Shown here: piece by piece, positions 1 through 64,000 of the stretch | Position numbering within the stretch: the stretch's first letter is position 1 | How the letters are laid out: each line of letters opens with the position of its first letter | Assembly (NCBI RefSeq): GCF_041242975.1 | Contig: NZ_CP162488.1 | Coordinates: forward strand, 543,501 to 607,500 | Length of the DNA stretch: 64,000 nt | Direction of reading: 5' to 3' | Source of the DNA: Xanthomonas sp. DAR 35659 | Lineage (GTDB): Bacteria; Pseudomonadota; Gammaproteobacteria; Xanthomonadales; Xanthomonadaceae | Translations under genes and position numbers: made by a program | Notes under the pieces: model-generated | Databases searched by the model: none | Told to the model about the DNA's origin: nothing | Seen by the model: only the letters and a program-made list of their open reading frames with translations

Positions 1-101
1 CGCGCGTGCGCGCCGGGGTCGAGCAGGAGTTCGCGCACGCCATCGCAGGCATCGGCGACGGCGGCCACGCGGACGGGGTACCACTGGGTGTCCTTGCGCA
101 T
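1..101 (-). CDS. vanB: Vanillate O-demethylase reductase subunit, N-terminal fragment
   Basis: Only the first 33 codons are present; the gene runs off the left edge. The start ATG is at 101-99 on the minus strand. The fragment opens MRKDTQWYPVRVAAV and continues with an acidic, VRELLLDP-like stretch, which resembles the beginning of phthalate-dioxygenase-reductase-type proteins such as VanB. These carry FMN, NAD and a C-terminal plant-type 2Fe-2S domain and pass electrons to the VanA oxygenase. The assignment leans on context: it follows vanA and a GntR regulator on the same strand, with 47 bases between it and the regulator. The fragment alone is too short to exclude another ferredoxin reductase of this type. 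Confidence 0.6.
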   Translation of the reverse strand, partial: MRKDTQWYPVRVAAVADACDGVRELLLDPGAHA

Positions 102-148
102 GGCGGGGTCCAGGTGTGGAGAAAGGGAAATCGTCGGCGCGGCGCCGC

Positions 149-919
149 TCAGGCGCTGCCGGTACGTGCCGGTCCTTCGCGCTGGATCAGCGTGCCGCCG
201 TGGACGCGGTCGATCGCGCGCTGGTCGTCCAGGGCGTAGCGGAAATTGCGCTGCGCCAGGTGCGCGTGTTCGCGCATCAGCGCCTCGGCGCGCGCGCCCT
301 GGCGGCGTTCGATGGCGTCCACCACCTGCCGGTGCTGGTCCTGCGCCAGGGTCAGGATCAATCGCGCTTGCGGCAGCGCGGCCTGCGCCATCACGAAGCC
401 GTTGGGCGAGGCGAACGGCAGTTGCACCGTGCGCGCGAACTCGCGCGCGAGCAGGTCGCTGCCGGCCATCGCGATCAACACCGCATGCAGCCGTTCGTTG
501 CACTGCACGTAGTCGGCGAAGTCGTCCTCGCCCAGCTCCGAGGCGAGTACCGTGTCCAGTCGCGCCAGCAGCGCGTGCGCGTGTTGCAGGTCGGCGGCGC
601 TGGCGCCGCGTTCGGCGGCCAGCCGCGCGGCCAGGCCTTCCAGGGTGCCGCGCAGTTCGATGGCGTCGTGCACGTCGCGTTCGCTGAAGGCCTTCACCGC
701 GTAACCGCCGCCGGGCAGGGCGGTGGTCAGGCCTTCCTCGCACAGGCGTTGCAGCGCGGCACGGACCGGCGTGCGCGAGACGCCCAGGCGCTCGACCACG
801 GCCAGTTCGGACAGGCGCTCGCCCGGCGCCAGCGCGCCGCCGAGAATCAGGTCGCGCAGTTCGAGCAGCGCGCGGGTGGTCTGCGCGGCGCTGGAGCGGA
901 AAGGGGGCGTGGCGTTCAT
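149..919 (-). CDS. vanR: GntR/FCD-family regulator, probable vanillate-responsive VanR
   Basis: A 256-residue protein with the GntR layout. An N-terminal winged helix spans about residues 10-75, with the recognition segment LAVVERLGVSRTPVRAALQ followed by a wing with GGYAVKAF. An all-helical FCD ligand domain follows, about residues 85-235, with metal/ligand-type positions such as the His in NERLHAVL and in DQHRQVVDAI. It lies 25 bases downstream of vanA and upstream of vanB, all co-directional, so it is very likely in the van operon and represses it in the absence of vanillate, as VanR proteins of this family do. The effector is inferred from context. Palindromic sites in the vanA leader are candidate operators. 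Confidence 0.8.
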   Translation of the reverse strand: MNATPPFRSSAAQTTRALLELRDLILGGALAPGERLSELAVVERLGVSRTPVRAALQRLCEEGLTTALPGGGYAVKAFSERDVHDAIELRGTLEGLAARLAAERGASAADLQHAHALLARLDTVLASELGEDDFADYVQCNERLHAVLIAMAGSDLLAREFARTVQLPFASPNGFVMAQAALPQARLILTLAQDQHRQVVDAIERRQGARAEALMREHAHLAQRNFRYALDDQRAIDRVHGGTLIQREGPARTGSA

Positions 920-944
920 GGCGCTCCGGAGAGGAAAGGCGGTG

Positions 945-2021
945 TCAGCCGACCATGCGCAGGTCCAGGTCGCGGCTGCGCTGTTCGCGCGCGATCATGC
1001 GCTCGATCAGTCGCCGCGCCCACATCCCGCCGGCATCGACGTTGAGGTTGTAGAACGCGTGGTCCGGATGCGCGTCGATGGCGCGTTGCTGCGCTTCCAG
1101 GATCGCCTCGTCCTCGCCGAACACGCCGCTCACCGCCTCGCGCAGCCGCGTGGTCATCGATTGCTCGTGCAAGGAATGGTTGCGTGCGAATGCCCAGAAG
1201 TAGTGGCAGGTCGTCTCGGTCTCGGGGGTGATGGTATTGAGCACGTAGCCGTTCACGCCCCGGCTGCGGTCGCCTTCCGGCGCACCGCTGCCGGCGACCG
1301 CCACGCCGACGTCGATGGCGATGGTGCACGGCGCCTCGAAGCGGATGATCTGCCAGCGGTCGACCTTGCCGCGATAGCCCAGCGCGTGCTCGATCTGCAT
1401 CGCCCAGAACGGCGGCGGGTCGATGTCGCGCATCCAGCGCGAGACGGTGACGGTGCGTTCGCCATGCACCACCTCGAACGGCGCCTCGGCCACCGCGTCC
1501 TGGCCGATGCTGGAACCGTGCACGAAGGTCTCGTGGGTCAGGTCCATCAGGTTGTCCAGCACCAGCCGGTAATCGCACTTGACCGGGATGGTGCGGCCGT
1601 CGCCGGCCCAGGCCGGGTCGCTGTTCCAGTGCAGGTCCGGGATCAGCGTCGGGTCGGCCAATGCCGCATCGCCGGGCCAGATCCACACGTAGCGATGCTT
1701 TTCGGCGACCGGGAAACTGCGCACGCAGGCCGATGGGTTGATCGTGTCCTGCGACGGCATGTGCACGCAGCGGCCTTGCGCGTCGTAGACCAGGCCGTGG
1801 TAGCCGCAGACCACGTCGTCGCCGCGCAGCCTGCCCATCGACAGCGGCACCAGCCGATGCCAGCAGGCGTCCTCCAGCGCCACCAGGGCGCCGGCGCTGG
1901 TGCGATACAGGACCAGGGCGAGATTGCAGGCCTTGCGTGGCAGCAGCGCGTGGCGAACCTCGTGGTCCCAGGCGACGGCGTACCAGGCATTGAGCGGGAA
2001 GCGCGGGGCGGAGGCGAACAT
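945..2021 (-). CDS. vanA: Vanillate O-demethylase oxygenase subunit (Rieske)
   Basis: A 358-residue Rieske non-heme iron oxygenase, the normal length for VanA. The Rieske [2Fe-2S] ligands are visible as CWH (C53, H55) and CGYHG (C72, H75). The mononuclear iron motif follows in DNLMDLTHETFVH, near residues 176-188, with two His and the bridging Asp. The enzyme demethylates vanillate to protocatechuate and formaldehyde using electrons from VanB. Its product is the substrate of PcaGH, encoded across the divergent promoter region, so the van and pca sets form one funnel. The start at 2021 is preceded on the minus strand by AGGAG. Related demethylases acting on other methoxy-aromatics cannot be excluded. 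Confidence 0.88.
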   Translation of the reverse strand: MFASAPRFPLNAWYAVAWDHEVRHALLPRKACNLALVLYRTSAGALVALEDACWHRLVPLSMGRLRGDDVVCGYHGLVYDAQGRCVHMPSQDTINPSACVRSFPVAEKHRYVWIWPGDAALADPTLIPDLHWNSDPAWAGDGRTIPVKCDYRLVLDNLMDLTHETFVHGSSIGQDAVAEAPFEVVHGERTVTVSRWMRDIDPPPFWAMQIEHALGYRGKVDRWQIIRFEAPCTIAIDVGVAVAGSGAPEGDRSRGVNGYVLNTITPETETTCHYFWAFARNHSLHEQSMTTRLREAVSGVFGEDEAILEAQQRAIDAHPDHAFYNLNVDAGGMWARRLIERMIAREQRSRDLDLRMVG

Positions 2022-2030
2022 GACGGACTC

Positions 2031-2138
2031 CTGTATACCGAGGATGGCGTGCTGTGGCGCGTGCGATCGGAAATCTACGGCTTTTTGGCGTTAATGGGGA
2101 GTTGGGGATCCCGCCGAGCCTGCTGTTTGTATACAGCA
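2031..2138 (-). promoter_or_regulatory. vanA leader with two GTATAC-centred operator candidates
   Basis: The stretch upstream of vanA holds an 18-bp inverted repeat at 2121-2138, TGCTGT-N6-ACAGCA centred on TTGTATAC. A second, weaker CTGTATACCG at 2031-2040 sits 10-20 bases before the vanA start and next to its AGGAG. TTGTATACA-like palindromes are typical of GntR/FCD operators, so these are the natural binding sites for the VanR-like protein encoded downstream. The palindrome is direct observation; the binding protein is inference. Confidence 0.5.
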
Positions 2139-2174
2139 TTTTCCCGGGAGGCCTCCGGCGATGGAGCGAGTTTC

Positions 2175-2210
2175 GTGCGATTATCGAACTAACTAACCGA
2201 TAATCGAATT
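2175..2210 (+). promoter_or_regulatory. PcaR-type operator in the pcaI promoter region
   Basis: Two inverted 9-mers, CGATTATCG (2178-2186) and CGATAATCG (2198-2206), are separated by 11 bases. The left half in full, GTGCGATTATCGAAC, is on the opposite strand GTTCGATAATCGCAC. As I recall it, this is the 15-bp PcaR recognition sequence of the Pseudomonas putida pca genes. The site lies about 215-250 bases before pcaI, and an IclR-family gene sits at the far end of the operon. It is a good candidate for the switch that responds to beta-ketoadipate. Confidence 0.65.
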
Positions 2211-2422
2211 GACCGACCGGGGCGCCGCCCCTAACGTGTGGCGTCGTTGGGTGGAGAGGCGGCTTGGCGCAGCGTCTCGTCGCACCAGCGTTCCGATCCA
2301 TCAGGCAGCGGCCCCGGCGCCGCTGCGCGTCCCGCGGAGACCGCACCCATGTCGGCACAGCTTCGCCGCCCCGCCACCGAACCGCGTCCGCCATCCGCGA
2401 ACGGCCGCGCAGGAACGGCGCG

Positions 2423-3103
2423 ATGATCGACAAGACCGTCGCCTCGTACGCGGCTGCCGTGGCCGACATCCACGACGGCGCCACGGTGATGATCGGTGGC
2501 TTCGGCAGCGCCGGCATGCCGGACGAATTGATCGATGCGCTGATCGCGCAGGGCGCGCGCGCATTGACCATCGTCAACAACAACGCCGGCAACGGCGAGA
2601 CCGGGCTGGCCGCGCTGATCAAGCACAAGCGCGTGCGCAAGATCGTCTGCTCGTTCCCGCGGCAGAGCGACTCGCAGCACTTCGACGCCGCCTACCGCGC
2701 CGGCGAGATCGAACTGGAGCTGGTGCCGCAGGGCAACCTGGCCGCGCGCATCCACGCCGCCGGCAACGGCCTGGGCGCGATCTTCACCCCCACCGGCTAC
2801 GGCACGCAGCTGGCGCAGGGCAAGGAAACGCGCGAGATCGACGGCAGGCACTACGTGCTCGAGTATCCGATCCATGCCGATGTCGCGCTGATCAAGGCGC
2901 ATCGCGGCGATCGTTGGGGCAACCTGGTGTACCGCAAGACCGCGCGCAATTTCGGCCCGCTGATGGCGATGGCGGCCACGCGCACCATCGCCCAGGTCGA
3001 CGAGGTGGTCGAACTCGGCGCGCTCGATCCCGAAGCGGTCGTCACTCCCGGCATCTTCGTCCAGCGCGTGGTCGCGGCCGGCCACGGGGAGGCGCGCGCA
3101 TGA
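2423..3103 (+). CDS. pcaI: 3-oxoadipate CoA-transferase subunit A
   Basis: A 226-residue alpha subunit of the succinyl-CoA:3-oxoadipate CoA-transferase, a class I CoA-transferase. The N-terminal IGGFGSAGMPDELIDAL glycine loop and the NNNAGNGETGLAALI segment are typical. The start is ATG at 2423 (MIDKTVASY); the frame stays open upstream, but that extension is Arg-rich and unlike the family. The enzyme moves CoA from succinyl-CoA to beta-ketoadipate and works as a heterotetramer with PcaJ. The stop overlaps the pcaJ start as ATGA, so the two are translationally coupled. It is the first gene of the pca operon, behind an unusually long leader. Confidence 0.92.
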   Translation: MIDKTVASYAAAVADIHDGATVMIGGFGSAGMPDELIDALIAQGARALTIVNNNAGNGETGLAALIKHKRVRKIVCSFPRQSDSQHFDAAYRAGEIELELVPQGNLAARIHAAGNGLGAIFTPTGYGTQLAQGKETREIDGRHYVLEYPIHADVALIKAHRGDRWGNLVYRKTARNFGPLMAMAATRTIAQVDEVVELGALDPEAVVTPGIFVQRVVAAGHGEARA

Positions 3104-3741
3104 GCGGCCACCAGCGCATGACCCGCGAGCAGATGGCCGCGCGCGTCGCGCGTGACATTCCCGAAGGCGCCTACGTCAACCTGGGCATCGGCCTGCCCAC
3201 GCAGGTCGCCAACTACCTGCCCGGGGACAAGGAGATCTTCCTGCATTCGGAGAACGGCGTGCTCGGCATGGGGCCGGCGCCGGCGCCCGGCGCGGAGGAT
3301 CCGGACCTGATCAACGCCGGCAAGCAGCCGGTGACGCTGCTGCCCGGCGGCTGCTACTTCCACCATGCCGACTCGTTCGCGATGATGCGCAGCGGCCGCC
3401 TGGACGTGTGCGTGCTCGGCGCGTTTCAGGTCTCGGTGCAGGGCGACCTGGCCAACTGGAGCACCGGCGAACCCGACGCGATCCCGGCAGTCGGCGGCGC
3501 GATGGACCTGGCGATCGGCGCCAGGGACGTGTTCGTGATGATGGACCTGCTGACCAAGCGCGGCGACAGCAAGCTGGTCGCAGAGTGCACGTATCCGCTG
3601 ACAGGCCTGCGCTGCGTGTCGCGCGTGTACACCGACCTGGGCGTGTTCGCGGTCGGCAAGGATGGCGCCTCGGTCATCGAACTCGTCGACGGCGTGTCGC
3701 TGGACGAACTGCAACGCCTGACCGGCCTGCCGCTGGCCTGA
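3100..3741 (+). CDS. pcaJ: 3-oxoadipate CoA-transferase subunit B
   Basis: A 213-residue beta subunit. The catalytic glutamate of class I CoA-transferases is visible in SENGVLGMG (E51), preceded by the glycine-rich [14 protein letters not shown]. The C-terminal half contains the [10 protein letters not shown] and [12 protein letters not shown] segments characteristic of SctB/PcaJ. The start ATG overlaps the pcaI stop by four bases. With PcaI it activates beta-ketoadipate to beta-ketoadipyl-CoA, the substrate of PcaF encoded 15 bases downstream. Confidence 0.92.
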
Positions 3742-3756
3742 CCTGGAGATCGCGCA

Positions 3757-4965
<1,209 letters not shown>

Positions 4966-4968
4966 GCG

Positions 4969-5076
4969 ATGATCGCGCAGGCGCGGCGTCTCGTCCCGGC
5001 CATCGAGGCCGGTGCGTCCGCAGGCCACCGAACACCAACCGGCTCCGGTGCGGAGCCAGCGGAAGGAACACGATGA
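4969..5076 (+). CDS. Candidate 35-residue leader ORF before pcaH
   Basis: An open frame from ATG at 4969 ([10 protein letters not shown]) fills the whole pcaF-pcaH gap. Its TGA overlaps the pcaH ATG in an ATGA. It begins four bases after the pcaF stop, with no clear ribosome site of its own. A hairpin, GGCTCCG-GTG-CGGAGCC (5041-5057), lies in its last third and sits just before the pcaH ribosome site. It may be a coupling device or simply an open frame in GC-rich DNA; there is no recognisable domain. Confidence 0.25.
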
Positions 5077-5789
5077 ACGAGTCCACCCCCCCGCCCTTGC
5101 TCGGCTATCGCAAGCCCTATCCGGGCACGCAGCCGCCGTACCTGCATCCGGTCTACGCCTCGACCGTGCGCCGCGGCCCCAGCCGCGATCCGATCGCGAT
5201 CCCGGCGACGCTGTCGGAAGTCACCGGTCCGACCCTGGACCGCATCACCCTGGGCGCGCATGCCGCCGACCTCACCGCCGGCTTCCCCGGCGAGCCGCTG
5301 GGCGAGCGCATCGTCGTCTCCGGCCGCGTGCTCGACGAGAACGGCCAGCCGGTGCGCGACAGCGTGGTCGAGGTGTGGCAATGCAATGCCGCCGGCCGCT
5401 ACCTGCACGCCGGCGACCAGCACGACGCGCCGCTGGACCCCAACTTCACCGGCACCGGCCAGGTGTTGACCGACGCGCACGGCCGCTACCGCTTCAAGAC
5501 CATCAAGCCCGGTGCCTACCCGTGGCGCAACCACTACAACGCCTGGCGCCCGGCGCACATCCATTTCTCGCTGCATGGCGACGGCATCGGCCAGCGCCTG
5601 GTCACGCAGATGTACTTTCCGGGCGATCCGTTGCTGGCCCACGACCCGATCTTCAACTGCGTGGACGACGACAAGGCCAAGGCGCGGATGGTGTCGGCGT
5701 TCGACTGGGAGAACGCGATCAGCGAATACGCGCTGGCCTACCGCTTCGACATCGTGTTGCGTGGCCGCAAGCAGACCGTCTGGGAGTGA
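5073..5789 (+). CDS. pcaH: Protocatechuate 3,4-dioxygenase beta subunit
   Basis: A 238-residue intradiol dioxygenase subunit that carries the iron site. The four ligands can be read directly: Y110 (AAGRYLHAG), Y149 (GAYPWRNHY), and H162 and H164 (RPAHIHF), matching Tyr408, Tyr447, His460 and His462 of the Pseudomonas enzyme. It opens the protocatechuate ring between the hydroxyls to give 3-carboxy-cis,cis-muconate. The start ATG at 5073 follows GGAAGGA. pcaG begins four bases after its stop, as expected for the alpha-beta complex. Confidence 0.95.
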
Positions 5790-5793
5790 GCGC

Positions 5794-6357
5794 ATGAGTC
5801 TTCAGGCAACCCCTTCGCAAACCGTCGGCCCGTACTACCGCCTGGGCCTGGAACCGCTGTACCGGACCGAGGTCGCGCCAGCCGCGGCGCGCGGCACGCA
5901 CGTGCAGGTGAGCGGCAGCGTGTTCGATGGCGCCGGCGTGCCGGTCGCCGACGCCGTGCTGGAGATCTGGCAGGCCGATGCGGCCGGCATCTACGCCCAT
6001 CGCGAGGATCCCCGCCACGACGCCCACGATCCGGCCTTCCACGGCTGGGGCCGCGTGCCCACCGATGCGCAGGGCCGGTTCGCCTTCGGCACGGTCGTGC
6101 CGGGCCGGGTGCCCGGGCCCTTGGCTACGCCGCAGGCGCCGCACCTGGTGGTGCTGGTGTTCATGCGCGGGCTGTTGCGCGCCGCCTGCACCCGGCTGTA
6201 CTTCGCCGATGCCGTGGGCAACGACGCCGATCCGATCCTGGCGCTGGTGCCGCCGGAGCGCCGCGGCACGCTGCTGGCGCGGCCTGCCGCGCCGGGCCGG
6301 TATGCGTGGGACGTCCATATGCAGGGCGAGCAGGAGACGGTGTTCTTCAGTTATTGA
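5794..6357 (+). CDS. pcaG: Protocatechuate 3,4-dioxygenase alpha subunit
   Basis: A 187-residue partner of PcaH with the same beta-sandwich fold and without the iron ligands. It has the family N-terminus [15 protein letters not shown], the [15 protein letters not shown] segment that forms part of the active-site wall, and a C-terminal [18 protein letters not shown] that is typical of PcaG. Its stop is followed at once by a T-rich run and a perfect REP palindrome, which may end or stabilise the upstream part of the message before pcaB. Confidence 0.93.
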
Positions 6358-6374
6358 GCGGCCGGCGCTTTTTT

Positions 6375-6440
6375 GTAGGAGCGGCTTCAGCCGCGACAGG
6401 CCTTACCGAGAGATCCTGTCGCGGCTGAAGCCGCTCCTAC
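6375..6440. repeat. REP palindrome, perfect 26-bp arms
   Basis: Arms 6375-6400 (GTAGGAGCGGCTTCAGCCGC...) and 6415-6440 are exact inverted copies around a 14-base loop. The same sequence recurs at 17630, 22920 and (interrupted) 30317, with single arms at 11396 and 37833. It sits 17 bases after pcaG, in a 186-base gap inside the pca operon. The arm end GCTCCTACAG is the site used by the IS110 element at 30.4 kb. Confidence 0.9.
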
Positions 6441-6543
6441 GGCCCGGCGTTGGCGACCATCCGGCGCAGCCCGCATCCGTCGTGGCGTAGGCGCTACCCT
6501 TGCCTGGCCCGCCGCGCCGGCGCGGCCTGCACAGAGATCCCGC

Positions 6544-7887
6544 ATGCATTCCAGCTTCTCCCTGCTCAACCCCCTGTTCGGCGACCCGGAGATCGACGCG
6601 CTGTTCGACGACGCCGCGCGCGTGCAGGCCATGCTCGATGTCGAGGCCGCGCTGGCGCTGGCCGAGGTGCGCTGCGGGGTGATTCCGGAAGCGGCGCTGG
6701 CCGCGATCCAGGCGGCCTGCCAGGTGCGCCACTACGACCTGACCGCGCTCGGCCAGGGCGCCGCGCTGGCCGGCAACCCGGCCATCCCGCTGATCAAGGC
6801 GTTGACCGCGCAGGTCGAGGCCGCAGATGCGGACGCGGCGCGCTGGGTGCACTGGGGCGCGACCAGCCAGGACGTGATCGACAGCGGCAGCATGCTGCAA
6901 CTGCGCGCGGCGCTGGACCTGCTGCAGCCGAAGCTGGCGGCGCTGTGCGCTGCGCTGCGCGCGCTCGCCCAGCGCGAGCGCGATACCGGGCTGCCCGGCC
7001 GCACCTTGCTGCAGCAGGCGGTGCCGGTGACCTTCGGGCTGAAGGCGGCCGGCTGGCTGGACGCGCTGCAGCGCGCGCAGCGCCGGTTGCAGGCATTGCG
7101 CGAGGACGCGCTGGTGCTGCAGTTCGGCGGCGCCGCCGGCACCCTGGCCGCGCTGCAGTCGCAGGGCCTGGCGGTGGCGCAGGCGCTGGCGCAGGCGCTG
7201 CGCCTGCCGCTGCCGGCGCTGCCGTGGCATGCCGCGCGCGACCGCATCGTCGAGATCGGCAGCGCGTTCGCGCTGTTGGCCGGTACGCTGGGCAAGATCG
7301 CCACCGACATCGTGCTGCTGATGCAGTCGGAGGTGGCCGAGGCGTTCGAGCCGGCCGCGGCCGGCAAGGGCGGTTCCTCGGCCATGCCGCACAAGCGCAA
7401 TCCGGTGGGCTGCGTGGCCGCCATCGCCGCGGCCACGCGCGTCCCCGGCCTGGTGTCCACGCTGTACGCGGCGCTGCCGCAGGCGCACGAGCGCGCCGCC
7501 GGGCAGTGGCATGCCGAGTGGGACACGCTGCCGCAGATCGTGCGCCTGACCGCCGGCAGCCTGGCGCAACTGCGCGGGGTCATCGACGGCCTGGAACTGG
7601 ATCGCGCGCGCATGCGCGCGCACCTCGATAGCCACGGCGGCCTGCTCTACGCCGAAGCGGCGGCGGTCGCGCTCGCCGCGCACCTGGGCAAGCCCATCGC
7701 GCACGCGCTGGTGGAAGACGCCGCGCGCCAGGCGCTGCAGCAGGGCCGGCATCTGCGCGACGTGCTGGGCGCCGACCCGCGGGTGAGCGCGGTGCTGGAC
7801 GCCACGCAGCTGCAGGCCTTGTTCGCCGCCGACAGCTGGCGCGGCATGGCCGCGACCTGGATCGACCGGGTCCTCGCCGACGCCTGA
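6544..7887 (+). CDS. pcaB: 3-carboxy-cis,cis-muconate cycloisomerase
   Basis: A 447-residue member of the fumarase/aspartase superfamily. The signature loop GSSAMPHKRNPVG is near residue 280 and the second conserved region, HWGATSQDVIDSG, near residue 103. It lactonises 3-carboxymuconate to 4-carboxymuconolactone. Its length matches bacterial PcaB. It follows pcaHG across the REP-containing gap and is followed 78 bases later by pcaC rather than pcaD. Adenylosuccinate and argininosuccinate lyases share the fold, but the pca context makes PcaB the clear choice. Confidence 0.93.
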   Translation: MHSSFSLLNPLFGDPEIDALFDDAARVQAMLDVEAALALAEVRCGVIPEAALAAIQAACQVRHYDLTALGQGAALAGNPAIPLIKALTAQVEAADADAARWVHWGATSQDVIDSGSMLQLRAALDLLQPKLAALCAALRALAQRERDTGLPGRTLLQQAVPVTFGLKAAGWLDALQRAQRRLQALREDALVLQFGGAAGTLAALQSQGLAVAQALAQALRLPLPALPWHAARDRIVEIGSAFALLAGTLGKIATDIVLLMQSEVAEAFEPAAAGKGGSSAMPHKRNPVGCVAAIAAATRVPGLVSTLYAALPQAHERAAGQWHAEWDTLPQIVRLTAGSLAQLRGVIDGLELDRARMRAHLDSHGGLLYAEAAAVALAAHLGKPIAHALVEDAARQALQQGRHLRDVLGADPRVSAVLDATQLQALFAADSWRGMAATWIDRVLADA

Positions 7888-7965
7888 CCTCGCCTCGCTG
7901 CGCGCCGCCGCCATGCTGTCGCGCGCGGACCTGGCGGCATCCCCCATTCTCAACTCGGAGTCCCC

Positions 7966-8352
7966 ATGGACGAGAAACAACGCTACGAGGCCGGACTGCA
8001 GGTCCGCAAGGCCGTGCTCGGCGAGGACCACGTGCAACGTGCGCTGGACGCACGCACGGACTTCACCGGCGAGTTCCAGGAGTTCATCACCCGCACGGCC
8101 TGGGGCACGGTGTGGACCCGCGACGGGCTGTCGCGGCACACCCGCTCGTTGCTGACCCTGGCGATGATGGTGGCGCTGGGCCACGACGAGGAATTCAAGC
8201 TGCACGTGCGCGCCGCGCGCAACAACGGGGTCAGCGCGGACGAGATCAAGGAAGTGCTGCTGCAGGCGGCGATCTATTGCGGCGTGCCCGCGGCCAACCA
8301 CGCCTTCGCGCTGGCCAAGCCGATCCTGGAAGAGCAGGCGGCCGAGGGCTGA
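7966..8352 (+). CDS. pcaC: 4-carboxymuconolactone decarboxylase
   Basis: A 128-residue all-helical CMD-family protein with the conserved SLLTLAMMVALGHDEEFKLH segment and the C-terminal IYCGVPAANHAFALAK, both diagnostic of PcaC. It decarboxylates 4-carboxymuconolactone to the beta-ketoadipate enol-lactone. The next step needs an enol-lactone hydrolase (PcaD), and no such gene lies beside it. A short hairpin follows its stop (8354-8371). The two helices lack the CxxC/His set of AhpD-type peroxidases, in line with a decarboxylase. Confidence 0.93.
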   Translation: MDEKQRYEAGLQVRKAVLGEDHVQRALDARTDFTGEFQEFITRTAWGTVWTRDGLSRHTRSLLTLAMMVALGHDEEFKLHVRAARNNGVSADEIKEVLLQAAIYCGVPAANHAFALAKPILEEQAAEG

Positions 8353-8482
8353 GGCGCCACGCCGTTGGCGCGACGCCGCGGGGAAGATCCGGCGCGAATC
8401 GACACGCTGGTGGCGGCTTAGCGGCCAGCGCCGCCCCACGGCTTCGTACGGCGGCCCAGACGCCTGGGGCCGGCCGTCAGGT

Positions 8483-8953
8483 TCATCGCCGCTGGATGCG
8501 GATCACCAGCGTGTCGTCCTGCAGCATCGACACCGCGCGGGTGGGCGTGTCGGCGACGCGCAGGCAGGCGGGGGCGTGTGCCGAGATCCTGGAGGACAGC
8601 TCGGGAACCTGCGCCAGCACCTGCTCGCGCTCCATCATGTGCCCGCCGCGTTGCTCGCAGCTGCGCAGCAGCGTGTCCGCCAGCGACGCCGGCAACCGAT
8701 ACCCCTGGGTCACGACGGTGCGCTCTCCCAACAGTCCCCTGTCGCGGGTCTGCCAGGCCGGGTGCAGGGTGTCGGGCATATCGAAGCCGGCGATGGCCTC
8801 GGCGCGGGCGCGTAGCGCACTGGAGGCGCGGCTACCGCTGACGACCATGGCCAGCAGCAGCGCCGCCAGCGCGCCGAACACGATCCAGCGCGCACGCCGC
8901 GTCCGGGGATTCACCCGAAACCCGAAAAATTCAATGCCGCCTTCTTCCCGCAT
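8483..8953 (-). CDS. Hypothetical single-pass membrane protein
   Basis: A 156-residue protein I do not recognise. The cytoplasmic N-terminus MREEGGIEFFGFRVNP is followed by basic residues and one clear membrane helix (about residues 23-41, WIVFGALAALLLAMVVSG). A soluble domain of about 110 residues follows, with two cysteines (RSCEQRGG and PACLRVAD) that could form a periplasmic disulfide. The frame is open further upstream, but the ATG at 8953 fits the helix position. It is convergent with pcaC and upstream of the IclR gene on the same strand; nothing links it to catabolism. Confidence 0.6.
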   Translation of the reverse strand: MREEGGIEFFGFRVNPRTRRARWIVFGALAALLLAMVVSGSRASSALRARAEAIAGFDMPDTLHPAWQTRDRGLLGERTVVTQGYRLPASLADTLLRSCEQRGGHMMEREQVLAQVPELSSRISAHAPACLRVADTPTRAVSMLQDDTLVIRIQRR

Positions 8954-9069
8954 GTACGCTCCCTGCCTGGATGCATGACGCCGCGCACGAACGGCGTGGC
9001 ACGGGCGCCTTGCCCGCAGCGGGGAGGATACGCGACCCGCCCATGCCGTCGCCGGCATACGCGCCTTGC

Positions 9070-9915
9070 TCAGCCGAGCAGGGCGCCCAGGCGTTGCGCC
9101 GCGTCGCGCAGCGGCGGCAGCAGCTGCGTCTGCATCGTCTGCAGGTTGACGCGACCGGCCTGGGTGCCGATGTTGAGCGCGGCGACCACCTCGCCGCGGC
9201 GGTTGCGGACCGGTACCGCGATGGAGCGCAGGCCGATTTCCAGTTCCTGGTCGGTGAGCGAGGCGCCCTCGCGGCGTACCCGCGCCAGCAGTTCCAGGAA
9301 CGCGCGCTGGTCGGTGACGGTGCGCCCGGTACGCGGACGCAGCGGATTGCGCTCCAGGTAGCTCTCCAGCGTGTCGTGCGGCAGCGCCGCCAGCAGCACC
9401 CGGCCCATCGAGGTGCAATAGGCCGGCAGCCGGCTGCCGGCGCGCAGCCCGATCGACATGATGCGCACGGTTTCGGCGCGGGCGATGTAGAGCAGGTCGT
9501 CGCCGTCGAGCACGCCCATCGAGCAGGATTCGTGCACGGCGTCGCGCAGCGCGTCCAGCACCGGCTGCGCCGCGGCGGTCATCGACGAGGCGGCCACGTA
9601 GGCGCCGCCCATGCCCAGCACGCGCGGCAGCAGCACGTAGCCGCGGCCCTGCTCGCCGACGTAGCCGAGCCGGGTCAGGGTGTAGAGCACGCGTCGCACC
9701 GCCGCGCGCGAGATGCCGGTCGCGGCGCTGATCTGCGACATGGTGACCTCGCGCGGATGCTGCGCGAACACGCTGAGCACGGCCAGGCCGCGCGCCAGCG
9801 AGGTCATGAAGTCGGGATCGCCCTGCAGTCCGTCGATCTGCTGCATCAGCTCGTGGGTGAGCCCGCGCTCGGCGCGCGGCGTGCGCGGGCCTGCGGGTGC
9901 GGGGGAGTCGGCCAT
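9070..9915 (-). CDS. IclR-family regulator, probable PcaR/PobR type
   Basis: A 281-residue IclR protein. The N-terminal winged helix (about residues 40-105) contains SLARGLAVLSVFAQHPREVTM-like sequence and the recognition helix TGISRAAVRRVLYTL. The C-terminal GAF-like effector domain shows the usual SIGLRAGSRLPAYCTSMGRVLLA and LRSIAVPVRNRRGEVVAALNIG. IclR proteins of this subtype activate pca or pob genes in response to beta-ketoadipate or 4-hydroxybenzoate. Position at the end of the pca cluster and the PcaR-like operator at 2175 favour PcaR. A PobR role is not excluded. The start is ATG at 9915; an upstream ATG would add an atypical Arg-rich tail. Confidence 0.8.
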   Translation of the reverse strand: MADSPAPAGPRTPRAERGLTHELMQQIDGLQGDPDFMTSLARGLAVLSVFAQHPREVTMSQISAATGISRAAVRRVLYTLTRLGYVGEQGRGYVLLPRVLGMGGAYVAASSMTAAAQPVLDALRDAVHESCSMGVLDGDDLLYIARAETVRIMSIGLRAGSRLPAYCTSMGRVLLAALPHDTLESYLERNPLRPRTGRTVTDQRAFLELLARVRREGASLTDQELEIGLRSIAVPVRNRRGEVVAALNIGTQAGRVNLQTMQTQLLPPLRDAAQRLGALLG

Positions 9916-9952
9916 CGGCGGATCGGGCGCCCTGCGTGCGCGGCGTTGGAAA

Positions 9953-10028
9953 CCCCGCCATGGTAAGCGCTGCGCGTGGCCTGCGTGGGCCATGGCGGGG
10001 CAGGTGCCGGCCGATGCCGCCATGGCGG
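9953..10028. promoter_or_regulatory. Array of CCGCCATGG palindromes upstream of the IclR gene
   Basis: Upstream of the regulator start there is a perfect 11-bp inverted pair, CCCCGCCATGG (9953-9963) and CCATGGCGGGG (9990-10000). The self-complementary CCGCCATGGCGG follows at 10017-10028. All share the core CCGCCATGG. The spacing from the regulator start (about 40-110 bases) fits an autoregulatory control region. The sequence differs from the PcaR-like site at 2175, so another factor may bind here. Confidence 0.4.
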
Positions 10029-10136
10029 ACAGCGGCCGGCTGGATGGCGACGGACCGGCGCTCGCGCCGCTTGCCTGAACCCGTCCGTGCCGGGGCAACG
10101 GCAGTCCGGCGCGCCCGCGGCGCGGCACGCCGACGC

Positions 10137-10235
10137 CTACTTCTTCTTCTTTTCCTGCTTGGCCGCGCGCTTTTCCTTCAGCGTCTTGGTCGGCTGCTTC
10201 TTTTCGCTCTTCTTCTGATCCATGCCCTTGCTCAT
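10137..10235 (-). CDS. Small lysine-rich basic protein
   Basis: A 32-residue frame, MSKGMDQKKSEKK... ending in KQEKKKK, almost entirely Lys, Glu, Gln and Thr. The codon choice (AAG/GAA, few GC-rich residues) stands out sharply from the surrounding GC-rich DNA, which suggests real selection on the protein. An internal ATG at 10223 could be the start instead. I recall similar short basic proteins annotated as hypothetical in Xanthomonas; no function is known to me. It diverges from the RIO kinase gene. Confidence 0.55.
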   Translation of the reverse strand: MSKGMDQKKSEKKQPTKTLKEKRAAKQEKKKK

Positions 10236-10403
10236 GACACCCTCTGGACGATTTACACGTGAATGGCCGGCGGCGACCGCCGTGGCGGCGATCGCCGCCG
10301 CCACCTTACTCCGTTGGCGGACGCGCATCCCGCAATTTGTCGCCTGGCATCGATCCAGGCATGGGCCATAATCCGGTTTTCCCCAGAAGGTCACCCGCGT
10401 CCG

Positions 10404-11258
10404 ATGAAAACCCCCCAGGGCCTGCAGCCCTTGCTCGAGGACGGCGTCATCGACAGCGTGCTGCGCCCGCTCAAGAGCGGCAAGGAGGCCGCCGTGTACG
10501 TGGTCCAGGCCGGCGACGAGGTGCTGTGCGCCAAGGTCTACAAGGACATGGCGCAGCGCAGTTTCCAGGCGCGCGTGCAGTACCAGGAAGGGCGCAAGGT
10601 GCGTGGCAGCCGCCAGGCGCGGGCGATGGGCAAGGCGACCAAGTTCGGCCGCCGCGAACAGGAAGCGGCCTGGAAGGACACCGAGGCCAACACCCTGTAT
10701 CAGCTGGTGGACGCCGGCGTGCATGTGCCGCAGCCGCGCGGCTACTTCCACGGCGTGCTGCTGATGGACCTGGTCACCGATGCCGACGGGCAGAGCGCGC
10801 CGCGGCTGGGCGAGGTGGAGCTGGAGCCGGAGCAGGCGCGCGCGTTCCATGCGCAGTTGGTCGGCGATGTGGTGAAGATGCTGTGCCTGGGCCTGGTGCA
10901 CGGCGACCTGTCCGAATACAACGTGCTGGTCGCCGCCGACGGCCCGGTCGTGATCGACTTCCCGCAGGTGGTCAGCGCCGGCGGCAACAACGCCGCGCGC
11001 GCCATGCTGCTGCGCGACGTGCACAACCTGCGCGATTGCCTGGGCCGCTTCGCCCCCGAGCTCAACCAGACCTACTATGGCGAGGAGATGTGGGCGCTGT
11101 ACGAGAAGGGCGAGCTGCGCCCGGACAGCGCGCTCACCGGCCGCTTCGTGTTCGACACCCACCGTGCCGACGTGCGCGCGGTGCGCGAGTCGATCGAGGA
11201 CGCGCGCCAGGAAGCGATCATCCGCCAGCAGGGGCGCGAGGCCGCGGCCGAGGACTGA
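10404..11258 (+). CDS. RIO-type serine protein kinase
   Basis: A 284-residue bacterial RIO kinase. The ATP lysine is K44 in LCAKVYKD, after the small GKEAAVY loop that replaces a classical glycine loop. The catalytic loop is VHGDLSEYNVLV and the metal-binding DFG equivalent is VIDFPQ. The RIO1-type insert between them, GKATKFGRREQEAAWKDTEA, is present. In archaea and eukaryotes these kinases act in ribosome maturation; the role in bacteria is unsettled. The start ATG at 10404 is preceded by AGAAGG 14 bases upstream. It appears to be a single-gene unit. Confidence 0.85.
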   Translation: MKTPQGLQPLLEDGVIDSVLRPLKSGKEAAVYVVQAGDEVLCAKVYKDMAQRSFQARVQYQEGRKVRGSRQARAMGKATKFGRREQEAAWKDTEANTLYQLVDAGVHVPQPRGYFHGVLLMDLVTDADGQSAPRLGEVELEPEQARAFHAQLVGDVVKMLCLGLVHGDLSEYNVLVAADGPVVIDFPQVVSAGGNNAARAMLLRDVHNLRDCLGRFAPELNQTYYGEEMWALYEKGELRPDSALTGRFVFDTHRADVRAVRESIEDARQEAIIRQQGREAAAED

Positions 11259-11816
11259 GGTCGCGCGGCGGCGCGCGTCGCTGCGGCGTGGAGGGATGCC
11301 GCGTGGGATGCGCCGAGGCGCAGGCGTGGTGACGCAGGCGGGTGGTTGTCCTGGTTTCGACAGATCGGGTGCGTGCGGGGTTTCTCGCTTCGATCGTCGC
11401 GGCTGAAGCCGCTCCTACAGGGGTGGGGAAGTGGGTGTGCAGGCCTCTGGCTGTTTGCGAGAGGCTTCCTTCCCGAAACATCGAAACGTCGAAACATGCA
11501 TCGGCCGCGCTGCGGAGAGGCATCGTTGCGGCCATTTGCAACGCGATGAAGATACCGCGGCGCTGGCACAGCACAGGACCGGTCGGCGCTCGACGGCCGT
11601 GCGCGAAAGCGCCCGAGGCAGCGAAAAATTCCTCCGGCGATCCCCCTCCGATACCGCCTCGTTGCAGCGCAGCAATGCCTATCTTTCGTCAATCTTTCTG
11701 CGCGCCGACAAAATTTGAAGCGGCAGCTGACTGGCATTTCGCAGCGGATATATCGCGGGAATATGTTTCATGTAGCGTTGCGCGCTTCGATCTTCCACGC
11801 CCTCGATTCGACGCTC
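11259..11816. other. Intergenic stretch with one REP arm
   Basis: I see no supportable gene in these 558 bases. One REP half-arm (GTCGCGGCTGAAGCCGCTCCTACAG, 11396-11420) lies about 140 bases after the kinase stop. The second half is less GC-rich than its surroundings, with runs such as CGAAACATCGAAACGTCGAAACATG, and probably contains the promoter of the efflux operon. No clear sigma-70 pair stands out. Confidence 0.6.
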
Positions 11817-13001
11817 ATGTTCGACGCCTTCGCCGCGCCTCGCTGTTTCATTTTCTATGGTTCCCTGCTGGTTCTGGCGATGGCGGCGGGCTGTTCGTCC
11901 ACCGCGCCGGCGCCGGCGCCGGTCAAGGTCGGCGTGCTGACGGTGCGCGCGCGGACCCTGCCGGTGGAACAGACCCTGCCTGGCCGCACCGTCGCCTACG
12001 AAGTGGCCGACGTGCGTCCGCAGGTCAACGGCCTGGTGCGGCAGCGGCTGTTCACCGAGGGCCAGGAGGTGCATGCCGGACAGGTGCTCTACCAGATCGA
12101 TCCGGCGCCGTACCAGGCGGCGTACGACACCGCGCGCGGACAACTGGCGCAGGCGCAGGCCGCGGTGCGCGCGGCGCGTCCCAAGGCCGAGCGCTACCGC
12201 ACCCTGGTCGGCCTGGACGCGGCCAGCAAACAGGACGCCGACGACGCGACGGCCGCGCTGGAGGAGGCGCAGGCCAACCTGGTGGCGGCGCAGGCCGCGC
12301 TGCAGGCGGCGCGGATCAATCTCGACTACACGCGGATCGCCGCGCCGATCTCCGGCACCATCGGCACCTCGGCCTACACCGCCGGCGCGCTGGTGACCGC
12401 GCAGCAGGACGCGGCGCTGACCCGGATCCAGCGGCTGGATCCGATCTACCTGGACGTGAGCCAGTCCAGCACGCAGCTGCTGGCCTTGCGCGAGCAACTC
12501 GACGCCGGCCGGATCCGGGCCGCCGACGGCAAGATCTCGGTGCAGGTGCGCTTGGAGGACGGCCGCCTCTATCCGCAGCCGGGCACGCTCGCCTTCGTCG
12601 GCAGCGCGGTCGATCCCGGCACGGGTGGCGTCACCCTGCGCGTGGTCGTGCCCAATCCGCAGCATCTGCTGCTGCCCGGCATGTACCTGCGCGCGGTGCT
12701 GCCGATGGCCACCGACGCGGGCGCGATCCTGGTGCCGCAACAGGCGGTGACCCGCGACAGCAAGGGCGAGCCGGTGGTCAAGCTGCTCGATGCGCACGAC
12801 CGGGTGGTGGAGCGCCACATCCGCACCGGCGACGCGATCGGCCACGACTGGGTGGTGGAGGACGGGCTCAAGCCGGGCGAGCGGCTGATCGTGGTCAACG
12901 GCAGCCGCGCCGAGATCGGCAAGCCGGCGCTGCCGCATGCGATCGATGCCGCCCAGCTCGCCGCCGCGCCGGCGGTGCCGGGCGACGCCCAGGCCGACTG
13001 A
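11817..13001 (+). CDS. RND efflux periplasmic adaptor lipoprotein
   Basis: A 394-residue AcrA/MexA-type membrane fusion protein. Starting at ATG 11817 it has a signal peptide ending in the lipobox LAMAAGC, so the cysteine would be lipidated. In order it shows a lipoyl-like barrel (VRPQVNGLVRQRLFTEGQEVHAGQVLYQID), an alpha-helical hairpin rich in Ala/Gln, the second barrel half (RIAAPISGTIGTS) and a beta-barrel with QPGTLAFVGSAVDPGTGGV. It links the inner-membrane pump to the outer-membrane channel. An earlier ATG at 11763 would add 18 residues before the signal. No regulator gene lies next to the operon. Confidence 0.88.
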   Translation: MFDAFAAPRCFIFYGSLLVLAMAAGCSSTAPAPAPVKVGVLTVRARTLPVEQTLPGRTVAYEVADVRPQVNGLVRQRLFTEGQEVHAGQVLYQIDPAPYQAAYDTARGQLAQAQAAVRAARPKAERYRTLVGLDAASKQDADDATAALEEAQANLVAAQAALQAARINLDYTRIAAPISGTIGTSAYTAGALVTAQQDAALTRIQRLDPIYLDVSQSSTQLLALREQLDAGRIRAADGKISVQVRLEDGRLYPQPGTLAFVGSAVDPGTGGVTLRVVVPNPQHLLLPGMYLRAVLPMATDAGAILVPQQAVTRDSKGEPVVKLLDAHDRVVERHIRTGDAIGHDWVVEDGLKPGERLIVVNGSRAEIGKPALPHAIDAAQLAAAPAVPGDAQAD

Positions 13002-13011
13002 GGACGCCCGC

Positions 13012-16000
13012 ATGTCGCGTTTCTTCGTCAACCACCCGGTGGTGGCCTGGGTCCTGGCCATCGTCGTCGTCCTGGTCGGCATGCTCGCCATCCACGCGCT
13101 GCCGATCGAGCGCTATCCGCAGATGGCGCCGCCGACCATCACCGTGCGCGCCACCTACACCGGCGCCTCGGCGCAGACCGTGGAGAACACCGTCACCCAG
13201 CTGATCGAGCAGTCGCAGCAGAGCCTGGACCACCTGCTGTACATGACCTCGACCAGCGCCTCGGACGGCACCGCGCAGGTCAACCTGGTGTTCGAGACCG
13301 GCACCAACGCCGACACCGCGCAGGTGCAGGTGCAGAACCAGTTGCAGTCGGTGATGTCGGTGCTGCCGCAGGCGGTGCAGCAGAACGGGCTGGTCATCAC
13401 CAAGTCCAGCGGCTCGCTGTTCGAGGTGGTCGCGTTCACCTCCGACGACGGCAGCATGGACAACTTCGATGTCGCCAACTACATGGAATCGAACATCGAC
13501 GACCAGATCAGCCGGGTCAGCGGCGTCGGCAACATCCAGCCGATGGGCTCGGAGTACGCCATGCGCATCTGGCTGGATCCGGAGAAGCTGCGCCAGTACG
13601 CGCTGATGCCCTCGGACGTGGAGAACGCGCTCCAGGCGCAGAACACCGACGTGTCGGCCGGCGAGATCGGCGGCCAGCCGGCGCTGCGCGGGCAGCGCCT
13701 GGACGCCACCGTGACCACCCGCAGCCGCCTGCACACGCCGGCGCAGTTCGGCGCGATCGTGCTCAAGAGCGATGCCGGCGGCGCGGTCGTGCGCCTGTCC
13801 GACGTGGCCCGGATCGGCCTGGGCCCGGAGACCTACGACAGCATCACCCGCTTCAACGGCAAGCCCTCCGCCTCGCTCGGCATCGAGCTCAACGCCGACG
13901 CCAACGCGGTGGAAACCTCCAAGGCGATCGATGCGCGCCTGCAGGAACTCAAGCAGTACTGGCCGCACGGCTTCAACTACCACATCGCCTTCAGCACCAC
14001 CCCGTTCGTCACCACCTCGATCAAGGAGGTGGTCATCACCCTGATCGAGGCGGTGCTGCTGGTGGTCGCGGTGATGTACCTGTTCCTGCAGAACTGGCGC
14101 GCCACGCTGATCCCGACCATCGCCGTGCCGGTGGTGCTGATGGGCACCTTCGGCGTGCTCGCCGCGTTCGGCTATTCGATCAACACCCTGAGCATGTTCG
14201 CGATGGTGCTGGCGATCGGTCTGCTGGTCGACGACGCCATCGTGGTGGTGGAGAACGTGGAGCGGGTGATGGGCCAGGAAGGCCTGCCGCCGAAGGAGGC
14301 CACGCTGCGCTCGATGCAGCAGATCGGCGGCGCGCTGGTCGGCATCGTGCTGGTGCTGACCGCGGTGTTCGTGCCGATGGCGTTCTTCAACGGCGTCACC
14401 GGCGTGATCTATCGGCAGTTCTCCATCACCATCGCCGCGTCGATGATCCTGTCGGTGCTGGTGGCGATGACCCTGACCCCGGCGTTGTGCGTGACCATCC
14501 TCAAGCCGCTGCACCAGGGCGAGGCGCCGATCGGCTCGCATGGCCGCCTGGGCTGGTTCTTCATCTGGTTCAACACCCGCTTCCGGCACCTGTCCGAGCG
14601 CTACCGCGCGCTGGTCGAGCGGGTGCTGGGCAGGCGCGCGCCCAGCGTGATCGCCTATGCGCTGCTGATCGCGGTCACCGGCGTGCTGCTGTGGCGCCTG
14701 CCCGGCGCGTTCCTGCCCGACGAGGACGAAGGCATGCTCAACGTGCTGGTCAAGTTGCCGGCCGGCGCCACCCTGGAGCAGACCCTGGCGGTGACCGATC
14801 GGCTGACCAAGGCCGCGCTGCACGAGCCGGGCGTGGGCTCGGTGCTGTCCTCGGCCGGCTTCAGCGTCACCGGCGCCGGCCAGAACGTCGGCATGGCGTT
14901 CGTGCGTTTGAAGGACTGGGACGAGCGCGACGACGATGCCACGACCATCGCCGACCACCTCAACAAGGCGCTGGCCGACGTGCCCGACGCGGAACTGTTC
15001 GTGACCTCGCCGCCGGCGATCACCGGCCTCGGCGACGCCTCCGGCTTCACCTTCGAGCTGATGGACTACGAAGGCGCCGGCCACGCCGCGCTGGTGGCGG
15101 CGCGCGACCGTTTGCTGCAACTGGCCGCGCACGACCCCAAGCTGCGCGACGTGCGCTACGCCAGCCTGGAGGACGCGCCGGTGTACGCGGTCAAGATCGA
15201 CGACGCCAAGGCGCAGGCCCTGGGTGTGGATCCGGGCGACATCAACGCCACGCTCAACAGCGCGCTCGGCGGCGACTTCGTCAACAACTTCATCTACAAG
15301 GGCCGCATCAAGAAGGTCTACGTGCAGGGCGACGCGCAGGCGCGCATGGCGCCGCAGGACCTGCCGCGCTGGACGGTGCGCAACGCCGCCGGCGGCATGG
15401 TGCCGATGTCCGCCTTCACCACCGCGCACTGGACCAGCGCGCCGGCGGCGCTGGAGCGCTACAACGGCGTGTCGGCGATGGAGCTCACCGGCCAGGCGGT
15501 GCCCGGGGTCAGTTCCGGCGCGGCGATGGACGCGATGGCCGAACTGAGCAAGCAACTGCCGCACGGCTTCGGCTTCGCCTGGTCGGACATGGCCTATCAG
15601 GAGAAACTGTCGGCCAACCAGGCACCGGCGCTGTACGCGATCTCGCTGCTGTTCGTGTTCCTGTGCCTGGTGGCGTTGTACGAGAGCTGGTCGATCCCGT
15701 TCGCGGTGATGCTGGCGGTACCGGTGGGCGTGTTCGGCGCGGCGCTGCTGATGACCGCGCGCGGGCTGGAGAACGACGTCTACTTCCAGGTGGGCCTGCT
15801 GACCACGGTCGGCCTGTCGGCCAAGAACGCCATCCTGATCGTGGAGTTCGCGCGCGACCTGGAGCGTCGCGGCGAAGCGCTGCTGGCGGCCACCCTGCAC
15901 GCGGTGCAGATGCGCCTGCGGCCGATCCTGATGACCTCGCTGGCGTTCCTGCTCGGCGTGCTGCCGCTGGTGTTCAGTCACGGCGCCGGCTCGGCCGCGC

Positions 16001-16140
16001 GCCGTTCGCTGGGCACCGGCGTGACCGGCGGCACGCTGGCGTCGATCACCCTGGGGCTGTTCTTCGTGCCGTTGTTCTACGTGCTGGTGCGGCGCCTGTT
16101 TCCGGGGCCTGCGCGCGTGCCGCAGGAGGCCACGCCATGA
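13012..16140 (+). CDS. RND multidrug efflux permease
   Basis: A 1042-residue HAE1-family proton/drug antiporter (AcrB/MexB type) of standard length. It begins MSRFFVNHPVVAWVLAIVVVL. The proton-relay acidic residues are in TM4 (MFAMVLAIGLLVDDAIVVVENVER) and a lysine is in TM10 (VGLSAKNAILIVEFA). Two periplasmic loops of about 300 residues follow TM1 and TM7. It starts ten bases after the adaptor stop and its TGA overlaps the ATG of the channel gene, so all three components are expressed together. Likely substrates are hydrophobic drugs, biocides or plant phenolics, which sequence alone cannot decide. Confidence 0.92.
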   Translation: MSRFFVNHPVVAWVLAIVVVLVGMLAIHALPIERYPQMAPPTITVRATYTGASAQTVENTVTQLIEQSQQSLDHLLYMTSTSASDGTAQVNLVFETGTNADTAQVQVQNQLQSVMSVLPQAVQQNGLVITKSSGSLFEVVAFTSDDGSMDNFDVANYMESNIDDQISRVSGVGNIQPMGSEYAMRIWLDPEKLRQYALMPSDVENALQAQNTDVSAGEIGGQPALRGQRLDATVTTRSRLHTPAQFGAIVLKSDAGGAVVRLSDVARIGLGPETYDSITRFNGKPSASLGIELNADANAVETSKAIDARLQELKQYWPHGFNYHIAFSTTPFVTTSIKEVVITLIEAVLLVVAVMYLFLQNWRATLIPTIAVPVVLMGTFGVLAAFGYSINTLSMFAMVLAIGLLVDDAIVVVENVERVMGQEGLPPKEATLRSMQQIGGALVGIVLVLTAVFVPMAFFNGVTGVIYRQFSITIAASMILSVLVAMTLTPALCVTILKPLHQGEAPIGSHGRLGWFFIWFNTRFRHLSERYRALVERVLGRRAPSVIAYALLIAVTGVLLWRLPGAFLPDEDEGMLNVLVKLPAGATLEQTLAVTDRLTKAALHEPGVGSVLSSAGFSVTGAGQNVGMAFVRLKDWDERDDDATTIADHLNKALADVPDAELFVTSPPAITGLGDASGFTFELMDYEGAGHAALVAARDRLLQLAAHDPKLRDVRYASLEDAPVYAVKIDDAKAQALGVDPGDINATLNSALGGDFVNNFIYKGRIKKVYVQGDAQARMAPQDLPRWTVRNAAGGMVPMSAFTTAHWTSAPAALERYNGVSAMELTGQAVPGVSSGAAMDAMAELSKQLPHGFGFAWSDMAYQEKLSANQAPALYAISLLFVFLCLVALYESWSIPFAVMLAVPVGVFGAALLMTARGLENDVYFQVGLLTTVGLSAKNAILIVEFARDLERRGEALLAATLHAVQMRLRPILMTSLAFLLGVLPLVFSHGAGSAARRSLGTGVTGGTLASITLGLFFVPLFYVLVRRLFPGPARVPQEATP

Positions 16141-17561
16141 GTTCTCGCGCGCACCGCCTGCTCGGCCTGGCCTGTGCCGTGGCGATGACCGGCTGCAGCC
16201 TGGCCCCGTCCTACGTGCGCCCGGCCACGCCGGTGCCGGCGCGCTTCGACAATGCGGCCGTCGCCACGCCCGCCGCGGACGACACGCTGCCGGCGTTGCC
16301 GGACTGGCGCGCGGTGTTTCTGGATCCGCGCCTGCGCCAGGTCATCGCCCAGGGCCTGGAGCACAATCGCGACCTGCGTGTGGCCATGCTCAGCATCGAC
16401 AAGGCGCGGGCGCAGTACCGGATCCAGCGCGCCGCGCTGGCGCCGTCGCTGGATGCCACCGCCAGCAGCGGTCGCCAGCGCACCAGCGCCAGCGCCAGCG
16501 ACAGCGGCAGTGCGCAGGTCGACAGCAGCGACACCCTGCAGGTCGGCATCAGCAGTTGGGAGCTGGATTTGTTCGGGCGCCTGCGCAGCCTCAACAACGA
16601 GGCGCTGGAGACCTGGCTGGCCAGCGCCGAGACCCAGCGTGGCGTGCGCCTGAGCCTGATCGGCCAGATCGCCGATGCCTGGCTGACGGTGGGCGCCGAC
16701 CAGCAACTGCTTAACCTCGCGCGGCAGACCCTGGACAGCCAGGAGCAGACGCTGCGGCGCAGCCGCGACCAGCACGCCAACGGCATCGGCTCGGGCCTGG
16801 ACCTGGCGCAGATCGAGAGCAGCGTGGACGCGGCACGGGTCGCCGTGGCGCGCGATGCCGCGCAACTCGCGCAAGACCGCAACGCCTTGCAGTTGCTGGT
16901 CGGCGTGCCGGTAGACGCGGCCTTGGTGCCGTCTGCCGACGTGATCGACGACGGCGTCGCGCTGGCACCGGTCCCGGCGCGCCTGCCGGCCGCCGTGCTG
17001 CTGCAGCGCCCGGACGTGCTCGCCGCCGAGCATGCGCTGAAGGCGGCCAACGCCGACATCGGCGCGGCGCGCGCGGCGTTCTTCCCGAGCCTGACCTTGA
17101 CCGCATCGAGCGGACGCGGCAGCGATGTGCTGTCCACGCTGTTCTCGGCCGGATCGCGGACCTGGTCGTTCGTGCCCAGCATCACCGCGCCGATCTTCCA
17201 TGCCGGCGCGCTGAAGGCCTCGCTGGACGCATCGAAGATCGGCAAGGACATCGCCGTGGCCCAATACGAGAAGGCGATCCAGAGCGCCTTCGCCGACGTC
17301 GCCGATACGCTGGCGCAGCGCGACCAGCTCGACGCGCAACTGGCCGCGCAACAGGCGCTGGTCGAGGCGACGCGGCGCAGCCACGACCTGGCCGAGGCGC
17401 GTTATCGCGTCGGCGCCGACGGCTATTTGCAGGTGCTGGACGCGCAGCGTTCGCTGTTCGCCGCACAGCAGGACCTGATCGCCCTGCGGCTGCAGGACGA
17501 CAGCAACCGAGTCGCGCTGTACACGGCGCTGGGCGGCGGCGCGGACGCGACGGCGCGATGA
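16137..17561 (+). CDS. RND efflux outer-membrane channel lipoprotein
   Basis: A 474-residue NodT/OprM-family trimeric channel. The signal peptide ends in VAMTGCSLAPSYVRP, the hallmark lipobox and N-terminus of OprM homologues. Two repeated TolC-type halves follow, each with long helices and a beta-barrel strand pair; AERYRVGADGYLQVLDAQRSLF-like sequence marks the second repeat. It is coupled to the pump gene by a four-base overlap. Its 3' end converges on mnmG with a REP palindrome between them. Confidence 0.9.
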   Translation: MSSRAHRLLGLACAVAMTGCSLAPSYVRPATPVPARFDNAAVATPAADDTLPALPDWRAVFLDPRLRQVIAQGLEHNRDLRVAMLSIDKARAQYRIQRAALAPSLDATASSGRQRTSASASDSGSAQVDSSDTLQVGISSWELDLFGRLRSLNNEALETWLASAETQRGVRLSLIGQIADAWLTVGADQQLLNLARQTLDSQEQTLRRSRDQHANGIGSGLDLAQIESSVDAARVAVARDAAQLAQDRNALQLLVGVPVDAALVPSADVIDDGVALAPVPARLPAAVLLQRPDVLAAEHALKAANADIGAARAAFFPSLTLTASSGRGSDVLSTLFSAGSRTWSFVPSITAPIFHAGALKASLDASKIGKDIAVAQYEKAIQSAFADVADTLAQRDQLDAQLAAQQALVEATRRSHDLAEARYRVGADGYLQVLDAQRSLFAAQQDLIALRLQDDSNRVALYTALGGGADATAR

Positions 17562-17629
17562 GCGCCGAGCCAATGCCAATGCCGCGCACCGTTCCGATCT
17601 GGCCGTCCTGGCCGGCGCGGCGCTGCCTG

Positions 17630-17699
17630 CTGTAGGAGCGGCTTCAGCCGCGACAGGCCTTGCCGATACCCCCTGTCGCGGCTGAAGCCGCTCCTACAG
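17630..17699. repeat. REP palindrome between convergent genes
   Basis: CTGTAGGAGCGGCTTCAGCC... and its inverted copy ending GCTCCTACAG enclose a short loop. The element lies between the convergent 3' ends of the efflux channel gene and mnmG, where it could act as a two-way terminator or mRNA end protector. It is the same family as the copies at 6375 and 22920. Confidence 0.9.
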
Positions 17700-17747
17700 G
17701 GAGCGGCGCGGGCACTCGCAAAAACGCACGCGGCATCTGCCCCGCGC

Positions 17748-19637
17748 TCACGCTACCCGGCTGCGCCGCGCCCGCTCCAGGTGCACCAGCAGCAGCGAGA
17801 TCGCCGCCGGGGTCATGCCGGGGATGCGCTGCGCCTGGCCCACGCTCTGCGGGCGCACGCGCTCGAGCTTCTGCTGCACTTCGGCCGACAGCCCGCGCAC
17901 CTGCGCGTAGTCGAACGTCGCGGGAATCGGCGTGTCCTCATGGCGCTGCTGGCGGGCGATCTCCTCGCGCTGACGCTCCAGATAGCCGGCGTACTTGATG
18001 CCGATCTCCACCTGCTCGGCCACCTGCGTATCGGCCACGCCCGGACCCAGCGACGGCACCCGCATCAGCGCGGCGTAGTCCAGCTCCGGGCGCTTGATCA
18101 GGTCCAGCACATTCGTTTCGCGGCTCACCGCCACGCCCAGCGTGGCCGCGACCTCGCGGCCCAGCGCGTTGCCCGGCGTGGCCCACAGCGCGCGCAGGCG
18201 CGCGTTCTCGCGTGCCACCGCGTCCTGCTTGGCCTGGAAGCGCGCCCAGCGGGTGTCGTCGACGATGCCCAGGTCGTGGCCGATGCCGGTCAGGCGCGCG
18301 TCGGCGTTGTCCTCGCGCAGCTGCAGCCGGTACTCGGCGCGGCTGGTGAACATGCGGTACGGCTCGCTGGTGCCGTGGGTGATCAGGTCGTCGATCAGTA
18401 CACCGATGTAGGCCTGGTCGCGGCGCGGCGACCACGGTTCCAGCCCGCGCACCTGGCGCGCGGCGTTGAGGCCGGCGATCAGGCCCTGCGCGGCGGCTTC
18501 CTCGTAGCCGGTGGTGCCGTTGATCTGCCCGGCGAAGAACAGCCCCGGCATCGCCTTGGTCTCCAGCGAGGCCTTGAGCCCGCGCGGGTCGAAGAAGTCG
18601 TATTCGATGGCGTAGCCGGGGCGGGTGATGTGCGCGCGCTCGAAGCCGCGGATCGAGCGCACCAGCTCCAGCTGCACGTCGAACGGCAGCGAGGTGGAGA
18701 TGCCGTTGGGGTAGATCTCGACCACGTCCAGGCCTTCCGGCTCGACGAAGATCTGATGGCTGGCCTTATCGGCGAAGCGCACCACCTTGTCCTCGATCGA
18801 GGGGCAGTAGCGCGGGCCGATGCCCTCGATCTGCCCGGTGTACAGCGGTGAGCGATCGAGCGCGCCGCGGATGATGGCGTGGGTGCGCTCGGTGGTGTGG
18901 GTGATCCAGCACGAGACCTGGCGCGGATGCTGGGCGACCTCGCCCAGGAAGGACATCACCGGTAGCGGATCGTCGCCGGGCTGTTCTTCCATCGCCGCGT
19001 AGTCCAGGCCGCGCCCGTCGATGCGCGGCGGGGTGCCGGTCTTGAGCCGGTCCACGCCGAAGCGGCCGTCGCGCAGCGCCTGCGCCAGCGCGGTGGCTGG
19101 CGGATCGCCGGCGCGGCCGCCGGCGTACTGGGTCTGGCCGATATGGATCTTGCCGGCCAGGAAGGTGCCGGCGGTCAGCACCACCGCCGCCGCCTCGAAG
19201 CGCAGCCCGGTCTGGGTGACCACCCCGCGCACGCGCTCGCCGGCCACGATCAGGTCGTCCACCGCGGCCTGGAACAGGGTCAGGTTCGGCTGTGCCTCGA
19301 CGATGCGCCGGATCGCGCCGCGGTACAGGTTGCGGTCGGCCTGGCAGCGGGTCGCGCGCACCGCCGGACCCTTGGAGGCGTTGAGCGTGCGCCACTGGAT
19401 GCCGGCCAGGTCCGCGGCGTGCGCCATCGCTCCGCCCAGCGCGTCGATCTCCTTGACCAGGTGGCCCTTGCCGATGCCGCCGATGGCCGGGTTGCAGCTC
19501 ATCGCGCCCACCGTCTCCACGTTGTGGGTCAGCAGCAGGGTGCGCGCGCCGGCGCGGGCGGACGCCAGCGCCGCCTCGGTGCCGGCATGGCCGCCGCCGA
19601 TCACGATGACGTCGTAGCGGTAGAAGGAATCGCTCAT
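17748..19637 (-). CDS. mnmG: tRNA uridine-5-carboxymethylaminomethyl modification enzyme
   Basis: A 629-residue MnmG (GidA). The N-terminal FAD-binding Rossmann motif is [20 protein letters not shown]. The conserved [24 protein letters not shown] follows, and a second signature, [17 protein letters not shown], is near residue 275. The C-terminal helical domain that binds MnmE is complete. With MnmE it installs the cmnm5 group on U34 of several tRNAs. The start at 19637 is followed by [14 protein letters not shown]. It appears monocistronic. Confidence 0.96.
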
Positions 19638-19752
19638 CTGAGACTCGTCAGCCGGGTCGTGGGGACCGGAATGGGCGCGCCCACGGATGGCGGACGCCGG
19701 AAAGAAGAAATTTTAGCGGTTGCATCACAGTTTGCGGATCCCGCCCTAAAGT

Positions 19753-19768
19753 TGGCACGCCATCTGCA
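19753..19768 (+). promoter_or_regulatory. Sigma-54 (RpoN) promoter
   Basis: TGGCACGCCATCTGCA fits the -24/-12 consensus TGGCACG-N4-TTGCW with one mismatch. The GG and GC dinucleotides are exactly 12 bases apart. Transcription would begin near 19779-19780. No protein-coding gene follows; a structured RNA and a strong terminator do. Confidence 0.7.
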
Positions 19769-19779
19769 GATATCCACAT

Positions 19780-19896
19780 TGCACCCGAGGTGGCATTGCG
19801 TCAGGGGCGTACGACTGGAATTGGAACAGGGGCCAGTCACGCGCACCTCGGGGGAGCTGGGGGCCGGTAGTCGGGGGACTGCCGGCCCTTTTTTAT
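19780..19896 (+). ncRNA. Candidate sigma-54-dependent structured small RNA (about 115 nt)
   Basis: The predicted transcript runs from the sigma-54 start to a rho-independent terminator. It folds as nested stems. An outer 9-bp stem pairs CCCGAGGTG (19784-19792) with CACCTCGGG (19844-19852). An inner stem pairs GACTGG (19813-19818) with CCAGTC (19833-19838), extended by GCGT/ACGC across a small bulge. The 14-base apical loop AATTGGAACAGGGG exposes GGA and GGGG, which are RsmA/CsrA-type features. No reading frame of note lies within it. It sits between mnmG and a lipoprotein gene. I cannot match it to a named Xanthomonas RNA. Confidence 0.65.
19861..19896 (+). terminator. Strong rho-independent terminator of the small RNA
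   Basis: A 12-bp stem, GGGCCGGTAGTC/GACTGCCGGCCC (one G-U pair in RNA), with a GGGG loop is followed directly by six T. It is oriented for plus-strand transcription. No plus-strand gene precedes it, which supports a short non-coding transcript. Confidence 0.85.
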
Positions 19897-19940
19897 GCCT
19901 GCGTTGCGGCCACGCGCCAGCAAGCGCAAGGCCCGAACGC

Positions 19941-19974
19941 GAAAAGCCCCGGCGGACCGGGGCTTTTCGTTTTA
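19941..19974. terminator. Second, bidirectional terminator
   Basis: GAAAAGCCCCGG and CCGGGGCTTTTC pair as a perfect 12-bp stem with a CGGA loop, followed on the plus strand by GTTTT. The A-run and T-run flanks allow function in both directions. It could back up the small-RNA terminator and also end the minus-strand lipoprotein message that stops at 20137. Confidence 0.75.
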
Positions 19975-20136
19975 GGCGCCGACGCCCGACAGGGCCGGAA
20001 CAGGGGGGATCCAGATTTCCCTGTCGGACATCGACATAGACGGTGGGGCGATCCCTTGCGGGTCATAAAGCGACGCAGTGGGTCACCCCGTACGACGTAG
20101 AGTGCGTCCTGTGCCCGTGTGAAAGCAAGCGATTTC

Positions 20137-20694
20137 TTAGGGCTCTAGTGTGCGGCGCGTCCCATTGCCGCGACCCAGATTGCCGGGACGGGGCGCGGCC
20201 GGGCGTGGCGCCGCCGCCGGCCGCGGCGCGGCGGCGGGGCGCGGCATGGCCGCCGGGCGGGCCGGCTGCATCGCCTGCGGGCGCGGCCCGGCATTGGCCG
20301 CGTCCGGACGCCGCAGCCGGTCCATGTCGCGCCATGGCGACTTGACCCGGTCGCGGTCGCCGATCGCCGGCGGTGGCGGCCGGTCCGGCGGGCGGCCATT
20401 GTCCGGGCGCGGGCGCGGCGGCGGACGATGCCGCGGCGGGCCGTAGTAGTCGCGGTAGTAGTACGGACCGCCGTAACCGTAGTAGCCGTACCCGTAGTAA
20501 CCGGCGCCGTAGCCGTAGGGCACGGCGCCATAGGGGCCGTACGGGTAGTAGCCATCGGAATAGCCCGCCGGATAGCGGTATTCCACCGACGGCGAGCCGC
20601 GGTAGTAGCCGCCGCCGTTGTCGGCGTAGTCGTACGTGGCGCAACCACCCAGCGTGGCCAGCAGTCCGGCGGCCAGTAGCAGGCGCATGTTCAT
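20137..20694 (-). CDS. Tyr/Gly-rich, Pro/Arg-tailed outer-membrane lipoprotein
   Basis: A 185-residue protein of unusual composition. The signal MNMRLLLAAGLLATLGGC ends in a lipobox. Next comes a segment of about 70 residues dominated by Tyr and Gly in PYGYGAGYYGYGYYGYGG-like repeats, then a tail rich in Pro, Arg and Ala. Low-complexity YG-rich lipoproteins of this kind are widespread in Xanthomonadaceae without an assigned role. The Tyr codons (TAC) and the regular signal peptide argue for a real gene despite the low complexity. The tail could bind peptidoglycan or nucleic acid by charge; that is speculation. Confidence 0.75.
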   Translation of the reverse strand: MNMRLLLAAGLLATLGGCATYDYADNGGGYYRGSPSVEYRYPAGYSDGYYPYGPYGAVPYGYGAGYYGYGYYGYGGPYYYRDYYGPPRHRPPPRPRPDNGRPPDRPPPPAIGDRDRVKSPWRDMDRLRRPDAANAGPRPQAMQPARPAAMPRPAAAPRPAAAPRPAAPRPGNLGRGNGTRRTLEP

Positions 20695-20859
20695 GGCGAA
20701 TCCTCTCCCTGAGGCTGACCGACAGGTTCGGCGCGTTGCATTGAATGCCCCCTTAACTCGCTTGGTCGTGAATTGAACGCTTAAGTCGCGCGCAACGGCC
20801 GCCTCGCGCCGGTCGCCGGCGGCGCTGCGAATCCATGGCGATACGTTAACCTTTTGCGC

Positions 20860-21819
20860 ATGGTCTCATCTTCACTGCCCACGTTCGCCGATGTCGCCGC
20901 CGCCGCCGCGCGCCTGGCGCCGCATGCCCAGGTCACCCCGGTGCTGCGCTCGCGGACATTGGACGCGCTGACCGGCGCGACCCTCCACTTCAAGGCCGAG
21001 CACCTGCAGCGCGGCGGCGCATTCAAGTTCCGTGGCGCCTGCAATGCGGTCTGGTCCCTGGACGCGGCGCAGGCCGCGCGCGGCGTGGTCACCCATTCCT
21101 CCGGCAACCACGGCGCGGCGCTGGCCCTGGCCGCGCGTACCCGCGGCATCGGCTGCCACGTGGTGGTGCCGGACGGGGCGGTGGCGGCCAAGCTGGCCAA
21201 CATCGTCCGCCAGGGCGCCACCCTGTGGCAGTGCGAGGCCAGCATCGCCGCGCGCGAGGCGATGTGCGCGCAGGTTCAGGAGCGGACCGGGGCGACCCTG
21301 GTGCATCCCTACGCCGACCCGGCGGTGATCGCCGGGCAGGGCACCGCGACGCTGGAACTGCTCGGCGCCAGCGGCCCGCTGGACCTGCTGGTGGTGCCGG
21401 TCGGCGGCGGCGGCCTGGCCGCCGGCAGCCGCCTGGCACTGTCGGCGCTGGCGCCGCAGGCGCAGCTGGTGCTGGCCGAGCCGGCTGGCGCCGCCGACAC
21501 CGCGCGCTCGCTGGCCGCGGGCGAGCGGCGTGTGGACTTCGTTCCCGACACCCTGTGCGACGGCCTGCGCGGCACCCTGGGCGTGCCCAACTTCGCGCTG
21601 CTGCGCGGCCAGGCCGAGACCATCGTGGTCGACGACGCCGCCACCGTGGCGGCGATGCGGCTGCTGTGGCAGGTGCTCAAGCAACTGGTGGAACCCTCGT
21701 CGGCGATCGCCCTGGCGGCGGTGCTGGCGCAGCCGCAGCGTTTCGCCGGACGCCGGGTCGGGCTGATCCTGTCCGGCGGCAACGTCGACCTGGACGCCCT
21801 GCCGTGGGGCGCGGCTTGA
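20860..21819 (+). CDS. PLP-dependent threonine/serine dehydratase or racemase
   Basis: A 319-residue fold-type II PLP enzyme. The Schiff-base lysine is in the FKFRGACNAV motif, the substrate loop is HSSGNHGAALALAA, the phosphate-binding glycine loop is VPVGGGGLAAG, and the C-terminal SGGNVDLD motif is present. It has no C-terminal ACT domain, so it is the short catabolic or serine-racemase-like type. The exact substrate (Thr, Ser or 3-hydroxyaspartate) cannot be fixed from sequence. The ATG at 20860 is preferred; an in-frame TTG lies six bases earlier. It overlaps the next gene by four bases. Confidence 0.82.
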   Translation: MVSSSLPTFADVAAAAARLAPHAQVTPVLRSRTLDALTGATLHFKAEHLQRGGAFKFRGACNAVWSLDAAQAARGVVTHSSGNHGAALALAARTRGIGCHVVVPDGAVAAKLANIVRQGATLWQCEASIAAREAMCAQVQERTGATLVHPYADPAVIAGQGTATLELLGASGPLDLLVVPVGGGGLAAGSRLALSALAPQAQLVLAEPAGAADTARSLAAGERRVDFVPDTLCDGLRGTLGVPNFALLRGQAETIVVDDAATVAAMRLLWQVLKQLVEPSSAIALAAVLAQPQRFAGRRVGLILSGGNVDLDALPWGAA

Positions 21820-22421
21820 AGCCGCGGCGACGGCGCGGCTGGCTGGGCTGGATCGGCCGGCTGGGCGCCTTGCTGGTGCTGTGGCTGCTGGGCGTGGCGA
21901 TCTACATCGTGTGGGTCGGCGACCGCGACCAGGCGGCGCCGGCGGACGCGATCATCGTGCTCGGCGCGGCCGCCTACGACGCCAAGCCCTCGCCGGTGTT
22001 CGAGGAGCGCATCCGCCACGGCCTGGACCTGTACCAGCGTGGCTACGCGCCGACCCTGATCTTCACCGGCGGCTTCGGCGGCAACGGCGCGCGCTTCGCC
22101 GAATCGCAGGTGGCGCGCCGCTACGCGCTGCGCCACGACGTGCCGGCCGACGCGATCCTGATCGAGACGGTCTCGCGCACCACCCGGCAGAACCTGATCC
22201 AGGCGCGCGCGCTGATGCGCGCGCACGGCCTGCACCGGGCGATCGTGGTCAGCGATCCGCTGCACATGGCGCGCGCGCTGCGCCTGTGCCGCGAACTGCA
22301 GATCGACGCGCTGGCGTCCTCGACGCCCAGCACCCGCTTCCGCAGCTTCCAGACCCGCTGGCGCTTCCTGGTGCAGGAGGTCTACTTCTTCCACCGCGAC
22401 CTGATCGCGCCGGGCGCCTGA
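21816..22421 (+). CDS. YdcF/SanA-like DUF218 membrane protein
   Basis: A 201-residue protein that probably starts at a TTG overlapping the previous stop (TTGA). One N-terminal membrane helix (about residues 12-30, GALLVLWLLGVAIYIVW) precedes a DUF218 domain with the hallmark ADAIIVLGAAAYD, LIFTGGFGG, ETVSRTTRQNLIQAR and IVVSDPLHMARA. DUF218 proteins include ElyC and SanA and are tied to envelope or polysaccharide processes, though their biochemistry is poorly known. The start is uncertain because the frame is open upstream. Confidence 0.78.
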   Translation: MKPRRRRGWLGWIGRLGALLVLWLLGVAIYIVWVGDRDQAAPADAIIVLGAAAYDAKPSPVFEERIRHGLDLYQRGYAPTLIFTGGFGGNGARFAESQVARRYALRHDVPADAILIETVSRTTRQNLIQARALMRAHGLHRAIVVSDPLHMARALRLCRELQIDALASSTPSTRFRSFQTRWRFLVQEVYFFHRDLIAPGA

Positions 22422-22475
22422 GCGCGGCCGGGCCGCCGTATCATGGGCCTCCCCGCAGCGCAGGAGGTGGTGGCG

Positions 22476-22904
22476 ATGAAGATCGACGGAACCCGTGAGC
22501 AAGACCGCGCCATCGAACTGGTGCTGTCGTACTACGACGCGTTCAACCGTGGCGACTGGGCGGCCATGCTCGACAAGCTCAGCGACGACGTGGCGCACGA
22601 CCTCAACCAGGGCGCGCGCGAGACCGGCAAGGACGCCTTCGCCGCGTTCCTGCAGCGGATGAACGCCAGCTACCGCGAGCAGCTGCGCGACATCGTCGTG
22701 CTGGGCGGGGAAGACGGCCGCCGCGCCGCCGCCGAATACGTCGTGCACGGCGAGTACCACCACACCGACGAAGGCCTGCCGCCGGCGCGCGGGCAGACGT
22801 ATGTACTGCCGGGCGGCGCGTTCTTCGACATCCGCGATGGCAAGATCGCCCGCGTCAGCAACTACTACAACCTGCAGGACTGGATCGCGCAGGTGTCGGC
22901 CTGA
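22476..22904 (+). CDS. NTF2/SnoaL-like protein
   Basis: A 142-residue cone-shaped NTF2-fold protein. It has the N-terminal helix QDRAIELVLSYYDAFNRGDW followed by LDKLSDDVAHDLNQGARETGKDAFAAFL, the usual SnoaL/ketosteroid-isomerase pattern. The C-terminal FFDIRDGKIARVSNYYNLQDWI fits the family sheet. The ATG at 22476 is chosen because AGGAGG lies nine bases upstream; an ATG at 22443 has none. The catalytic function is unknown, and such proteins may be isomerases, hydrolases or binding proteins. A REP palindrome follows 15 bases after the stop. Confidence 0.75.
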   Translation: MKIDGTREQDRAIELVLSYYDAFNRGDWAAMLDKLSDDVAHDLNQGARETGKDAFAAFLQRMNASYREQLRDIVVLGGEDGRRAAAEYVVHGEYHHTDEGLPPARGQTYVLPGGAFFDIRDGKIARVSNYYNLQDWIAQVSA

Positions 22905-22919
22905 GCGGTGCCGTGCATC

Positions 22920-22989
22920 CTGTAGGAGCGGCTTCAGCCGCGACGGGCATCCCCGGGAACGCCTGTCGCGGCTGAAGCCGCTCCTACAG
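22920..22989. repeat. REP palindrome between convergent genes
   Basis: Inverted arms beginning CTGTAGGAGCGGCTTC and ending GCTCCTACAG surround a short loop. The element sits between the NTF2-like gene and the 3' end of bioC, which converge. Confidence 0.9.
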
Positions 22990-23000
22990 AAGGCATTGCA

Positions 23001-23891
23001 TCACGCGCCGCGGCGGCGGATCGGGATCGCCGACACCGGCACCGCGGCGATCTCGCCGCCGCCGTCGCGGATCGGCGCGCCCGGCGGCGGCGCCCAGGCG
23101 TGGGCATAGATCACTTCCCAACTGCTCGGCAGCGCGCCGTCGGCGGTGCGCAGCGGTTCGTAGGCGGCGCTGGCGGTGGCGAAGCGGCCGCGGCCGGTCA
23201 GGGTGTGGCGGCGCGCGTGCAACGCGTTGGTCGCGCCGATCGCGCGCAGCTCGCGCATCAGCGCGGCCAGGTCCGGATAGGTGAGGGTGAACAGGTCGCG
23301 GTCCAGCACCGGGTCGCGGAAGCCGGCGTGCATCAGCGCATCGCCGAACTGCGCGATCGGCGCGAAGCGGCTGACATGCGGCGCCTCGCGGTCGGCCTGC
23401 GCGAACGCTTCGCGCAGTTCGATCAGGGTCTCCGGCCCGAAGCTGGAGCACAGCAGCAGCCCGCCGGGCTTGAGTACGCGGCGGAAACCGGCGAACACCG
23501 CCGGCAGGTCCTCGACCCACTGCAGGCACAGGTTGCTGAAGATCACGTCGACGCTGTGCTCGGCCAGCGGCAGCGCGCGCGCGTCGGCGCAGACGCGGCC
23601 GAACGGCTTCCACCAGCCGGCCTGGCGCTTGGCCTGCTGCAGCATCGGCAGCGCCTGGTCGAGCGCGATCACCTGCGCGCGCGGCCAGCGCTTCTTCATC
23701 GTCGCGGCGGCATGCGCGGGGCCGCTGCCCACGTCCAGCACCACCTGCGGCACGCGGTCGCCGAGGTAGTCCAGCGATTCCAGCAGGCGCTTCTCCACCT
23801 CGTGCTGCAGGGCCGCGGCGGCGTCGTAGCTGGCCGCGGCGCGCGAGAACGCGCGGCGGATGTGGTGGGGGTCGAACGAGGAGGGATCCAT
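23001..23891 (-). CDS. bioC: Malonyl-ACP O-methyltransferase BioC
   Basis: A 296-residue SAM-dependent methyltransferase. The SAM loop VVLDVGSGPAHAAATMKKRWP (motif I) is followed by an acidic VIALDQALPML, DARALPLAEHSVDVIFSNLCLQW and VLKPGGLLLCSSFGPETL, which together typify BioC. It methylates malonyl-ACP so that fatty-acid enzymes can build the pimeloyl chain. BioH, encoded in the same strand group, later removes the methyl. The ATG at 23891 opens MDPSSFDPHHIRRAFSRAAASYD, the expected N-terminus. An ATTCCCC-type repeat lies just upstream. Confidence 0.9.
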   Translation of the reverse strand: MDPSSFDPHHIRRAFSRAAASYDAAAALQHEVEKRLLESLDYLGDRVPQVVLDVGSGPAHAAATMKKRWPRAQVIALDQALPMLQQAKRQAGWWKPFGRVCADARALPLAEHSVDVIFSNLCLQWVEDLPAVFAGFRRVLKPGGLLLCSSFGPETLIELREAFAQADREAPHVSRFAPIAQFGDALMHAGFRDPVLDRDLFTLTYPDLAALMRELRAIGATNALHARRHTLTGRGRFATASAAYEPLRTADGALPSSWEVIYAHAWAPPPGAPIRDGGGEIAAVPVSAIPIRRRGA

Positions 23892-23909
23892 CGGCGCATT
23901 ATCGCTGGC

Positions 23910-24023
23910 GGGAGGCCGGGAATGGAGAATGGGGAAACGGGAATCGGAACGGCCGCGTCGGCGAGATGGCCGCCTGCCTTGCCCATTCCCGTTTCCCCAT
24001 TCCCCATTCCCCATTCCCGGCCC
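23910..24023. repeat. Inverted ATTCCCC-type repeat
   Basis: The left arm 23910-23946 (GGGAGGCCGGGAATGG...) and right arm 23982-24023 (CCCATTCCCGTTTCCCC...CCCGGCCC) are inverted relatives around a loop of about 35 bases. The right arm contains extra ATTCCCC units. The same family occurs at 47172, 47953, 48143 and 57491. Confidence 0.8.
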
Positions 24024-24024
24024 T

Positions 24025-24807
24025 TCAGAACGTCCCGGGATAGGCGCCGCCATCGAGCAACAGGTTCTGCCCGGTGAGGTAGCCGGCCTGCGCACTGCAC
24101 AGGAAGGCGCAGGCCGCGCCGAATTCGTCGGCGCTGCCGAAGCGGCCGGCGGGGATCTGCTGGCGTTTCTGCGCGGCGAGCGCGTCCACGTCGGTGCCGC
24201 TGCGTTGCGCGGCATGGGCGAAGTTGCTGCGCAGCCGGTCGGTGTCGAACTGCCCCGGCAGCAGGTTGTTGATGGTGACGTTGTACGCGACGGTGCGCCG
24301 CGCCAGGCCGGCGACGAAGCCGGTCAGCCCGGCGCGCGCGCCGTTGGACAGACCCAGGCTGTCGATCGGTGCCTTCACCGCGGCGGAGGTGATGTTGACG
24401 ATGCGGCCGAAGCCGCGCGCCTGCATGGCATCGACTGTGGCTCGGATCAGCGCGATCGGCGCCAGCATGTTGGCGTCGAGCGCGCGTAGCCAGTCCTCGC
24501 GCTCCCAGTCGCGGAAATCGCCGGGCGGCGGGCCGCCGGCGTTGTTGATCAGGATGTCGATCTGCGGGCAGGCGGCCAGCGCGGCGGCGCGCCCGGCGTC
24601 GGTGGCGATGTCGGCGGCCACCGCGATCACCTCGCCGGCGCCGGGCAGCGCGCGCAGCCCGGCCGCCGCCGCATCCAGCGCGGGTTGGCCGCGCGCCACG
24701 ATGACCACGTTGACGCCCTCGTTGGCCAGCGCTCGCGCGCAACCGAGTCCCAGGCCCTTGCTCGCGGCGCAGACCAGCGCCCATTTGCCGGCGATGCCCA
24801 GATCCAT
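24025..24807 (-). CDS. SDR-family oxidoreductase with altered active site
   Basis: A 260-residue short-chain dehydrogenase-like protein. The cofactor loop reads AASKGLGLGCARALA, the NNAG motif is ILINNAGGPPPG, and NITSAA supplies the serine position. Where classical SDRs have YxxxK, this protein has LSNGARAGLTGF, so both the catalytic Tyr and Lys are missing. I recall a subgroup annotated as SDR oxidoreductases that shares the SNGARAG sequence, which suggests a conserved variant, not decay. It lies between bioC and an unknown gene in the biotin region, but a biotin role is unproven. Confidence 0.75.
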   Translation of the reverse strand: MDLGIAGKWALVCAASKGLGLGCARALANEGVNVVIVARGQPALDAAAAGLRALPGAGEVIAVAADIATDAGRAAALAACPQIDILINNAGGPPPGDFRDWEREDWLRALDANMLAPIALIRATVDAMQARGFGRIVNITSAAVKAPIDSLGLSNGARAGLTGFVAGLARRTVAYNVTINNLLPGQFDTDRLRSNFAHAAQRSGTDVDALAAQKRQQIPAGRFGSADEFGAACAFLCSAQAGYLTGQNLLLDGGAYPGTF

Positions 24808-24924
24808 GCGTGCGCTCCGTTCGTCTCGAAACCGCGATGATCGTGCATCACCGTCGGCGCTGCCAGCCGCGTTGCGCTGCGCGCGATGTTCTGCGATGCG
24901 CGCGGGGTGGGCGCCGAGCGCGCG

Positions 24925-25401
24925 CTACTCCGCGCGGCTGTCGTCGATGCGCCGCGCGAGCGCGGTGTAGTAGTCGGCCGACGCCCGATTGCCTTGCTGG
25001 CGCAGGCGTGCGGAGGTCTCCAGCGCCGCAGCGCGTGCCTGCGCGAACACGTGGTCGTCCTCGTCGGGGCGCAGGCCGTCGCTGGCCACGGCGCGCAAGG
25101 TCGCATCGAAGCGCACGGCCGCCATCAATCCTCCTGCGTGCAGCAGGAGTAGGCCCTGCGCCGGGCGGCCATCCTGCATGCGGCCGGCGAAGAAGGCATA
25201 GGGCTCGGCGGTGCCGGCGCGGACGATGCCGAGCCCATCGGCTGCCCCGTTCCGGCACTCGCCGAGCCAGCGCGCGGGAGCGGCGTCCAGGTCCGCGGGC
25301 GCCTCGAACCGACACGGCGCCGCTGGCGGCGCCGCCAGGGCGGGAAGGGCGGCGCATGCCGCGATCAGGCACGCCATCACCCTGGCGGTGTTGCTACGCA
25401 T
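24925..25401 (-). CDS. Secreted protein with MORN-like motif
   Basis: A 158-residue protein with a clear signal peptide (MRSNTARVMACLIAACAALPALA). The mature part contains ARWLGECRNGAADGLGIVRAG followed by AFFAGRMQDGRPAQGLLLL, which resembles degenerate MORN repeats. A helical C-terminus, AAALETSARLRQQGNRASADYYTALARRI, follows. The function is unknown. The start at 25401 is fixed by the signal peptide; upstream sequence is Arg-rich and atypical. Confidence 0.65.
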   Translation of the reverse strand: MRSNTARVMACLIAACAALPALAAPPAAPCRFEAPADLDAAPARWLGECRNGAADGLGIVRAGTAEPYAFFAGRMQDGRPAQGLLLLHAGGLMAAVRFDATLRAVASDGLRPDEDDHVFAQARAAALETSARLRQQGNRASADYYTALARRIDDSRAE

Positions 25402-25949
25402 CACGGTCACGGATCGGTTCTCCTCGGTGCTGCGCCATAGCGCGGTTAGCGCGCCATCGTAGCGCGACGGACGGCGACGCCTGTGGCGACAGCGTGGCGG
25501 CCGCGACGGCCTGCGCTTCGCGAAGCGCGGCGCGCAGTCGGTCCAGGTCAAGGGAAGAGAGGTGTGGGCTTCGGACGGCGTCGGCGAGCAGCGACGCGCG
25601 TGCTGCAGGAGGCGCCTGTCGGCACACCTTGCCTTGGTGACGCGGCATCGTCGGGTTTGCGTTCAGCGCGATTGCATCGCCGGCGGGTACCTGCGGGCCG
25701 GCAACGTGTGGCAGCGAGTAGCGTCCGCCCTCCGGCATGCGTGGCAAGGGCGCGGCGCCGCCGCGAAGATGCATCGCACTGCGCAGCCTTCCGCGACGAG
25801 CGCAGCTTCCGCGACGAGCGCAGCTTCCGCGACGAGCGCAGCTGGCGCGACGAAGCGCGACGCGGATTGCGCGACACGTTTTGGTGCGGCGGCCGGCTTC
25901 GGGCCTGCCACGCCTGCGAATGCGCAGCGCGCGGCGGCACGCGGACGTG
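25402..25949. other. 548-base gap with an 18-bp tandem repeat
   Basis: No convincing gene. Open frames exist on both strands, but the most protein-like one (minus strand, ATG at 25738 to 25394, 114 codons) has only about 72 percent GC at third positions and no ribosome site. Three exact copies of CTTCCGCGACGAGCGCAG (25788-25841) plus a decayed fourth to about 25859 form a short tandem repeat. 18 bp keeps the frame, so the region could be a decayed coding remnant upstream of bioH's neighbour. Confidence 0.5.
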
Positions 25950-26711
25950 TTACGGCAATGCGGCCAGGAATGCCTGCAGCGCGATGGCGACCTCGTCCGC
26001 ATGGCCGAGAAACGGGGCGTGCCCGCCGCCGGCGACGATGTGCAGTTGGGCCTGCGGCGCCAGGGCGGACGCGGCCTGCATCCCGGCGTCCGACACCAGT
26101 CGATCGCGTTGGCCGCCGATCCATAGGCTGGGCACGCGCAGCGTCGGCAACGCGCGGCGCAGGTCGGTGCGTTCGAGCAGCGCCAGGCCGTCCTGCAGCG
26201 CGCGCGCGTCCGGCTCGCCGCGTGCGATCAGCGTCTCGCGCAACATGCGCAGCTCCGCGCGCGCATGCGCCGAGCCGAGCGTGTCCAGCGCCAGGAAGCG
26301 GTCCAGCGTGCCGCGGTAGTCCTCGCCCAGGTCGCGGCCGAACTGGGCGAAGACCTGCGGTTCCACCGCGTGCGGCCAGTCGCCGCCGCGCACGAACCGC
26401 GGCGTCGCCGCGAGCATCGCCAGGCCGCGCACCTGCGGTTGGGTCGCCGCGGCATGCAGCGCGAACAGCCCGCCCAGCGACCAGCCCAGCCATGCCGCCG
26501 GCGGCGTCGCCGCGGCGATCGCGCTGACCACGTGCGGCAGCGCCAGCGGGGTGTCGTCGTCGCGGCTGTGACCATGTCCGGGCAGGTCCACCAGGTGCAT
26601 GCGGTAGTGCGCCGACAGGCGCGCGACGAGCGGCGCGAAGATGCCGCCGTGCAGCGCCCAGCCGTGGATCAGGACCAGATCGGGGCCTTGCCCCACCGTT
26701 TCGATATGCAT
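25950..26711 (-). CDS. bioH: Pimeloyl-[ACP] methyl ester esterase BioH
   Basis: A 253-residue alpha/beta hydrolase of BioH length. The oxyanion segment LVLIHGWALHGG is followed by the nucleophile elbow GWSLGG (S78), the acid in GGQRDRLVSD and the base in GGGHAPFLGH near residue 235. It hydrolyses the methyl ester of pimeloyl-ACP, ending chain elongation. The start MHIETVGQGPDLV is typical. It sits on the same strand as bioF, bioB and the small gene at 26755. Confidence 0.9.
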   Translation of the reverse strand: MHIETVGQGPDLVLIHGWALHGGIFAPLVARLSAHYRMHLVDLPGHGHSRDDDTPLALPHVVSAIAAATPPAAWLGWSLGGLFALHAAATQPQVRGLAMLAATPRFVRGGDWPHAVEPQVFAQFGRDLGEDYRGTLDRFLALDTLGSAHARAELRMLRETLIARGEPDARALQDGLALLERTDLRRALPTLRVPSLWIGGQRDRLVSDAGMQAASALAPQAQLHIVAGGGHAPFLGHADEVAIALQAFLAALP

Positions 26712-26754
26712 CGTCGATCGCGTGCCAATGGAAGGGAATCGGGCGAGGCGGCGG

Positions 26755-27108
26755 TCAGCGCGCCGCGCGCAGCGCCAGCAGCCGTGGCAGCAGCACGCGC
26801 CATTGCTGCCGCGGATAGCGCCATGTCAGCCACGCCGACCAGCGCTGCACGCCCTCGCCGCGCTGGATCGCCGCGCTCAACCAGTCGATGTCGAAGCCCT
26901 CCCAGACCCCGGCCACGCTCGACAGGTTCGGTGCCAGGCGCGGATGCACGTCGCGCAGCAGCATCTCCCGCAGCGTGTCCGGCCTGTAGGGCGAGGCGGC
27001 GAGCACCGCGGCGATGTGCGGGTGGCGCAAGGCGACATCGGTGTCCAGGTACAACTCCGACAGCGCTTCCCACACCTCGCGGCGCGCCGCGAGGTCGTCG
27101 CCGCTCAT
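26755..27108 (-). CDS. Small bio-cluster protein (DUF7079-like)
   Basis: A 117-residue acidic/aromatic protein, [25 protein letters not shown], with Trp/Tyr-rich helices later ([28 protein letters not shown]). The ATG overlaps the bioF stop, so it is translationally coupled to bioF and lies just upstream of bioH. I associate the sequence pattern with the DUF7079 family, without a known activity. Its fixed place between bioF and bioH suggests a role in or beside biotin synthesis; that is inference. Confidence 0.65.
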
Positions 27109-28325
27109 GCGGGCAGGCCGACCGGATGCGCGGCGAGGCGGTCGCGGGCCAGCGCCAGCGCATCGAGCAGCGCCTGCACCTGCGCCGGCGTGTGCAACGC
27201 CGACAGCGTCACCCGCAGGCGCGACTTGCCGTCCGGCACGGTCGGCGGGCGGATCGCCGAGACCAGGAAGCCGGCCTGCTCCAGCGCCGCCGACAGCGCC
27301 AGCGCGCTGGCCTCGTCGCCGCACAGCAGCGGCTGGATCGGGGTGTCGGAGGACATCAGTTCCAGGCCATGGCGGCGCGCGCCGCCGCGGAACGCGGCGA
27401 TCGTCTCGGCCAGGCGCTCGCGCCGCCACTGGTCGCGCCGCGCCAGCTTGACCGCGGCCAGCGAGGCGGCGGCCTGCGCCGGCGGCAGCGCGGTGGTGTA
27501 CAGGTAGGGCCGCGCGGTTTCGGCCAGATGCCGGATCAGCGCCTCGTCGCCGACGACGAGCGCGCCGTAGCCGCCCAGCGCCTTGCCCAGGGTCACCAGT
27601 TGCAACGGCACGTCGGCCACGCCGAGCCCGGCCTCGGCCACGCAGCCGCGGCCCTGCGGTCCGAGCACGCCGACGCCGTGCGCGTCGTCCACGTACATCA
27701 GCGCCTGCTGCGTGCGCGCGACCAGGGTCAGCGAGCGCAGCGGAGCGATGTCGCCGTCCATGCTGAACACGCCATCGGTGGCCAGCATCGCCGCGCCGTC
27801 GGCGGCGTGCTTGAGCTGGCGCATCGCGCCTTCGGCATCCAGGTGCGGATAGCGGCGCAGGCGGCAGCCGGCCAGGCGGGTGGCGTCGAGCAGGCTGGCG
27901 TGGTTGAGCCGATCCTGCACGCACACGTCCTCTTCCTCGCTCAGCAGCGCCTGCTGCACCGCCAGGTTGGCGATGAAGCCGCTGCCGAACAGCAGCGCCT
28001 GCGAGTAGCCGAGCCAGTCGGCGACCTCGCGTTCCAACTGCTCGTGCAGCGCGTGGTGGCCGCACACCAGGTGCGAGGCGGTCGCGCCGGCGCCCTCGCG
28101 CGCGGCGGCGTCCTGCAGCGCGGCCACCACTTCGAACTGTTGCGCCAGGCCGAGGTAGTCGTTGCTGCAGAAGCCGGTCAGCCAGCGGCCGTCGACTTCC
28201 AGGCGCACGCCGTCGCGGCGGCCGACGCTGCGGCGCACGCGGATGCGGCCCTGCGCTTGGCGCAGCGCGCGCTGGGACTGGATGCGGTCGTACAGATCGG
28301 GGCGGGCCATGGGCGGCGAGGGCAT
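27105..28325 (-). CDS. bioF: 8-amino-7-oxononanoate synthase
   Basis: A 406-residue alpha-oxoamine synthase (PLP fold type I). The PLP lysine is in [15 protein letters not shown], the Asp and His that hold the ring are in [12 protein letters not shown], and the substrate segment [10 protein letters not shown] is near residue 52. It condenses pimeloyl-ACP with alanine. ATG at 28325 ([11 protein letters not shown]) or the internal ATG six codons later may be used. It is downstream of bioB in the same operon with a 109-base gap. Confidence 0.93.
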
Positions 28326-28434
28326 GGGGTGGCTGGCTAGCGTAGCGCGTCCCCGGCCGCGCCGGGCGCGCGGGCCCGGTGCGGCGGCGGGACGCGCGCT
28401 GGGACGGCGCGCCGGGGCGAGGGCCAGGCCGGGA

Positions 28435-29484
28435 TCAGGCCAGCGCGGCGTCGATGGTGCGCCCGCGCGACGGCGCCGCGGTGATGTCCGCGTGCACGGT
28501 GCCGGGATGGTCGTGCGCGTCGGCGTCCACCGTCACCTGCATCGGCCGCAGCCCCAGCCGCGCGAACAGCGCCTGGTCGCGCTCGGTGTCCGGGTTGCCG
28601 GTGGTCAGCAGCTTCTCGCCGTAGAAGATCGAGTTGGCGCCGGCGCAGAAGCACAGCGCCTGCAGTTCGTCGCTCATGCTCTCGCGCCCGGCCGACAGCC
28701 GCACCATCGCCTGCGGCATCGCGATGCGGGCCACAGCGATCGTGCGCACGAACTCGAACGGGTCCAGCTCGACCGTGCCGTGCAAGGGGGTGCCGGCCAC
28801 CTGCACCAGGCGGTTGATCGGCACCGAATCCGGATGCACCGGCAGGTTGGCCAGCGCCTGCAGCAGGCCGGCGCGCTGGTCGCGCGACTCGCCCATGCCG
28901 ACGATGCCGCCGCAGCAGGTCTTCAGCCCGGCGTCGCGCACGTGGGTCAGGGTATCCAGGCGGTCCTGGTACTGGCGGGTGTGGATGATCGAATCGTAGA
29001 AATCCGGCGCGGTGTCCAGATTGTGGTTGTAGTAGTCCAGCCCGGCGGACTTCAGCGCCTGCGCCTGCGCGCCGTCGAGCATGCCCAGGGTGGCGCAGGT
29101 TTCCAGGCCCAACGCCTTCACCTCGCGGATCATCTCCGCCACCTTCGGGATGTCGCGGTCCTTGGGCGAGCGCCACGCCGCGCCCATGCAGAAGCGCGAG
29201 GCGCCGGCGGCCTTGGCCTGGCGCGCCTTGTCCAGCACCGCCGCGGTGCTCATCAGCTTCTGCGCGTCCACGCCGGTGTCGTAGCGCTGCGCCTGCGGGC
29301 AGTACGCGCAGTCCTCCGGACAGCCGCCGGTCTTGACCGAGAGCAGGGTGGACACCTGCACCTGCGCCGGATCGAAGTGCTCGCGGTGCACGGCGGCGGC
29401 GCGGTGCAGCAGTTCCGGGAACGGCAGGTCGAACAGGGCGAGCAGTTCCTGGCGTTGCCAGTCGTGTCGGACGACAGCGGACAT
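28435..29484 (-). CDS. bioB: Biotin synthase
   Basis: A 349-residue radical-SAM enzyme. The SAM-cluster cysteines are C55, C59 and C62 in [12 protein letters not shown]. The residues for the sacrificial 2Fe-2S cluster lie in the [14 protein letters not shown] and [10 protein letters not shown] regions, and [21 protein letters not shown] is typical. It inserts sulfur into dethiobiotin. ATG at 29484 is chosen because AGGA lies upstream and MSAVVRHDW fits the family; the open frame extends 22 codons further. It diverges from comF across a 49-base gap. Confidence 0.94.
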
Positions 29485-29533
29485 GGGGGTTTCCTGACGG
29501 TCAGCGGCTGGGAAAGCGGGCAGTCTGGTGAGC

Positions 29534-30259
29534 ATGGATATCCCTGTCAACTTCGCCAGTGACTTTCAGGTTGACGGAAGCTGGCGGCGCCTGCAGCGCT
29601 GGCTGCTGCCGGAGCGCTGCCTGGTCTGCGGCGAACGCGGTGCCGCCGGGCTGGACCTGTGCCCGGCCTGCCGCGTCGCGCTGCCCTGGAACGTCGGCGC
29701 CTGCATGACCTGCGCGTTGCCGCTGCCGGCGCTGGATGCCGGCCAGGTCTGCGGCGCCTGCCAGCGCAAGCCGCCGCCGCTGACGCTGGTCGCCAGCGCC
29801 TGCGTGTACGCCGCGCCGGTGGACGGGCTGCTGCGCCGCTTCAAGTTCCACCAGGATCTGGCCGCCGGGCGCCTGCTGACGGCGCTGCTGCGCGCGCGCT
29901 GCGGCGATCTGGCGCGCCCGCAAGCCTTGCTGCCGGTGCCGCTGCATGCGGCGCGACTGCGCCAGCGTGGCTACGACCAGGCGCTGGAACTGGCGCGGCC
30001 ATTGGCGCGCGCGCTGGGCCTGCGCTTGTGCGACGGACTGCAGCGCGTGCGCGCGACGGCGCCGCAATCCGAACTCGATGCGCGCGCGCGTCGGCGCAAC
30101 CTGCGCCATGCGTTCGCGGTCCGCGCGCCGTTGCCGCAGCACGTGACCCTGATCGACGACGTGATGACCACCGGCGCGACCCTGCACGCCGCCGCGCAGG
30201 CGCTGCGCCGCGCCGGTGTGGCGCGGGTCGATGCGTGGGTGGTGGCGCGCGTGCCGTGA
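29534..30259 (+). CDS. comF: ComF-family phosphoribosyltransferase-like protein
   Basis: A 241-residue ComF protein. The N-terminal zinc ribbon has paired cysteines in [21 protein letters not shown] and CGACQRK. The C-terminal PRT domain has the PRPP-binding motif [18 protein letters not shown] and the [14 protein letters not shown] segment. ComF homologues aid DNA uptake during transformation, though their reaction is unclear. ATG at 29534 is preferred; a GTG six bases upstream is possible. Its 5' codons overlap the probable bioB promoter and operator. A REP element, interrupted by an IS, follows. Confidence 0.88.
29544..29577 (-). promoter_or_regulatory. Candidate bioB promoter with BirA-like inverted repeat
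   Basis: CTGTCAACT (29544-29552) and GGTTGACGG (29569-29577) form an inverted repeat with 16 bases between. This has the spacing of gammaproteobacterial BirA sites (TTGTAAACC...GGTTTACAA), with six of nine positions matching in each half. On the minus strand the left half supplies a perfect -35 TTGACA with a weak -10 CAGACT 17 bases on, so a bound repressor would block bioB. The box lies within the first codons of comF. Confidence 0.45.
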
Positions 30260-30316
30260 GCGTGGGGGTCTATCGTGTGGGGACCCTGGTGGCTGGTAAT
30301 ACCTTCGGAAAGTGTC

Positions 30317-30382
30317 CTGTAGGAGCGGCTTTAGCCGCGACGGGCTTTACAAGGAACGCCTCGTCGCGGCTAAAGCCGCTCC
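30317..30382. repeat. REP palindrome cut by an insertion element
   Basis: CTGTAGGAGCGGCTTTAGCCGCGACGGG and its inverted arm are intact up to GCCGCTCC. The last bases expected (TACAG) are missing here and appear instead at 31612-31616, after the IS element. Joining the two flanks restores GCTCCTACAG exactly. Confidence 0.88.
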
Positions 30383-30389
30383 TTGTATC

Positions 30390-30590
30390 TGGACATGAGG
30401 CCCACGTGGCCTTATGTCTTCCGACTGATCATCGGAGCAGTGCGGGAAGCCCAGTCGCTCCTAAAGCCACGAGCTTGCATTGTAGATTGGCTCCCGCATT
30501 GCATATGCTGGCCCATCGGTGTCCGTACGGTATCCAGAGTCCGCCGCAGGCGTGAACTCGCATCCACAAGGCAGGACCGGGCGCAGCGGT
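30390..30590 (+). ncRNA. Predicted bridge RNA of the IS110 element
   Basis: The left end folds into three units. A 5' hairpin pairs ACATGAGGCC (30393-30402) with GGCCTTATGT (30408-30417). A target loop is closed by TGCGGGA-AGCC (30441-) with GGCTCCCGCA (30489-30498). It contains AGTCGCTCCT (30453-30462), 9/10 identical to the REP side of the target, and TGTAG (30481-30485), complementary to CTACA on the other side. A donor loop is closed by GCTGGCCC...GGTGTCC with GGACCGGGCGCAGC (30574-30587). It contains ACGGTATC (30527-30534), identical to the element's right end, and ACAAGG (30566-30571), complementary to CCTTGT at its left end. This is the IS621-type bridge RNA layout. Confidence 0.8.
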
Positions 30591-30623
30591 GATCGTGTTC
30601 ACCCTACGATGGAGGAATTCCCC

Positions 30624-31595
30624 ATGTCCCCAGTCGTCGGTATCGACGTCGCCAAACACCGTTTCGACCTGGCCATCGACCTGGCCAACGGCAAGTACCG
30701 CACCAAGGCCAAGCTTTCCAACGATCCGAAGGGGTTCCAGGCCCTACGGACGTGGCTGCAGAGCCATGCGCAGGCGGACAGCTGGATCGTGATGGAAGCC
30801 ACCGGCACCTACCACGAGGCCCTGGCTGAGTTCGTGCACGCCTTGGGCTACCGCGTATGCGTCCTCAACCCGGCGCAGACGGCGCTGTATGCCCGCAGCC
30901 AGCTGACTCGGGTCAAGACCGATCGCAGCGATGCCAAGCTGATCGCCAGCTACGGCCTGCGCCATGCGTCGCAATTGCGGCCGTGGCAGCCCGATCCGCC
31001 GGCGCTCAAGCACCTCAAGGCGCTGGTGCGTCGGCGCGAGGACCTGCTGCAGATGCTGCAGATGGAGCGCAACCGCCTGGACGTCGCCGCGCCGGTGGTG
31101 CGCGCCTCGCTGCTAGAGACTATCGGCCAGCTGCAAGCGAACATCGCCCAGATCGAACGGGCCATCGACGACCAGATCGACCAGGATCCTACCCTGCGCG
31201 GGCAGCGCGAGCTGCTGGTCAGCATCGACGACATCGCCGAGAGGAGCGCGGCGCTGTTGCTGGCCGAGCTCGGCGACGTGGAGCGCTTCTCCCAGGCCTC
31301 GGCGGTGACCGCCTTCGCCGGGTTGAATCCACGGCTGCAGGAGTCCGGCAAGCGCAAGGGGCAGGCCTGCATCTCCCGTACCGGCTCCCCACGCCTGCGC
31401 GCCGGCCTGTTCCTGCCGGCCTTGGTCGCCATGACCCACAACCCGGTCGTGCGTGCGCTGAAACAACGCCTGCGCGAACGCGGCAAGGCCAACAAGCAGA
31501 TCATCTGCGCCGCCATGCGCAAGCTGCTGCATATCGCCTACGGCGTGCTCAAATCGCGCACGCCCTTCGACCCTCAAAAGGCCCTTGCCTGTTAG
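30624..31595 (+). CDS. IS110-family DEDD recombinase/transposase
   Basis: A 323-residue IS110 transposase. The N-terminal RuvC-like domain has the acidic set D8 (VVGIDVAKHRFD), E58 (VMEATGTYHE), D100 and D103 (KTDRSDAK). A coiled-coil-like linker follows, then the C-terminal Transposase_20 domain with SIDDIAERSAALLLAELGD and the conserved serine region CISRTGSPRLR. The ATG at 30624 is preferred over one at 30609 because GGAGG lies nine bases before it. It acts with the RNA encoded in its own left end to join donor and target DNA. The frame is complete. Confidence 0.93.
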   Translation: MSPVVGIDVAKHRFDLAIDLANGKYRTKAKLSNDPKGFQALRTWLQSHAQADSWIVMEATGTYHEALAEFVHALGYRVCVLNPAQTALYARSQLTRVKTDRSDAKLIASYGLRHASQLRPWQPDPPALKHLKALVRRREDLLQMLQMERNRLDVAAPVVRASLLETIGQLQANIAQIERAIDDQIDQDPTLRGQRELLVSIDDIAERSAALLLAELGDVERFSQASAVTAFAGLNPRLQESGKRKGQACISRTGSPRLRAGLFLPALVAMTHNPVVRALKQRLRERGKANKQIICAAMRKLLHIAYGVLKSRTPFDPQKALAC

Positions 31596-31611
31596 AGGGG
31601 AAGACGGTATC

Positions 31612-31915
31612 TACAGGGCAAACCGCATCTGACGGGATTGTGGCGAAAGCAGATTGTTGGAGGTGCCCTGGAAGCGCGCGCATGGGCGGTGCGCTTGCCT
31701 GTCGCGAGAAAACGCCGGTGCGTGCTGCGGTGCGCGCGCGTCGGCCGACATGCCGCGGCGGCGCTATGCGCCAGCGGGACGATGGGGGCCGCCATGCAGA
31801 GAAGCGCCTGCGTTCATGGCGACCTCGGCTGGCGCCCGGGTCTGTGCGCATGAACGATGTGCAGACGTGCGCGGCTTTATGATCGTCACTCGGGCAACAA
31901 CGACAGGAGTTTGCG
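31612..31915. other. Gap downstream of the IS; remainder of the REP site
   Basis: It begins with TACAGGG, the displaced end of the interrupted REP arm. Beyond that I see no supportable gene in about 300 bases. A short AT-rich patch with a GACAGGAG ribosome site immediately precedes the lipoprotein start at 31916. Confidence 0.55.
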
Positions 31916-32416
31916 ATGCGCTGGAAGGCTTTGGGTCTGTCGATGGCGCTGTGTGTCTTCGGTGTCACCGGCTGCGGGTACTACGATGCGCCGGACGCCG
32001 CCGCCGCCAGCCCGGTGAAGGCGAAGATCGAATGGCGCCTGGCCAGCCATGCGCCCACCCCCGACTATGTCCAGGCCGACTACCACGGGAAGCCGGTGTA
32101 CCTGGCACCGCAGGCGTTGCTGGTCGTCGAAGAGGCCGCGACCGTGGCGCCCGCCGACAACGACGATGGCCAGCCAGCGCTGGATCTGCGGTTTCCTGGA
32201 CACGGCCAACGCCTGACCCAGGCCACCGAGCAGAACGTCGGCAAGCCGATCGCGCTGCTGGCCGACGGCCAGGTGGTGACCGTGGCCACGGTCATGGCGC
32301 CGTTGCCGGGCGACAGCCTGCGCATCAGCGGGCTGCAGGACGTGCAGGAACAGCAGCGGGTGTTCGCGCTGTTGACCCACGCGCCGGCCGCGCCAGCACA
32401 GGACGCTAAGCGCTAG
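31916..32416 (+). CDS. Lipoprotein with SecDF P1 head-like domain
   Basis: A 166-residue lipoprotein. The signal MRWKALGLSMALCVFGVTGC ends in a lipobox. The mature part contains YLAPQALLVVEEA, a central LDLRFPGHGQRLTQATEQNVGKPIALLADGQVV and MAPLPGDSLRISGL. That pattern (substrate strand, TxxNVGKxxAIxxDG, then GxxxIxG) is the SecD P1 head subdomain found in stand-alone lipoproteins. It could help export or simply reuse the fold. It appears monocistronic, downstream of the IS. The start follows GACAGGAGTTTGCG. Confidence 0.72.
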   Translation: MRWKALGLSMALCVFGVTGCGYYDAPDAAAASPVKAKIEWRLASHAPTPDYVQADYHGKPVYLAPQALLVVEEAATVAPADNDDGQPALDLRFPGHGQRLTQATEQNVGKPIALLADGQVVTVATVMAPLPGDSLRISGLQDVQEQQRVFALLTHAPAAPAQDAKR

Positions 32417-32698
32417 AAGGTGTCGGTGCGATGAGGAGCGGCGGCTGCCGCATTCTCTTCAGACCCTGCGTAACCCTGCGTGGGGCGAGCCGGTGGCCCG
32501 GTGGGCGACGGGCGCGCGCCTGGGGTGCGTGCCTTGGCGTCACGATGTCAGCTTGCGCGCCGGCGAGGCAGCCTTTTGCGCGGTCTTGCATGGTGCTGCG
32601 CATCGGCGATGACTACGCGACTGTCTGGCACGAGGGCCGGCCCGCGCAGGATCGAGTTTCCGAACACGGCGCGCGCCGCGGGTGATCGGCAACAGACG

Positions 32699-33601
32699 CT
32701 AGGCCGCGCGCAGCGCCAATGTCGAGGCGATGCCGGCGAAGATCGCCAGGCCCACCCAGTTGTTGTGCAGGAAGGCGCGAAAGCAGGGCCCGCGTTCGCG
32801 GTTGCGGGCGATGCGGAATTCGTAGGCGACCAGCAGCACCGCGATGCCCAGGCCCGCCCAGTACCAGACCCCCAGCGCGGCGCGAAGGCCGACGAAGGTC
32901 AGGGCGACGAACATCAACGCGTACAGGATGCCCTGCGCGACCAGGTCCAGGTCGCCGAACAGGATCGCGGTGGACTTGGAGCCGGCGCGCAGGTCGTCCT
33001 CGCGATCGACCATCGCGTACCAGGTGTCGTAGGCGGTGGCCCACAGGATGTTGGCCGCGTACAGCAGCCAGCCCAGCGCCGGCACCTCGCCGCGGATCGC
33101 CGCGAACGCCATCGGGATGCCCCAGCCGAAGGCCATGCCCAGATAGACCTGCGGCAGGTAGGTGTAGCGCTTCAGGTAGGGGTAGCTGGCGGCCAGGAAC
33201 AAGCCGACCACGCTGAGGCCGATGGTCAGCGCGTTCATCGTCAGCACCAGCGCGAAGGCGGCCAGCATCAGCAGCGCGAACACCACCAGCGCCTCGCGCC
33301 CGTTGACCGCGCCGGTGGCCAGCGGCCGCGTGCGGGTACGTTCGACCTGCGGATCCAGCCAGCGGTCGGCGTAGTCGTTGATCACGCAGCCGGCCGAGCG
33401 GGTCAGCCACACGCCGGCGGTGAACACGCACAGCGTCCACAGCGGCGGCAGGCCGTCGGCGGCCAGCCACAGCGCCCACCAGGTCGGCCACAGCAGCAGC
33501 AGCACGCCGATCGGGCGGTCGCCGCGCAGCAGCTTCCAGTACTGGCCCAGGCGCGCGCGTGGCGGCAGCGCGGCGGGCGTGTCGTAGCGTTCGTAACCCA
33601 T
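32699..33601 (-). CDS. ubiA: 4-hydroxybenzoate octaprenyltransferase
   Basis: A 300-residue integral membrane prenyltransferase with about eight or nine helices. The two Asp-rich motifs that bind the prenyl diphosphate through Mg are visible: NDYADRWLD near residue 74 and [14 protein letters not shown] near residue 192. It attaches the polyprenyl tail to 4-hydroxybenzoate in ubiquinone synthesis. The start [25 protein letters not shown] is typical of UbiA. The gene stands alone. Confidence 0.93.
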
Positions 33602-34123
33602 CGCGCAAGGGTAGCAGTCGCGTCGGTCCGGCGGCAGCGCGATGCGGTCGGCCGAGCCCGGTGCAAGGGCGATTGCGCGCGGCAGTGCGGCGTCGCGCCG
33701 CCGCCGAGGCGTCCCGATACCGTGCCAGGACACGTCGCCGCACCGGTGTCGATGCGGCGCGGTCGGGGTTGGCGACCCATCCGCGTCGCCACGACAATCG
33801 GGCGCTGACGTGCGAAATGTGACGGACCAAGGCCAAGACCATCGCCAGGTGGGAGACCGACGTCCCCAAGGCCGGGCAACCAGTGGTGCGCAGCGAGGTC
33901 AAGCAGATCCACTGGAATGCAATGGTCGAATGGCGGCGCGCCTGCTCTTGCCGAAGCCGAAGCCAGGAACGACCAGCAGGCGGCGGACGCCGCGCGTCCG
34001 GCCGGATCTCAGTCCATGGCCGCCGCAGACCAGGGTGAGCGGCGGCTGGGGCCGGCCATCGCGGCCTGCGATCGCCATGGGGGAGACGCGGCGCGCGGTT
34101 TGCCGTTAGAATGCGCGTCCGTT
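33602..34123. other. 522-base gap before tRNA-Arg
   Basis: No gene that I can support. One reading (plus strand, around 33829-33960) gives [18 protein letters not shown] and [15 protein letters not shown], which looks protein-like but has a stop right after its only nearby ATG and no ribosome site. It could be a decayed fragment. The last 80 bases hold the tRNA promoter region. Confidence 0.4.
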
Positions 34124-34200
34124 GCGCCCGTAGCTCAGCCGGATAGAGTAGTGGCTTCCGAAGCCATTGGTCGGGGGTTCGAATCCCTCCGGGCGCGCCA
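34124..34200 (+). tRNA. tRNA-Arg (anticodon CCG)
   Basis: A 77-base cloverleaf with the CCA encoded. The acceptor stem is GCGCCCG/CGGGCGC with discriminator G, the D-arm begins AGCTCAGCCGG, the anticodon loop TTCCGAA gives CCG, and the T-arm is GGGGGTTCGAATCCCTC. It reads the CGG arginine codon, which is common in this high-GC genome. A run of seven T ends about 20 bases downstream. Confidence 0.96.
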
Positions 34201-34512
34201 CCCAGTACTACGCTTTTTTTCCGCATCGTCTTTCCGACGATCGCGTGCTCGGCAATCAGCCCGCTGAAGCCGGGCCGCCGGAACGCGCGGCGGCGCTGGT
34301 CAAAGCCTCGCTGCAGGGATGCTGGAGCAGCACCCGGAACTGAAGCCGCACCGCGCACGGCAGCGACGCGGCTATCGTATGCGGATGCCTGCGCTCATCT
34401 TCCCCGTTTTCGCTCTTGTGCTTGCCCGCCCCGCCGCCTGCTGCGCCGCAGATGCCGGCACAACCGGCCCGCGCCTGCGCATCGGGTGCGCTGCGCAGAT
34501 CCGCACACGGGT
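34201..34512. other. Intergenic stretch after the tRNA
   Basis: CGCTTTTTTTCC at about 34210-34221 is the likely transcription end for the tRNA. A 65-codon frame from ATG at 34319 overlaps the hydrolase start and is not convincing. No integrase or phage-like sequence follows, so there is no sign that this tRNA serves as an attachment site. Confidence 0.5.
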
Positions 34513-35355
34513 ATGACCATTCAACGTATCGCCAGTCCACGCACGGCCTTGCCCAAGCCCGCGGTGCGCCGGCTCGGCGCGGACGATGCGCTGGCCTATC
34601 TGCGAGTGGGCGAGGGCGCACCGGTGCTGCTGGTGCACGGCGCCCTGTGCGACTACCGCTACTGGGCGCCGCAGTTGCGCGGCCTGGCCGATCGCTTCCA
34701 GCTCAGCGCGCTGAGCCTGGGCCAGTACTACCCACGGCTGCCCTCGGCGTCGCGGCATGCGTTCGGCTGGCGCTGGCATGCGCGGCAGCTTGCCGCCTTC
34801 ATCGCCGAGGAAGCGCGACCCGTGCATCTGGTCGGGCATTCACGCGGCGCCGCCGTGGCCTGGCAGGCGGCGCTGCTGCGGCCGGACGCCATCGCCAGCC
34901 TGACCTTGTTCGATCCCGGCGGTCCGCAGCCGCATGGCCTGGCGCCAGAGGTGCAGGCGATCCGCGCGCAGACGCTGGCGTTGCTGCACGGCGGCCAGGT
35001 CGAGGCGGGCCTGGAGTGCTTCGTCGATTCGGTCAGCCAGCCCGGCGCCTGGACGCGCAGCAGCGCCAGTTTCCGGCAGATGGTGCGCGACAACGCGCAG
35101 ACCCTGGCGCCGCAGATCGCCGATGCGCTGCCGGCGTACCAAGCCGAGCAGGCCGCCACCCTGGCGATGCCGGTGTTGCTCGTCGCCGGCGAGCACAGCC
35201 CGGCCCAGTACCGCGACAACGCCGCCGCGCTGGCGGCATGGCTGCCGCGTGCTTCCCACCAGTTGCTTGCCGGTGCCTTGCACGGCATGACCTTCACGCA
35301 TGCGCGGCGCTGCAACGCCCTGCTGGCCGATTGGGTGGCCGCGGCGAGCGATTGA
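34513..35355 (+). CDS. Alpha/beta hydrolase
   Basis: A 280-residue hydrolase with VLLVHGALCDYRYW (oxyanion hole), the nucleophile elbow VGHSRGAAVAW, an acidic VLLVAGEHSP region and LHGMTFTH as a candidate base. The Arg after the nucleophile Ser is common in this subfamily. It is not close in pattern to PcaD (no LSNSLG-like start), so it is a weak candidate for the missing enol-lactonase. The ATG at 34513 is preferred; the frame opens nine codons earlier. The substrate is unknown. Confidence 0.75.
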   Translation: MTIQRIASPRTALPKPAVRRLGADDALAYLRVGEGAPVLLVHGALCDYRYWAPQLRGLADRFQLSALSLGQYYPRLPSASRHAFGWRWHARQLAAFIAEEARPVHLVGHSRGAAVAWQAALLRPDAIASLTLFDPGGPQPHGLAPEVQAIRAQTLALLHGGQVEAGLECFVDSVSQPGAWTRSSASFRQMVRDNAQTLAPQIADALPAYQAEQAATLAMPVLLVAGEHSPAQYRDNAAALAAWLPRASHQLLAGALHGMTFTHARRCNALLADWVAAASD

Positions 35356-35437
35356 GCGCGGACGACAGTGTCTGAGTCCATGCGCGTTTGATCGCGCCGA
35401 GTGCCGAAGCGCCGGCAAGCATTGCCTCGCGTCGGCA

Positions 35438-36991
35438 TCACCCCGCTAGGCGGGGTGCTCCCGGGGCGGGCGGTCCAACGGCGGTCGCCGTCGCCTGGCC
35501 ACGGTCCAGTTGCCGGTAGGCGATGGCCTCGGTCAGATGTGCGGTGCCGATGCGCTCGCTGCCGTCCAGGTCGGCGATGGTGCGCGCCACGCGCAGGATG
35601 CGGTGCAGCGAGCGCGCCGACAGCCGCAGGCGGTCGATGGCCTGTTCCAGCAGCGCCTCGTCGCGCGCTTGCAGGCGGCAGTCGCGCAGCGTCTCGCTGT
35701 GGCCGAGCTGGCCGTTAGGCCGGCCTGCGCGTGCCTGCTGGCGTTGCCGCGCCTGTTCCACGCGCTCGCGCACGGCCGCACTGGTTTCGCCGGGCGGCGC
35801 GTCGGCGCGCAACGCTTGCGGCGGCAGCCGCGCCACCTCCACGTGCAGGTCGATGCGGTCCAGCAGCGGCCCGGAAATGCGCGCGCGGTAGCGGCGGATG
35901 CTCTCGTCGCTGCAGCGGCAACGGCCGCTGGGATCGCCCGCCCAGCCGCAGGGACAGGGATTCATCGCCGCCACCAACTGGAAGCGCGCGGGAAACTCGG
36001 CGCTACGCGCCGCGCGCGACACGGTGACCTGTCCCGATTCCAGCGGTTCGCGCAGCACTTCCAGCGCGTGCCGGTTCCACTCCGGCAGTTCGTCCAGGAA
36101 CAGCACGCCGTGGTGCGCCAGCGAGATCTCGCCGGGGCGCGGGTGCGTCCCGCCGCCAACCAGCGAGACCGCGCTGGCGGTGTGATGCGGGGCGCGATAA
36201 GGGCGTTGCCGCCAACGCGATGGGTCCAGGCCGCGGCCGCTGACCGAGGCGATCGCCGCCGTTTCCAGCGCCTCGGCCTCGCTGGCCTCGGGCAGGATGC
36301 CGGGCAGGCGCGAGGCCAGCAGGGTCTTGCCGCAGCCGGGGCTGCCGATCAACAGCAGGTGGTGATGGCCGGCGGCGGCGATCTCCAGCGCGCGCCGTGC
36401 CTGTGCTTGCCCGCGCACGTCGCTCAAGTCGGGAAACGGCATGGCCGCGGCGGGCGGGGCTTCGGCGGCCGGCAGCGTCTTGGTGCCGTTCAACAGCGCG
36501 CACACCTCGAGCAGGGTGCGCGCGGTGAAAGCCTGCACATGGCCCGCCAGCGCGGCCTCGGCACCGTTGCCGGCCGGCACGATCAGCGTGCGCCCGGCCT
36601 GGGCCGCTGCCAGTGCCGCCGGCAGCACGCCGTCGACCGGGCGCAACTCGCCCGTCAGCGCCAGTTCGCCGAGGAACTCGTACTGCCCCAGTGCCTGCGG
36701 GTCGAGCTGCCCGGCGGCGGCGAGGATGCCCAGGGCGATCGGCAGGTCGAAGCGCCCGCCCTCCTTGGGCAGGTCGGCGGGAGCCAGGTTCACGGTGATG
36801 CGGCGCGCGGGGAATTCGTATTGCGCGCACAGCAGGGCGGCGCGGACGCGGTCGCGGGATTCGCGTACCGCCGCCTCGGGCAGGCCCACGATCTGCGTGG
36901 CCGGCAATCCGCCGGACAGATGGACCTCGACCCGAACCGGAGGCGCAAGCACCCCCGCGCGGGCACGGCTGTGCACCAGCGCCAGGCTCAT
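35438..36991 (-). CDS. comM: ComM/YifB-family Mg-chelatase-like AAA+ ATPase
   Basis: A 517-residue protein. The N-terminal ChlI-fold domain (MSLALVHSRARAGVLAPPVRVEVHLSGGLP) is a Lon-protease-like fold. A central AAA+ domain follows with Walker A LIGSPGCGKTLLASR, Walker B GVLFLDELPEW, and a zinc-type cysteine group in NPCPCGWAGDPSGRCRCS. The C-terminal helical domain has SARSLHRILRVARTIADL. ComM is a hexameric helicase that promotes branch migration in natural transformation. The window also has comF. It is not a true magnesium chelatase. Confidence 0.9.
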   Translation of the reverse strand: MSLALVHSRARAGVLAPPVRVEVHLSGGLPATQIVGLPEAAVRESRDRVRAALLCAQYEFPARRITVNLAPADLPKEGGRFDLPIALGILAAAGQLDPQALGQYEFLGELALTGELRPVDGVLPAALAAAQAGRTLIVPAGNGAEAALAGHVQAFTARTLLEVCALLNGTKTLPAAEAPPAAAMPFPDLSDVRGQAQARRALEIAAAGHHHLLLIGSPGCGKTLLASRLPGILPEASEAEALETAAIASVSGRGLDPSRWRQRPYRAPHHTASAVSLVGGGTHPRPGEISLAHHGVLFLDELPEWNRHALEVLREPLESGQVTVSRAARSAEFPARFQLVAAMNPCPCGWAGDPSGRCRCSDESIRRYRARISGPLLDRIDLHVEVARLPPQALRADAPPGETSAAVRERVEQARQRQQARAGRPNGQLGHSETLRDCRLQARDEALLEQAIDRLRLSARSLHRILRVARTIADLDGSERIGTAHLTEAIAYRQLDRGQATATAVGPPAPGAPRLAG

Positions 36992-37004
36992 GATGGCGGG
37001 TGGA

Positions 37005-37274
37005 TCAGGCGTGCGCGGAGGGCGCGTCGCCGCTGCGCGCGGCTTCCAGCGCGGCCACGCTGCGTTCCAGCGCGTCCAGCTTCTCGCGCGTGCGCAGCAG
37101 TACCGCGCGCTGCACTTCGAATTCCTCGCGGGTGACCAAGTCGAGCTTGCCCAGCCCGGCCTGCAGCGCGCTCTTGAAGGTGCTCTGCAGTTCGTCGCGG
37201 GATTCGCGCAGGCCCGGCGGTACCAGGTCGCTGAGGCGGCGGGCGAGGTCGTCGAGGTGGTTGAGGTCGATCAT
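37005..37274 (-). CDS. ubiK: Ubiquinone biosynthesis accessory factor UbiK
   Basis: An 89-residue protein of the YqiC/BMFP family. The amphipathic N-terminus IDLNHLDDLARRLSDLVPPGL is followed by the C-terminal coiled coil VTREEFEVQRAVLLRTREKLDALERSVAALEA. UbiK forms a trimer with UbiJ and binds the lipid phase of the ubiquinone complex. ATG at 37274. It lies 13 bases upstream of comM on the same strand, so the two may be co-transcribed. Confidence 0.85.
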   Translation of the reverse strand: MIDLNHLDDLARRLSDLVPPGLRESRDELQSTFKSALQAGLGKLDLVTREEFEVQRAVLLRTREKLDALERSVAALEAARSGDAPSAHA

Positions 37275-37387
37275 GGCTGTACTCCGGCAGGTGACGCCAG
37301 ACTGCGGCACCCGGCGGGTCGGGACCATCGGTGTCCGGCGTGGCGCGCTGTCGGAAAATTCCGGCGGTGGGGCGCGCGGCCATTTGA

Positions 37388-37789
<402 letters not shown>

Positions 37790-37832
37790 CCGGCGCTGAT
37801 CCCGCGTTTGCAGGGATTGGGTGAGCCGCTAC

Positions 37833-37877
37833 AGGCTTTGCCGGGAACGTCCGTCGCGGCTGAAGCCGCTCCTACAG
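37833..37877. repeat. Partial REP element
   Basis: The right arm (GTCGCGGCTGAAGCCGCTCCTACAG) is intact, while the left arm has decayed to GAGCCGCTACAGGC. It lies within 90 bases of the PII gene's 3' end. The next 195 bases up to speE hold no supportable gene. Confidence 0.75.
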
Positions 37878-38072
37878 CGGGTTGGCCGCTGCGCCTTCGC
37901 ATCCCTGCCACGGTGTGGCTGGCTGGTCGAACGGAGCCGATGATGCCAGTGGCGACTGCGCGTGCGATTGGCGCCAGAGCACGATCCCGGCCGCCGAGAT
38001 GGCGCCAGCAGGCCGCCATCTCGACGCTGCACCGGCGCATGCCCGAAAGCGCGCGCCGATGCCGACCAAGCG

Positions 38073-38924
38073 TCAGCCGCCCAGCGCCTCGGCCACGAAC
38101 GGCGGCAGCACCTGGGTGCCGGTGTGCAGGTGCGCGCTGTAGTAACGGGTGGCGAAGGGCTTGGCCGCGGCGTCGGCCTGGCGGAAGTCGAAGCCGCCGG
38201 ACTTGCGCGCCAGGGTCACGCTCCACCAGCCGGTCGGATAGCACGGCTGCGGGAACGGCACGGTGTGGAAGCTGGCGAAGCCGGCCTTGCCCATCTCCGC
38301 GCGCATTTCCTTGATCAGGTCCAGCAGCGCCAGCGGCGATTCGGACTGCTGCACCAGGATGCCGTCGTCCTTCAGCGCCTTGAAGCAGCTCTCGTAGAAG
38401 GCCTTGTTGAACAGCCCTTTGGCCGGGCCGACCGGGTCGGTGGAGTCGACGATGACGATGTCCACGCTGCCGGCCGGGCAGTTGGCCATGTAGGCGATGC
38501 CGTCGTCGAACAGCAGTTCGGCGCGCGGATCGCCATTGGATTCGCACAGTTCCGGGAAGTACTTCTCGGCCATGCGCGTGACCTGCTCGTCGATGTCGCA
38601 CTGGGTGGCACTCTCCACGCCCGGGTGCTTGAGCACTTCGCGCAGGGTGCCGCAGTCGCCGCCGCCGATGATCACCACGCGCTTGGGCGCGGCGTGGGTG
38701 AACAGCGCCGGGTGGCTGATCATCTCGTGGTAGAAGAAGTTGTCGCGCGTGGTCAGCATCACCGCGCCGTCGATCACCATCAACTTGCCCCAGTCGGTGG
38801 TGTCGTAGATCTCGATCTTCTGGAACGGCGACTGCACTTCGTCCAGCTTGCCGGTGATGCGGTAGCCGATGGCCGAGCCGGTGGGCTGGAAGTGTTCGAT
38901 GTACCAGTTGTCGTTGGCGGTCAT
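38073..38924 (-). CDS. speE: Spermidine synthase
   Basis: A 283-residue aminopropyltransferase. The gate and substrate residues lie in MVIDGAVMLTTRDNFFYHEM, the decarboxylated-SAM site in VVIIGGGDCGTLREVLKH, and the catalytic acidic patch in IVIVDSTDPVGPAKGLF. It makes spermidine from putrescine. The start MTANDNWYIEHF is typical. It diverges from speA across a 238-base region with a palindromic double promoter, so the two polyamine genes are probably controlled together. Confidence 0.94.
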   Translation of the reverse strand: MTANDNWYIEHFQPTGSAIGYRITGKLDEVQSPFQKIEIYDTTDWGKLMVIDGAVMLTTRDNFFYHEMISHPALFTHAAPKRVVIIGGGDCGTLREVLKHPGVESATQCDIDEQVTRMAEKYFPELCESNGDPRAELLFDDGIAYMANCPAGSVDIVIVDSTDPVGPAKGLFNKAFYESCFKALKDDGILVQQSESPLALLDLIKEMRAEMGKAGFASFHTVPFPQPCYPTGWWSVTLARKSGGFDFRQADAAAKPFATRYYSAHLHTGTQVLPPFVAEALGG

Positions 38925-39091
38925 GCGGATGTCCTAGGAAAGCAAAAAGAATGCAGCGTTTCCTTCTCCCACCGGGAGAAGGTGGCGCGAAGCGCCGGAT
39001 GAGGGTCGGGCGCAGCCTCGTGCAGCCAGACTGCGCCAGGCGCCCCCGAACCCGGCCCGGCTCCGGCAGGAGCGAGGCGTCGGAACGGCGC

Positions 39092-39131
39092 GGATTGTAA
39101 CGGACCCCACGCGTAGCAGGGGTTACAATCC
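39092..39131. promoter_or_regulatory. Palindromic divergent promoter of speE/speA
   Basis: GGATTGTAAC (39092-39101) and GTTACAATCC (39122-39131) are perfect inverted copies, extended by CCCC/GGGG. Each strand thus carries the same TACAAT -10-like hexamer. On the plus strand it lies about 35 bases before speA. On the minus strand it points to speE across about 165 bases that also hold a CTTCTCCCACCGGGAGAAGG hairpin repeat. Confidence 0.5.
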
Positions 39132-39162
39132 ACGCCCTTTTTCCGTCAGCCGAGCCGCCACG

Positions 39163-41052
39163 ATGAGCGATTGGTCCCTCGACCAGGCCCGCAAGACCTA
39201 CTCGATCCCGCACTGGGCCGACGGGTATTTCGACGTGGACGCGGCGGGCAGGGTGGTGGTTCGCCCGCAAGGCGCCGACGGCGTGGCGATCGCGCTGCCG
39301 GAGGTGGTGGACGCCGCGCGCGCGGCCGGGGCCAAGCTGCCGATGCTGGTGCGCTTCCCGGACATCCTCGGCGAGCGCCTGGGCAAGCTGCAGGCCGCCT
39401 TCGCCCAGGCCCAGGCCGACTGGGACTACGCCGGCGGCTACACCGCGGTGTACCCGATCAAGGTCAACCAGCACCGTGGCGTGGCCGGCACCCTGGCCAG
39501 CCACCAGGGCGAGGGCTTCGGCCTGGAGGCGGGCAGCAAGCCGGAGCTGATGGCGGTGCTGGCGCTGTCGCGGCCGGGCGGGCTGATCGTGTGCAACGGC
39601 TACAAGGACCGCGAGTACATCCGCCTGGCGCTGATCGGGCGCAAGCTCGGCCTGCAGACCTTCATCGTCATCGAGAAGCCGTCGGAGCTGAAACTGGTGC
39701 TGGAGGAGGCGCGCGCGCTGGACGTGAAGCCGGGCCTGGGCGTGCGCATGCGCCTGGCCTCGCTGGGCGCCGGCAAGTGGCAGAACAGCGGTGGCGACAA
39801 GGCCAAGTTCGGGCTGTCGCCGCGGCAGGTGCTGGACCTGTGGAAGACCCTGCGCGACACAGAATACGCCGACGCGTTGAATCTGTTGCACTTCCATATG
39901 GGCTCGCAGATCTCCAACGTGCGCGACATCGCCAACGGCATGCGCGAGGCCACCCGCTATTTCGTCGAGCTGTCCAAGCTGGGCGCCAGGATCAGCCACG
40001 TCGACGTCGGCGGCGGCCTGGGCATCGACTACGAAGGCACCCGTTCGCGCAGCTACTGCTCGATCAACTACGGCCTGCATTCCTATGCCAGCAACATCGT
40101 GCAGCCGCTGGCCAACGCCTGCGAGGAACACGGCCTGCCGCCGCCGCGCATCGTCACCGAGTGCGGGCGCGCCATGACCGCGCACCACGCGGTGCTGATC
40201 GCCAACGTGTCGGAAGTGGAGCAGGCGCCGGAAGGCCGCGTGCCCGACGCGCACGCCGACGAGCCGGCGGCGATCCGCCACCTGCGCGAGATCCACGACG
40301 AACTGGACGTGCGCCCGGCGGTGGAATTGTTCCAGGAAGCGCAGCATTTCCATGCCGAGGGCCTGTCCAGCTACGCGCTGGGCCAGATCGACCTGCCGCA
40401 GCGCGCGCGCATCGACGACTTGTTCTATGCGATCGCCCACGGCGTGCGCGCACGCCTGAGCCACGAGGAAAAGAGCCACCGCCCGGTGCTGGACGAACTC
40501 AACGAGCGGCTGGTGGACAAGTACTTCGTCAACTTCAGCGTGTTCGAGTCGATCCCCGACGTGTGGGCGATCGACCAGGTGTTCCCGATCGTGCCGATCG
40601 AGCGGCTGAACGAGGCGCCGGCGCGGCGCGGCGTGATCTGCGACATGACCTGCGACTCCGACGGCATGGTCAAGACCTACGTCGAGAACGAGAGCCTGGA
40701 CAGCTCGCTGCCGCTGCACGCGCTGCGCGCGGGCGAGAGCTACCGGATCGGCTTCTTCCTGGTCGGTGCCTACCAGGAAATCCTCGGCGACATCCACAAC
40801 CTGTTCGGCGACACCGATGCGATCGAGGTCAGCGCCGACGGCGACGGCTACCGCATCGCGCAGCAGCGCCGCGGCGACACCACAGACGTGATGCTGGACT
40901 ACGTGGGCTATGCACTGTCCGACCTGCGCGCGGCCTACGCCGAGCGCGTGGCCGCCGCGCAGCTGCCGGCGGCGCAGGCGCAGGCGCTGTCCGCGGCGCT
41001 GGAGGCGGGGCTGACCGGCTATACCTACCTGTCCGACGAGCCGCTGGGCTGA
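39163..41052 (+). CDS. speA: Biosynthetic arginine decarboxylase
   Basis: A 629-residue fold-type III PLP decarboxylase of SpeA size. The PLP lysine is in YPIKVNQHRGVAGTL near residue 105, the glycine loop is HVDVGGGLGIDYEGT, and the active-site cysteine is in VICDMTCDSDG near the C-terminal third. It makes agmatine for putrescine synthesis. The start MSDWSLDQARKTYSIPHWADGYF matches bacterial SpeA. It diverges from speE. Confidence 0.95.
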   Translation: MSDWSLDQARKTYSIPHWADGYFDVDAAGRVVVRPQGADGVAIALPEVVDAARAAGAKLPMLVRFPDILGERLGKLQAAFAQAQADWDYAGGYTAVYPIKVNQHRGVAGTLASHQGEGFGLEAGSKPELMAVLALSRPGGLIVCNGYKDREYIRLALIGRKLGLQTFIVIEKPSELKLVLEEARALDVKPGLGVRMRLASLGAGKWQNSGGDKAKFGLSPRQVLDLWKTLRDTEYADALNLLHFHMGSQISNVRDIANGMREATRYFVELSKLGARISHVDVGGGLGIDYEGTRSRSYCSINYGLHSYASNIVQPLANACEEHGLPPPRIVTECGRAMTAHHAVLIANVSEVEQAPEGRVPDAHADEPAAIRHLREIHDELDVRPAVELFQEAQHFHAEGLSSYALGQIDLPQRARIDDLFYAIAHGVRARLSHEEKSHRPVLDELNERLVDKYFVNFSVFESIPDVWAIDQVFPIVPIERLNEAPARRGVICDMTCDSDGMVKTYVENESLDSSLPLHALRAGESYRIGFFLVGAYQEILGDIHNLFGDTDAIEVSADGDGYRIAQQRRGDTTDVMLDYVGYALSDLRAAYAERVAAAQLPAAQAQALSAALEAGLTGYTYLSDEPLG

Positions 41053-41183
41053 GCGCCGGCGCGGCGGCCGCGATGGCGGTCCGTCGCGGCGATGGCACGG
41101 CCTGCCGCGGACCCGCCCCGGCGCACTGGCGCGGCGCGGCGGGCTGGGGCATGAAGGGCGAACGTTTTCTTCGGATCGATGCC

Positions 41184-41711
41184 ATGCGCCGTCGCTTGCT
41201 ACCGCTGTTCGTCCTGCTCGGGGCGTGCCCGTGCGCCATGGCCGCCGCCGCGGCGGACGCTTCCCCCGACACCCAGGCCATTGCGCAGGTCGTGCAGGCC
41301 TTCGGCCAGGCGATCCGCGCGCGCGACGCGGCCGGTTTCCGCGCGCTGTTCCTGCCCGACGCGGTCACCTGGCGCCAGGTGTACGCGGACGACAGCCTGC
41401 GCCGCCTGCGCCAGCGGCGAACGCTGGAGAAGGTGCCGCCGCTGGACGGCGATTCGCCCGGGGCGATGATCGACGGCATCGTGCGGGCGGGGGCGGCGGT
41501 CGACGAACCGGTCGCCGGCCTGCGGATCCTCAGCGATGGCGACGTGGCCACGGTGTTCTTCCGCTACAGCTACTGCGTCGACGGTGCGCCGACCAACTAC
41601 GGCAGCGAATCCTGGCAACTGCTGCGCACCGAGGCCGGCTGGCGGATCGCCTCGGTGGTCTGGTCGGTGCGGTTGCCGCCCGTGCCGGGGACGGCGCCAG
41701 CATGTCGATGA
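41184..41711 (+). CDS. Secreted NTF2-like protein
   Basis: A 175-residue protein with a signal peptide, MRRRLLPLFVLLGACPCAMA, and an NTF2-like domain. That domain has helix QAIAQVVQAFGQAIRARDAAGFRALFLPDAVTW, later VATVFFRYSYCVDG and a C-terminal WQLLRTEAGWRIASVVWSV. Its function is unknown. The ATG at 41184 gives the clean signal; an ATG at 41151 would add 11 residues. Its 3' end overlaps the histidine kinase gene by ten bases, so it may be part of that signalling unit, perhaps as a periplasmic sensor. Confidence 0.7.
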   Translation: MRRRLLPLFVLLGACPCAMAAAAADASPDTQAIAQVVQAFGQAIRARDAAGFRALFLPDAVTWRQVYADDSLRRLRQRRTLEKVPPLDGDSPGAMIDGIVRAGAAVDEPVAGLRILSDGDVATVFFRYSYCVDGAPTNYGSESWQLLRTEAGWRIASVVWSVRLPPVPGTAPACR

Positions 41712-42787
41712 GGCTGTCGCCGCCGCGTGCCGAGCCCGTGCAGGCGCCGGAATGGCGGCTGGCGCTGGTGGCCGGCGTCCCGGTGGCGATCTGTCTGCTG
41801 GTGATGGGCGTGCCGGCGCTGGCATCGCCCAGCCATGCGCTGGCGCTGCGCAGCCTGTATTTCCTGGCCTGTGCGCTATGGGTGCCGTGCCTGGTGCTGC
41901 TGCAGCGCTGGCTGTGGCGCCGCCGCGTCGGGCCGCTGGCGACGGCCGCGGCGCTGCTGCTGGCCACCTATGCGATGGCCGTGGTCAACAACGGGCTCGG
42001 CGCGTTGCTGGTCGCGCGGATGGGATGGTCGGCCGGCGACCGGTTCCATTGGGCGAACCTGGTGTCCGGACTGGACGGATGCTGGCTCGCCTTGATCGCC
42101 TACTGCACCGCGCATGCCGCGCTGGCGCACGCGCTGTCGCTGCGCGACGAACGGCAGCGGCGCCGCGCGGCGGTGCTGCTCGCGCGCCAGGCCGAACTGC
42201 GCGCGCTGCGCTACCAAATGCAGCCGCATTTTCTGTTCAATACGCTCAACGGCATTTCCACCCTGGTCGGCGAAGGGCGCGGCGAGCAGGCGCGCAGCAT
42301 GATCGCGCAACTGGGCGACTTGCTGCGCGCCATCCTGGAAAACCCATCGCACGAGGTCGCGCTGGCCGAGGAACTGGCGCTGACCGAAACCTATCTGGCG
42401 ATCGAGCAACTGCGCCTGGACGCGCGGCTGCGCGTGCAGTGGCAGGTGGGACCGGGCACGCTGGAGGCGCAGGTGCCGTTCCTGCTGCTGCAGCCGCTGG
42501 CCGAGAACGCGATCCGTCACGGCATCGCCTTGCGCAGCGATCCCGGGCTGCTGCGCATCTCGGCGCAGCGGCGCGGCGAGCGCCTGTGCCTGCAGGTGGT
42601 TAACGACGTGCCGGCACCGGGCACGCGCGAACCCGCCGGCCAGCGGATGGGGCAGCACAACGTCGCCGAGCGCCTGGCGACGCTGTATCCGGGCGAGGCC
42701 ACATTCGCCGCGGGCATCGCCGGCGACGGCACCTACGCGGTGGCGATGGAACTGCCGTTCCGTCGCGCGGCCGGCGCCGACGCGTGA
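41702..42787 (+). CDS. LytS/AlgZ-type sensor histidine kinase
   Basis: A 361-residue membrane kinase. About four hydrophobic helices occupy residues 18-140, with no large sensor domain. A His_kinase (PF06580) domain follows with the phospho-acceptor in RYQMQPHFLFNTLNGI. The ATP-binding part has LLQPLAENAIRHGIALR as the N box. The stop overlaps the GTG start of the response regulator. With so little extracellular part, the signal may be sensed in the membrane or by the overlapping NTF2-like protein. Confidence 0.87.
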   Translation: MSMRLSPPRAEPVQAPEWRLALVAGVPVAICLLVMGVPALASPSHALALRSLYFLACALWVPCLVLLQRWLWRRRVGPLATAAALLLATYAMAVVNNGLGALLVARMGWSAGDRFHWANLVSGLDGCWLALIAYCTAHAALAHALSLRDERQRRRAAVLLARQAELRALRYQMQPHFLFNTLNGISTLVGEGRGEQARSMIAQLGDLLRAILENPSHEVALAEELALTETYLAIEQLRLDARLRVQWQVGPGTLEAQVPFLLLQPLAENAIRHGIALRSDPGLLRISAQRRGERLCLQVVNDVPAPGTREPAGQRMGQHNVAERLATLYPGEATFAAGIAGDGTYAVAMELPFRRAAGADA

Positions 42788-43521
42788 TCCGCGTGGCGAT
42801 CATCGACGACGAGCCGCTCGCGCGGCGCGGCCTGGCGGCCCGGTTGGCCGCGCATCCCGATCTGCAACTGGTGGGCGATTACGCCGACGCCGCGGCTGCG
42901 GCGGAAGGACTGTCCCGGTACCCGGCCGATCTGGTGCTGCTGGACGTGCAGATGCCGGGCATGTCCGGCCTGGACCTGTTGCGCAGCCTGGCCGGCGCGC
43001 GGCCGCCGCTGGCGATCCTGTTCACCGCGCACGCGCACTACGCGGTGGATGCCTTCGCGCTGGATGTCGTCGATTACCTGCTCAAGCCGCTGGACGACGC
43101 GCGCCTGGACGCGGCGTTGCGGCGCGCCCGGCAGCGGCTGCGCGCGCTGGCGGCGCCGCCCGCCGCCGAGGCCGCTCCCGCCGCCTGGGTGCGCAGCTTC
43201 GAGGTCCGGGTCGGGCGTTGCACGCGCCTGGTGCGGGTCGAGGAGCTGGAATGGCTGCAGGCCGAGGGGGACTACGTCGCGCTGCATACCCGCAGCGGCA
43301 GCCACCTGCTGCGGCAGACGTTGGCGCGCATGCAGGAGCAACTGGATCCGGCGCTGTTCCTGCGCGTGCACCGCTCCTCGATCGTGCGCCTGGACGCGGT
43401 GGCCGAACTGCGCGCGCTGTCCAACCGCGACGCGCTGCTGCGCCTGCACAGCGGCACGCTGGTCCGCGCCAGCCGCGGCTACGTGGACGCGCTCCGCGCG
43501 CGCCTGCGCGGCACCGGCTAG
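42784..43521 (+). CDS. LytTR-family response regulator
   Basis: A 245-residue AlgR/LytR-type regulator with a GTG start inside the kinase stop (GTGA). The receiver domain has the acidic pair in VAIIDDEPLARRG, the phospho-acceptor Asp in DLVLLDVQMPGMSG (D54) and the Lys in DYLLKPLDD. The C-terminal LytTR domain has ELEWLQAEGDYVALHT and FLRVHRSSIVRLDAVAEL. It binds DNA in direct repeats when phosphorylated. Targets are unknown. Confidence 0.88.
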   Translation: MIRVAIIDDEPLARRGLAARLAAHPDLQLVGDYADAAAAAEGLSRYPADLVLLDVQMPGMSGLDLLRSLAGARPPLAILFTAHAHYAVDAFALDVVDYLLKPLDDARLDAALRRARQRLRALAAPPAAEAAPAAWVRSFEVRVGRCTRLVRVEELEWLQAEGDYVALHTRSGSHLLRQTLARMQEQLDPALFLRVHRSSIVRLDAVAELRALSNRDALLRLHSGTLVRASRGYVDALRARLRGTG

Positions 43522-43632
43522 CGGCGCGCGGCCAGCGACCGCAGCGCGCGCACGGATGGCCGCAGCGCGCTGGCGTGGGGCGACGCCACGGCGCATCATC
43601 CATTCCCGACGTCCTGCCCGATCCTCCTGCGC

Positions 43633-44751
43633 ATGCGCTACCCCGGTCTCGATCTGCTGCGTGCCCTCGCCATCGTCTGGGTGATGCTGTTCCATTCGTT
43701 CGTGGTCGGTGGCCTGGGGCCGGACTGGGCCTGGCTGTCGCGCTACGGCTGGATGGGCGTGGACCTGTTCTTCGTCCTCAGCGGCTTCCTGATCGGCGGC
43801 CAGGTGCTGGCGCCGCTGGCGCGCGGCGCGCCGCTGCGCTACGGCGATTTCTACCTGCGCCGTGCCTTCCGCATCCTGCCCGCGTTCGCCGTGGTGCTGG
43901 CGCTGTACCTGGCGTGGCCGGGGTTCCGCGAGGCGCCGGGGATCGCGCCGTGGTGGATGTTCGCCACCTTCACGGTGAACCTGGGCATCGACTACGCCAC
44001 CCAGCAGGCGTTCTCGCACGCCTGGTCGCTGTGCGTGGAGGAGCACTTCTACCTGGTGTTCCCGCTGCTGGCGGCGCTGTCGATGCGGCGGCCGTCGGCG
44101 CGGCGTTTCGTCGTGCTGTGCATCGCCGTGGTGCTGGCCGGGATCGCGTTGCGCACCGCGACCTGGTTGCACGACAGCGCGCTCGACCGCATCGGCGACG
44201 GACTGCAGCGCAACTGGTTCATCGAGGACATCTACTACCCGACCTGGAACCGGCTCGACGGCTTGCTGGCCGGGGTGGTGCTGGCCGCGATCAAGGTGTT
44301 CCGGCCGCAGCGCTGGCAGTGGCTGCAGGCACGTGCCAATGCACTGCTGCTGGCCGGGGTGGCGGTGTGTGCGCTGGCGATGTGGCTGTTCCGCGACCGC
44401 ACCGGCCTGCTCGGCAACGCGATCGGCTGGCCGGTGTTGTCGCTGGGGCTGGCGCTGCTGGCGATCGCCGGCGCCTCCACGCGCAGCTGGATCGGTCGGC
44501 GCGCATTGCCTGGGGCGGGGTGGCTGGCGGCGGTTTCGTACAGCCTGTATCTGTCGCACAAGGCCGTGTTCCATCTCACCGAGGATTGGTTCGGCGCCGC
44601 GATCGACGGACGCGGGGCGCTCGCATTCGCGGTCTACGCGGTCATGGCGTTGCTGGCCGCCGCGCTGTTGCACTACGCGGTGGAACGGCCGTTCCTGCGG
44701 CTGCGCGAGCGCCTGCAGCGCCCGCCCGCCGAAGCGCCCGTGGCTGCCTAG
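43633..44751 (+). CDS. Acyltransferase 3 (OafA/YrhL-like)
   Basis: A 372-residue membrane acyltransferase with about ten helices. The first helix, MRYPGLDLLRALAIVWVMLFHS, has the catalytic-type His, FFVLSGFLIGGQV is the family signature, and RRAFRILPAF is the Arg-rich loop that binds the acyl donor. These enzymes O-acetylate surface polysaccharides or other glycans. It lies 111 bases after the response regulator on the same strand and could be in its regulon. Confidence 0.85.
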   Translation: MRYPGLDLLRALAIVWVMLFHSFVVGGLGPDWAWLSRYGWMGVDLFFVLSGFLIGGQVLAPLARGAPLRYGDFYLRRAFRILPAFAVVLALYLAWPGFREAPGIAPWWMFATFTVNLGIDYATQQAFSHAWSLCVEEHFYLVFPLLAALSMRRPSARRFVVLCIAVVLAGIALRTATWLHDSALDRIGDGLQRNWFIEDIYYPTWNRLDGLLAGVVLAAIKVFRPQRWQWLQARANALLLAGVAVCALAMWLFRDRTGLLGNAIGWPVLSLGLALLAIAGASTRSWIGRRALPGAGWLAAVSYSLYLSHKAVFHLTEDWFGAAIDGRGALAFAVYAVMALLAAALLHYAVERPFLRLRERLQRPPAEAPVAA

Positions 44752-44814
44752 GCCGCCCCTGCCGAAACGCATCGGCGCGGCGCGCCGCGCGCGGTTTTCT
44801 TCACTCTGGTCGCC

Positions 44815-45723
44815 TCATTCCGAATCGACGCATGCCATGCGCGCCTCGTGCAGGCGCTGCTGCAGGATCTCCGCCAGGCGCGCCACCGCCGGCGCCGGTT
44901 CCGCCTCGGCACGATGCAGGTTCAAGCCCAGCGCCGGCATCGGCGGCAGGCCGCCGGCTGCTGGCGGCAGCAGGGCCAGCGTGTCGGGCAGGCCGGCCGG
45001 CGTGCGCAAGGTCAGGCCCAGGCCGGCGCGCACCGCGGCCCAGACGCCGCCCAGGCTGGCGCTGGTGAAGGCGATGCGCCACGGAATGCCGGCGCGGTCC
45101 AGCGCCGTGGTCGCCGCCGTGCGCAGCAGGCAAGGCGCCTCCAGCACCACCAGCGGCAAGGGCGCATCGCCGTGCCAGCCGCTCGGGTCGGGAAGCGGCG
45201 CCTGGGCCGCGGCGATCCACCGCATCGGCCAGGCCGCCTGCGGCGCGCGATGCGCCGTCGCGGTTCCTGCATCCCAGACCAGCGCCAGATCCAACTGGCC
45301 CGCGTCGACCCGGGCCAGCAGTTCCTGATGGCGCGCGATGCGCGCTTCGATGCGCACCTTGGGATGGGCGCGGGCGAAGCGCCCCAGCACGTCGGGCAAC
45401 ATGTGCTCGCCGAAATCCTCCTGCAGTCCGAGCCGGACCCAACCCTGCAGGGCGGATCCGTGCAACGCGCCGGCGGCTTCGTCGTTGAGTTCCAGCAGGC
45501 GCCTTGCGTAAGCCAGCAACACCTCGCCGGCATCGGTCAGCGCCAGTCCGCGGCCGCTGCGGCGGAGCAGCGCGTGGCCGGCCTGCGCTTCCAGTTTCTT
45601 CAGCTGCGCGCTGATCGCCGAGGTGGAGCGCCCGTGGCGGTCCGCCGCCTTGGCGAAGCTGCCCAGTTCGACGCCGGCGACGAAGCTGCGCAGCGCATCG
45701 AGATCGAAGGTGACGCGCCGCAT
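44815..45723 (-). CDS. LysR-family regulator of the adjacent cassette
   Basis: A 302-residue LysR protein. The N-terminal winged helix FDLDALRSFVAGVELGSFAKAADRHGRSTSAISAQLKKLE is typical, and a two-lobe periplasmic-binding-like effector domain follows. It diverges from the CMD-tautomerase-DUF4865 cassette, the normal arrangement for a LysR protein that activates its neighbours. A GATGTT/AACATC repeat lies between them. The effector is unknown. Confidence 0.87.
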   Translation of the reverse strand: MRRVTFDLDALRSFVAGVELGSFAKAADRHGRSTSAISAQLKKLEAQAGHALLRRSGRGLALTDAGEVLLAYARRLLELNDEAAGALHGSALQGWVRLGLQEDFGEHMLPDVLGRFARAHPKVRIEARIARHQELLARVDAGQLDLALVWDAGTATAHRAPQAAWPMRWIAAAQAPLPDPSGWHGDAPLPLVVLEAPCLLRTAATTALDRAGIPWRIAFTSASLGGVWAAVRAGLGLTLRTPAGLPDTLALLPPAAGGLPPMPALGLNLHRAEAEPAPAVARLAEILQQRLHEARMACVDSE

Positions 45724-45752
45724 GGCCGTGGATCCTGTTTTATCGAATGATT

Positions 45753-45783
45753 GATGTTGAATTTCCCGATTTTCAGGAACATC
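45753..45783. promoter_or_regulatory. LysR-type operator candidate
   Basis: GATGTT (45753-45758) and AACATC (45778-45783) are inverted around TTCC-N9-GGAA, giving nested dyads in the 104-base divergent gap between the LysR gene and the CMD gene. The AT-rich patch and T-N11-A-like spacing fit a LysR activation site. Confidence 0.5.
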
Positions 45784-45827
45784 TTCGGTGGCTAGGCTGT
45801 GCGCAGTCAATCCAGTGCGAGCTGCCC

Positions 45828-46151
45828 ATGTCCCACCTGCCTCCATCTGCTGCTTCCGCGTTCGGCGACATCGCGCCGAAATTCGCGCAACTGACCGATG
45901 ACGTGCTGTTCGCCGACCTGTGGCAGCGCCCGCTGCTGTCGCCGCGCGAGCGCAGCCTGGTCACGGTGTCGGCGCTTGTCGCGCTGTACCGGCCGCAGCA
46001 GCTGCCGTTCCACCTGAGCCGCGCGCTGGACAACGGCCTGGGCCGCGACGAGCTGGCCGAAGCGATCACCCATCTGGCGTTCTACGCCGGCTGGCCATGC
46101 GCCGCCTCGGCGCTGCCGCTGCTGCGCGCCGCCACCGCGCCGGCCGCCTGA
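45828..46151 (+). CDS. Carboxymuconolactone decarboxylase-family protein
   Basis: A 107-residue CMD-fold protein with LLSPRERSLVTVSALVALYRPQQLPFHLSRALDNG and AITHLAFYAGWPCAASALPLL. Compared with PcaC it is shorter and keeps a single cysteine in the WPCA position, so it is neither a clear decarboxylase nor an AhpD-type CxxC peroxidase. It is the first gene of a three-gene cassette controlled by the divergent LysR protein. Confidence 0.83.
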   Translation: MSHLPPSAASAFGDIAPKFAQLTDDVLFADLWQRPLLSPRERSLVTVSALVALYRPQQLPFHLSRALDNGLGRDELAEAITHLAFYAGWPCAASALPLLRAATAPAA

Positions 46152-46172
46152 TTCCCAAGCAGGAGACGTCCC

Positions 46173-46571
46173 ATGCCCTACGCCCGTATCTCGCTGCATC
46201 GCGGCGCCACCCCCGACTATCTGCGCGCCTTGTCCGCCAGCGTCTACCAGGCCATGCACGACGCATTCGAGGTGCCGGCCGGCGATTGCTTCCAGGTCAT
46301 CCACCAGCACGATCCGGGCGAACTGGTGTTCGATCGCCACTATCTCGGCGGACCGCGCTCGGATGCCTTCGTGCTGATCGCGATCACCGCCGGGCGGCCG
46401 CGCAGCGATGAATGCAAGCGCGCGTTCTACCGGCGCCTGGTGGAGCTGCTGGCGATCGCGCCGGGCATCGCGCCGGAAGACGTGATGGTGAACATCGTCA
46501 CCACGCAGGCGCAGGACTGGTCCTTCGGCGGCGGCCGCGCCGGGATCGTGGCCGCGGAGGCCGACGCATGA
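46173..46571 (+). CDS. Tautomerase-family protein
   Basis: A 132-residue tautomerase-superfamily protein. After Met removal the N-terminal residue is Pro (MPYARISLHRG), the catalytic base of the family. The size and the VIHQHDPGELVFDRHYLGG and MVNIVTTQAQDWSFGGGRAG segments fit the MIF/CHMI-like long tautomerases. It could act on a keto-enol or dehalogenation substrate. The stop overlaps the DUF4865 start by four bases. Confidence 0.85.
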   Translation: MPYARISLHRGATPDYLRALSASVYQAMHDAFEVPAGDCFQVIHQHDPGELVFDRHYLGGPRSDAFVLIAITAGRPRSDECKRAFYRRLVELLAIAPGIAPEDVMVNIVTTQAQDWSFGGGRAGIVAAEADA

Positions 46572-47137
46572 TCGCCATGCAGTACAGCATCGCGTTGCCG
46601 GCCGATTACGACATGGCCATCATCCAGCGCCGCATCGCCGACAAGGGACCGTTGCTGGACGAGTTGCCGGGGCTGGTGTTCAAGGCCTATCTCAGCGCCG
46701 ATCGCGGCGATCGCACGCTGTCCAGCCGCACCAATCTGTATGCGCCGTTCTATCTGTGGCGCGACGCCGAGGCGATGCGCGATTTCCTCGCCGGCGCCGC
46801 GTTCCGCGCGCTGACCGCGTCGTTCGGGCGGCCTGCGGTGCAACTGTGGACGGTGTGCGCGGCGCATCTGCGCGCGGACCTGCGCGACGCCCGCTACGCT
46901 TGGCGCGAGATCGTCGCGATCGCGGATGCCGACCCGCTCGAAACGCTGGGCGAACGCGAGACCGCGCGGGCGAGGGACGACCTTGCCGCGGGCGCGCTGG
47001 GCACGGTGAGCGCCTACGAGCCGAACGGCTGGAACCTGCTGCGCCTGCGACTCTGGCGCGATCTGCCGCCGCCCTCGCCGGACGCCGGTCAAGCCTATGC
47101 CTTGGGCCACGTGTCGATGCCGGCAAGCGATCGCTGA
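46568..47137 (+). CDS. DUF4865-family protein
   Basis: A 189-residue protein of a family seen beside LysR, CMD and tautomerase genes. It begins MIAMQYSIALPADYDMAIIQRRI, then KAYLSADRGDRTLSSRTNLYAPFYLWRDAEAMRDFLAG. That resembles a ferredoxin-like alpha/beta barrel used in monooxygenase-type proteins, but no catalytic residues are known to me. It is translationally coupled to the tautomerase gene. Confidence 0.75.
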   Translation: MIAMQYSIALPADYDMAIIQRRIADKGPLLDELPGLVFKAYLSADRGDRTLSSRTNLYAPFYLWRDAEAMRDFLAGAAFRALTASFGRPAVQLWTVCAAHLRADLRDARYAWREIVAIADADPLETLGERETARARDDLAAGALGTVSAYEPNGWNLLRLRLWRDLPPPSPDAGQAYALGHVSMPASDR

Positions 47138-47171
47138 GCCAACGGGTCCCGGCGTTGCCCGTTTGCTTTTA

Positions 47172-47209
47172 CCATTCCCGATTCCCCCACTCCCCATTCC
47201 CGGCCTCCC
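47172..47209. repeat. ATTCCCC-type repeat abutting the SDR start
   Basis: ACCATTCCCGATTCCCC... ending CGGCCTCCC stops one base before the ATG of the next gene, leaving no purine-rich ribosome site. An inverted relative lies at the 3' end of the same gene (47953-47988). Confidence 0.75.
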
Positions 47210-47210
47210 A

Positions 47211-47966
47211 ATGACCAAGACCGCCCTGATCACCGGTGCCACCTCCGGTTTCGGCGCCGCCGCCGTGCGCCGCTTCGTCGACGCCGGCTGGCGCGTGATC
47301 GCCACCGGCCGCCGCGCCGAGCGGCTGCAGCCGCTGCTGGCCGAGTTCGGCGCCGAGCGCGTGCACGTGGCGGCGTTCGACATCCGCGACGAAGCCGCGC
47401 TGGATGCGATGCTGGCGGAACTGCCGGATGCGTTCCGCGGCATCGACCTGCTGGTCAACAACGCCGGCCTGGCGCAGGGCACCGCACCGGCGCAGGCCGC
47501 GTCGCTGGACGACTGGCGCACGATGATCGACACCAACATCACCGCGCTGGTGACCCTGACCCATCGCCTGCTGCCCACGCTGATCCAGCGCCGTGGCGCG
47601 ATCGTCAACATCAGTTCGGTGGCCGCGCTGTACCCGTATCCGGGCGGCAATGCCTACGGCGGCACCAAGGCCTTCGTCAGCCAGTTCTCGCTGGGCCTGC
47701 GCTCGGACCTGCACGGCACCGGCGTGCGCGTGACCGCGATCGAACCGGGCATGGCCGAAACCGAGTTCACCCTGGTGCGCACCCACGGCGACCAGGGCGC
47801 GTCGGACACGCTCTACCACGGCGCGCAGCCGATGACCGCCGAGGATATCGCCGAGCAGATCTTCTGGGTCGCCACGCTGCCGCCGCATCTGAACATCAAT
47901 CGGCTGGAAATCATGCCGGTGACGCAGTCCTTCGCCGGCTTCCAGGTGGCTCGGAGCCGGGAATAG
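47211..47966 (+). CDS. SDR oxidoreductase, YdfG-like
   Basis: A 251-residue classical SDR. The cofactor loop is ITGATSGFGAAAVRRF, NNAG is LLVNNAGLAQG, the catalytic Ser is in NISSVAALYPYPGG, and the YxxxK motif is intact (AYGGTKAF). The C-terminal half (EIMPVTQSFAGFQVARSRE) resembles YdfG-type 3-hydroxy-acid dehydrogenases acting on serine or malonic semialdehyde. The last codons (ARSRE) come from an ATTCCCC repeat, so the repeat appears to have been captured as coding sequence. Confidence 0.85.
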   Translation: MTKTALITGATSGFGAAAVRRFVDAGWRVIATGRRAERLQPLLAEFGAERVHVAAFDIRDEAALDAMLAELPDAFRGIDLLVNNAGLAQGTAPAQAASLDDWRTMIDTNITALVTLTHRLLPTLIQRRGAIVNISSVAALYPYPGGNAYGGTKAFVSQFSLGLRSDLHGTGVRVTAIEPGMAETEFTLVRTHGDQGASDTLYHGAQPMTAEDIAEQIFWVATLPPHLNINRLEIMPVTQSFAGFQVARSRE

Positions 47967-48180
47967 GGAGTGGGGAATCGGGAATAGGAAAAGCGACAGC
48001 GAAAGCGGGCGCCGATGCGCTCCGCTTGCTGCAGGGCACAGTAGCCAGCCAGGCTGCCATGAGTCGCGCTCGCGCGACTGACGAGGCGATGAAGCGACTG
48101 GCCTACGCAGGCCGGTCGCAAGCAATGCAGGAGACGCCGCTTCTCCCCATTCCCGATTCTCGACTCCCGATTCCCAGCCT
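47953..48180. repeat. Paired ATTCCCC-type repeats at 3' ends
   Basis: GGAGCCGGGAATAGGGAGTGGGG... (47953-47988) covers the end of the SDR gene. CTCCCCATTCCCGATTCTCG... (48143-48180) covers the end of the SPOR gene on the minus strand. They are inverted to each other and enclose about 155 bases with no gene. Confidence 0.7.
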
Positions 48181-49013
48181 CACTGCGCCTTTATCGCGAT
48201 CGCCGGCAGGCCGCTGCCGGTGAGCTTCTGCTTGGCCTCGGCCAGTTCGCTGGCGGTGCCGTAGGGCCCCATGCGCACGCGGTAGACGGTCTTGCCGCTG
48301 ATCTGCGCCGATTCCACGCGTGCCGTCAGGCCCAGCATCGCCAGCTTGGCCTTGGTCGATTCGGCATCGCCGGAAGCGCCGAACGAGCCGGCCTGCAGGA
48401 TGTAGCGGACGTTGTCGGGTGCGGCGGCGGCCGCCGCGGTGGTGGCCGGCGCCGGCTTGGCCGGGGTGGCGGTCGGCGCGCTCGCTGCCGCGGTTTCCGG
48501 CAACGGGGTCGGATTGGCGGCCGCTGCCGTCGCTGCCGTCGCTGCCGGCGCCGTGGCGGCGGCGGTCGTCGCGGGGCTGGCCGTGGCCGTAGCCGCGGTC
48601 GCCTGTTGCGCGCGCGCCTGGCGGTTGGCCTCGGCGCGCGCGCTGGCGGCCAGTTCGGCGTCGGACATCTGCACTTCCTTGCCCGGCAGCAGGGTGTAGA
48701 AGTCGTACTGGGTCTGCGCGTCCTTCTTGGCGTCCTTGGCATCGGGCTTGGTGCTGCCGGCCGCCGTGGCCGCCGGCTTGGGCAGTTCCGGCGCCGCGTC
48801 CACGTCGGCATCGGCCACCGGCGCCGGCTGCGCGTCCGGGTTGGCGCGTGGGCCGCCCACGCGCAGGAAGCCGTCGCCGTCCTTCTTGAACAGGCCGGGT
48901 GCCGCCAGGAACACCACGGCCGCAATCGCCACGCCGGCGATCAGCCACACCCATCCGGGCGTGCCGTTGCCGGTGTTGCGCCGGGCCTGCGTCTTACCGC
49001 GTCGTGCTGCCAT
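48180..49013 (-). CDS. SPOR-domain membrane protein (FtsN-like)
   Basis: A 277-residue protein with a basic cytoplasmic tail (MAARRGKTQARRNTGNG), one membrane helix (WVWLIAGVAIAAVVFLAAPGLF), a long Ala/Thr/Pro-rich periplasmic linker (about residues 85-200) and a C-terminal SPOR domain (YILQAGSFGASGDAESTKAKL...VYRVRMGPYG). SPOR domains bind denuded peptidoglycan at the septum. Its place directly after argS (15 bases) is a common arrangement for FtsN-like proteins. The linker is low-complexity but in frame throughout. Confidence 0.85.
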   Translation of the reverse strand: MAARRGKTQARRNTGNGTPGWVWLIAGVAIAAVVFLAAPGLFKKDGDGFLRVGGPRANPDAQPAPVADADVDAAPELPKPAATAAGSTKPDAKDAKKDAQTQYDFYTLLPGKEVQMSDAELAASARAEANRQARAQQATAATATASPATTAAATAPAATAATAAAANPTPLPETAAASAPTATPAKPAPATTAAAAAAPDNVRYILQAGSFGASGDAESTKAKLAMLGLTARVESAQISGKTVYRVRMGPYGTASELAEAKQKLTGSGLPAIAIKAQ

Positions 49014-49028
49014 CTACCGCTTCTCCAC

Positions 49029-50717
49029 TCACATTTTTTCCGGGGCGGAAACGCCCAGGAGATTCAGGCCATTGGCCAAGACCTGCTGCGCCGCCACCGC
49101 CAGGGTCAACTTGGCGTTGCGCTCGCCCGCATCGTCCACCAGCACCGGGGTGCCGTGGTACCAGGTGTGGAACGCCGTGGCCAGTTCGCGCAGGTACTGC
49201 GCGATCAGGTGCGGCTCCAGTGCATGCCCCGCATTCTCCACCACTTCCGGGTAGCGCGAGAGTTCCTGCATCAATTCCAGCGAGGTCGCGTCGTTCAGCC
49301 GGTTCAGTTGCGCCTGGCCGTCGGCCTGGTCGTAGTCCAGCTTCTTCTCCTGCGCCTGGCGCAGCAGGCTGCACACGCGGGCGTGCGCGTACTGCACGTA
49401 GAACACCGGGTTGTCGTTGCTCTGCTGGCGCGCCAGGTCGATGTCGAAGGTGAGCTGCGAATCGGGCTTGCGCGCGATCAGGAACCAGCGCGTGGCGTCG
49501 CGACCGGCTTCCTCGATCAGGTCCCGCAGGGTCAGGTAGCTGCCGGCGCGCTTGGACAGCTTCACTTCCTCGCCGCCGCGCATCACCGTGACCATCTGGT
49601 GCAGCACGTATTCGGGCCAGCCCTTGGGGATGCCCAGGTCCATCGCCTGCAGGCCGGCGCGCACCCGCGCCAGCGAGCCGTGGTGGTCGGCGCCCAGCTC
49701 GGTGATGGCGCGCACGTAGCCGCGTTGCCACTTGCTCAGGTGGTAGGCCACGTCCGGCACGAAGTAGGTGTAGCTGCCGTCGGACTTGCGCATCACGCGG
49801 TCCTTGTCGTCGCCGAAATCGGTGGATTTCAGCCACAGCGCGCCGCCGTCCTCGTAGGTGTGGCCGGAGGCGACCAGCTTCTGCACCGCCTCCTCGACCT
49901 TGCCGTCGCGGTACAGCGAGCTTTCCAGGAAGTAGATGTCGAAATCCACGCCGAACGCGGCCAGGTCGTGGTTCTGCTCGTTGCGCAGGTAGGCCACGGC
50001 GAAGCGGCGGATCGCGTCCAGATCCTGCGGATCCTTGGCGCCGGTGACCACGTGGCCCTCCAGGTCGACCGCGGCGCCGGCCATGTAGGCGTCGGCCACG
50101 TCCTGGATGTAGTCGCCGCGGTAGCCTTCTTCCGGCCAGTCGGGGCTGTCCGGGGTCTTGCCCTGGGCGCGCGCTTGAACCGAGCGGGCCAGGTTCTCGA
50201 TCTGGTTGCCGCCGTCGTTGTAGTAGAACTCGCGCTTGGCGTTCCAGCCGTTGGCCTCGAGCAGGCGTGCGAGGCAGTCGCCGATCGCCGCGGCGCGGCC
50301 ATGGCCGACGTGCAGCGGCCCGGTCGGATTGGCCGAGACGTACTCCACGCCCACGGTACGGCCGTTGCCGACCAGGCTGCGGCCGTAGTCCTCGCCCTGC
50401 TTGAGCACCGCCAGCACCTCGCGCTGGTAGGCGCCGGGGCCGAGGTGGAAATTGATGAAGCCGGGGCCGGCGATCTCGACCTTGCTGACATCGTCGTTGG
50501 CCGGCAGCGCGTCCACCAGCTGCTGGGCGAGGGCACGCGGATTGGTGCGCGCGGCCTTGGCCAGCAGCATCGCCGCGTTGGTGGCGAAGTCGCCGTGCTC
50601 GCGGGTCTTGGGCCGCTCGACCACGAAGTCCGGCGGTAGGGTGTCGGCCGGCAGGGTGCCATTGGCGCGCAAGGCTTCGATGCCTTGACCGATCAGGGCG
50701 CGGAGTTGGGATTTCAC
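49029..50717 (-). CDS. argS: Arginyl-tRNA synthetase
   Basis: A 562-residue class I synthetase. The HIGH element is [14 protein letters not shown] near residue 136, the KMSKS region is replaced by [12 protein letters not shown], and the C-terminal anticodon-binding DALR domain is complete ([14 protein letters not shown]...). The N-terminal additional domain starts [18 protein letters not shown]. It charges tRNA-Arg; a tRNA-Arg gene is at 34124. Confidence 0.96.
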
Positions 50718-50881
50718 GAGATCTCTGCTTGAAGCGCGGAACCGGCGATTTTACCCGACCCGCCGCCTCCCGGCCCGTCCCGGGTTCAGCCCGACCTCAG
50801 CCCTGTGCCCGCACCGGCGGGGACGGGACGCCTCCGCGCCCCGCGCCCACCGCGCCTGCCGCGACCGCCCCGGCCTCCCGA

Positions 50882-51556
50882 TCAGGCCCAGCCGCGCGCC
50901 GCCATCGACACCGGGGCGCCGTCGCCGATGACGAAATGGTCCAGCAGGCGGATGTCCACCAATCCCAGCGCCTGCTTCAGCCGTTGGGTGACGGCGCGGT
51001 CGGCGGGCGAGGGTTCCGGGTTCCCGGACGGATGGTTGTGGCCGATGATCACCGCCGCCGCGTTGTGCGCCAGCGCGCGCCGCACCACCTCGCGCGGATG
51101 CACCTCGGCACCATCGAGGGTGCCATGGAACAGTTCCTCGAACGCCAGCGAACGGTGCTTGGTGTCCAGGAACAGCACCGCGAACACCTCGTGCGGCCAC
51201 GCCCGCAGGCGCCGCGCGAAATAGCGGCCGGCCGTGCTCGGGTCGGTCAGGGTGGTGCCGCGTTCCAGTTCCGCGGCCAGGTGGCGCTGGCCCAGCTCCA
51301 GCGCGGCCGCCAGCTTGCAGGCGCGCGCCGGGCCGAGCCCCGGCAGGTGGACCAGGTCGCCCGGCGGGCGGTCGAGCAGCGTGCGCAGCGGGCCGTAACG
51401 GTGCAGCAGGTCGCGCGAGGTGCGCACCGCGTCGCTGCCGGGCAGGCCGGAACCGAGGAAGATCGCCAGCAGTTCGGCATCGGAAAGGGCGCCGGGGCCG
51501 CGTGCCAGCAGCTTTTCGCGGGGGCGTTCGTCGTCGGGCCAGTCGGAGATGTGCAT
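50882..51556 (-). CDS. radC: RadC-family JAB/MPN protein
   Basis: A 224-residue RadC protein. The N-terminal helix-hairpin-helix region, [25 protein letters not shown], is followed by the JAB metalloprotease-like core with [14 protein letters not shown], whose His, His and Asp would hold zinc. The biological role is unclear; a repair role has been withdrawn for E. coli RadC. The start is ATG at 51556; one ten codons upstream is also open. It diverges from coaBC. Confidence 0.9.
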
Positions 51557-51653
51557 ATCGCCAGATTGGCGGGCGATATGGCGCAACGATATCAGGGCGG
51601 CCGAGGGCCATCGGGTAAGCTAATCGTTCTTGCATGGGTAGGACATTCCCGAC

Positions 51654-52928
51654 GTGACCGGTACTTTCGAGGGGCCCCTGCAGGGGAGACGTGTGCTGTT
51701 GTGCGTGGGCGGCGGCATCGCCGCCTACAAGGCGCTGGAACTGGTGCGGCGGCTGCGCGAGGCGGGTGCCGAGGTGCAGGTGGCGATGACCGCCGGCGCG
51801 CAGCAGTTCGTGACCCCGCTGAGCTTCCAGGCGCTGTCCGCGCACCCGGCCCGCACCAGCCTGTGGGACAGTGCCGCCGAGCAGGCCATGGGCCACCTGG
51901 AACTGGCGCGCTGGGCCGACCACGTGGTGGTGGCGCCGGCCACCGCCGACCTGCTGGCGCGGCTGGCGCATGGCCTGGCCGACGATCTGGTCAGCACCCT
52001 GTGCCTGGCGAGCACCGCGCCGCTCACCGTGTGTCCGGCGATGAACCATCGCATGTGGCTGCATCCGGCCACCCAGGCCAATGCCGCCACGCTGCGCCAG
52101 CGCGGCGCCAGCGTGGTCGGGCCGAACGACGGCCCGCTGGCCGAGGGCGAGTCCGGTCCCGGGCGCCTGGCCGAGCCGGAAGAGATCGTGGCCGCGCTGG
52201 TCGCCGCGGGCGGCGCGGTCCAGTCCGCCGGCGTCGTGGCGGCACCGGCGCCCGCCGCCGCCGTCGCCGTCGCCACCAGCGGCGCGCTGCGCGGCCTGCG
52301 CCTGCTGATCAGCGCCGGCCCGACCTACGAAGACCTGGATCCGGTGCGCTACCTCGGCAACCGCAGCAGCGGCAAGATGGGCTACGCCCTGGCCGCGGCC
52401 GCCGCGCGCCAGGGCGCCGACGTGGTGCTGGTCAGCGGTCCGGTGCATTTGTCTACGCCCGACGGCGTGCGGCGCATCGACGTGCGCTCGGCGGCGCAGA
52501 TGCGCGAGGCGGTCCTGGGCGCGCTGCCGGCCGACATCTACATCGGCACCGCCGCGGTCGCCGACTACACGCCCAGGCAGGTGGCGGCGCAGAAGATCAA
52601 GAAGAGCGGCGAGAGCCTGACCCTGGAACTGGTGCGCACCCCGGACATCCTGGCCGAGGTCGCCGCGCAGACCCAGGCGCTGAAACTGGTGGTCGGCTTC
52701 GCCGCCGAGACCCACGACATCGAGCGCTATGCCCGTGGCAAACTCACCGACAAGCACCTGGACCTGATCATCGCCAACCAGGTGGGGGTGGCCGGCAACG
52801 GCTTCGAGAGCGACCACAACGCCGCCACCGCCTACTGGCAGGACGGCGCCCGCAGTTTCCCGGCGGTGTCCAAGGCGCAACTGGCCGAGCAATTGCTGGC
52901 CCTGATCGCGGAGCGACTGCACGCATGA
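51654..52928 (+). CDS. coaBC: Bifunctional phosphopantothenoylcysteine decarboxylase/synthetase
   Basis: A 424-residue fusion with a GTG start. The CoaC flavin domain has [16 protein letters not shown], the catalytic His in [21 protein letters not shown] and the PAMNHRMW clamp with its Asn. The CoaB half starts near residue 215 with [28 protein letters not shown] and has [14 protein letters not shown] for CTP and phosphate contacts. It makes 4'-phosphopantetheine for CoA. The stop overlaps the dut start. Confidence 0.94.
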
Positions 52929-53395
52929 CCACCCCGACGCCGTACCCGCTGCAGGTCAAGCTGCTCGATCCGCGCTTCGGCGACGACTGGCCGTTGCCGG
53001 ACTATGCCACCGAGGCCAGCGCCGGCCTGGACCTGCGCGCGGCGACCGAGGCGCCGCTGACCCTGGAACCGGGCGATACCGCGCTGATCCCCAGCGGGCT
53101 GTCCATCTACATCGCCGATCCGCAGCTGTGCGCGGTGGTGCTGCCGCGCTCCGGGCTGGGCCATCGCCACGGCATCGTGCTCGGCAACGGCACCGGCCTG
53201 ATCGATGCCGATTACCAGGGGCCGCTGCTGATCAGCGTCTGGAACCGCGGCCGCGCGCCCTTCACCATCGCTCCCGGCGATCGCATCGCGCAGCTGGTCG
53301 TGATGCCGGTCGTGCGCGTGGCCCTGCAGGTAGTGGATACTTTCGCCGACAGCGCCAGGGGAACGGGTGGATTCGGCCATACCGGGGTGCGCTGA
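52925..53395 (+). CDS. dut: dUTP pyrophosphatase
   Basis: A 156-residue trimeric dUTPase. All five motifs are visible: [12 protein letters not shown] (1), [17 protein letters not shown] (2), [17 protein letters not shown] (3), [10 protein letters not shown] (4) and the C-terminal arm [13 protein letters not shown] (5). It hydrolyses dUTP to dUMP and keeps uracil out of DNA. coaBC, dut and algC form an operon with gaps of four bases of overlap and 15 bases. Confidence 0.95.
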
Positions 53396-53410
53396 CGGGG
53401 GATCGTCTGC

Positions 53411-55747
53411 ATGAGCGAGGCAACACACCGGCGCCCGGCGCCGGACGGTTTGCGCAAGGCGGCGCCGCTGCTGGCGCTGCTGCTGGCCATCGTGGCCGCG
53501 TGGTTCGGCTGGAGCGGCGTGCAGCAATGGCAGCATGAGCGCAGCGCGGCGGCACTGGAGCAGGCGCGCGATGCGGCCGTGGCGGAGATCTCGCGGCTGC
53601 TGGCGGCCACCAGCAAGCGCCTGGCCACGCAACTGCAACAGCCCGCGGTGCAGGCCGCGCTGGCCCGCGGCGACGCCGCGGCCGCCGCGCAGACGCTGCG
53701 CGCCGGCTGGAAGGAGGCCGAGGACGCGCAGGTGCTGCCCGCCGACCTGAGCGCCGGCTATGCCGACGCCGCCGGTTTCGGTTACGGCCGCCTGGCGTTG
53801 CTGGAGAAGGCCTTGCTGACCGACGCGGTCGCCAGCGCGGTGGTGCGCGACGGCGGCGCGGCGCGGCTGGGGCTGGCCGCGCCGGTGACCCTGGACACCG
53901 GCATGGGCGTGGCCTACCTGCGCCTGCCCTTGCGCCTGCTGACCGCGCCGGTGGCGCAGGCCGCGGTACCGGCCAGCGGCTACCTCGCCCTGCGCCAAGG
54001 TGGCTACGACGTCGTCGGCGCCGGTGATGCCGCGCTGGCCGACCATGGCGACGCGCTATCGCGCCCGATCGGCAGCAGCGGCTTGCGCATGGTCGCGGCG
54101 CTGCCCGACGCCGAGGCCGGCCCGCTCGGCCTGGATGCGCTGCCGTGCCTGATCGTCGCCGGCCTATTCGGCTTCCTGACCGTGGCGGTGTTGCTGGCCG
54201 CGCGCGGGCGCCTGCCGCGGCCGCGCCGCGCCAAGGCCGCCGCCGTGGCGACCGAGCAGGAACCCACGTTGCGGCAGAGCCTGCAGCAGCAGGGACCGCC
54301 GCCGACGCCCGAGGGCGAGACGCCGCCGCCGCCACCGCGGCCGGCGGCGACGCCGACGGTGCCGGCCGGCATCTTCCGCGCCTACGACATCCGCGGCGTG
54401 GTCGGCCGCGATCTCAGTCCGCAGGTCGCCGCGCTGATCGGCCAGGCGATCGGCGCGGTCATGCAGGAGCAGGGACTGAACGAAGTGGTGGTCGGCCGCG
54501 ACGGCCGCCTGTCGGGGCCGGAGCTGTCGGCGGCGCTGATCGAGGGCCTGCGCCGCGCCGGCTGCCACGTCACCGACATCGGCCTGGCGCCGACCCCGGT
54601 GGTGTATTTCGCCAGCTTCCACCTGCGCGCCGGCAGCTGCGTGGCGGTGACCGGCAGCCACAACCCGCCGGACTACAACGGCTTCAAGATCGTGGTCGGC
54701 GGCGAGACGCTGTCCGGCGCGTCGATCACCGACCTGTACACGCGCATCAGCGAAGGCCGCCTGCCGAGCGCGGCCGAGCCGGGGCGGCTGGAGCAGCGCG
54801 ACGTCGGCGACGACTACATCCAGCGCATCGCCGACGACGTGCAGCTGGACCGGCCGCTCAAGGTGGTCGCCGATGCCGGCAACGGCGTCGGTGGCGAACT
54901 GGCGCCGCGGCTGCTGGAGGCGATCGGCGCCGAGGTGGTGCCGCTGTACTGCGACGTCGACGGCACCTTCCCCAACCACCACCCCGATCCCAGCGAGCCG
55001 CACAACCTCGAGGACCTGATCCAGACGGTGAAGCGGTTCGACGCCGACCTGGGCATCGCCTTCGACGGCGACGCCGACCGGCTGGGCGTGGTCACCAAGG
55101 AAGGCAAGGTGATCTACGCCGACCGGTTGCTGATGCTGTTCGCGGCCGACGTGCTGCAGCGCAATCCCGGCGCGTTGGTCATCTACGACGTCAAGTGCAC
55201 CGGCAAGCTGTCGGACTACGTGCTGCGCAACGGCGGCAGCCCACTGGTGTGGAAGACCGGGCACTCGCTGATCAAGGCGAAGATGCGCGAGACCGACGCC
55301 GAACTGGCCGGCGAGATGAGCGGGCACTTCTTCTTCAAGGAGCGCTGGTACGGCTTCGACGACGGCCTGTACGCGGCGGCGCGGCTGCTGGAGATCCTGG
55401 CGCAGCGCGAGGAAAGCCCCTCGGAGGTGCTGGCGGAGCTGCCGGACAGCGTGTCCACGCCGGAGATCAAGCTACCGTTGGACGGGCAGGACGCGCCGGC
55501 GCTGATCGCGCAACTGGTGGCCGCGGCGCAGGAGGAGAATTCGCCGTTCGCCGGCGCGCGGCTGCTCACCATCGACGGCCTGCGCGCCGACTTCCCCGAC
55601 GGCTGGGGGCTGGTGCGCGCATCGAATACCACGCCGGTGCTGGTGCTGCGGTTCGAAGCCGACAGCAGCGCCGCGCTGGAGCGGATCAAGGATCTGTTCC
55701 GCAGCCAGTTGCAGGCGGTGTTGCCGTCGCTGCCGCCGGGTTTCTGA
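53411..55747 (+). CDS. algC: Membrane-anchored phosphomannomutase/phosphoglucomutase
   Basis: A 778-residue protein, about 320 residues longer than a plain PMM/PGM. The N-terminal helix (LLALLLAIVAAWFGW, residues 18-32) is followed by a periplasmic domain of about 200 residues and a second helix (LIVAGLFGFLTVAVLLAARG, residues 247-266). A Pro-rich linker then leads to the mutase: phospho-Ser in VTGSHNPPDYNGFK, Mg site DGDADRLG, sugar loop GEMSGH and phosphate loop RASNTTP. It interconverts hexose 1- and 6-phosphates for LPS and exopolysaccharide. The N-terminal part may sense an envelope signal; that is inference. Confidence 0.9.
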   Translation: MSEATHRRPAPDGLRKAAPLLALLLAIVAAWFGWSGVQQWQHERSAAALEQARDAAVAEISRLLAATSKRLATQLQQPAVQAALARGDAAAAAQTLRAGWKEAEDAQVLPADLSAGYADAAGFGYGRLALLEKALLTDAVASAVVRDGGAARLGLAAPVTLDTGMGVAYLRLPLRLLTAPVAQAAVPASGYLALRQGGYDVVGAGDAALADHGDALSRPIGSSGLRMVAALPDAEAGPLGLDALPCLIVAGLFGFLTVAVLLAARGRLPRPRRAKAAAVATEQEPTLRQSLQQQGPPPTPEGETPPPPPRPAATPTVPAGIFRAYDIRGVVGRDLSPQVAALIGQAIGAVMQEQGLNEVVVGRDGRLSGPELSAALIEGLRRAGCHVTDIGLAPTPVVYFASFHLRAGSCVAVTGSHNPPDYNGFKIVVGGETLSGASITDLYTRISEGRLPSAAEPGRLEQRDVGDDYIQRIADDVQLDRPLKVVADAGNGVGGELAPRLLEAIGAEVVPLYCDVDGTFPNHHPDPSEPHNLEDLIQTVKRFDADLGIAFDGDADRLGVVTKEGKVIYADRLLMLFAADVLQRNPGALVIYDVKCTGKLSDYVLRNGGSPLVWKTGHSLIKAKMRETDAELAGEMSGHFFFKERWYGFDDGLYAAARLLEILAQREESPSEVLAELPDSVSTPEIKLPLDGQDAPALIAQLVAAAQEENSPFAGARLLTIDGLRADFPDGWGLVRASNTTPVLVLRFEADSSAALERIKDLFRSQLQAVLPSLPPGF

Positions 55748-55762
55748 GGTCGCGGTGCGAGT

Positions 55763-56101
55763 CCGGAGCCGTCTGGCTTCCGGCCTTCGCGCGTCGCGAC
55801 CGAAGTCGCTCCCACAAGGCGCTCGCGCGCAGCCGGCCGGGTGCACTGTAGGAGGGGCTTCAGCCCCGACTGCTTCCGGAGCCGTGTGATTTCCGGCCTT
55901 CGCGCGTCGCGACTGAAGTTACTCCCATAAGACGCTCCCATGTAGCCGGATGGGTGCACTGTGGGCGGGACTTCAGCCCCGACTGCCTCCGGAGCCGCAT
56001 GCCTTCCAGCCTTCGCTCGTCGCGACTGAAGTCGCTCCCCCAAGACGCTTGCGCGCAGCCGGCCGGGTGCATTGCGGGAGAGGCTTCGGCCCCATCTTTC
56101 C
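55763..56101. repeat. 113-bp tandem repeat, three imperfect copies
   Basis: Copies begin CCGGAGCC at 55763, 55876 and 55989, so the period is 113 bases. Each holds [25 protein letters not shown] and GGGCTTCAGCCCCGACTG segments, the latter a short palindrome, and CACTGTAGGAGG in the first resembles a REP core. Copies differ by scattered substitutions. The array fills the gap between algC and the converging gene at 56153 and shows no open frame of note. Confidence 0.85.
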
Positions 56102-56152
56102 CGCCGTTTTATGCCCCGACCACCGCCACACCGGCCCAGCCCCTTGCGGCGC

Positions 56153-56812
56153 TCAGCCGCCGGCCGTCGCTGCCGCCGCCGGTCGCTTCGCCGCGCGATA
56201 GCGCTGCAAGGTGTCTTCGATTTCCTGGTTCAGGCCGAGCCGCTGCTGCTCGAAGTTCTGCTGCATGCGCAGTTGCCACAGCAAGGCGCGATGCCGCTGC
56301 TGCACATCCTCCACGATCTTGCCCGTCACCTTCTGCCCGGCCAGCTCGCGCGCGCCGGCAGTGCCGAGCAGCGCGACCAGGCCCTCGCGCAGGCTGTTGA
56401 CGTTGTAGCGCGCGGTGTTGATGTTGTTGTCGACGATGCCGATGCGTTCGGAAAACACCCGGCGCAGCTCTTCCTCGGTCTGGAACGATAGCAGCAGCGC
56501 CTGGTCAGTGCGCTTGCGCGTCTCCAGCGCGGCTTGATCGGCGCGCTGTTGCGCGGCGTCGGCCGCGGCCGCGGCGCGCTCCTCCGGGCTCAGTGCGCGG
56601 CCGACCGCGCCACTGCGCAGCCCGCTCTTGGCATTGAATTCGTCGCGCGCCTGGTTCACCGCTTCCGGCGGCAGCGCATCGCTGCACACACGCTGCCCGC
56701 CCTGGTTCCAGCAGTACAGCTTTTTCGACGCCGCCGGCTGCGCGGCCGCCGGCAGCGCCAGCAAGGCGAGCAGGGCCGGCAAGGCGCAGGCCCGGAGTCG
56801 TTGGATCGGCAT
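56153..56812 (-). CDS. Secreted DUF4124-type coiled-coil protein
   Basis: A 219-residue exported protein. After a signal peptide (MPIQRLRACALPALLALLALPAAA) comes KKLYCWNQGGQRVCSDALPPEAV, which resembles the DUF4124 module, with two cysteines likely in a disulfide. A long helical, charged region follows (SPEERAAAAADAAQQRADQAALETRKRTDQ and VTGKIVEDVQQRHRALLWQLRMQQNFEQQRLG). The function is unknown. It lies 17 bases downstream of pyrE on the same strand. Confidence 0.75.
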   Translation of the reverse strand: MPIQRLRACALPALLALLALPAAAQPAASKKLYCWNQGGQRVCSDALPPEAVNQARDEFNAKSGLRSGAVGRALSPEERAAAAADAAQQRADQAALETRKRTDQALLLSFQTEEELRRVFSERIGIVDNNINTARYNVNSLREGLVALLGTAGARELAGQKVTGKIVEDVQQRHRALLWQLRMQQNFEQQRLGLNQEIEDTLQRYRAAKRPAAAATAGG

Positions 56813-56829
56813 GTGGCAGCCCCCTGCTG

Positions 56830-57489
56830 TCAGCCTGTCGGATCGTTGCCGTAGCGTGCCCGGTAGGCCAGCAGCGGTTCGCGGAAGCCGACAAGGTCTG
56901 CGTTTCCGTCGATGAATGCAAGCAGGTCGCCCAGATGCGCGACCGACACCACAGGAACGCCGGCCTCGGCCGCCACCGCCTGCGCCGCCGAGCGCCGGTC
57001 GTGCTCGCCGGCGATCTCCTGTCGGTCCAGCGCGACCAGGATGCCCGCGGGGAGGCCGCCGGCCTCGCGGATGATCGCCAGCGCCTCGCGGATCGCGGTG
57101 CCGGCGGTGATCACGTCGTCCACGATCAGCACCCGGCGCCCGGCCAGCGGCGCGCCGATCAGGCTGCCGCCCTCGCCATGCGCCTTGGCCTCCTTGCGGT
57201 TGAACGCCAGCGGCAGGTTGCGGTCGCGCTGCGCGTACTCGCAGGCCAGCGCGGTCGCCAGCGGGATGCCCTTGTAGGCCGGGCCGAACAGCAGGTCGAA
57301 GTCGAGCCCGGCCGCGTCGGCCGCATCGGCGTAGCACGCCGCCAGGCGCACCATCGCCGCGCCGGCATCGAAGCGCCCGGCATTGAAGAAGTACGGGCTC
57401 AGGCGCCCGGACTTGAGCGTGAATTCGCCGAAGCGCAGCGCCTGCGCGTCCAGGGCCAGTTGCAGGAAGCGTTGCCGGTAGTCGGTCAT
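56830..57489 (-). CDS. pyrE: Orotate phosphoribosyltransferase
   Basis: A 219-residue PRTase with the PRPP motif VLIVDDVITAGTAIREAL, the flexible loop AFNRKEAKAHGEGGSLIGA and LLFGPAYKGIPLATALA. It makes OMP in pyrimidine synthesis. ATG at 57489 (MTDYRQRFLQLALDAQALRFGEF) is typical. Upstream of the start there is an ATTCCCC-type repeat and no purine-rich ribosome site, which is unusual. Confidence 0.94.
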   Translation of the reverse strand: MTDYRQRFLQLALDAQALRFGEFTLKSGRLSPYFFNAGRFDAGAAMVRLAACYADAADAAGLDFDLLFGPAYKGIPLATALACEYAQRDRNLPLAFNRKEAKAHGEGGSLIGAPLAGRRVLIVDDVITAGTAIREALAIIREAGGLPAGILVALDRQEIAGEHDRRSAAQAVAAEAGVPVVSVAHLGDLLAFIDGNADLVGFREPLLAYRARYGNDPTG

Positions 57490-57616
57490 TGGGGAGCCGG
57501 GAATGGGGAAAGGGGAATCGGGAATGGTGAAAAGCATAGCGGTTGTTCCGTCTTACCGGTCCCACTGGAGTACGCTTTGCCGATTCCCTATTCCCCTTTC
57601 CCCATTCCCGGCTCCC
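57490..57616. repeat. Inverted ATTCCCC-type repeat between pyrE and xthA
   Basis: Left arm 57491-57527 (GGGGAGCCGGGAATGGGG...) and right arm 57581-57616 (...CCCCATTCCCGGCTCCC) form a near-perfect inverted pair of about 36 bases around a 53-base centre. Each arm runs up to a start codon, pyrE on the left and xthA on the right, so both genes have a pyrimidine-rich 5' leader and no Shine-Dalgarno sequence. Confidence 0.85.
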
Positions 57617-58417
57617 ATGCGCATCATCAGCTTCAACGCCAACGGCCTGCGTTCGGCCGCGACCAAGGGCTTCTTCGAGTGGTTTTCCGGCCAGCACGCC
57701 GACGTGCTGTGCGTGCAGGAGACCAAGGCGCAGGAGCATCAGCTCGCCGGGCCGGCGTTCCTGCCGGACGGCTATCGCGCCTGGTTCCGCGACGCCAGCA
57801 CCAAGAAGGGCTACAGCGGCGTGGCCATCTACAGCAAGCGCGAGCCCGACGAGGTGCGCACCGCGCTGGGCTGGCCCGAGTTCGACGAGGAGGGCCGCTA
57901 CCTGGAGGCGCGCTTCGGCAACCTCAGCGTGGTCTCGTTCTACATTCCCTCCGGCTCCTCGGGCGAGCTGCGCCAGGGCTACAAGTTCCAGGTCATGGAC
58001 TGGCTGCGGCCGATCCTGGTGGAGTGGCTGCATAGCGGCCGCGACTACGTGCTGTGCGGCGACTGGAACATCGTGCGCTCGGCGCTGGACATCAAGAACT
58101 GGAAGTCCAACCAGAAGAACTCCGGCTGCCTGCCGGCCGAGCGCGACTGGCTCAACGGCCTGTGCGCCGATCGCGCCGAGGACGCCGACCCGGCCAGCGG
58201 CCGCGGCTGGGTCGACGCCTATCGCGCGCTGCACCCCGATGGCCAGGACTACACCTGGTGGAGCAACCGCGGCGCGGCGCGCGCCAACGACGTCGGTTGG
58301 CGCATCGACTACCAGTTCGTCACTCCGTCGCTGCGCGAGCGCCTGCAGGGCTGTTCGATCTACACCGCGCAGCGCTTCTCCGACCATGCGCCGTTCGTGG
58401 TGGACTACGCGCCATGA
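57617..58417 (+). CDS. xthA: Exodeoxyribonuclease III
   Basis: A 266-residue AP endonuclease/exonuclease of the ExoIII family. The metal and catalytic residues are in ISFNANGLRSA (Asn), CVQETKAQ (Glu), VLCGDWNIVRSALDIKNW (Asp, Asn), YTWWSNRGAARANDVGWRIDYQFV (Trp, Asp) and FSDHAPFVVDY (Asp-His). It processes abasic sites in base-excision repair. The start abuts an ATTCCCC repeat. The stop overlaps the ampG start. Confidence 0.93.
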   Translation: MRIISFNANGLRSAATKGFFEWFSGQHADVLCVQETKAQEHQLAGPAFLPDGYRAWFRDASTKKGYSGVAIYSKREPDEVRTALGWPEFDEEGRYLEARFGNLSVVSFYIPSGSSGELRQGYKFQVMDWLRPILVEWLHSGRDYVLCGDWNIVRSALDIKNWKSNQKNSGCLPAERDWLNGLCADRAEDADPASGRGWVDAYRALHPDGQDYTWWSNRGAARANDVGWRIDYQFVTPSLRERLQGCSIYTAQRFSDHAPFVVDYAP

Positions 58418-59787
58418 GCGAGGCCGCCAAGCCGCGCCGCTCCTGGCAACAGGTGCTGGCCAATCTGCGCGAGCCCAAGGTACTGGCGATGCTGCTGCTG
58501 GGCTTCAGTTCCGGCCTGCCGCTGTACCTGGTCGGCAACACGCTCGGCTTCTGGATGCGCAAGGAAGGCGCCGAACTGAGCACCATCGGCTTCCTGTCCT
58601 GGGCGGGCCTGGCCTACTCGATGAAGTTCCTGTGGGCGCCGATCGTCGACAAGACCGACGTGCCGCTGCTGGGCCGGCTCGGCCGCCGCCGCGGCTGGAT
58701 GCTGCTGTCGCAGGTGGTGGTAGCGGTGGGCCTGGTCGGCATGGCGCTGATCCAGCCCAAGGGCGGCAGCGTGCTGATCTTCGGCGTGGCCTGGGAACAC
58801 ATCGCCGTGTTCGGGGCGATGGCGGTCGTGGTCGCCTTCGCTTCCTCGACCCAGGACATCGTGATCGACGCCTGGCGCATCGAGATCGCCGACAACAGCG
58901 AACAGCTCGGCCTGCTGACCTCGTCCTCGGCGCTGGGCTATCGCTCCGCGCTGCTGGTCACCGACGCCCTGATCCTGATGATCGCCGCGCGGGTCGGCTG
59001 GCAGGTCTCCTACGAGGCGATGGCGGTGCTGATGGCGGTGGGCGTGGTCGCGGTGCTGATGGCGCGCGAGCCGGCGCGCGAGGTGCTCGCGGTGCAGGCC
59101 CAGGCGGCGCGGCTATGGACGCCGCGCGGCCTGTTCGACGCGGTGATCGGACCGTTCGTGGCCTTCTTTCGCGAACACCGCAGCGCCGCGATCCTGATCC
59201 TGCTGGCGATCAGCGTCTATCGCCTGGCGGATTTCGTGATGGGCCCGATGGCCAACCCGTTCTACGTCGACCTCGGCCTGTCCGAGGACACCGTCGGCGC
59301 CGTGCGCGGGTCGGTGGGCCTGGTGGCCACCTTCGTCGGCATCGCCGCCGCCGGCCTGGTGTCGGTGCGCTGGGGCGTGCTGGTGGCGTTGCTGGTCGGC
59401 GCGGTCCTGGGCCCGTGTTCGAACCTCGCGTTCGCCTGGCTGGCGTACGACGGCGCCGACCTGCCGCGCTTCGCAACCGCGATGGCGATCGACAACTTCG
59501 CCAGCGGCTTCGCCGGCACGGCCCTGATCGCCTACATGTCCAGCCTGACCAGCATCGGCTACACCGCCACCCAGTACGCGCTGCTCAGTTCGTTCTACGC
59601 CATGCCCGGCAAGGCGCTGAAAGGCTTTTCCGGCTGGTGGGTGCAGACCCTGGCGCAGGGGCGCACGCTGCTGGACGGGTATGCGCTGTTCTTCATCGGC
59701 ACCGCGCTGATGGCGATCCCGGTGGTGATCCTGTGTGTCTTGCTGATCGTGCAGCAGCGCCGTCGCGCCGTCGCCGCCCCGTCCTGA
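58414..59787 (+). CDS. ampG: AmpG-family muropeptide permease
   Basis: A 457-residue MFS transporter with about 12-14 helices. AmpG-type features include LLLGFSSGLPLYLVGNTLGFWM, AYSMKFLWAPIVDK, FASSTQDIVIDAWRIEI and LIAYMSSLTSIGYTATQYALLSSFY. It imports anhydromuropeptides from the periplasm for recycling. anmK, which acts on the recycled anhydro-MurNAc, lies 430 bases downstream on the other strand. It is translationally coupled to xthA. Confidence 0.9.
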   Translation: MSEAAKPRRSWQQVLANLREPKVLAMLLLGFSSGLPLYLVGNTLGFWMRKEGAELSTIGFLSWAGLAYSMKFLWAPIVDKTDVPLLGRLGRRRGWMLLSQVVVAVGLVGMALIQPKGGSVLIFGVAWEHIAVFGAMAVVVAFASSTQDIVIDAWRIEIADNSEQLGLLTSSSALGYRSALLVTDALILMIAARVGWQVSYEAMAVLMAVGVVAVLMAREPAREVLAVQAQAARLWTPRGLFDAVIGPFVAFFREHRSAAILILLAISVYRLADFVMGPMANPFYVDLGLSEDTVGAVRGSVGLVATFVGIAAAGLVSVRWGVLVALLVGAVLGPCSNLAFAWLAYDGADLPRFATAMAIDNFASGFAGTALIAYMSSLTSIGYTATQYALLSSFYAMPGKALKGFSGWWVQTLAQGRTLLDGYALFFIGTALMAIPVVILCVLLIVQQRRRAVAAPS

Positions 59788-59933
59788 TCGGGGCCGGTGG
59801 CCTTGCCGGAGGGGCGAGGTCGCGTCCCCGCCATCCACCGCCATGGCCGACGCCTCGATTGAAAGCCCGCCACGAGTTGCGGATGATGGGCGGCGGCGCA
59901 TGGGGTGCGCCGCCGTCCGAGCCGGGAGTGCGC

Positions 59934-60161
59934 ATGACCGATCTGCTGTTGCGCGACATCGACCCCATCCTGGTCGATCGCATCCGACGCATTGCTGTGG
60001 CGCGCGGCTGGACCCAGCACCAGACCGTGCTCAGCCTGATCGAGCAGGGCCTGTTCGCCAGCGAGCACGAAGTGCGCAGCGGCTTCGAGAACCCGGAAGT
60101 GGACGCCTTGTCCGAAGCGATCGCGGCGCTGCGCGAACTGCCGGCCGGCGCCGGTTTCTGA
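59934..60161 (+). CDS. Small RHH-like DNA-binding protein
   Basis: A 75-residue protein, MTDLLLRDIDPILVDRIRRIAVARGWTQHQTVLSLIEQGLF, with the beta-strand-helix-helix pattern of Arc/FitA-type ribbon-helix-helix proteins. A tail of about 30 residues rich in Glu and Ala follows. No toxin gene lies next to it, so it is not an obvious antitoxin. ATG at 59934 is favoured; the frame opens further upstream without a ribosome site. Possible regulator of the ampG-anmK neighbourhood; this is inference. Confidence 0.65.
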   Translation: MTDLLLRDIDPILVDRIRRIAVARGWTQHQTVLSLIEQGLFASEHEVRSGFENPEVDALSEAIAALRELPAGAGF

Positions 60162-60218
60162 GCCGCGTGCAGCGTCCCGCGGCCGCGGCGAACCGGCCCA
60201 GGCCGCGTGGCGGCCCCA

Positions 60219-61349
60219 TCACGCCAGGTGGATCGCGCCCAGGATGCGCGGCCCGCGCGCGCCGCTGACCGAGGGCAGATTGCCGGGCAGGCCGGCCAGG
60301 GTCTGCCGCGCCAGCCAGGCGAAGCCCATCGCCTCCACGTAGTCCGGATCCAGGCCCATCGCCTGGGTCGACAGCACCTGCACCCCGGGCAGCCGTGCCT
60401 GCAGCCGCGCCAGCAGCACCGGGTTGTGCACGCCGCCGCCGCACACCAGCAGTTGTCGGGTCGCCGGCTGCTGCGCCAGCAACGCATCGGCGACGGTGGC
60501 TGCGGTCAGTTCCAGCAAGGTCGCCTGCACGGACGCGGCCGGACGCGCGGTCGGTTCCAGCAGCGTGTCCACCCAGCGCAGGTGGAACTGCTCGCGGCCG
60601 GTGCTCTTGGGCGGGGCCAGCGCGAACCAGGGATCGGCCAGCAGGCGCTGCAGCAGGCCATCGTCGACCTGGCCGCTGGCGGCGAAAGCGCCGCCGGCGT
60701 CGTAGGGCTGGCCCAGGTGGCGCTGGCACCAGGCATCGAGCAGGGCGTTGGCCGGTCCGGTATCGAAGCCGCGCACGGGGCCGTGCGCCGGCAATAGGGT
60801 CAGGTTGCCGATCCCGCCCAGGTTCAACACCGCGCGATCCTCGTGCGCCGCGCCGAGCATGGCCGCATGGAAGGCCGGCATCAGCGGCGCGCCGTGCCCG
60901 CCGGCGGCGACGTCGCGGCGGCGGAAGTCGCACACGGTGGCGATGCCGGTCAGCTCGGCGATGCGGTTGCCGTCGCCCAGTTGCCAGGTGAAGGCCGGGT
61001 CGGCCAGCGGCCGGTGGCGCACGGTCTGGCCGTGCGAGCCGATCGCGCGCACCGCCGCGGGTGCGACCCCGGCCTCCTCGAGCAGGCGCAGCGCGGCCTC
61101 GGCGAAGGCGATCGCCACCTCCGCGTCGAGCCGGCCCAGCGTGTCCAGCGAATCGATGTCGCCGCCTTCGCCCAGCGCGATCAGCGCCTCGCGCTGCGGC
61201 GCCGGCCAGGCGTAGGTGCGGCCCAGCTGCAGATGCGCGCCGCCATCGGCCGCAAAGCGCACCAACGCCGCGTCGATGCCGTCGGCGCTGGTGCCGGACA
61301 TCAGGCCCAGGAACAGGGCGGTGTCGTCGTGGGTGGTCGGGTCGGGCAT
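60219..61349 (-). CDS. anmK: Anhydro-N-acetylmuramic acid kinase
   Basis: A 376-residue AnmK of normal length. The ATP-site motif [19 protein letters not shown] is at the N-terminus, the catalytic Asp lies in [13 protein letters not shown], and [13 protein letters not shown] and [12 protein letters not shown] complete the fold. It converts anhydro-MurNAc to MurNAc-6-phosphate in peptidoglycan recycling, the step after AmpG import. It precedes the M23 peptidase gene on the same strand. Confidence 0.94.
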
Positions 61350-61440
61350 GCGGCGGGCCTTGGCAGCGGTCAGCGCCGCAGCGTGGGCGAGGGGCGACGG
61401 CGCGTCAATCCGCGCCGCCGCACCGAATGCGGCATGCGCC

Positions 61441-62907
61441 TCAGCCGGCGTCGCTGGACTGCGCCGGCTTGGCCGAGGCGACGGTCTTCTTCTTTTTCGC
61501 CGTCTCGTTCTTCGCCGGCGCGGCGTCGGCGTAGATCAGCTTCTCCACGCGCTGGATGCGCGCCAGCGCCGGCGAGGTCTGCGCGCGGAACGCGGCCAGC
61601 TCGGCGCCGGCCAGCGGGGTCGGCGGCGGCATCGTCACCGAGGCCGGGTTGCGTTGCGCGCCGTCCACGCGGAATTCGTAGTGCAGGTGCGGGCCGGTGG
61701 CCATGCCGGTCATGCCGACGTAGCCGATCACGGTGCCCTGGTTGATGCGCTGGCCGGCCTTGATGCCGCCGAACCGCGACATGTGCCCGTACAGCGTGCT
61801 GTAGCCCTTGCCGTGATCGAGGATCACCACGTTGCCGTAGCCGCGCTGGGTGCCGACGAATTGCACCTTCGCATCGCCGGCGGCCATGATCGGCGTGCCC
61901 GACGGCGCCGCGTAGTCGATGCCCTTGTGCATGCGCATGGTGCCCAGCACCGGATGCTTGCGCGCGCCGAAGGTCGAACTGATGCGGCTGTAGGACACCG
62001 GCATGCGGATGAAGCTCTTCTTCAGCGGCCGCCCGGTGACGTCGAAGTACTCGGCCGGCTTGCCGTTCTGTTCGAAGCGGAACCCGCTGTAGGTCTTGCC
62101 GCGGGTGGTGAAGGTCGCCGCCAGGATCTTGCTGGTGTCGATGCGCTCGCCTTCGCGCCAGGTCTCGTCCATCACCACGCTGAAGCGGTCGCCCGGCTGC
62201 AGGTCCTTGTCGAAGTCGATGTCGTACTTGAAGATCTCGTCGGTCATCGTCGCGATCGCCGACGGCGACAGCCCGGCCTTGCGCGCGGCCACGTACAGCG
62301 AACTGGTGATCTCGCCGCTGATGACCGCGGTGCGGGTGCTGGTCTCGCGCTCGGTCACCTTCTCGCGGATGTCGTCGCCGAGCAACGACAGTTCCACGCG
62401 GTGGGTAGCGTCGCGGTCGAAGCGGATGCCGCGCAGGCTGCCGGCCACCGGCAGATCGAAGGCGATTTCGGCGCCGGGGCGCAGCTTGGTCAGCGCCTCG
62501 CGCGTGCCCGGGTGGTCGAGTACCTGGTGCATCACCGTGGCCGGGATGTTCAGCTGCTCGAACACCGCGCCCAGGGTCTGCCCGGGCTGGATGCGCACCA
62601 CCTGCCAGCTGTCGCCGGCCACGCCCTGCTGCTGGGCCAGCGAGATCGGCGGCAACGGCAGCGCCAGCGTCGCGTGCGTGGTCTGCAGCGGCACGTCGAT
62701 GGCATTGGAGAAGCCGGGCACGATCGTCGCCACCAGTGCGCCGATGGTGGCGAACAGGCTGGCGTGGATCCAGTGGCGGCGCGTCCAGCGGCCGGCCGGG
62801 AGATGTTGCGTCAACTGCCGATGCAGTGCGGTGTCGTGAAGGACATGGAGCCGTTCCTGGAAGCGCTGCTTGCGTGCGCGTTCCTGTTCGCTTTCGCTGT
62901 TCTGCAT
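61441..62907 (-). CDS. M23 metallopeptidase with OapA/LysM-like region
   Basis: A 488-residue membrane-bound peptidoglycan hydrolase. A cytoplasmic basic N-terminus ([16 protein letters not shown]) precedes a membrane helix near residue 55 ([18 protein letters not shown]). A LysM/OapA-type region follows ([23 protein letters not shown]). The C-terminal LytM domain has the zinc ligands in [20 protein letters not shown] and [10 protein letters not shown]. It resembles MepM-type DD-endopeptidases. The ATG at 62907 is preferred over a TTG one codon upstream. It has a good promoter at 62952-62980 and lies 92 bases upstream of anmK. Confidence 0.9.
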
Positions 62908-62951
62908 CAAGTCGTCCTCGCGAGCCCGAAGCGCGAGCTCAAAACTCGGCT

Positions 62952-62980
62952 ACCATAAACATCGATCAACAGCGCGTCAA
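62952..62980 (-). promoter_or_regulatory. Sigma-70 promoter of the M23 peptidase gene
   Basis: On the minus strand TTGACG (62980-62975) and TATGGT (62957-62952) are separated by exactly 17 bases. Transcription would start near 62945, leaving a leader of about 38 bases before the ATG at 62907. Confidence 0.6.
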
Positions 62981-63075
62981 ACCATTGAACCGGCTCGGGT
63001 TTTCGCCGGACGCACGGTTAACTTGCACTTAACGCCATTCATGTTGCTTGACCGCAACCCGTCGGAGTTCCGTCT

Positions 63076-64000
63076 TTGTCCACGATTGAAGAGTCTCTTG
63101 CCCTGATCGGCCGCGGTGCCGACGAAATCCTCAAGCGCGAAGAACTGGAGGCGCGCCTGCGCAGCGGCCGCCCATTGCGCGTGAAAGCCGGTTTCGACCC
63201 GACCGCGCCGGACTTGCACATCGGCCACACCGTGCTGCTCAACAAGATGCGCCAGTTCCAGCAACTGGGCCACCAGGTGATCTTCCTGATCGGCGACTTC
63301 ACCGGGATGATCGGCGATCCCACCGGCAAGAACGTCACCCGCAAGCCGCTGACCCGCGAGGACGTGCTCGCCAATGCGCGCACCTACGAGGAGCAGGTGT
63401 TCAAGGTGCTGGATCGCGAGCGCACCGAAGTACGCTTCAATTCCGAGTGGTTCGGACAGATGAATGCGGCCGACATGATCCGCCTGGCCGGCCAGCACAC
63501 CGTCGCGCGCATGCTCGAGCGCGACGACTTCGCCAAGCGCTACGCCGCGCAGCAGTCCATCGCCATCCACGAGTTCCTGTACCCGCTGGTCCAGGGCTAC
63601 GACTCGGTGGCGCTGAAGGCCGACGTCGAACTCGGCGGCACCGACCAGAAGTTCAATCTGCTGATGGGGCGCGGCCTGCAGGAGCACTACGGGCAACCGG
63701 CGCAGATCGTGCTGACCATGCCGCTGCTGGAGGGTCTGGACGGGGTCAACAAGATGTCCAAGTCGCTGGGCAACTACATCGGCATCAGCGAGCCGGCGAT
63801 CGATATCGTCACCAAGACCATGAAGATCGGCGACGACCTCATGTGGCGCTGGATCGAACTGCTCTCCTTCGACATCGGCGTGAACGAGGCGCAGGAGCTG
63901 CGGCGGCAGGTGCAGGCGGGCAGCCTGCACCCGCGCGAGGTGAAGCTGCGCCTGGCGCGCGAACTGACCACGCGCTTCCACGACGCGGCGGCCGCCGAGC
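63076..64000 (+). CDS. tyrS: Tyrosyl-tRNA synthetase, N-terminal part
   Basis: The gene runs off the right edge; 308 codons are visible and no stop occurs. It probably begins with TTG at 63076 ([20 protein letters not shown]). The HIGH motif is DLHIGH (residues 47-51) in [36 protein letters not shown] and the tyrosine-pocket sequence [18 protein letters not shown] follow, then NKMSKSLGN as the KMSKS loop. The sequence is of the TyrZ-like class. It diverges from the M23 peptidase gene across 168 bases. Confidence 0.93.

Follow-up and report, generated by a model that had tools for sequence, protein, structure and literature searches.

The analyzed window of 64,000 nucleotides, which corresponds to bases 543501-607500 of a genome represented by a single 5.4-Mb contig, contains an intact IS110-group insertion sequence at positions 30382-31612 (1,229 bp plus one CT core). 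We consider it about 95% probable that this element is of the IS621 type, with a bridge RNA in its left end, and that it targets REP palindromes. The element has exact ends and is inserted into a REP without a scar, the guide words in its left end agree with both the target and the donor sequences, and in relatives the left target, right target and left donor guides covary with their partners and the fold shows covariation of its own. An earlier note on this DNA had read the left end as a bridge RNA of the IS621 type, with one loop for the target and one for the donor, and this is still the best reading, supported by the guide covariation and by a covariance model from which Xanthomonas was left out.

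Anatomy of the element and its insertion into REP palindromes

The following features were placed on the window:

30319-30383, + strand: left part of the interrupted REP palindrome, with the left target AAAGCCGCTCCT and the CT core at its end; aligned with seven unoccupied repeats and copy L002
30382-30383, + strand: CT core at the left junction; common to both junctions and single in empty sites
30384-30623, + strand: non-coding left end (LE), 240 bp, with the predicted bridge RNA inside; the same in 5 of 5 full copies
30391-30419, + strand: 5' hairpin, from the fold; in helix 1 of relatives, 8 of 11 pairs have two-sided changes
30420-30436, + strand: second short hairpin, from the fold; helix 2 of relatives
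30437-30500, + strand: target-binding stem-loop, from the fold; helices 3-5 of relatives
30453-30462, + strand: left target guide (LTG) AGTCGCTCCT, core CT included; from covariation with targets
30481-30485, + strand: right target guide (RTG) TGTAG, complement of CTACA; from the sequence and the targets of relatives
30508-30588, + strand: donor-binding stem-loop, from the fold; helices 6-8 of relatives
30527-30534, + strand: left donor guide (LDG) ACGGTATC, equal to the element's right end; co-changes with the right end in relatives
30566-30571, + strand: right donor guide (RDG) ACAAGG, complement of the left-end CCTTGT; match checked in the window element
30624-31595, + strand: IS110-group recombinase, 323 aa; Pfam and PDB matches, DEDD and Ser residues
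31585-31612, + strand: right end with a -35-like TTGCCT, a sequence pattern only
31611-31612, + strand: CT core at the right junction, followed by the right target ACA of the REP

The earlier note had proposed ends with a shared CT core; the core stands, while the end positions were one base off and the left end, given there as 241 bp, measures 240 bp. The right non-coding end comprises the 15 nt before the core (31596-31610), against 240 nt on the left. Joined in a circle, the two ends would give TTGCCT-17-TATCTT across the core, a promoter-like sequence pattern.

The interrupted REP described in the earlier note was borne out by alignment of the flanks with copies of the same longer repeat that contain no element; seven such copies, read from the 17 further matches in the genome, represent the uncut target. 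When the flanks of the window copy are joined, the REP can be aligned across the junction with CTCCTACAG continuous and with no insertion or duplication. The insertion is therefore scarless, with CT at both junctions and once in empty sites. The longer repeat encloses the REP and covers window positions 30263-30383 and 31613-31690; a reverse-strand REP match lies at 30318-30330. Copy L002 is found in another copy of this longer repeat in the opposite orientation, L001 (the window copy) and L002 being at opposite arms of the palindrome, which indicates that both arms serve as targets. The orthologous locus was compared in nine sister-species relatives, taken from the 17 other genomes that gave a match, and no REP words and no element ends were present in the 470 nt that precede the next gene. 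Thus the relatives provide no clean pair of empty and occupied sites, and the unoccupied repeats of the same genome supply one.

The genome has 437 AGYCGCTCCTACA sites, compared with one for the reversed control, and 12 variants ending in G. Within the window there are nine REP sites of either type (A- or G-ending), with a mean of 0.00 in 100 shuffles. All 54 Xanthomonas insertions (the self-duplicated copy L027 left out) are located at (G/A)AAG(C/T)(C/T)GCTCCT.

Altogether, the genome carries five full copies and one truncated copy of the element. The five full copies have the same REP base as insertion point, with GCCGCTCCT followed by TGTATCTGG at the left junction and GACGGTATCT followed by ACAGG at the right one. 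L002 differs from the window copy at one base; L003, L004 and L005 are mutually identical and differ from it at 14 bases. In this comparison of five copies, all differences fall at 30893 or beyond and none in the RNA-coding left end. The truncated copy L006 (1501-1779) retains the last 280 bp, and its right flank is ACAAGGAGC rather than ACAGG. In two other loci from two genomes (L117 and L118, near position 1509), a REP-like sequence is followed by about 40 nt of left end and then by unrelated DNA; these look like decayed remnants. The named close relatives are X. graminis (91%) and X. sacchari (79%).

An element of the same kind could also be decayed and immobile, with its anatomy a fossil, which is compatible with the bridge-RNA reading and to which the truncated copy lends some support. 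We find this unlikely given the five full copies at different loci, with differences of 1 or 14 bases from the window copy, the intact reading frame and catalytic residues, and the 18 copies of the element in one sister species. The recombinase matches PF01548 (DEDD RuvC-like, 1.5e-32) and PF02371 (1e-18), both above curated cut-offs. A PDB search at E up to 0.001 returned two distinct sequences, ISCro4 (PDB 9t56, E 1.3e-63), the best-scoring solved recombinase, and IS621 (PDB 8wt6, E 1.8e-62). Residues D8, E58, D100, D103 and S241, read by hand from the alignment to IS621, align with IS621 D11, E60, D102, D105 and S241, the catalytic DEDD and Ser set named in the available sections of PMC11208158.

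The 5' hairpin, target loop and donor loop that had been claimed for the left end are recovered both in the fold and in the helices of relatives, and the four guides named earlier, including an LTG with 9 of 10 matches, TGTAG and ACAAGG, are present in the right loops. The single LTG mismatch sets a guide T against a target C, which corresponds to an rU:dG wobble with the bottom strand of the target; for IS621, PMC11208160 reports that an rG:dT pair is tolerated. This site varies among the occupied REPs (51 AGCC, 2 AGTC and 1 AGCT in the 54 Xanthomonas insertions), and REPs with T there are thus also in use (2 of 54). Folded as a single strand, 30384-30623 forms a stronger structure than its shuffled versions (z -2.74), one of 200 of which reached the same strength. 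However, much of the LTG is paired rather than open in the unconstrained fold of the window RNA, which counts against the best reading. An Rfam scan of 29000-33000 at E up to 1 matched no family.

Covariation of guides and fold in related elements

Relatives were collected from 20 Xanthomonas genomes (7 with matches, own included), 395 genomes of the family (10 with matches, the same 7 included) and 369 genomes of the class (11 with matches, own included), together with 32 loci of genome contigs and with plasmid and E. coli records. Among 126 recombinase-matching loci, 118 had readable ends; the eight dropped were L006, L074, L100, L105, L113, L114, L120 and L121. Among the readable loci, 103 insertions and 61 left ends are distinct. 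Guides were read from a left-end alignment made without target sequences. For the LTG, scored over eight non-core bases, the 103 insertions were reduced to 89 by removal of 9 with short flanks and 5 self-duplicated copies.

The earlier note had staked its reading beforehand on loops that co-vary with insertion sites, and this is what we observed. Across 23 LTGs and 89 insertions, the guides fit their own targets at 6.86 of 8 bases on average and the targets of others at 3.51 of 8, with 0 of 100,000 permutations as good. The fit was 7/8 in 71 insertions, 8/8 in 12, 6/8 in three and 4/8 in three (L057, L102 and L107). In L102 and L107, which are kept in the count, the automatic alignment seems to have displaced the guide; the misfit of L057 is genuine, and its insertion site is a likely off-target. 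For 16 of the 23 guides no other target was strictly better over 94 insertions; for the other seven a target of another element was, since many relatives target similar REPs.

For the RTG, with 28 guide classes and self-duplicated copies included, the respective scores were 2.61/3 for own and 2.00/3 for other targets, also with 0 of 100,000 permutations reaching this level. Distant relatives show clear RTG switches, for example CTCTCCC in L102 and CTGACCC in L103. The LDG and the right end change together in relatives (ACGG, ACAG, ATGG).

These data bear on the older view of a target chosen by the transposase (discussed in the accessible text of PMC1525189), according to which the IS110-group recombinase itself would read the REP and the guide-like words of the left end would be remnants or chance. 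One LTG is common to all Xanthomonas copies, so that guide and protein are inseparable within the genus. Beyond it, the loop word tracks the target across the 23 guides, and L070 and L104 (likewise L107 when read by eye) combine other target sequences with matching guides. Moreover, recombination of IS621 in vitro requires the RNA (PMC11208160). On this evidence, we regard recognition by the protein itself as very improbable.

A covariance-model search of the left end, suggested in the earlier note, gives further support for the bridge RNA. Model R1 was built from 20 left ends, including that of the window and excluding IS621; it detected the IS621 left end at 36.1 bits and matched 12 of 18 sources, missing L007-L010 as well as L006 and L074, whose left ends are lost. 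Model R2 contained no Xanthomonas sequence; its 13 left ends come from Pseudomonas, Stutzerimonas, a Rhodoferax bin and, in the case of L075, a family member of another genus. It detected window positions 30384-30588 at 139.5 bits and IS621 at 41.7 bits and matched 13 of 17 sources, the remaining four being the control loci L007-L010. The E-values of both models are rough. In the R2 structure, which is favored here by being derived from the alignment used to score it, pairing holds in 94.6% of cells and two-sided changes occur in 26 of 48 pairs, with 0 of 500 shuffles as high; slid versions of the structure pair at 31-47%.

Host REPs, proposed mechanism and relation to known systems

The base of the RTG follows the host REPs in the seven element-bearing Xanthomonas genomes (G000, G008-G011, G017 and G018). 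Elements with a UGUAG guide occur in three genomes where nearly all REPs end in CTACA (CTACA:CTACG of 437:12, 372:3 and 561:9), and those with a CGUAG guide in four genomes with mixed ends (158:146, 128:232, 94:142 and 12:12). This agreement may represent a single evolutionary change.

Steering of insertion within a genome by the third RTG base was considered separately and found no support, as there was no significant difference between the insertions inside a genome and its REP pool. The CGUAG class comprises 25 insertions at CTACG, nine at CTACA, one at CTGCG and one at CTACC, where the pool alone predicts 57% CTACG; the per-genome comparisons gave p 0.29 (G008) and 0.33 (G009). All 19 UGUAG insertions are at CTACA, as the pool predicts. 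The Fisher value of 6e-8 thus reflects host REP pools and relatedness and is given no weight as evidence.

We infer transcription, circle formation and catalysis by homology with IS621. The element would be excised as a circle, in which the joined right and left ends may form the promoter TTGCCT-17-TATCTT and drive synthesis of a bridge RNA of about 200 nt from about position 30391. The first loop of this RNA would bind the REP, the LTG pairing with the bottom strand of AGCCGCTC-CT and the RTG with the top strand of CT-ACA, and the second loop would pair with the joined ends of the element itself through the LDG and RDG. A recombinase tetramer would then exchange strands at the shared CT and insert the circle with no target duplication.

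The element belongs to the known IS621-type bridge-RNA systems and is not a new kind of system. It shares with IS621 of E. coli the DEDD/Ser recombinase, the CT core, a left-end bridge RNA found by the same covariance models and a REP target; it differs in protein sequence (about 41% identity to L111), in the REP (TATCRGGC-CT in IS621), in the guide words, and in the length of the left end (191 nt in IS621 L111 versus 240 nt). The comparison with ISCro4 (PDB 9t56) covers the recombinase. According to Durrant et al. (2024; PMC11208160), bridge RNAs were predicted in 85.7% of IS110-group elements, with covariation shown for targets and donors across thousands of pairs (5,511 target pairs).

REP-targeting IS110 elements were listed in 2006 by Tobes and Pareja (PMC1525189): IS621, ISPa11, ISPpu9, ISPpu10 and ISRm19. 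Table 2 of that paper places all copies of ISPpu9 (7/7), ISPpu10 (7/7) and ISPa11 (6/6) in REPs, and for ISPpu9 the literature (PMC8450116) reports an AG repeat at the ends. Our Pseudomonas relatives L062-L067 have the same CCGCTCCTACA target as the Xanthomonas element. The earlier claim of an independent Xanthomonas case thus holds in its IS621-type reading and overrated the novelty, given the precedent of Durrant et al. and the 2006 list. The word Xanthomonas has no occurrences in PMC11208160, PMC11187229 and PMC11208158 as available, and the element was not found in print among the open-licence papers listed; the supplementary data of Durrant et al. may well include it.

The IS1111 group with its seekRNA resembles the element in combining a DEDD recombinase with a guide RNA from the element (PMC11187229, in the text available), so that an IS1111-group element with a right-end RNA has to be weighed as well. 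In that group, the RNA is in the right end and the subterminal inverted repeats, of 7-17 bp, are longer (PMC11208160), whereas the right end here, at 15 nt, is too short for an RNA and the covariance match lies in the left end. An RNA in a right end longer than the left is thus not what the element has, and we give this assignment almost no credence.

Tandem duplications of the left end

Exact tandem duplications extending from the first base of the left end (core) to the LTG were found in one Xanthomonas copy (83 bp), one Pantoea copy (72 bp) and IS621 of ten E. coli genomes (72 bp). In genome G009 (L027 and L110), left-end bases 1-83 come after the REP and stop exactly at the LTG core, where the full element begins; in L110, on the reverse strand, left ends start at 2173 and 2256. 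The plasmid NZ_CP117201.1 of Pantoea sp. SS70 has the same layout with a 72-bp unit, the right end of its element not being located. The left-end starts are 2968 and 3040 in L121, and 2953 and 3025 in L122-L126 and L128-L132.

A 47-nt query across the junction of LTG and left end matched 369 of 5,426 E. coli genomes partially and 10 fully, at 100%. The only partial match read, L127, is an ordinary insertion at a REP with the word of the guide. In all 10 full matches the REP is followed by the 72-bp unit and then by a full IS621. They occupy four sites: rhlE-ybiA (3), ybiT-ybiU (4), gldA-yijF (2) and prpE-codB (1). IS621 was counted at these left junctions in 1,130, 1,127, 168 and 783 E. coli genomes, respectively, which are rough upper figures based on at least 80% coverage of a 90-base junction query, with joined pieces counted. 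Since many more genomes seem to have IS621 at these junctions, the duplications probably arose in place. The four sites need not be independent, because copies can convert each other.

As a DNA copy of the element's own target, the guide gene could be a latent target that only the right-hand bases protect from a self-hit, and the duplications could be what is left when an element inserts into its own LTG core and the nested repeat then collapses. We offer this scenario tentatively and think it rather less probable than its negation. The alternative source is slippage between the target and its guide copy. Uncollapsed self-insertions, in which the right end is joined to post-LTG bases, were found neither in the 5,426 E. 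coli genomes nor in the 20 Xanthomonas genomes, also with a shorter pattern covering the word of the G008 copies, and this argues against simple self-insertion. The deletion counterpart, with the REP joined to post-LTG bases, was likewise absent from the 5,426 E. coli genomes in one query, which argues against simple slippage. As both products were not found, neither explanation is proven.

In all 20 left ends of the alignment, the guide's own DNA has A or G as the second base after CT, at a place occupied in the target by C, or by T in the case of L075. This base may spare the guide gene from self-insertion. Among the matches listed from the open-licence literature, none joins bridge-RNA terms with self-targeting, and the words self-target and duplication are absent from the main texts of PMC11208160 and PMC11208158 as available. 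If self-targeting is true, the guide gene as a target would be a cost of bridge RNAs that matters for the evolution of these elements, and it would bear on the stability of engineered bridge-RNA constructs.

For Xanthomonas, the element is a clean natural case, in multiple copies, of apparent RNA-guided insertion, where the guide agrees with the host repeats at base resolution in the seven genomes that bear it.
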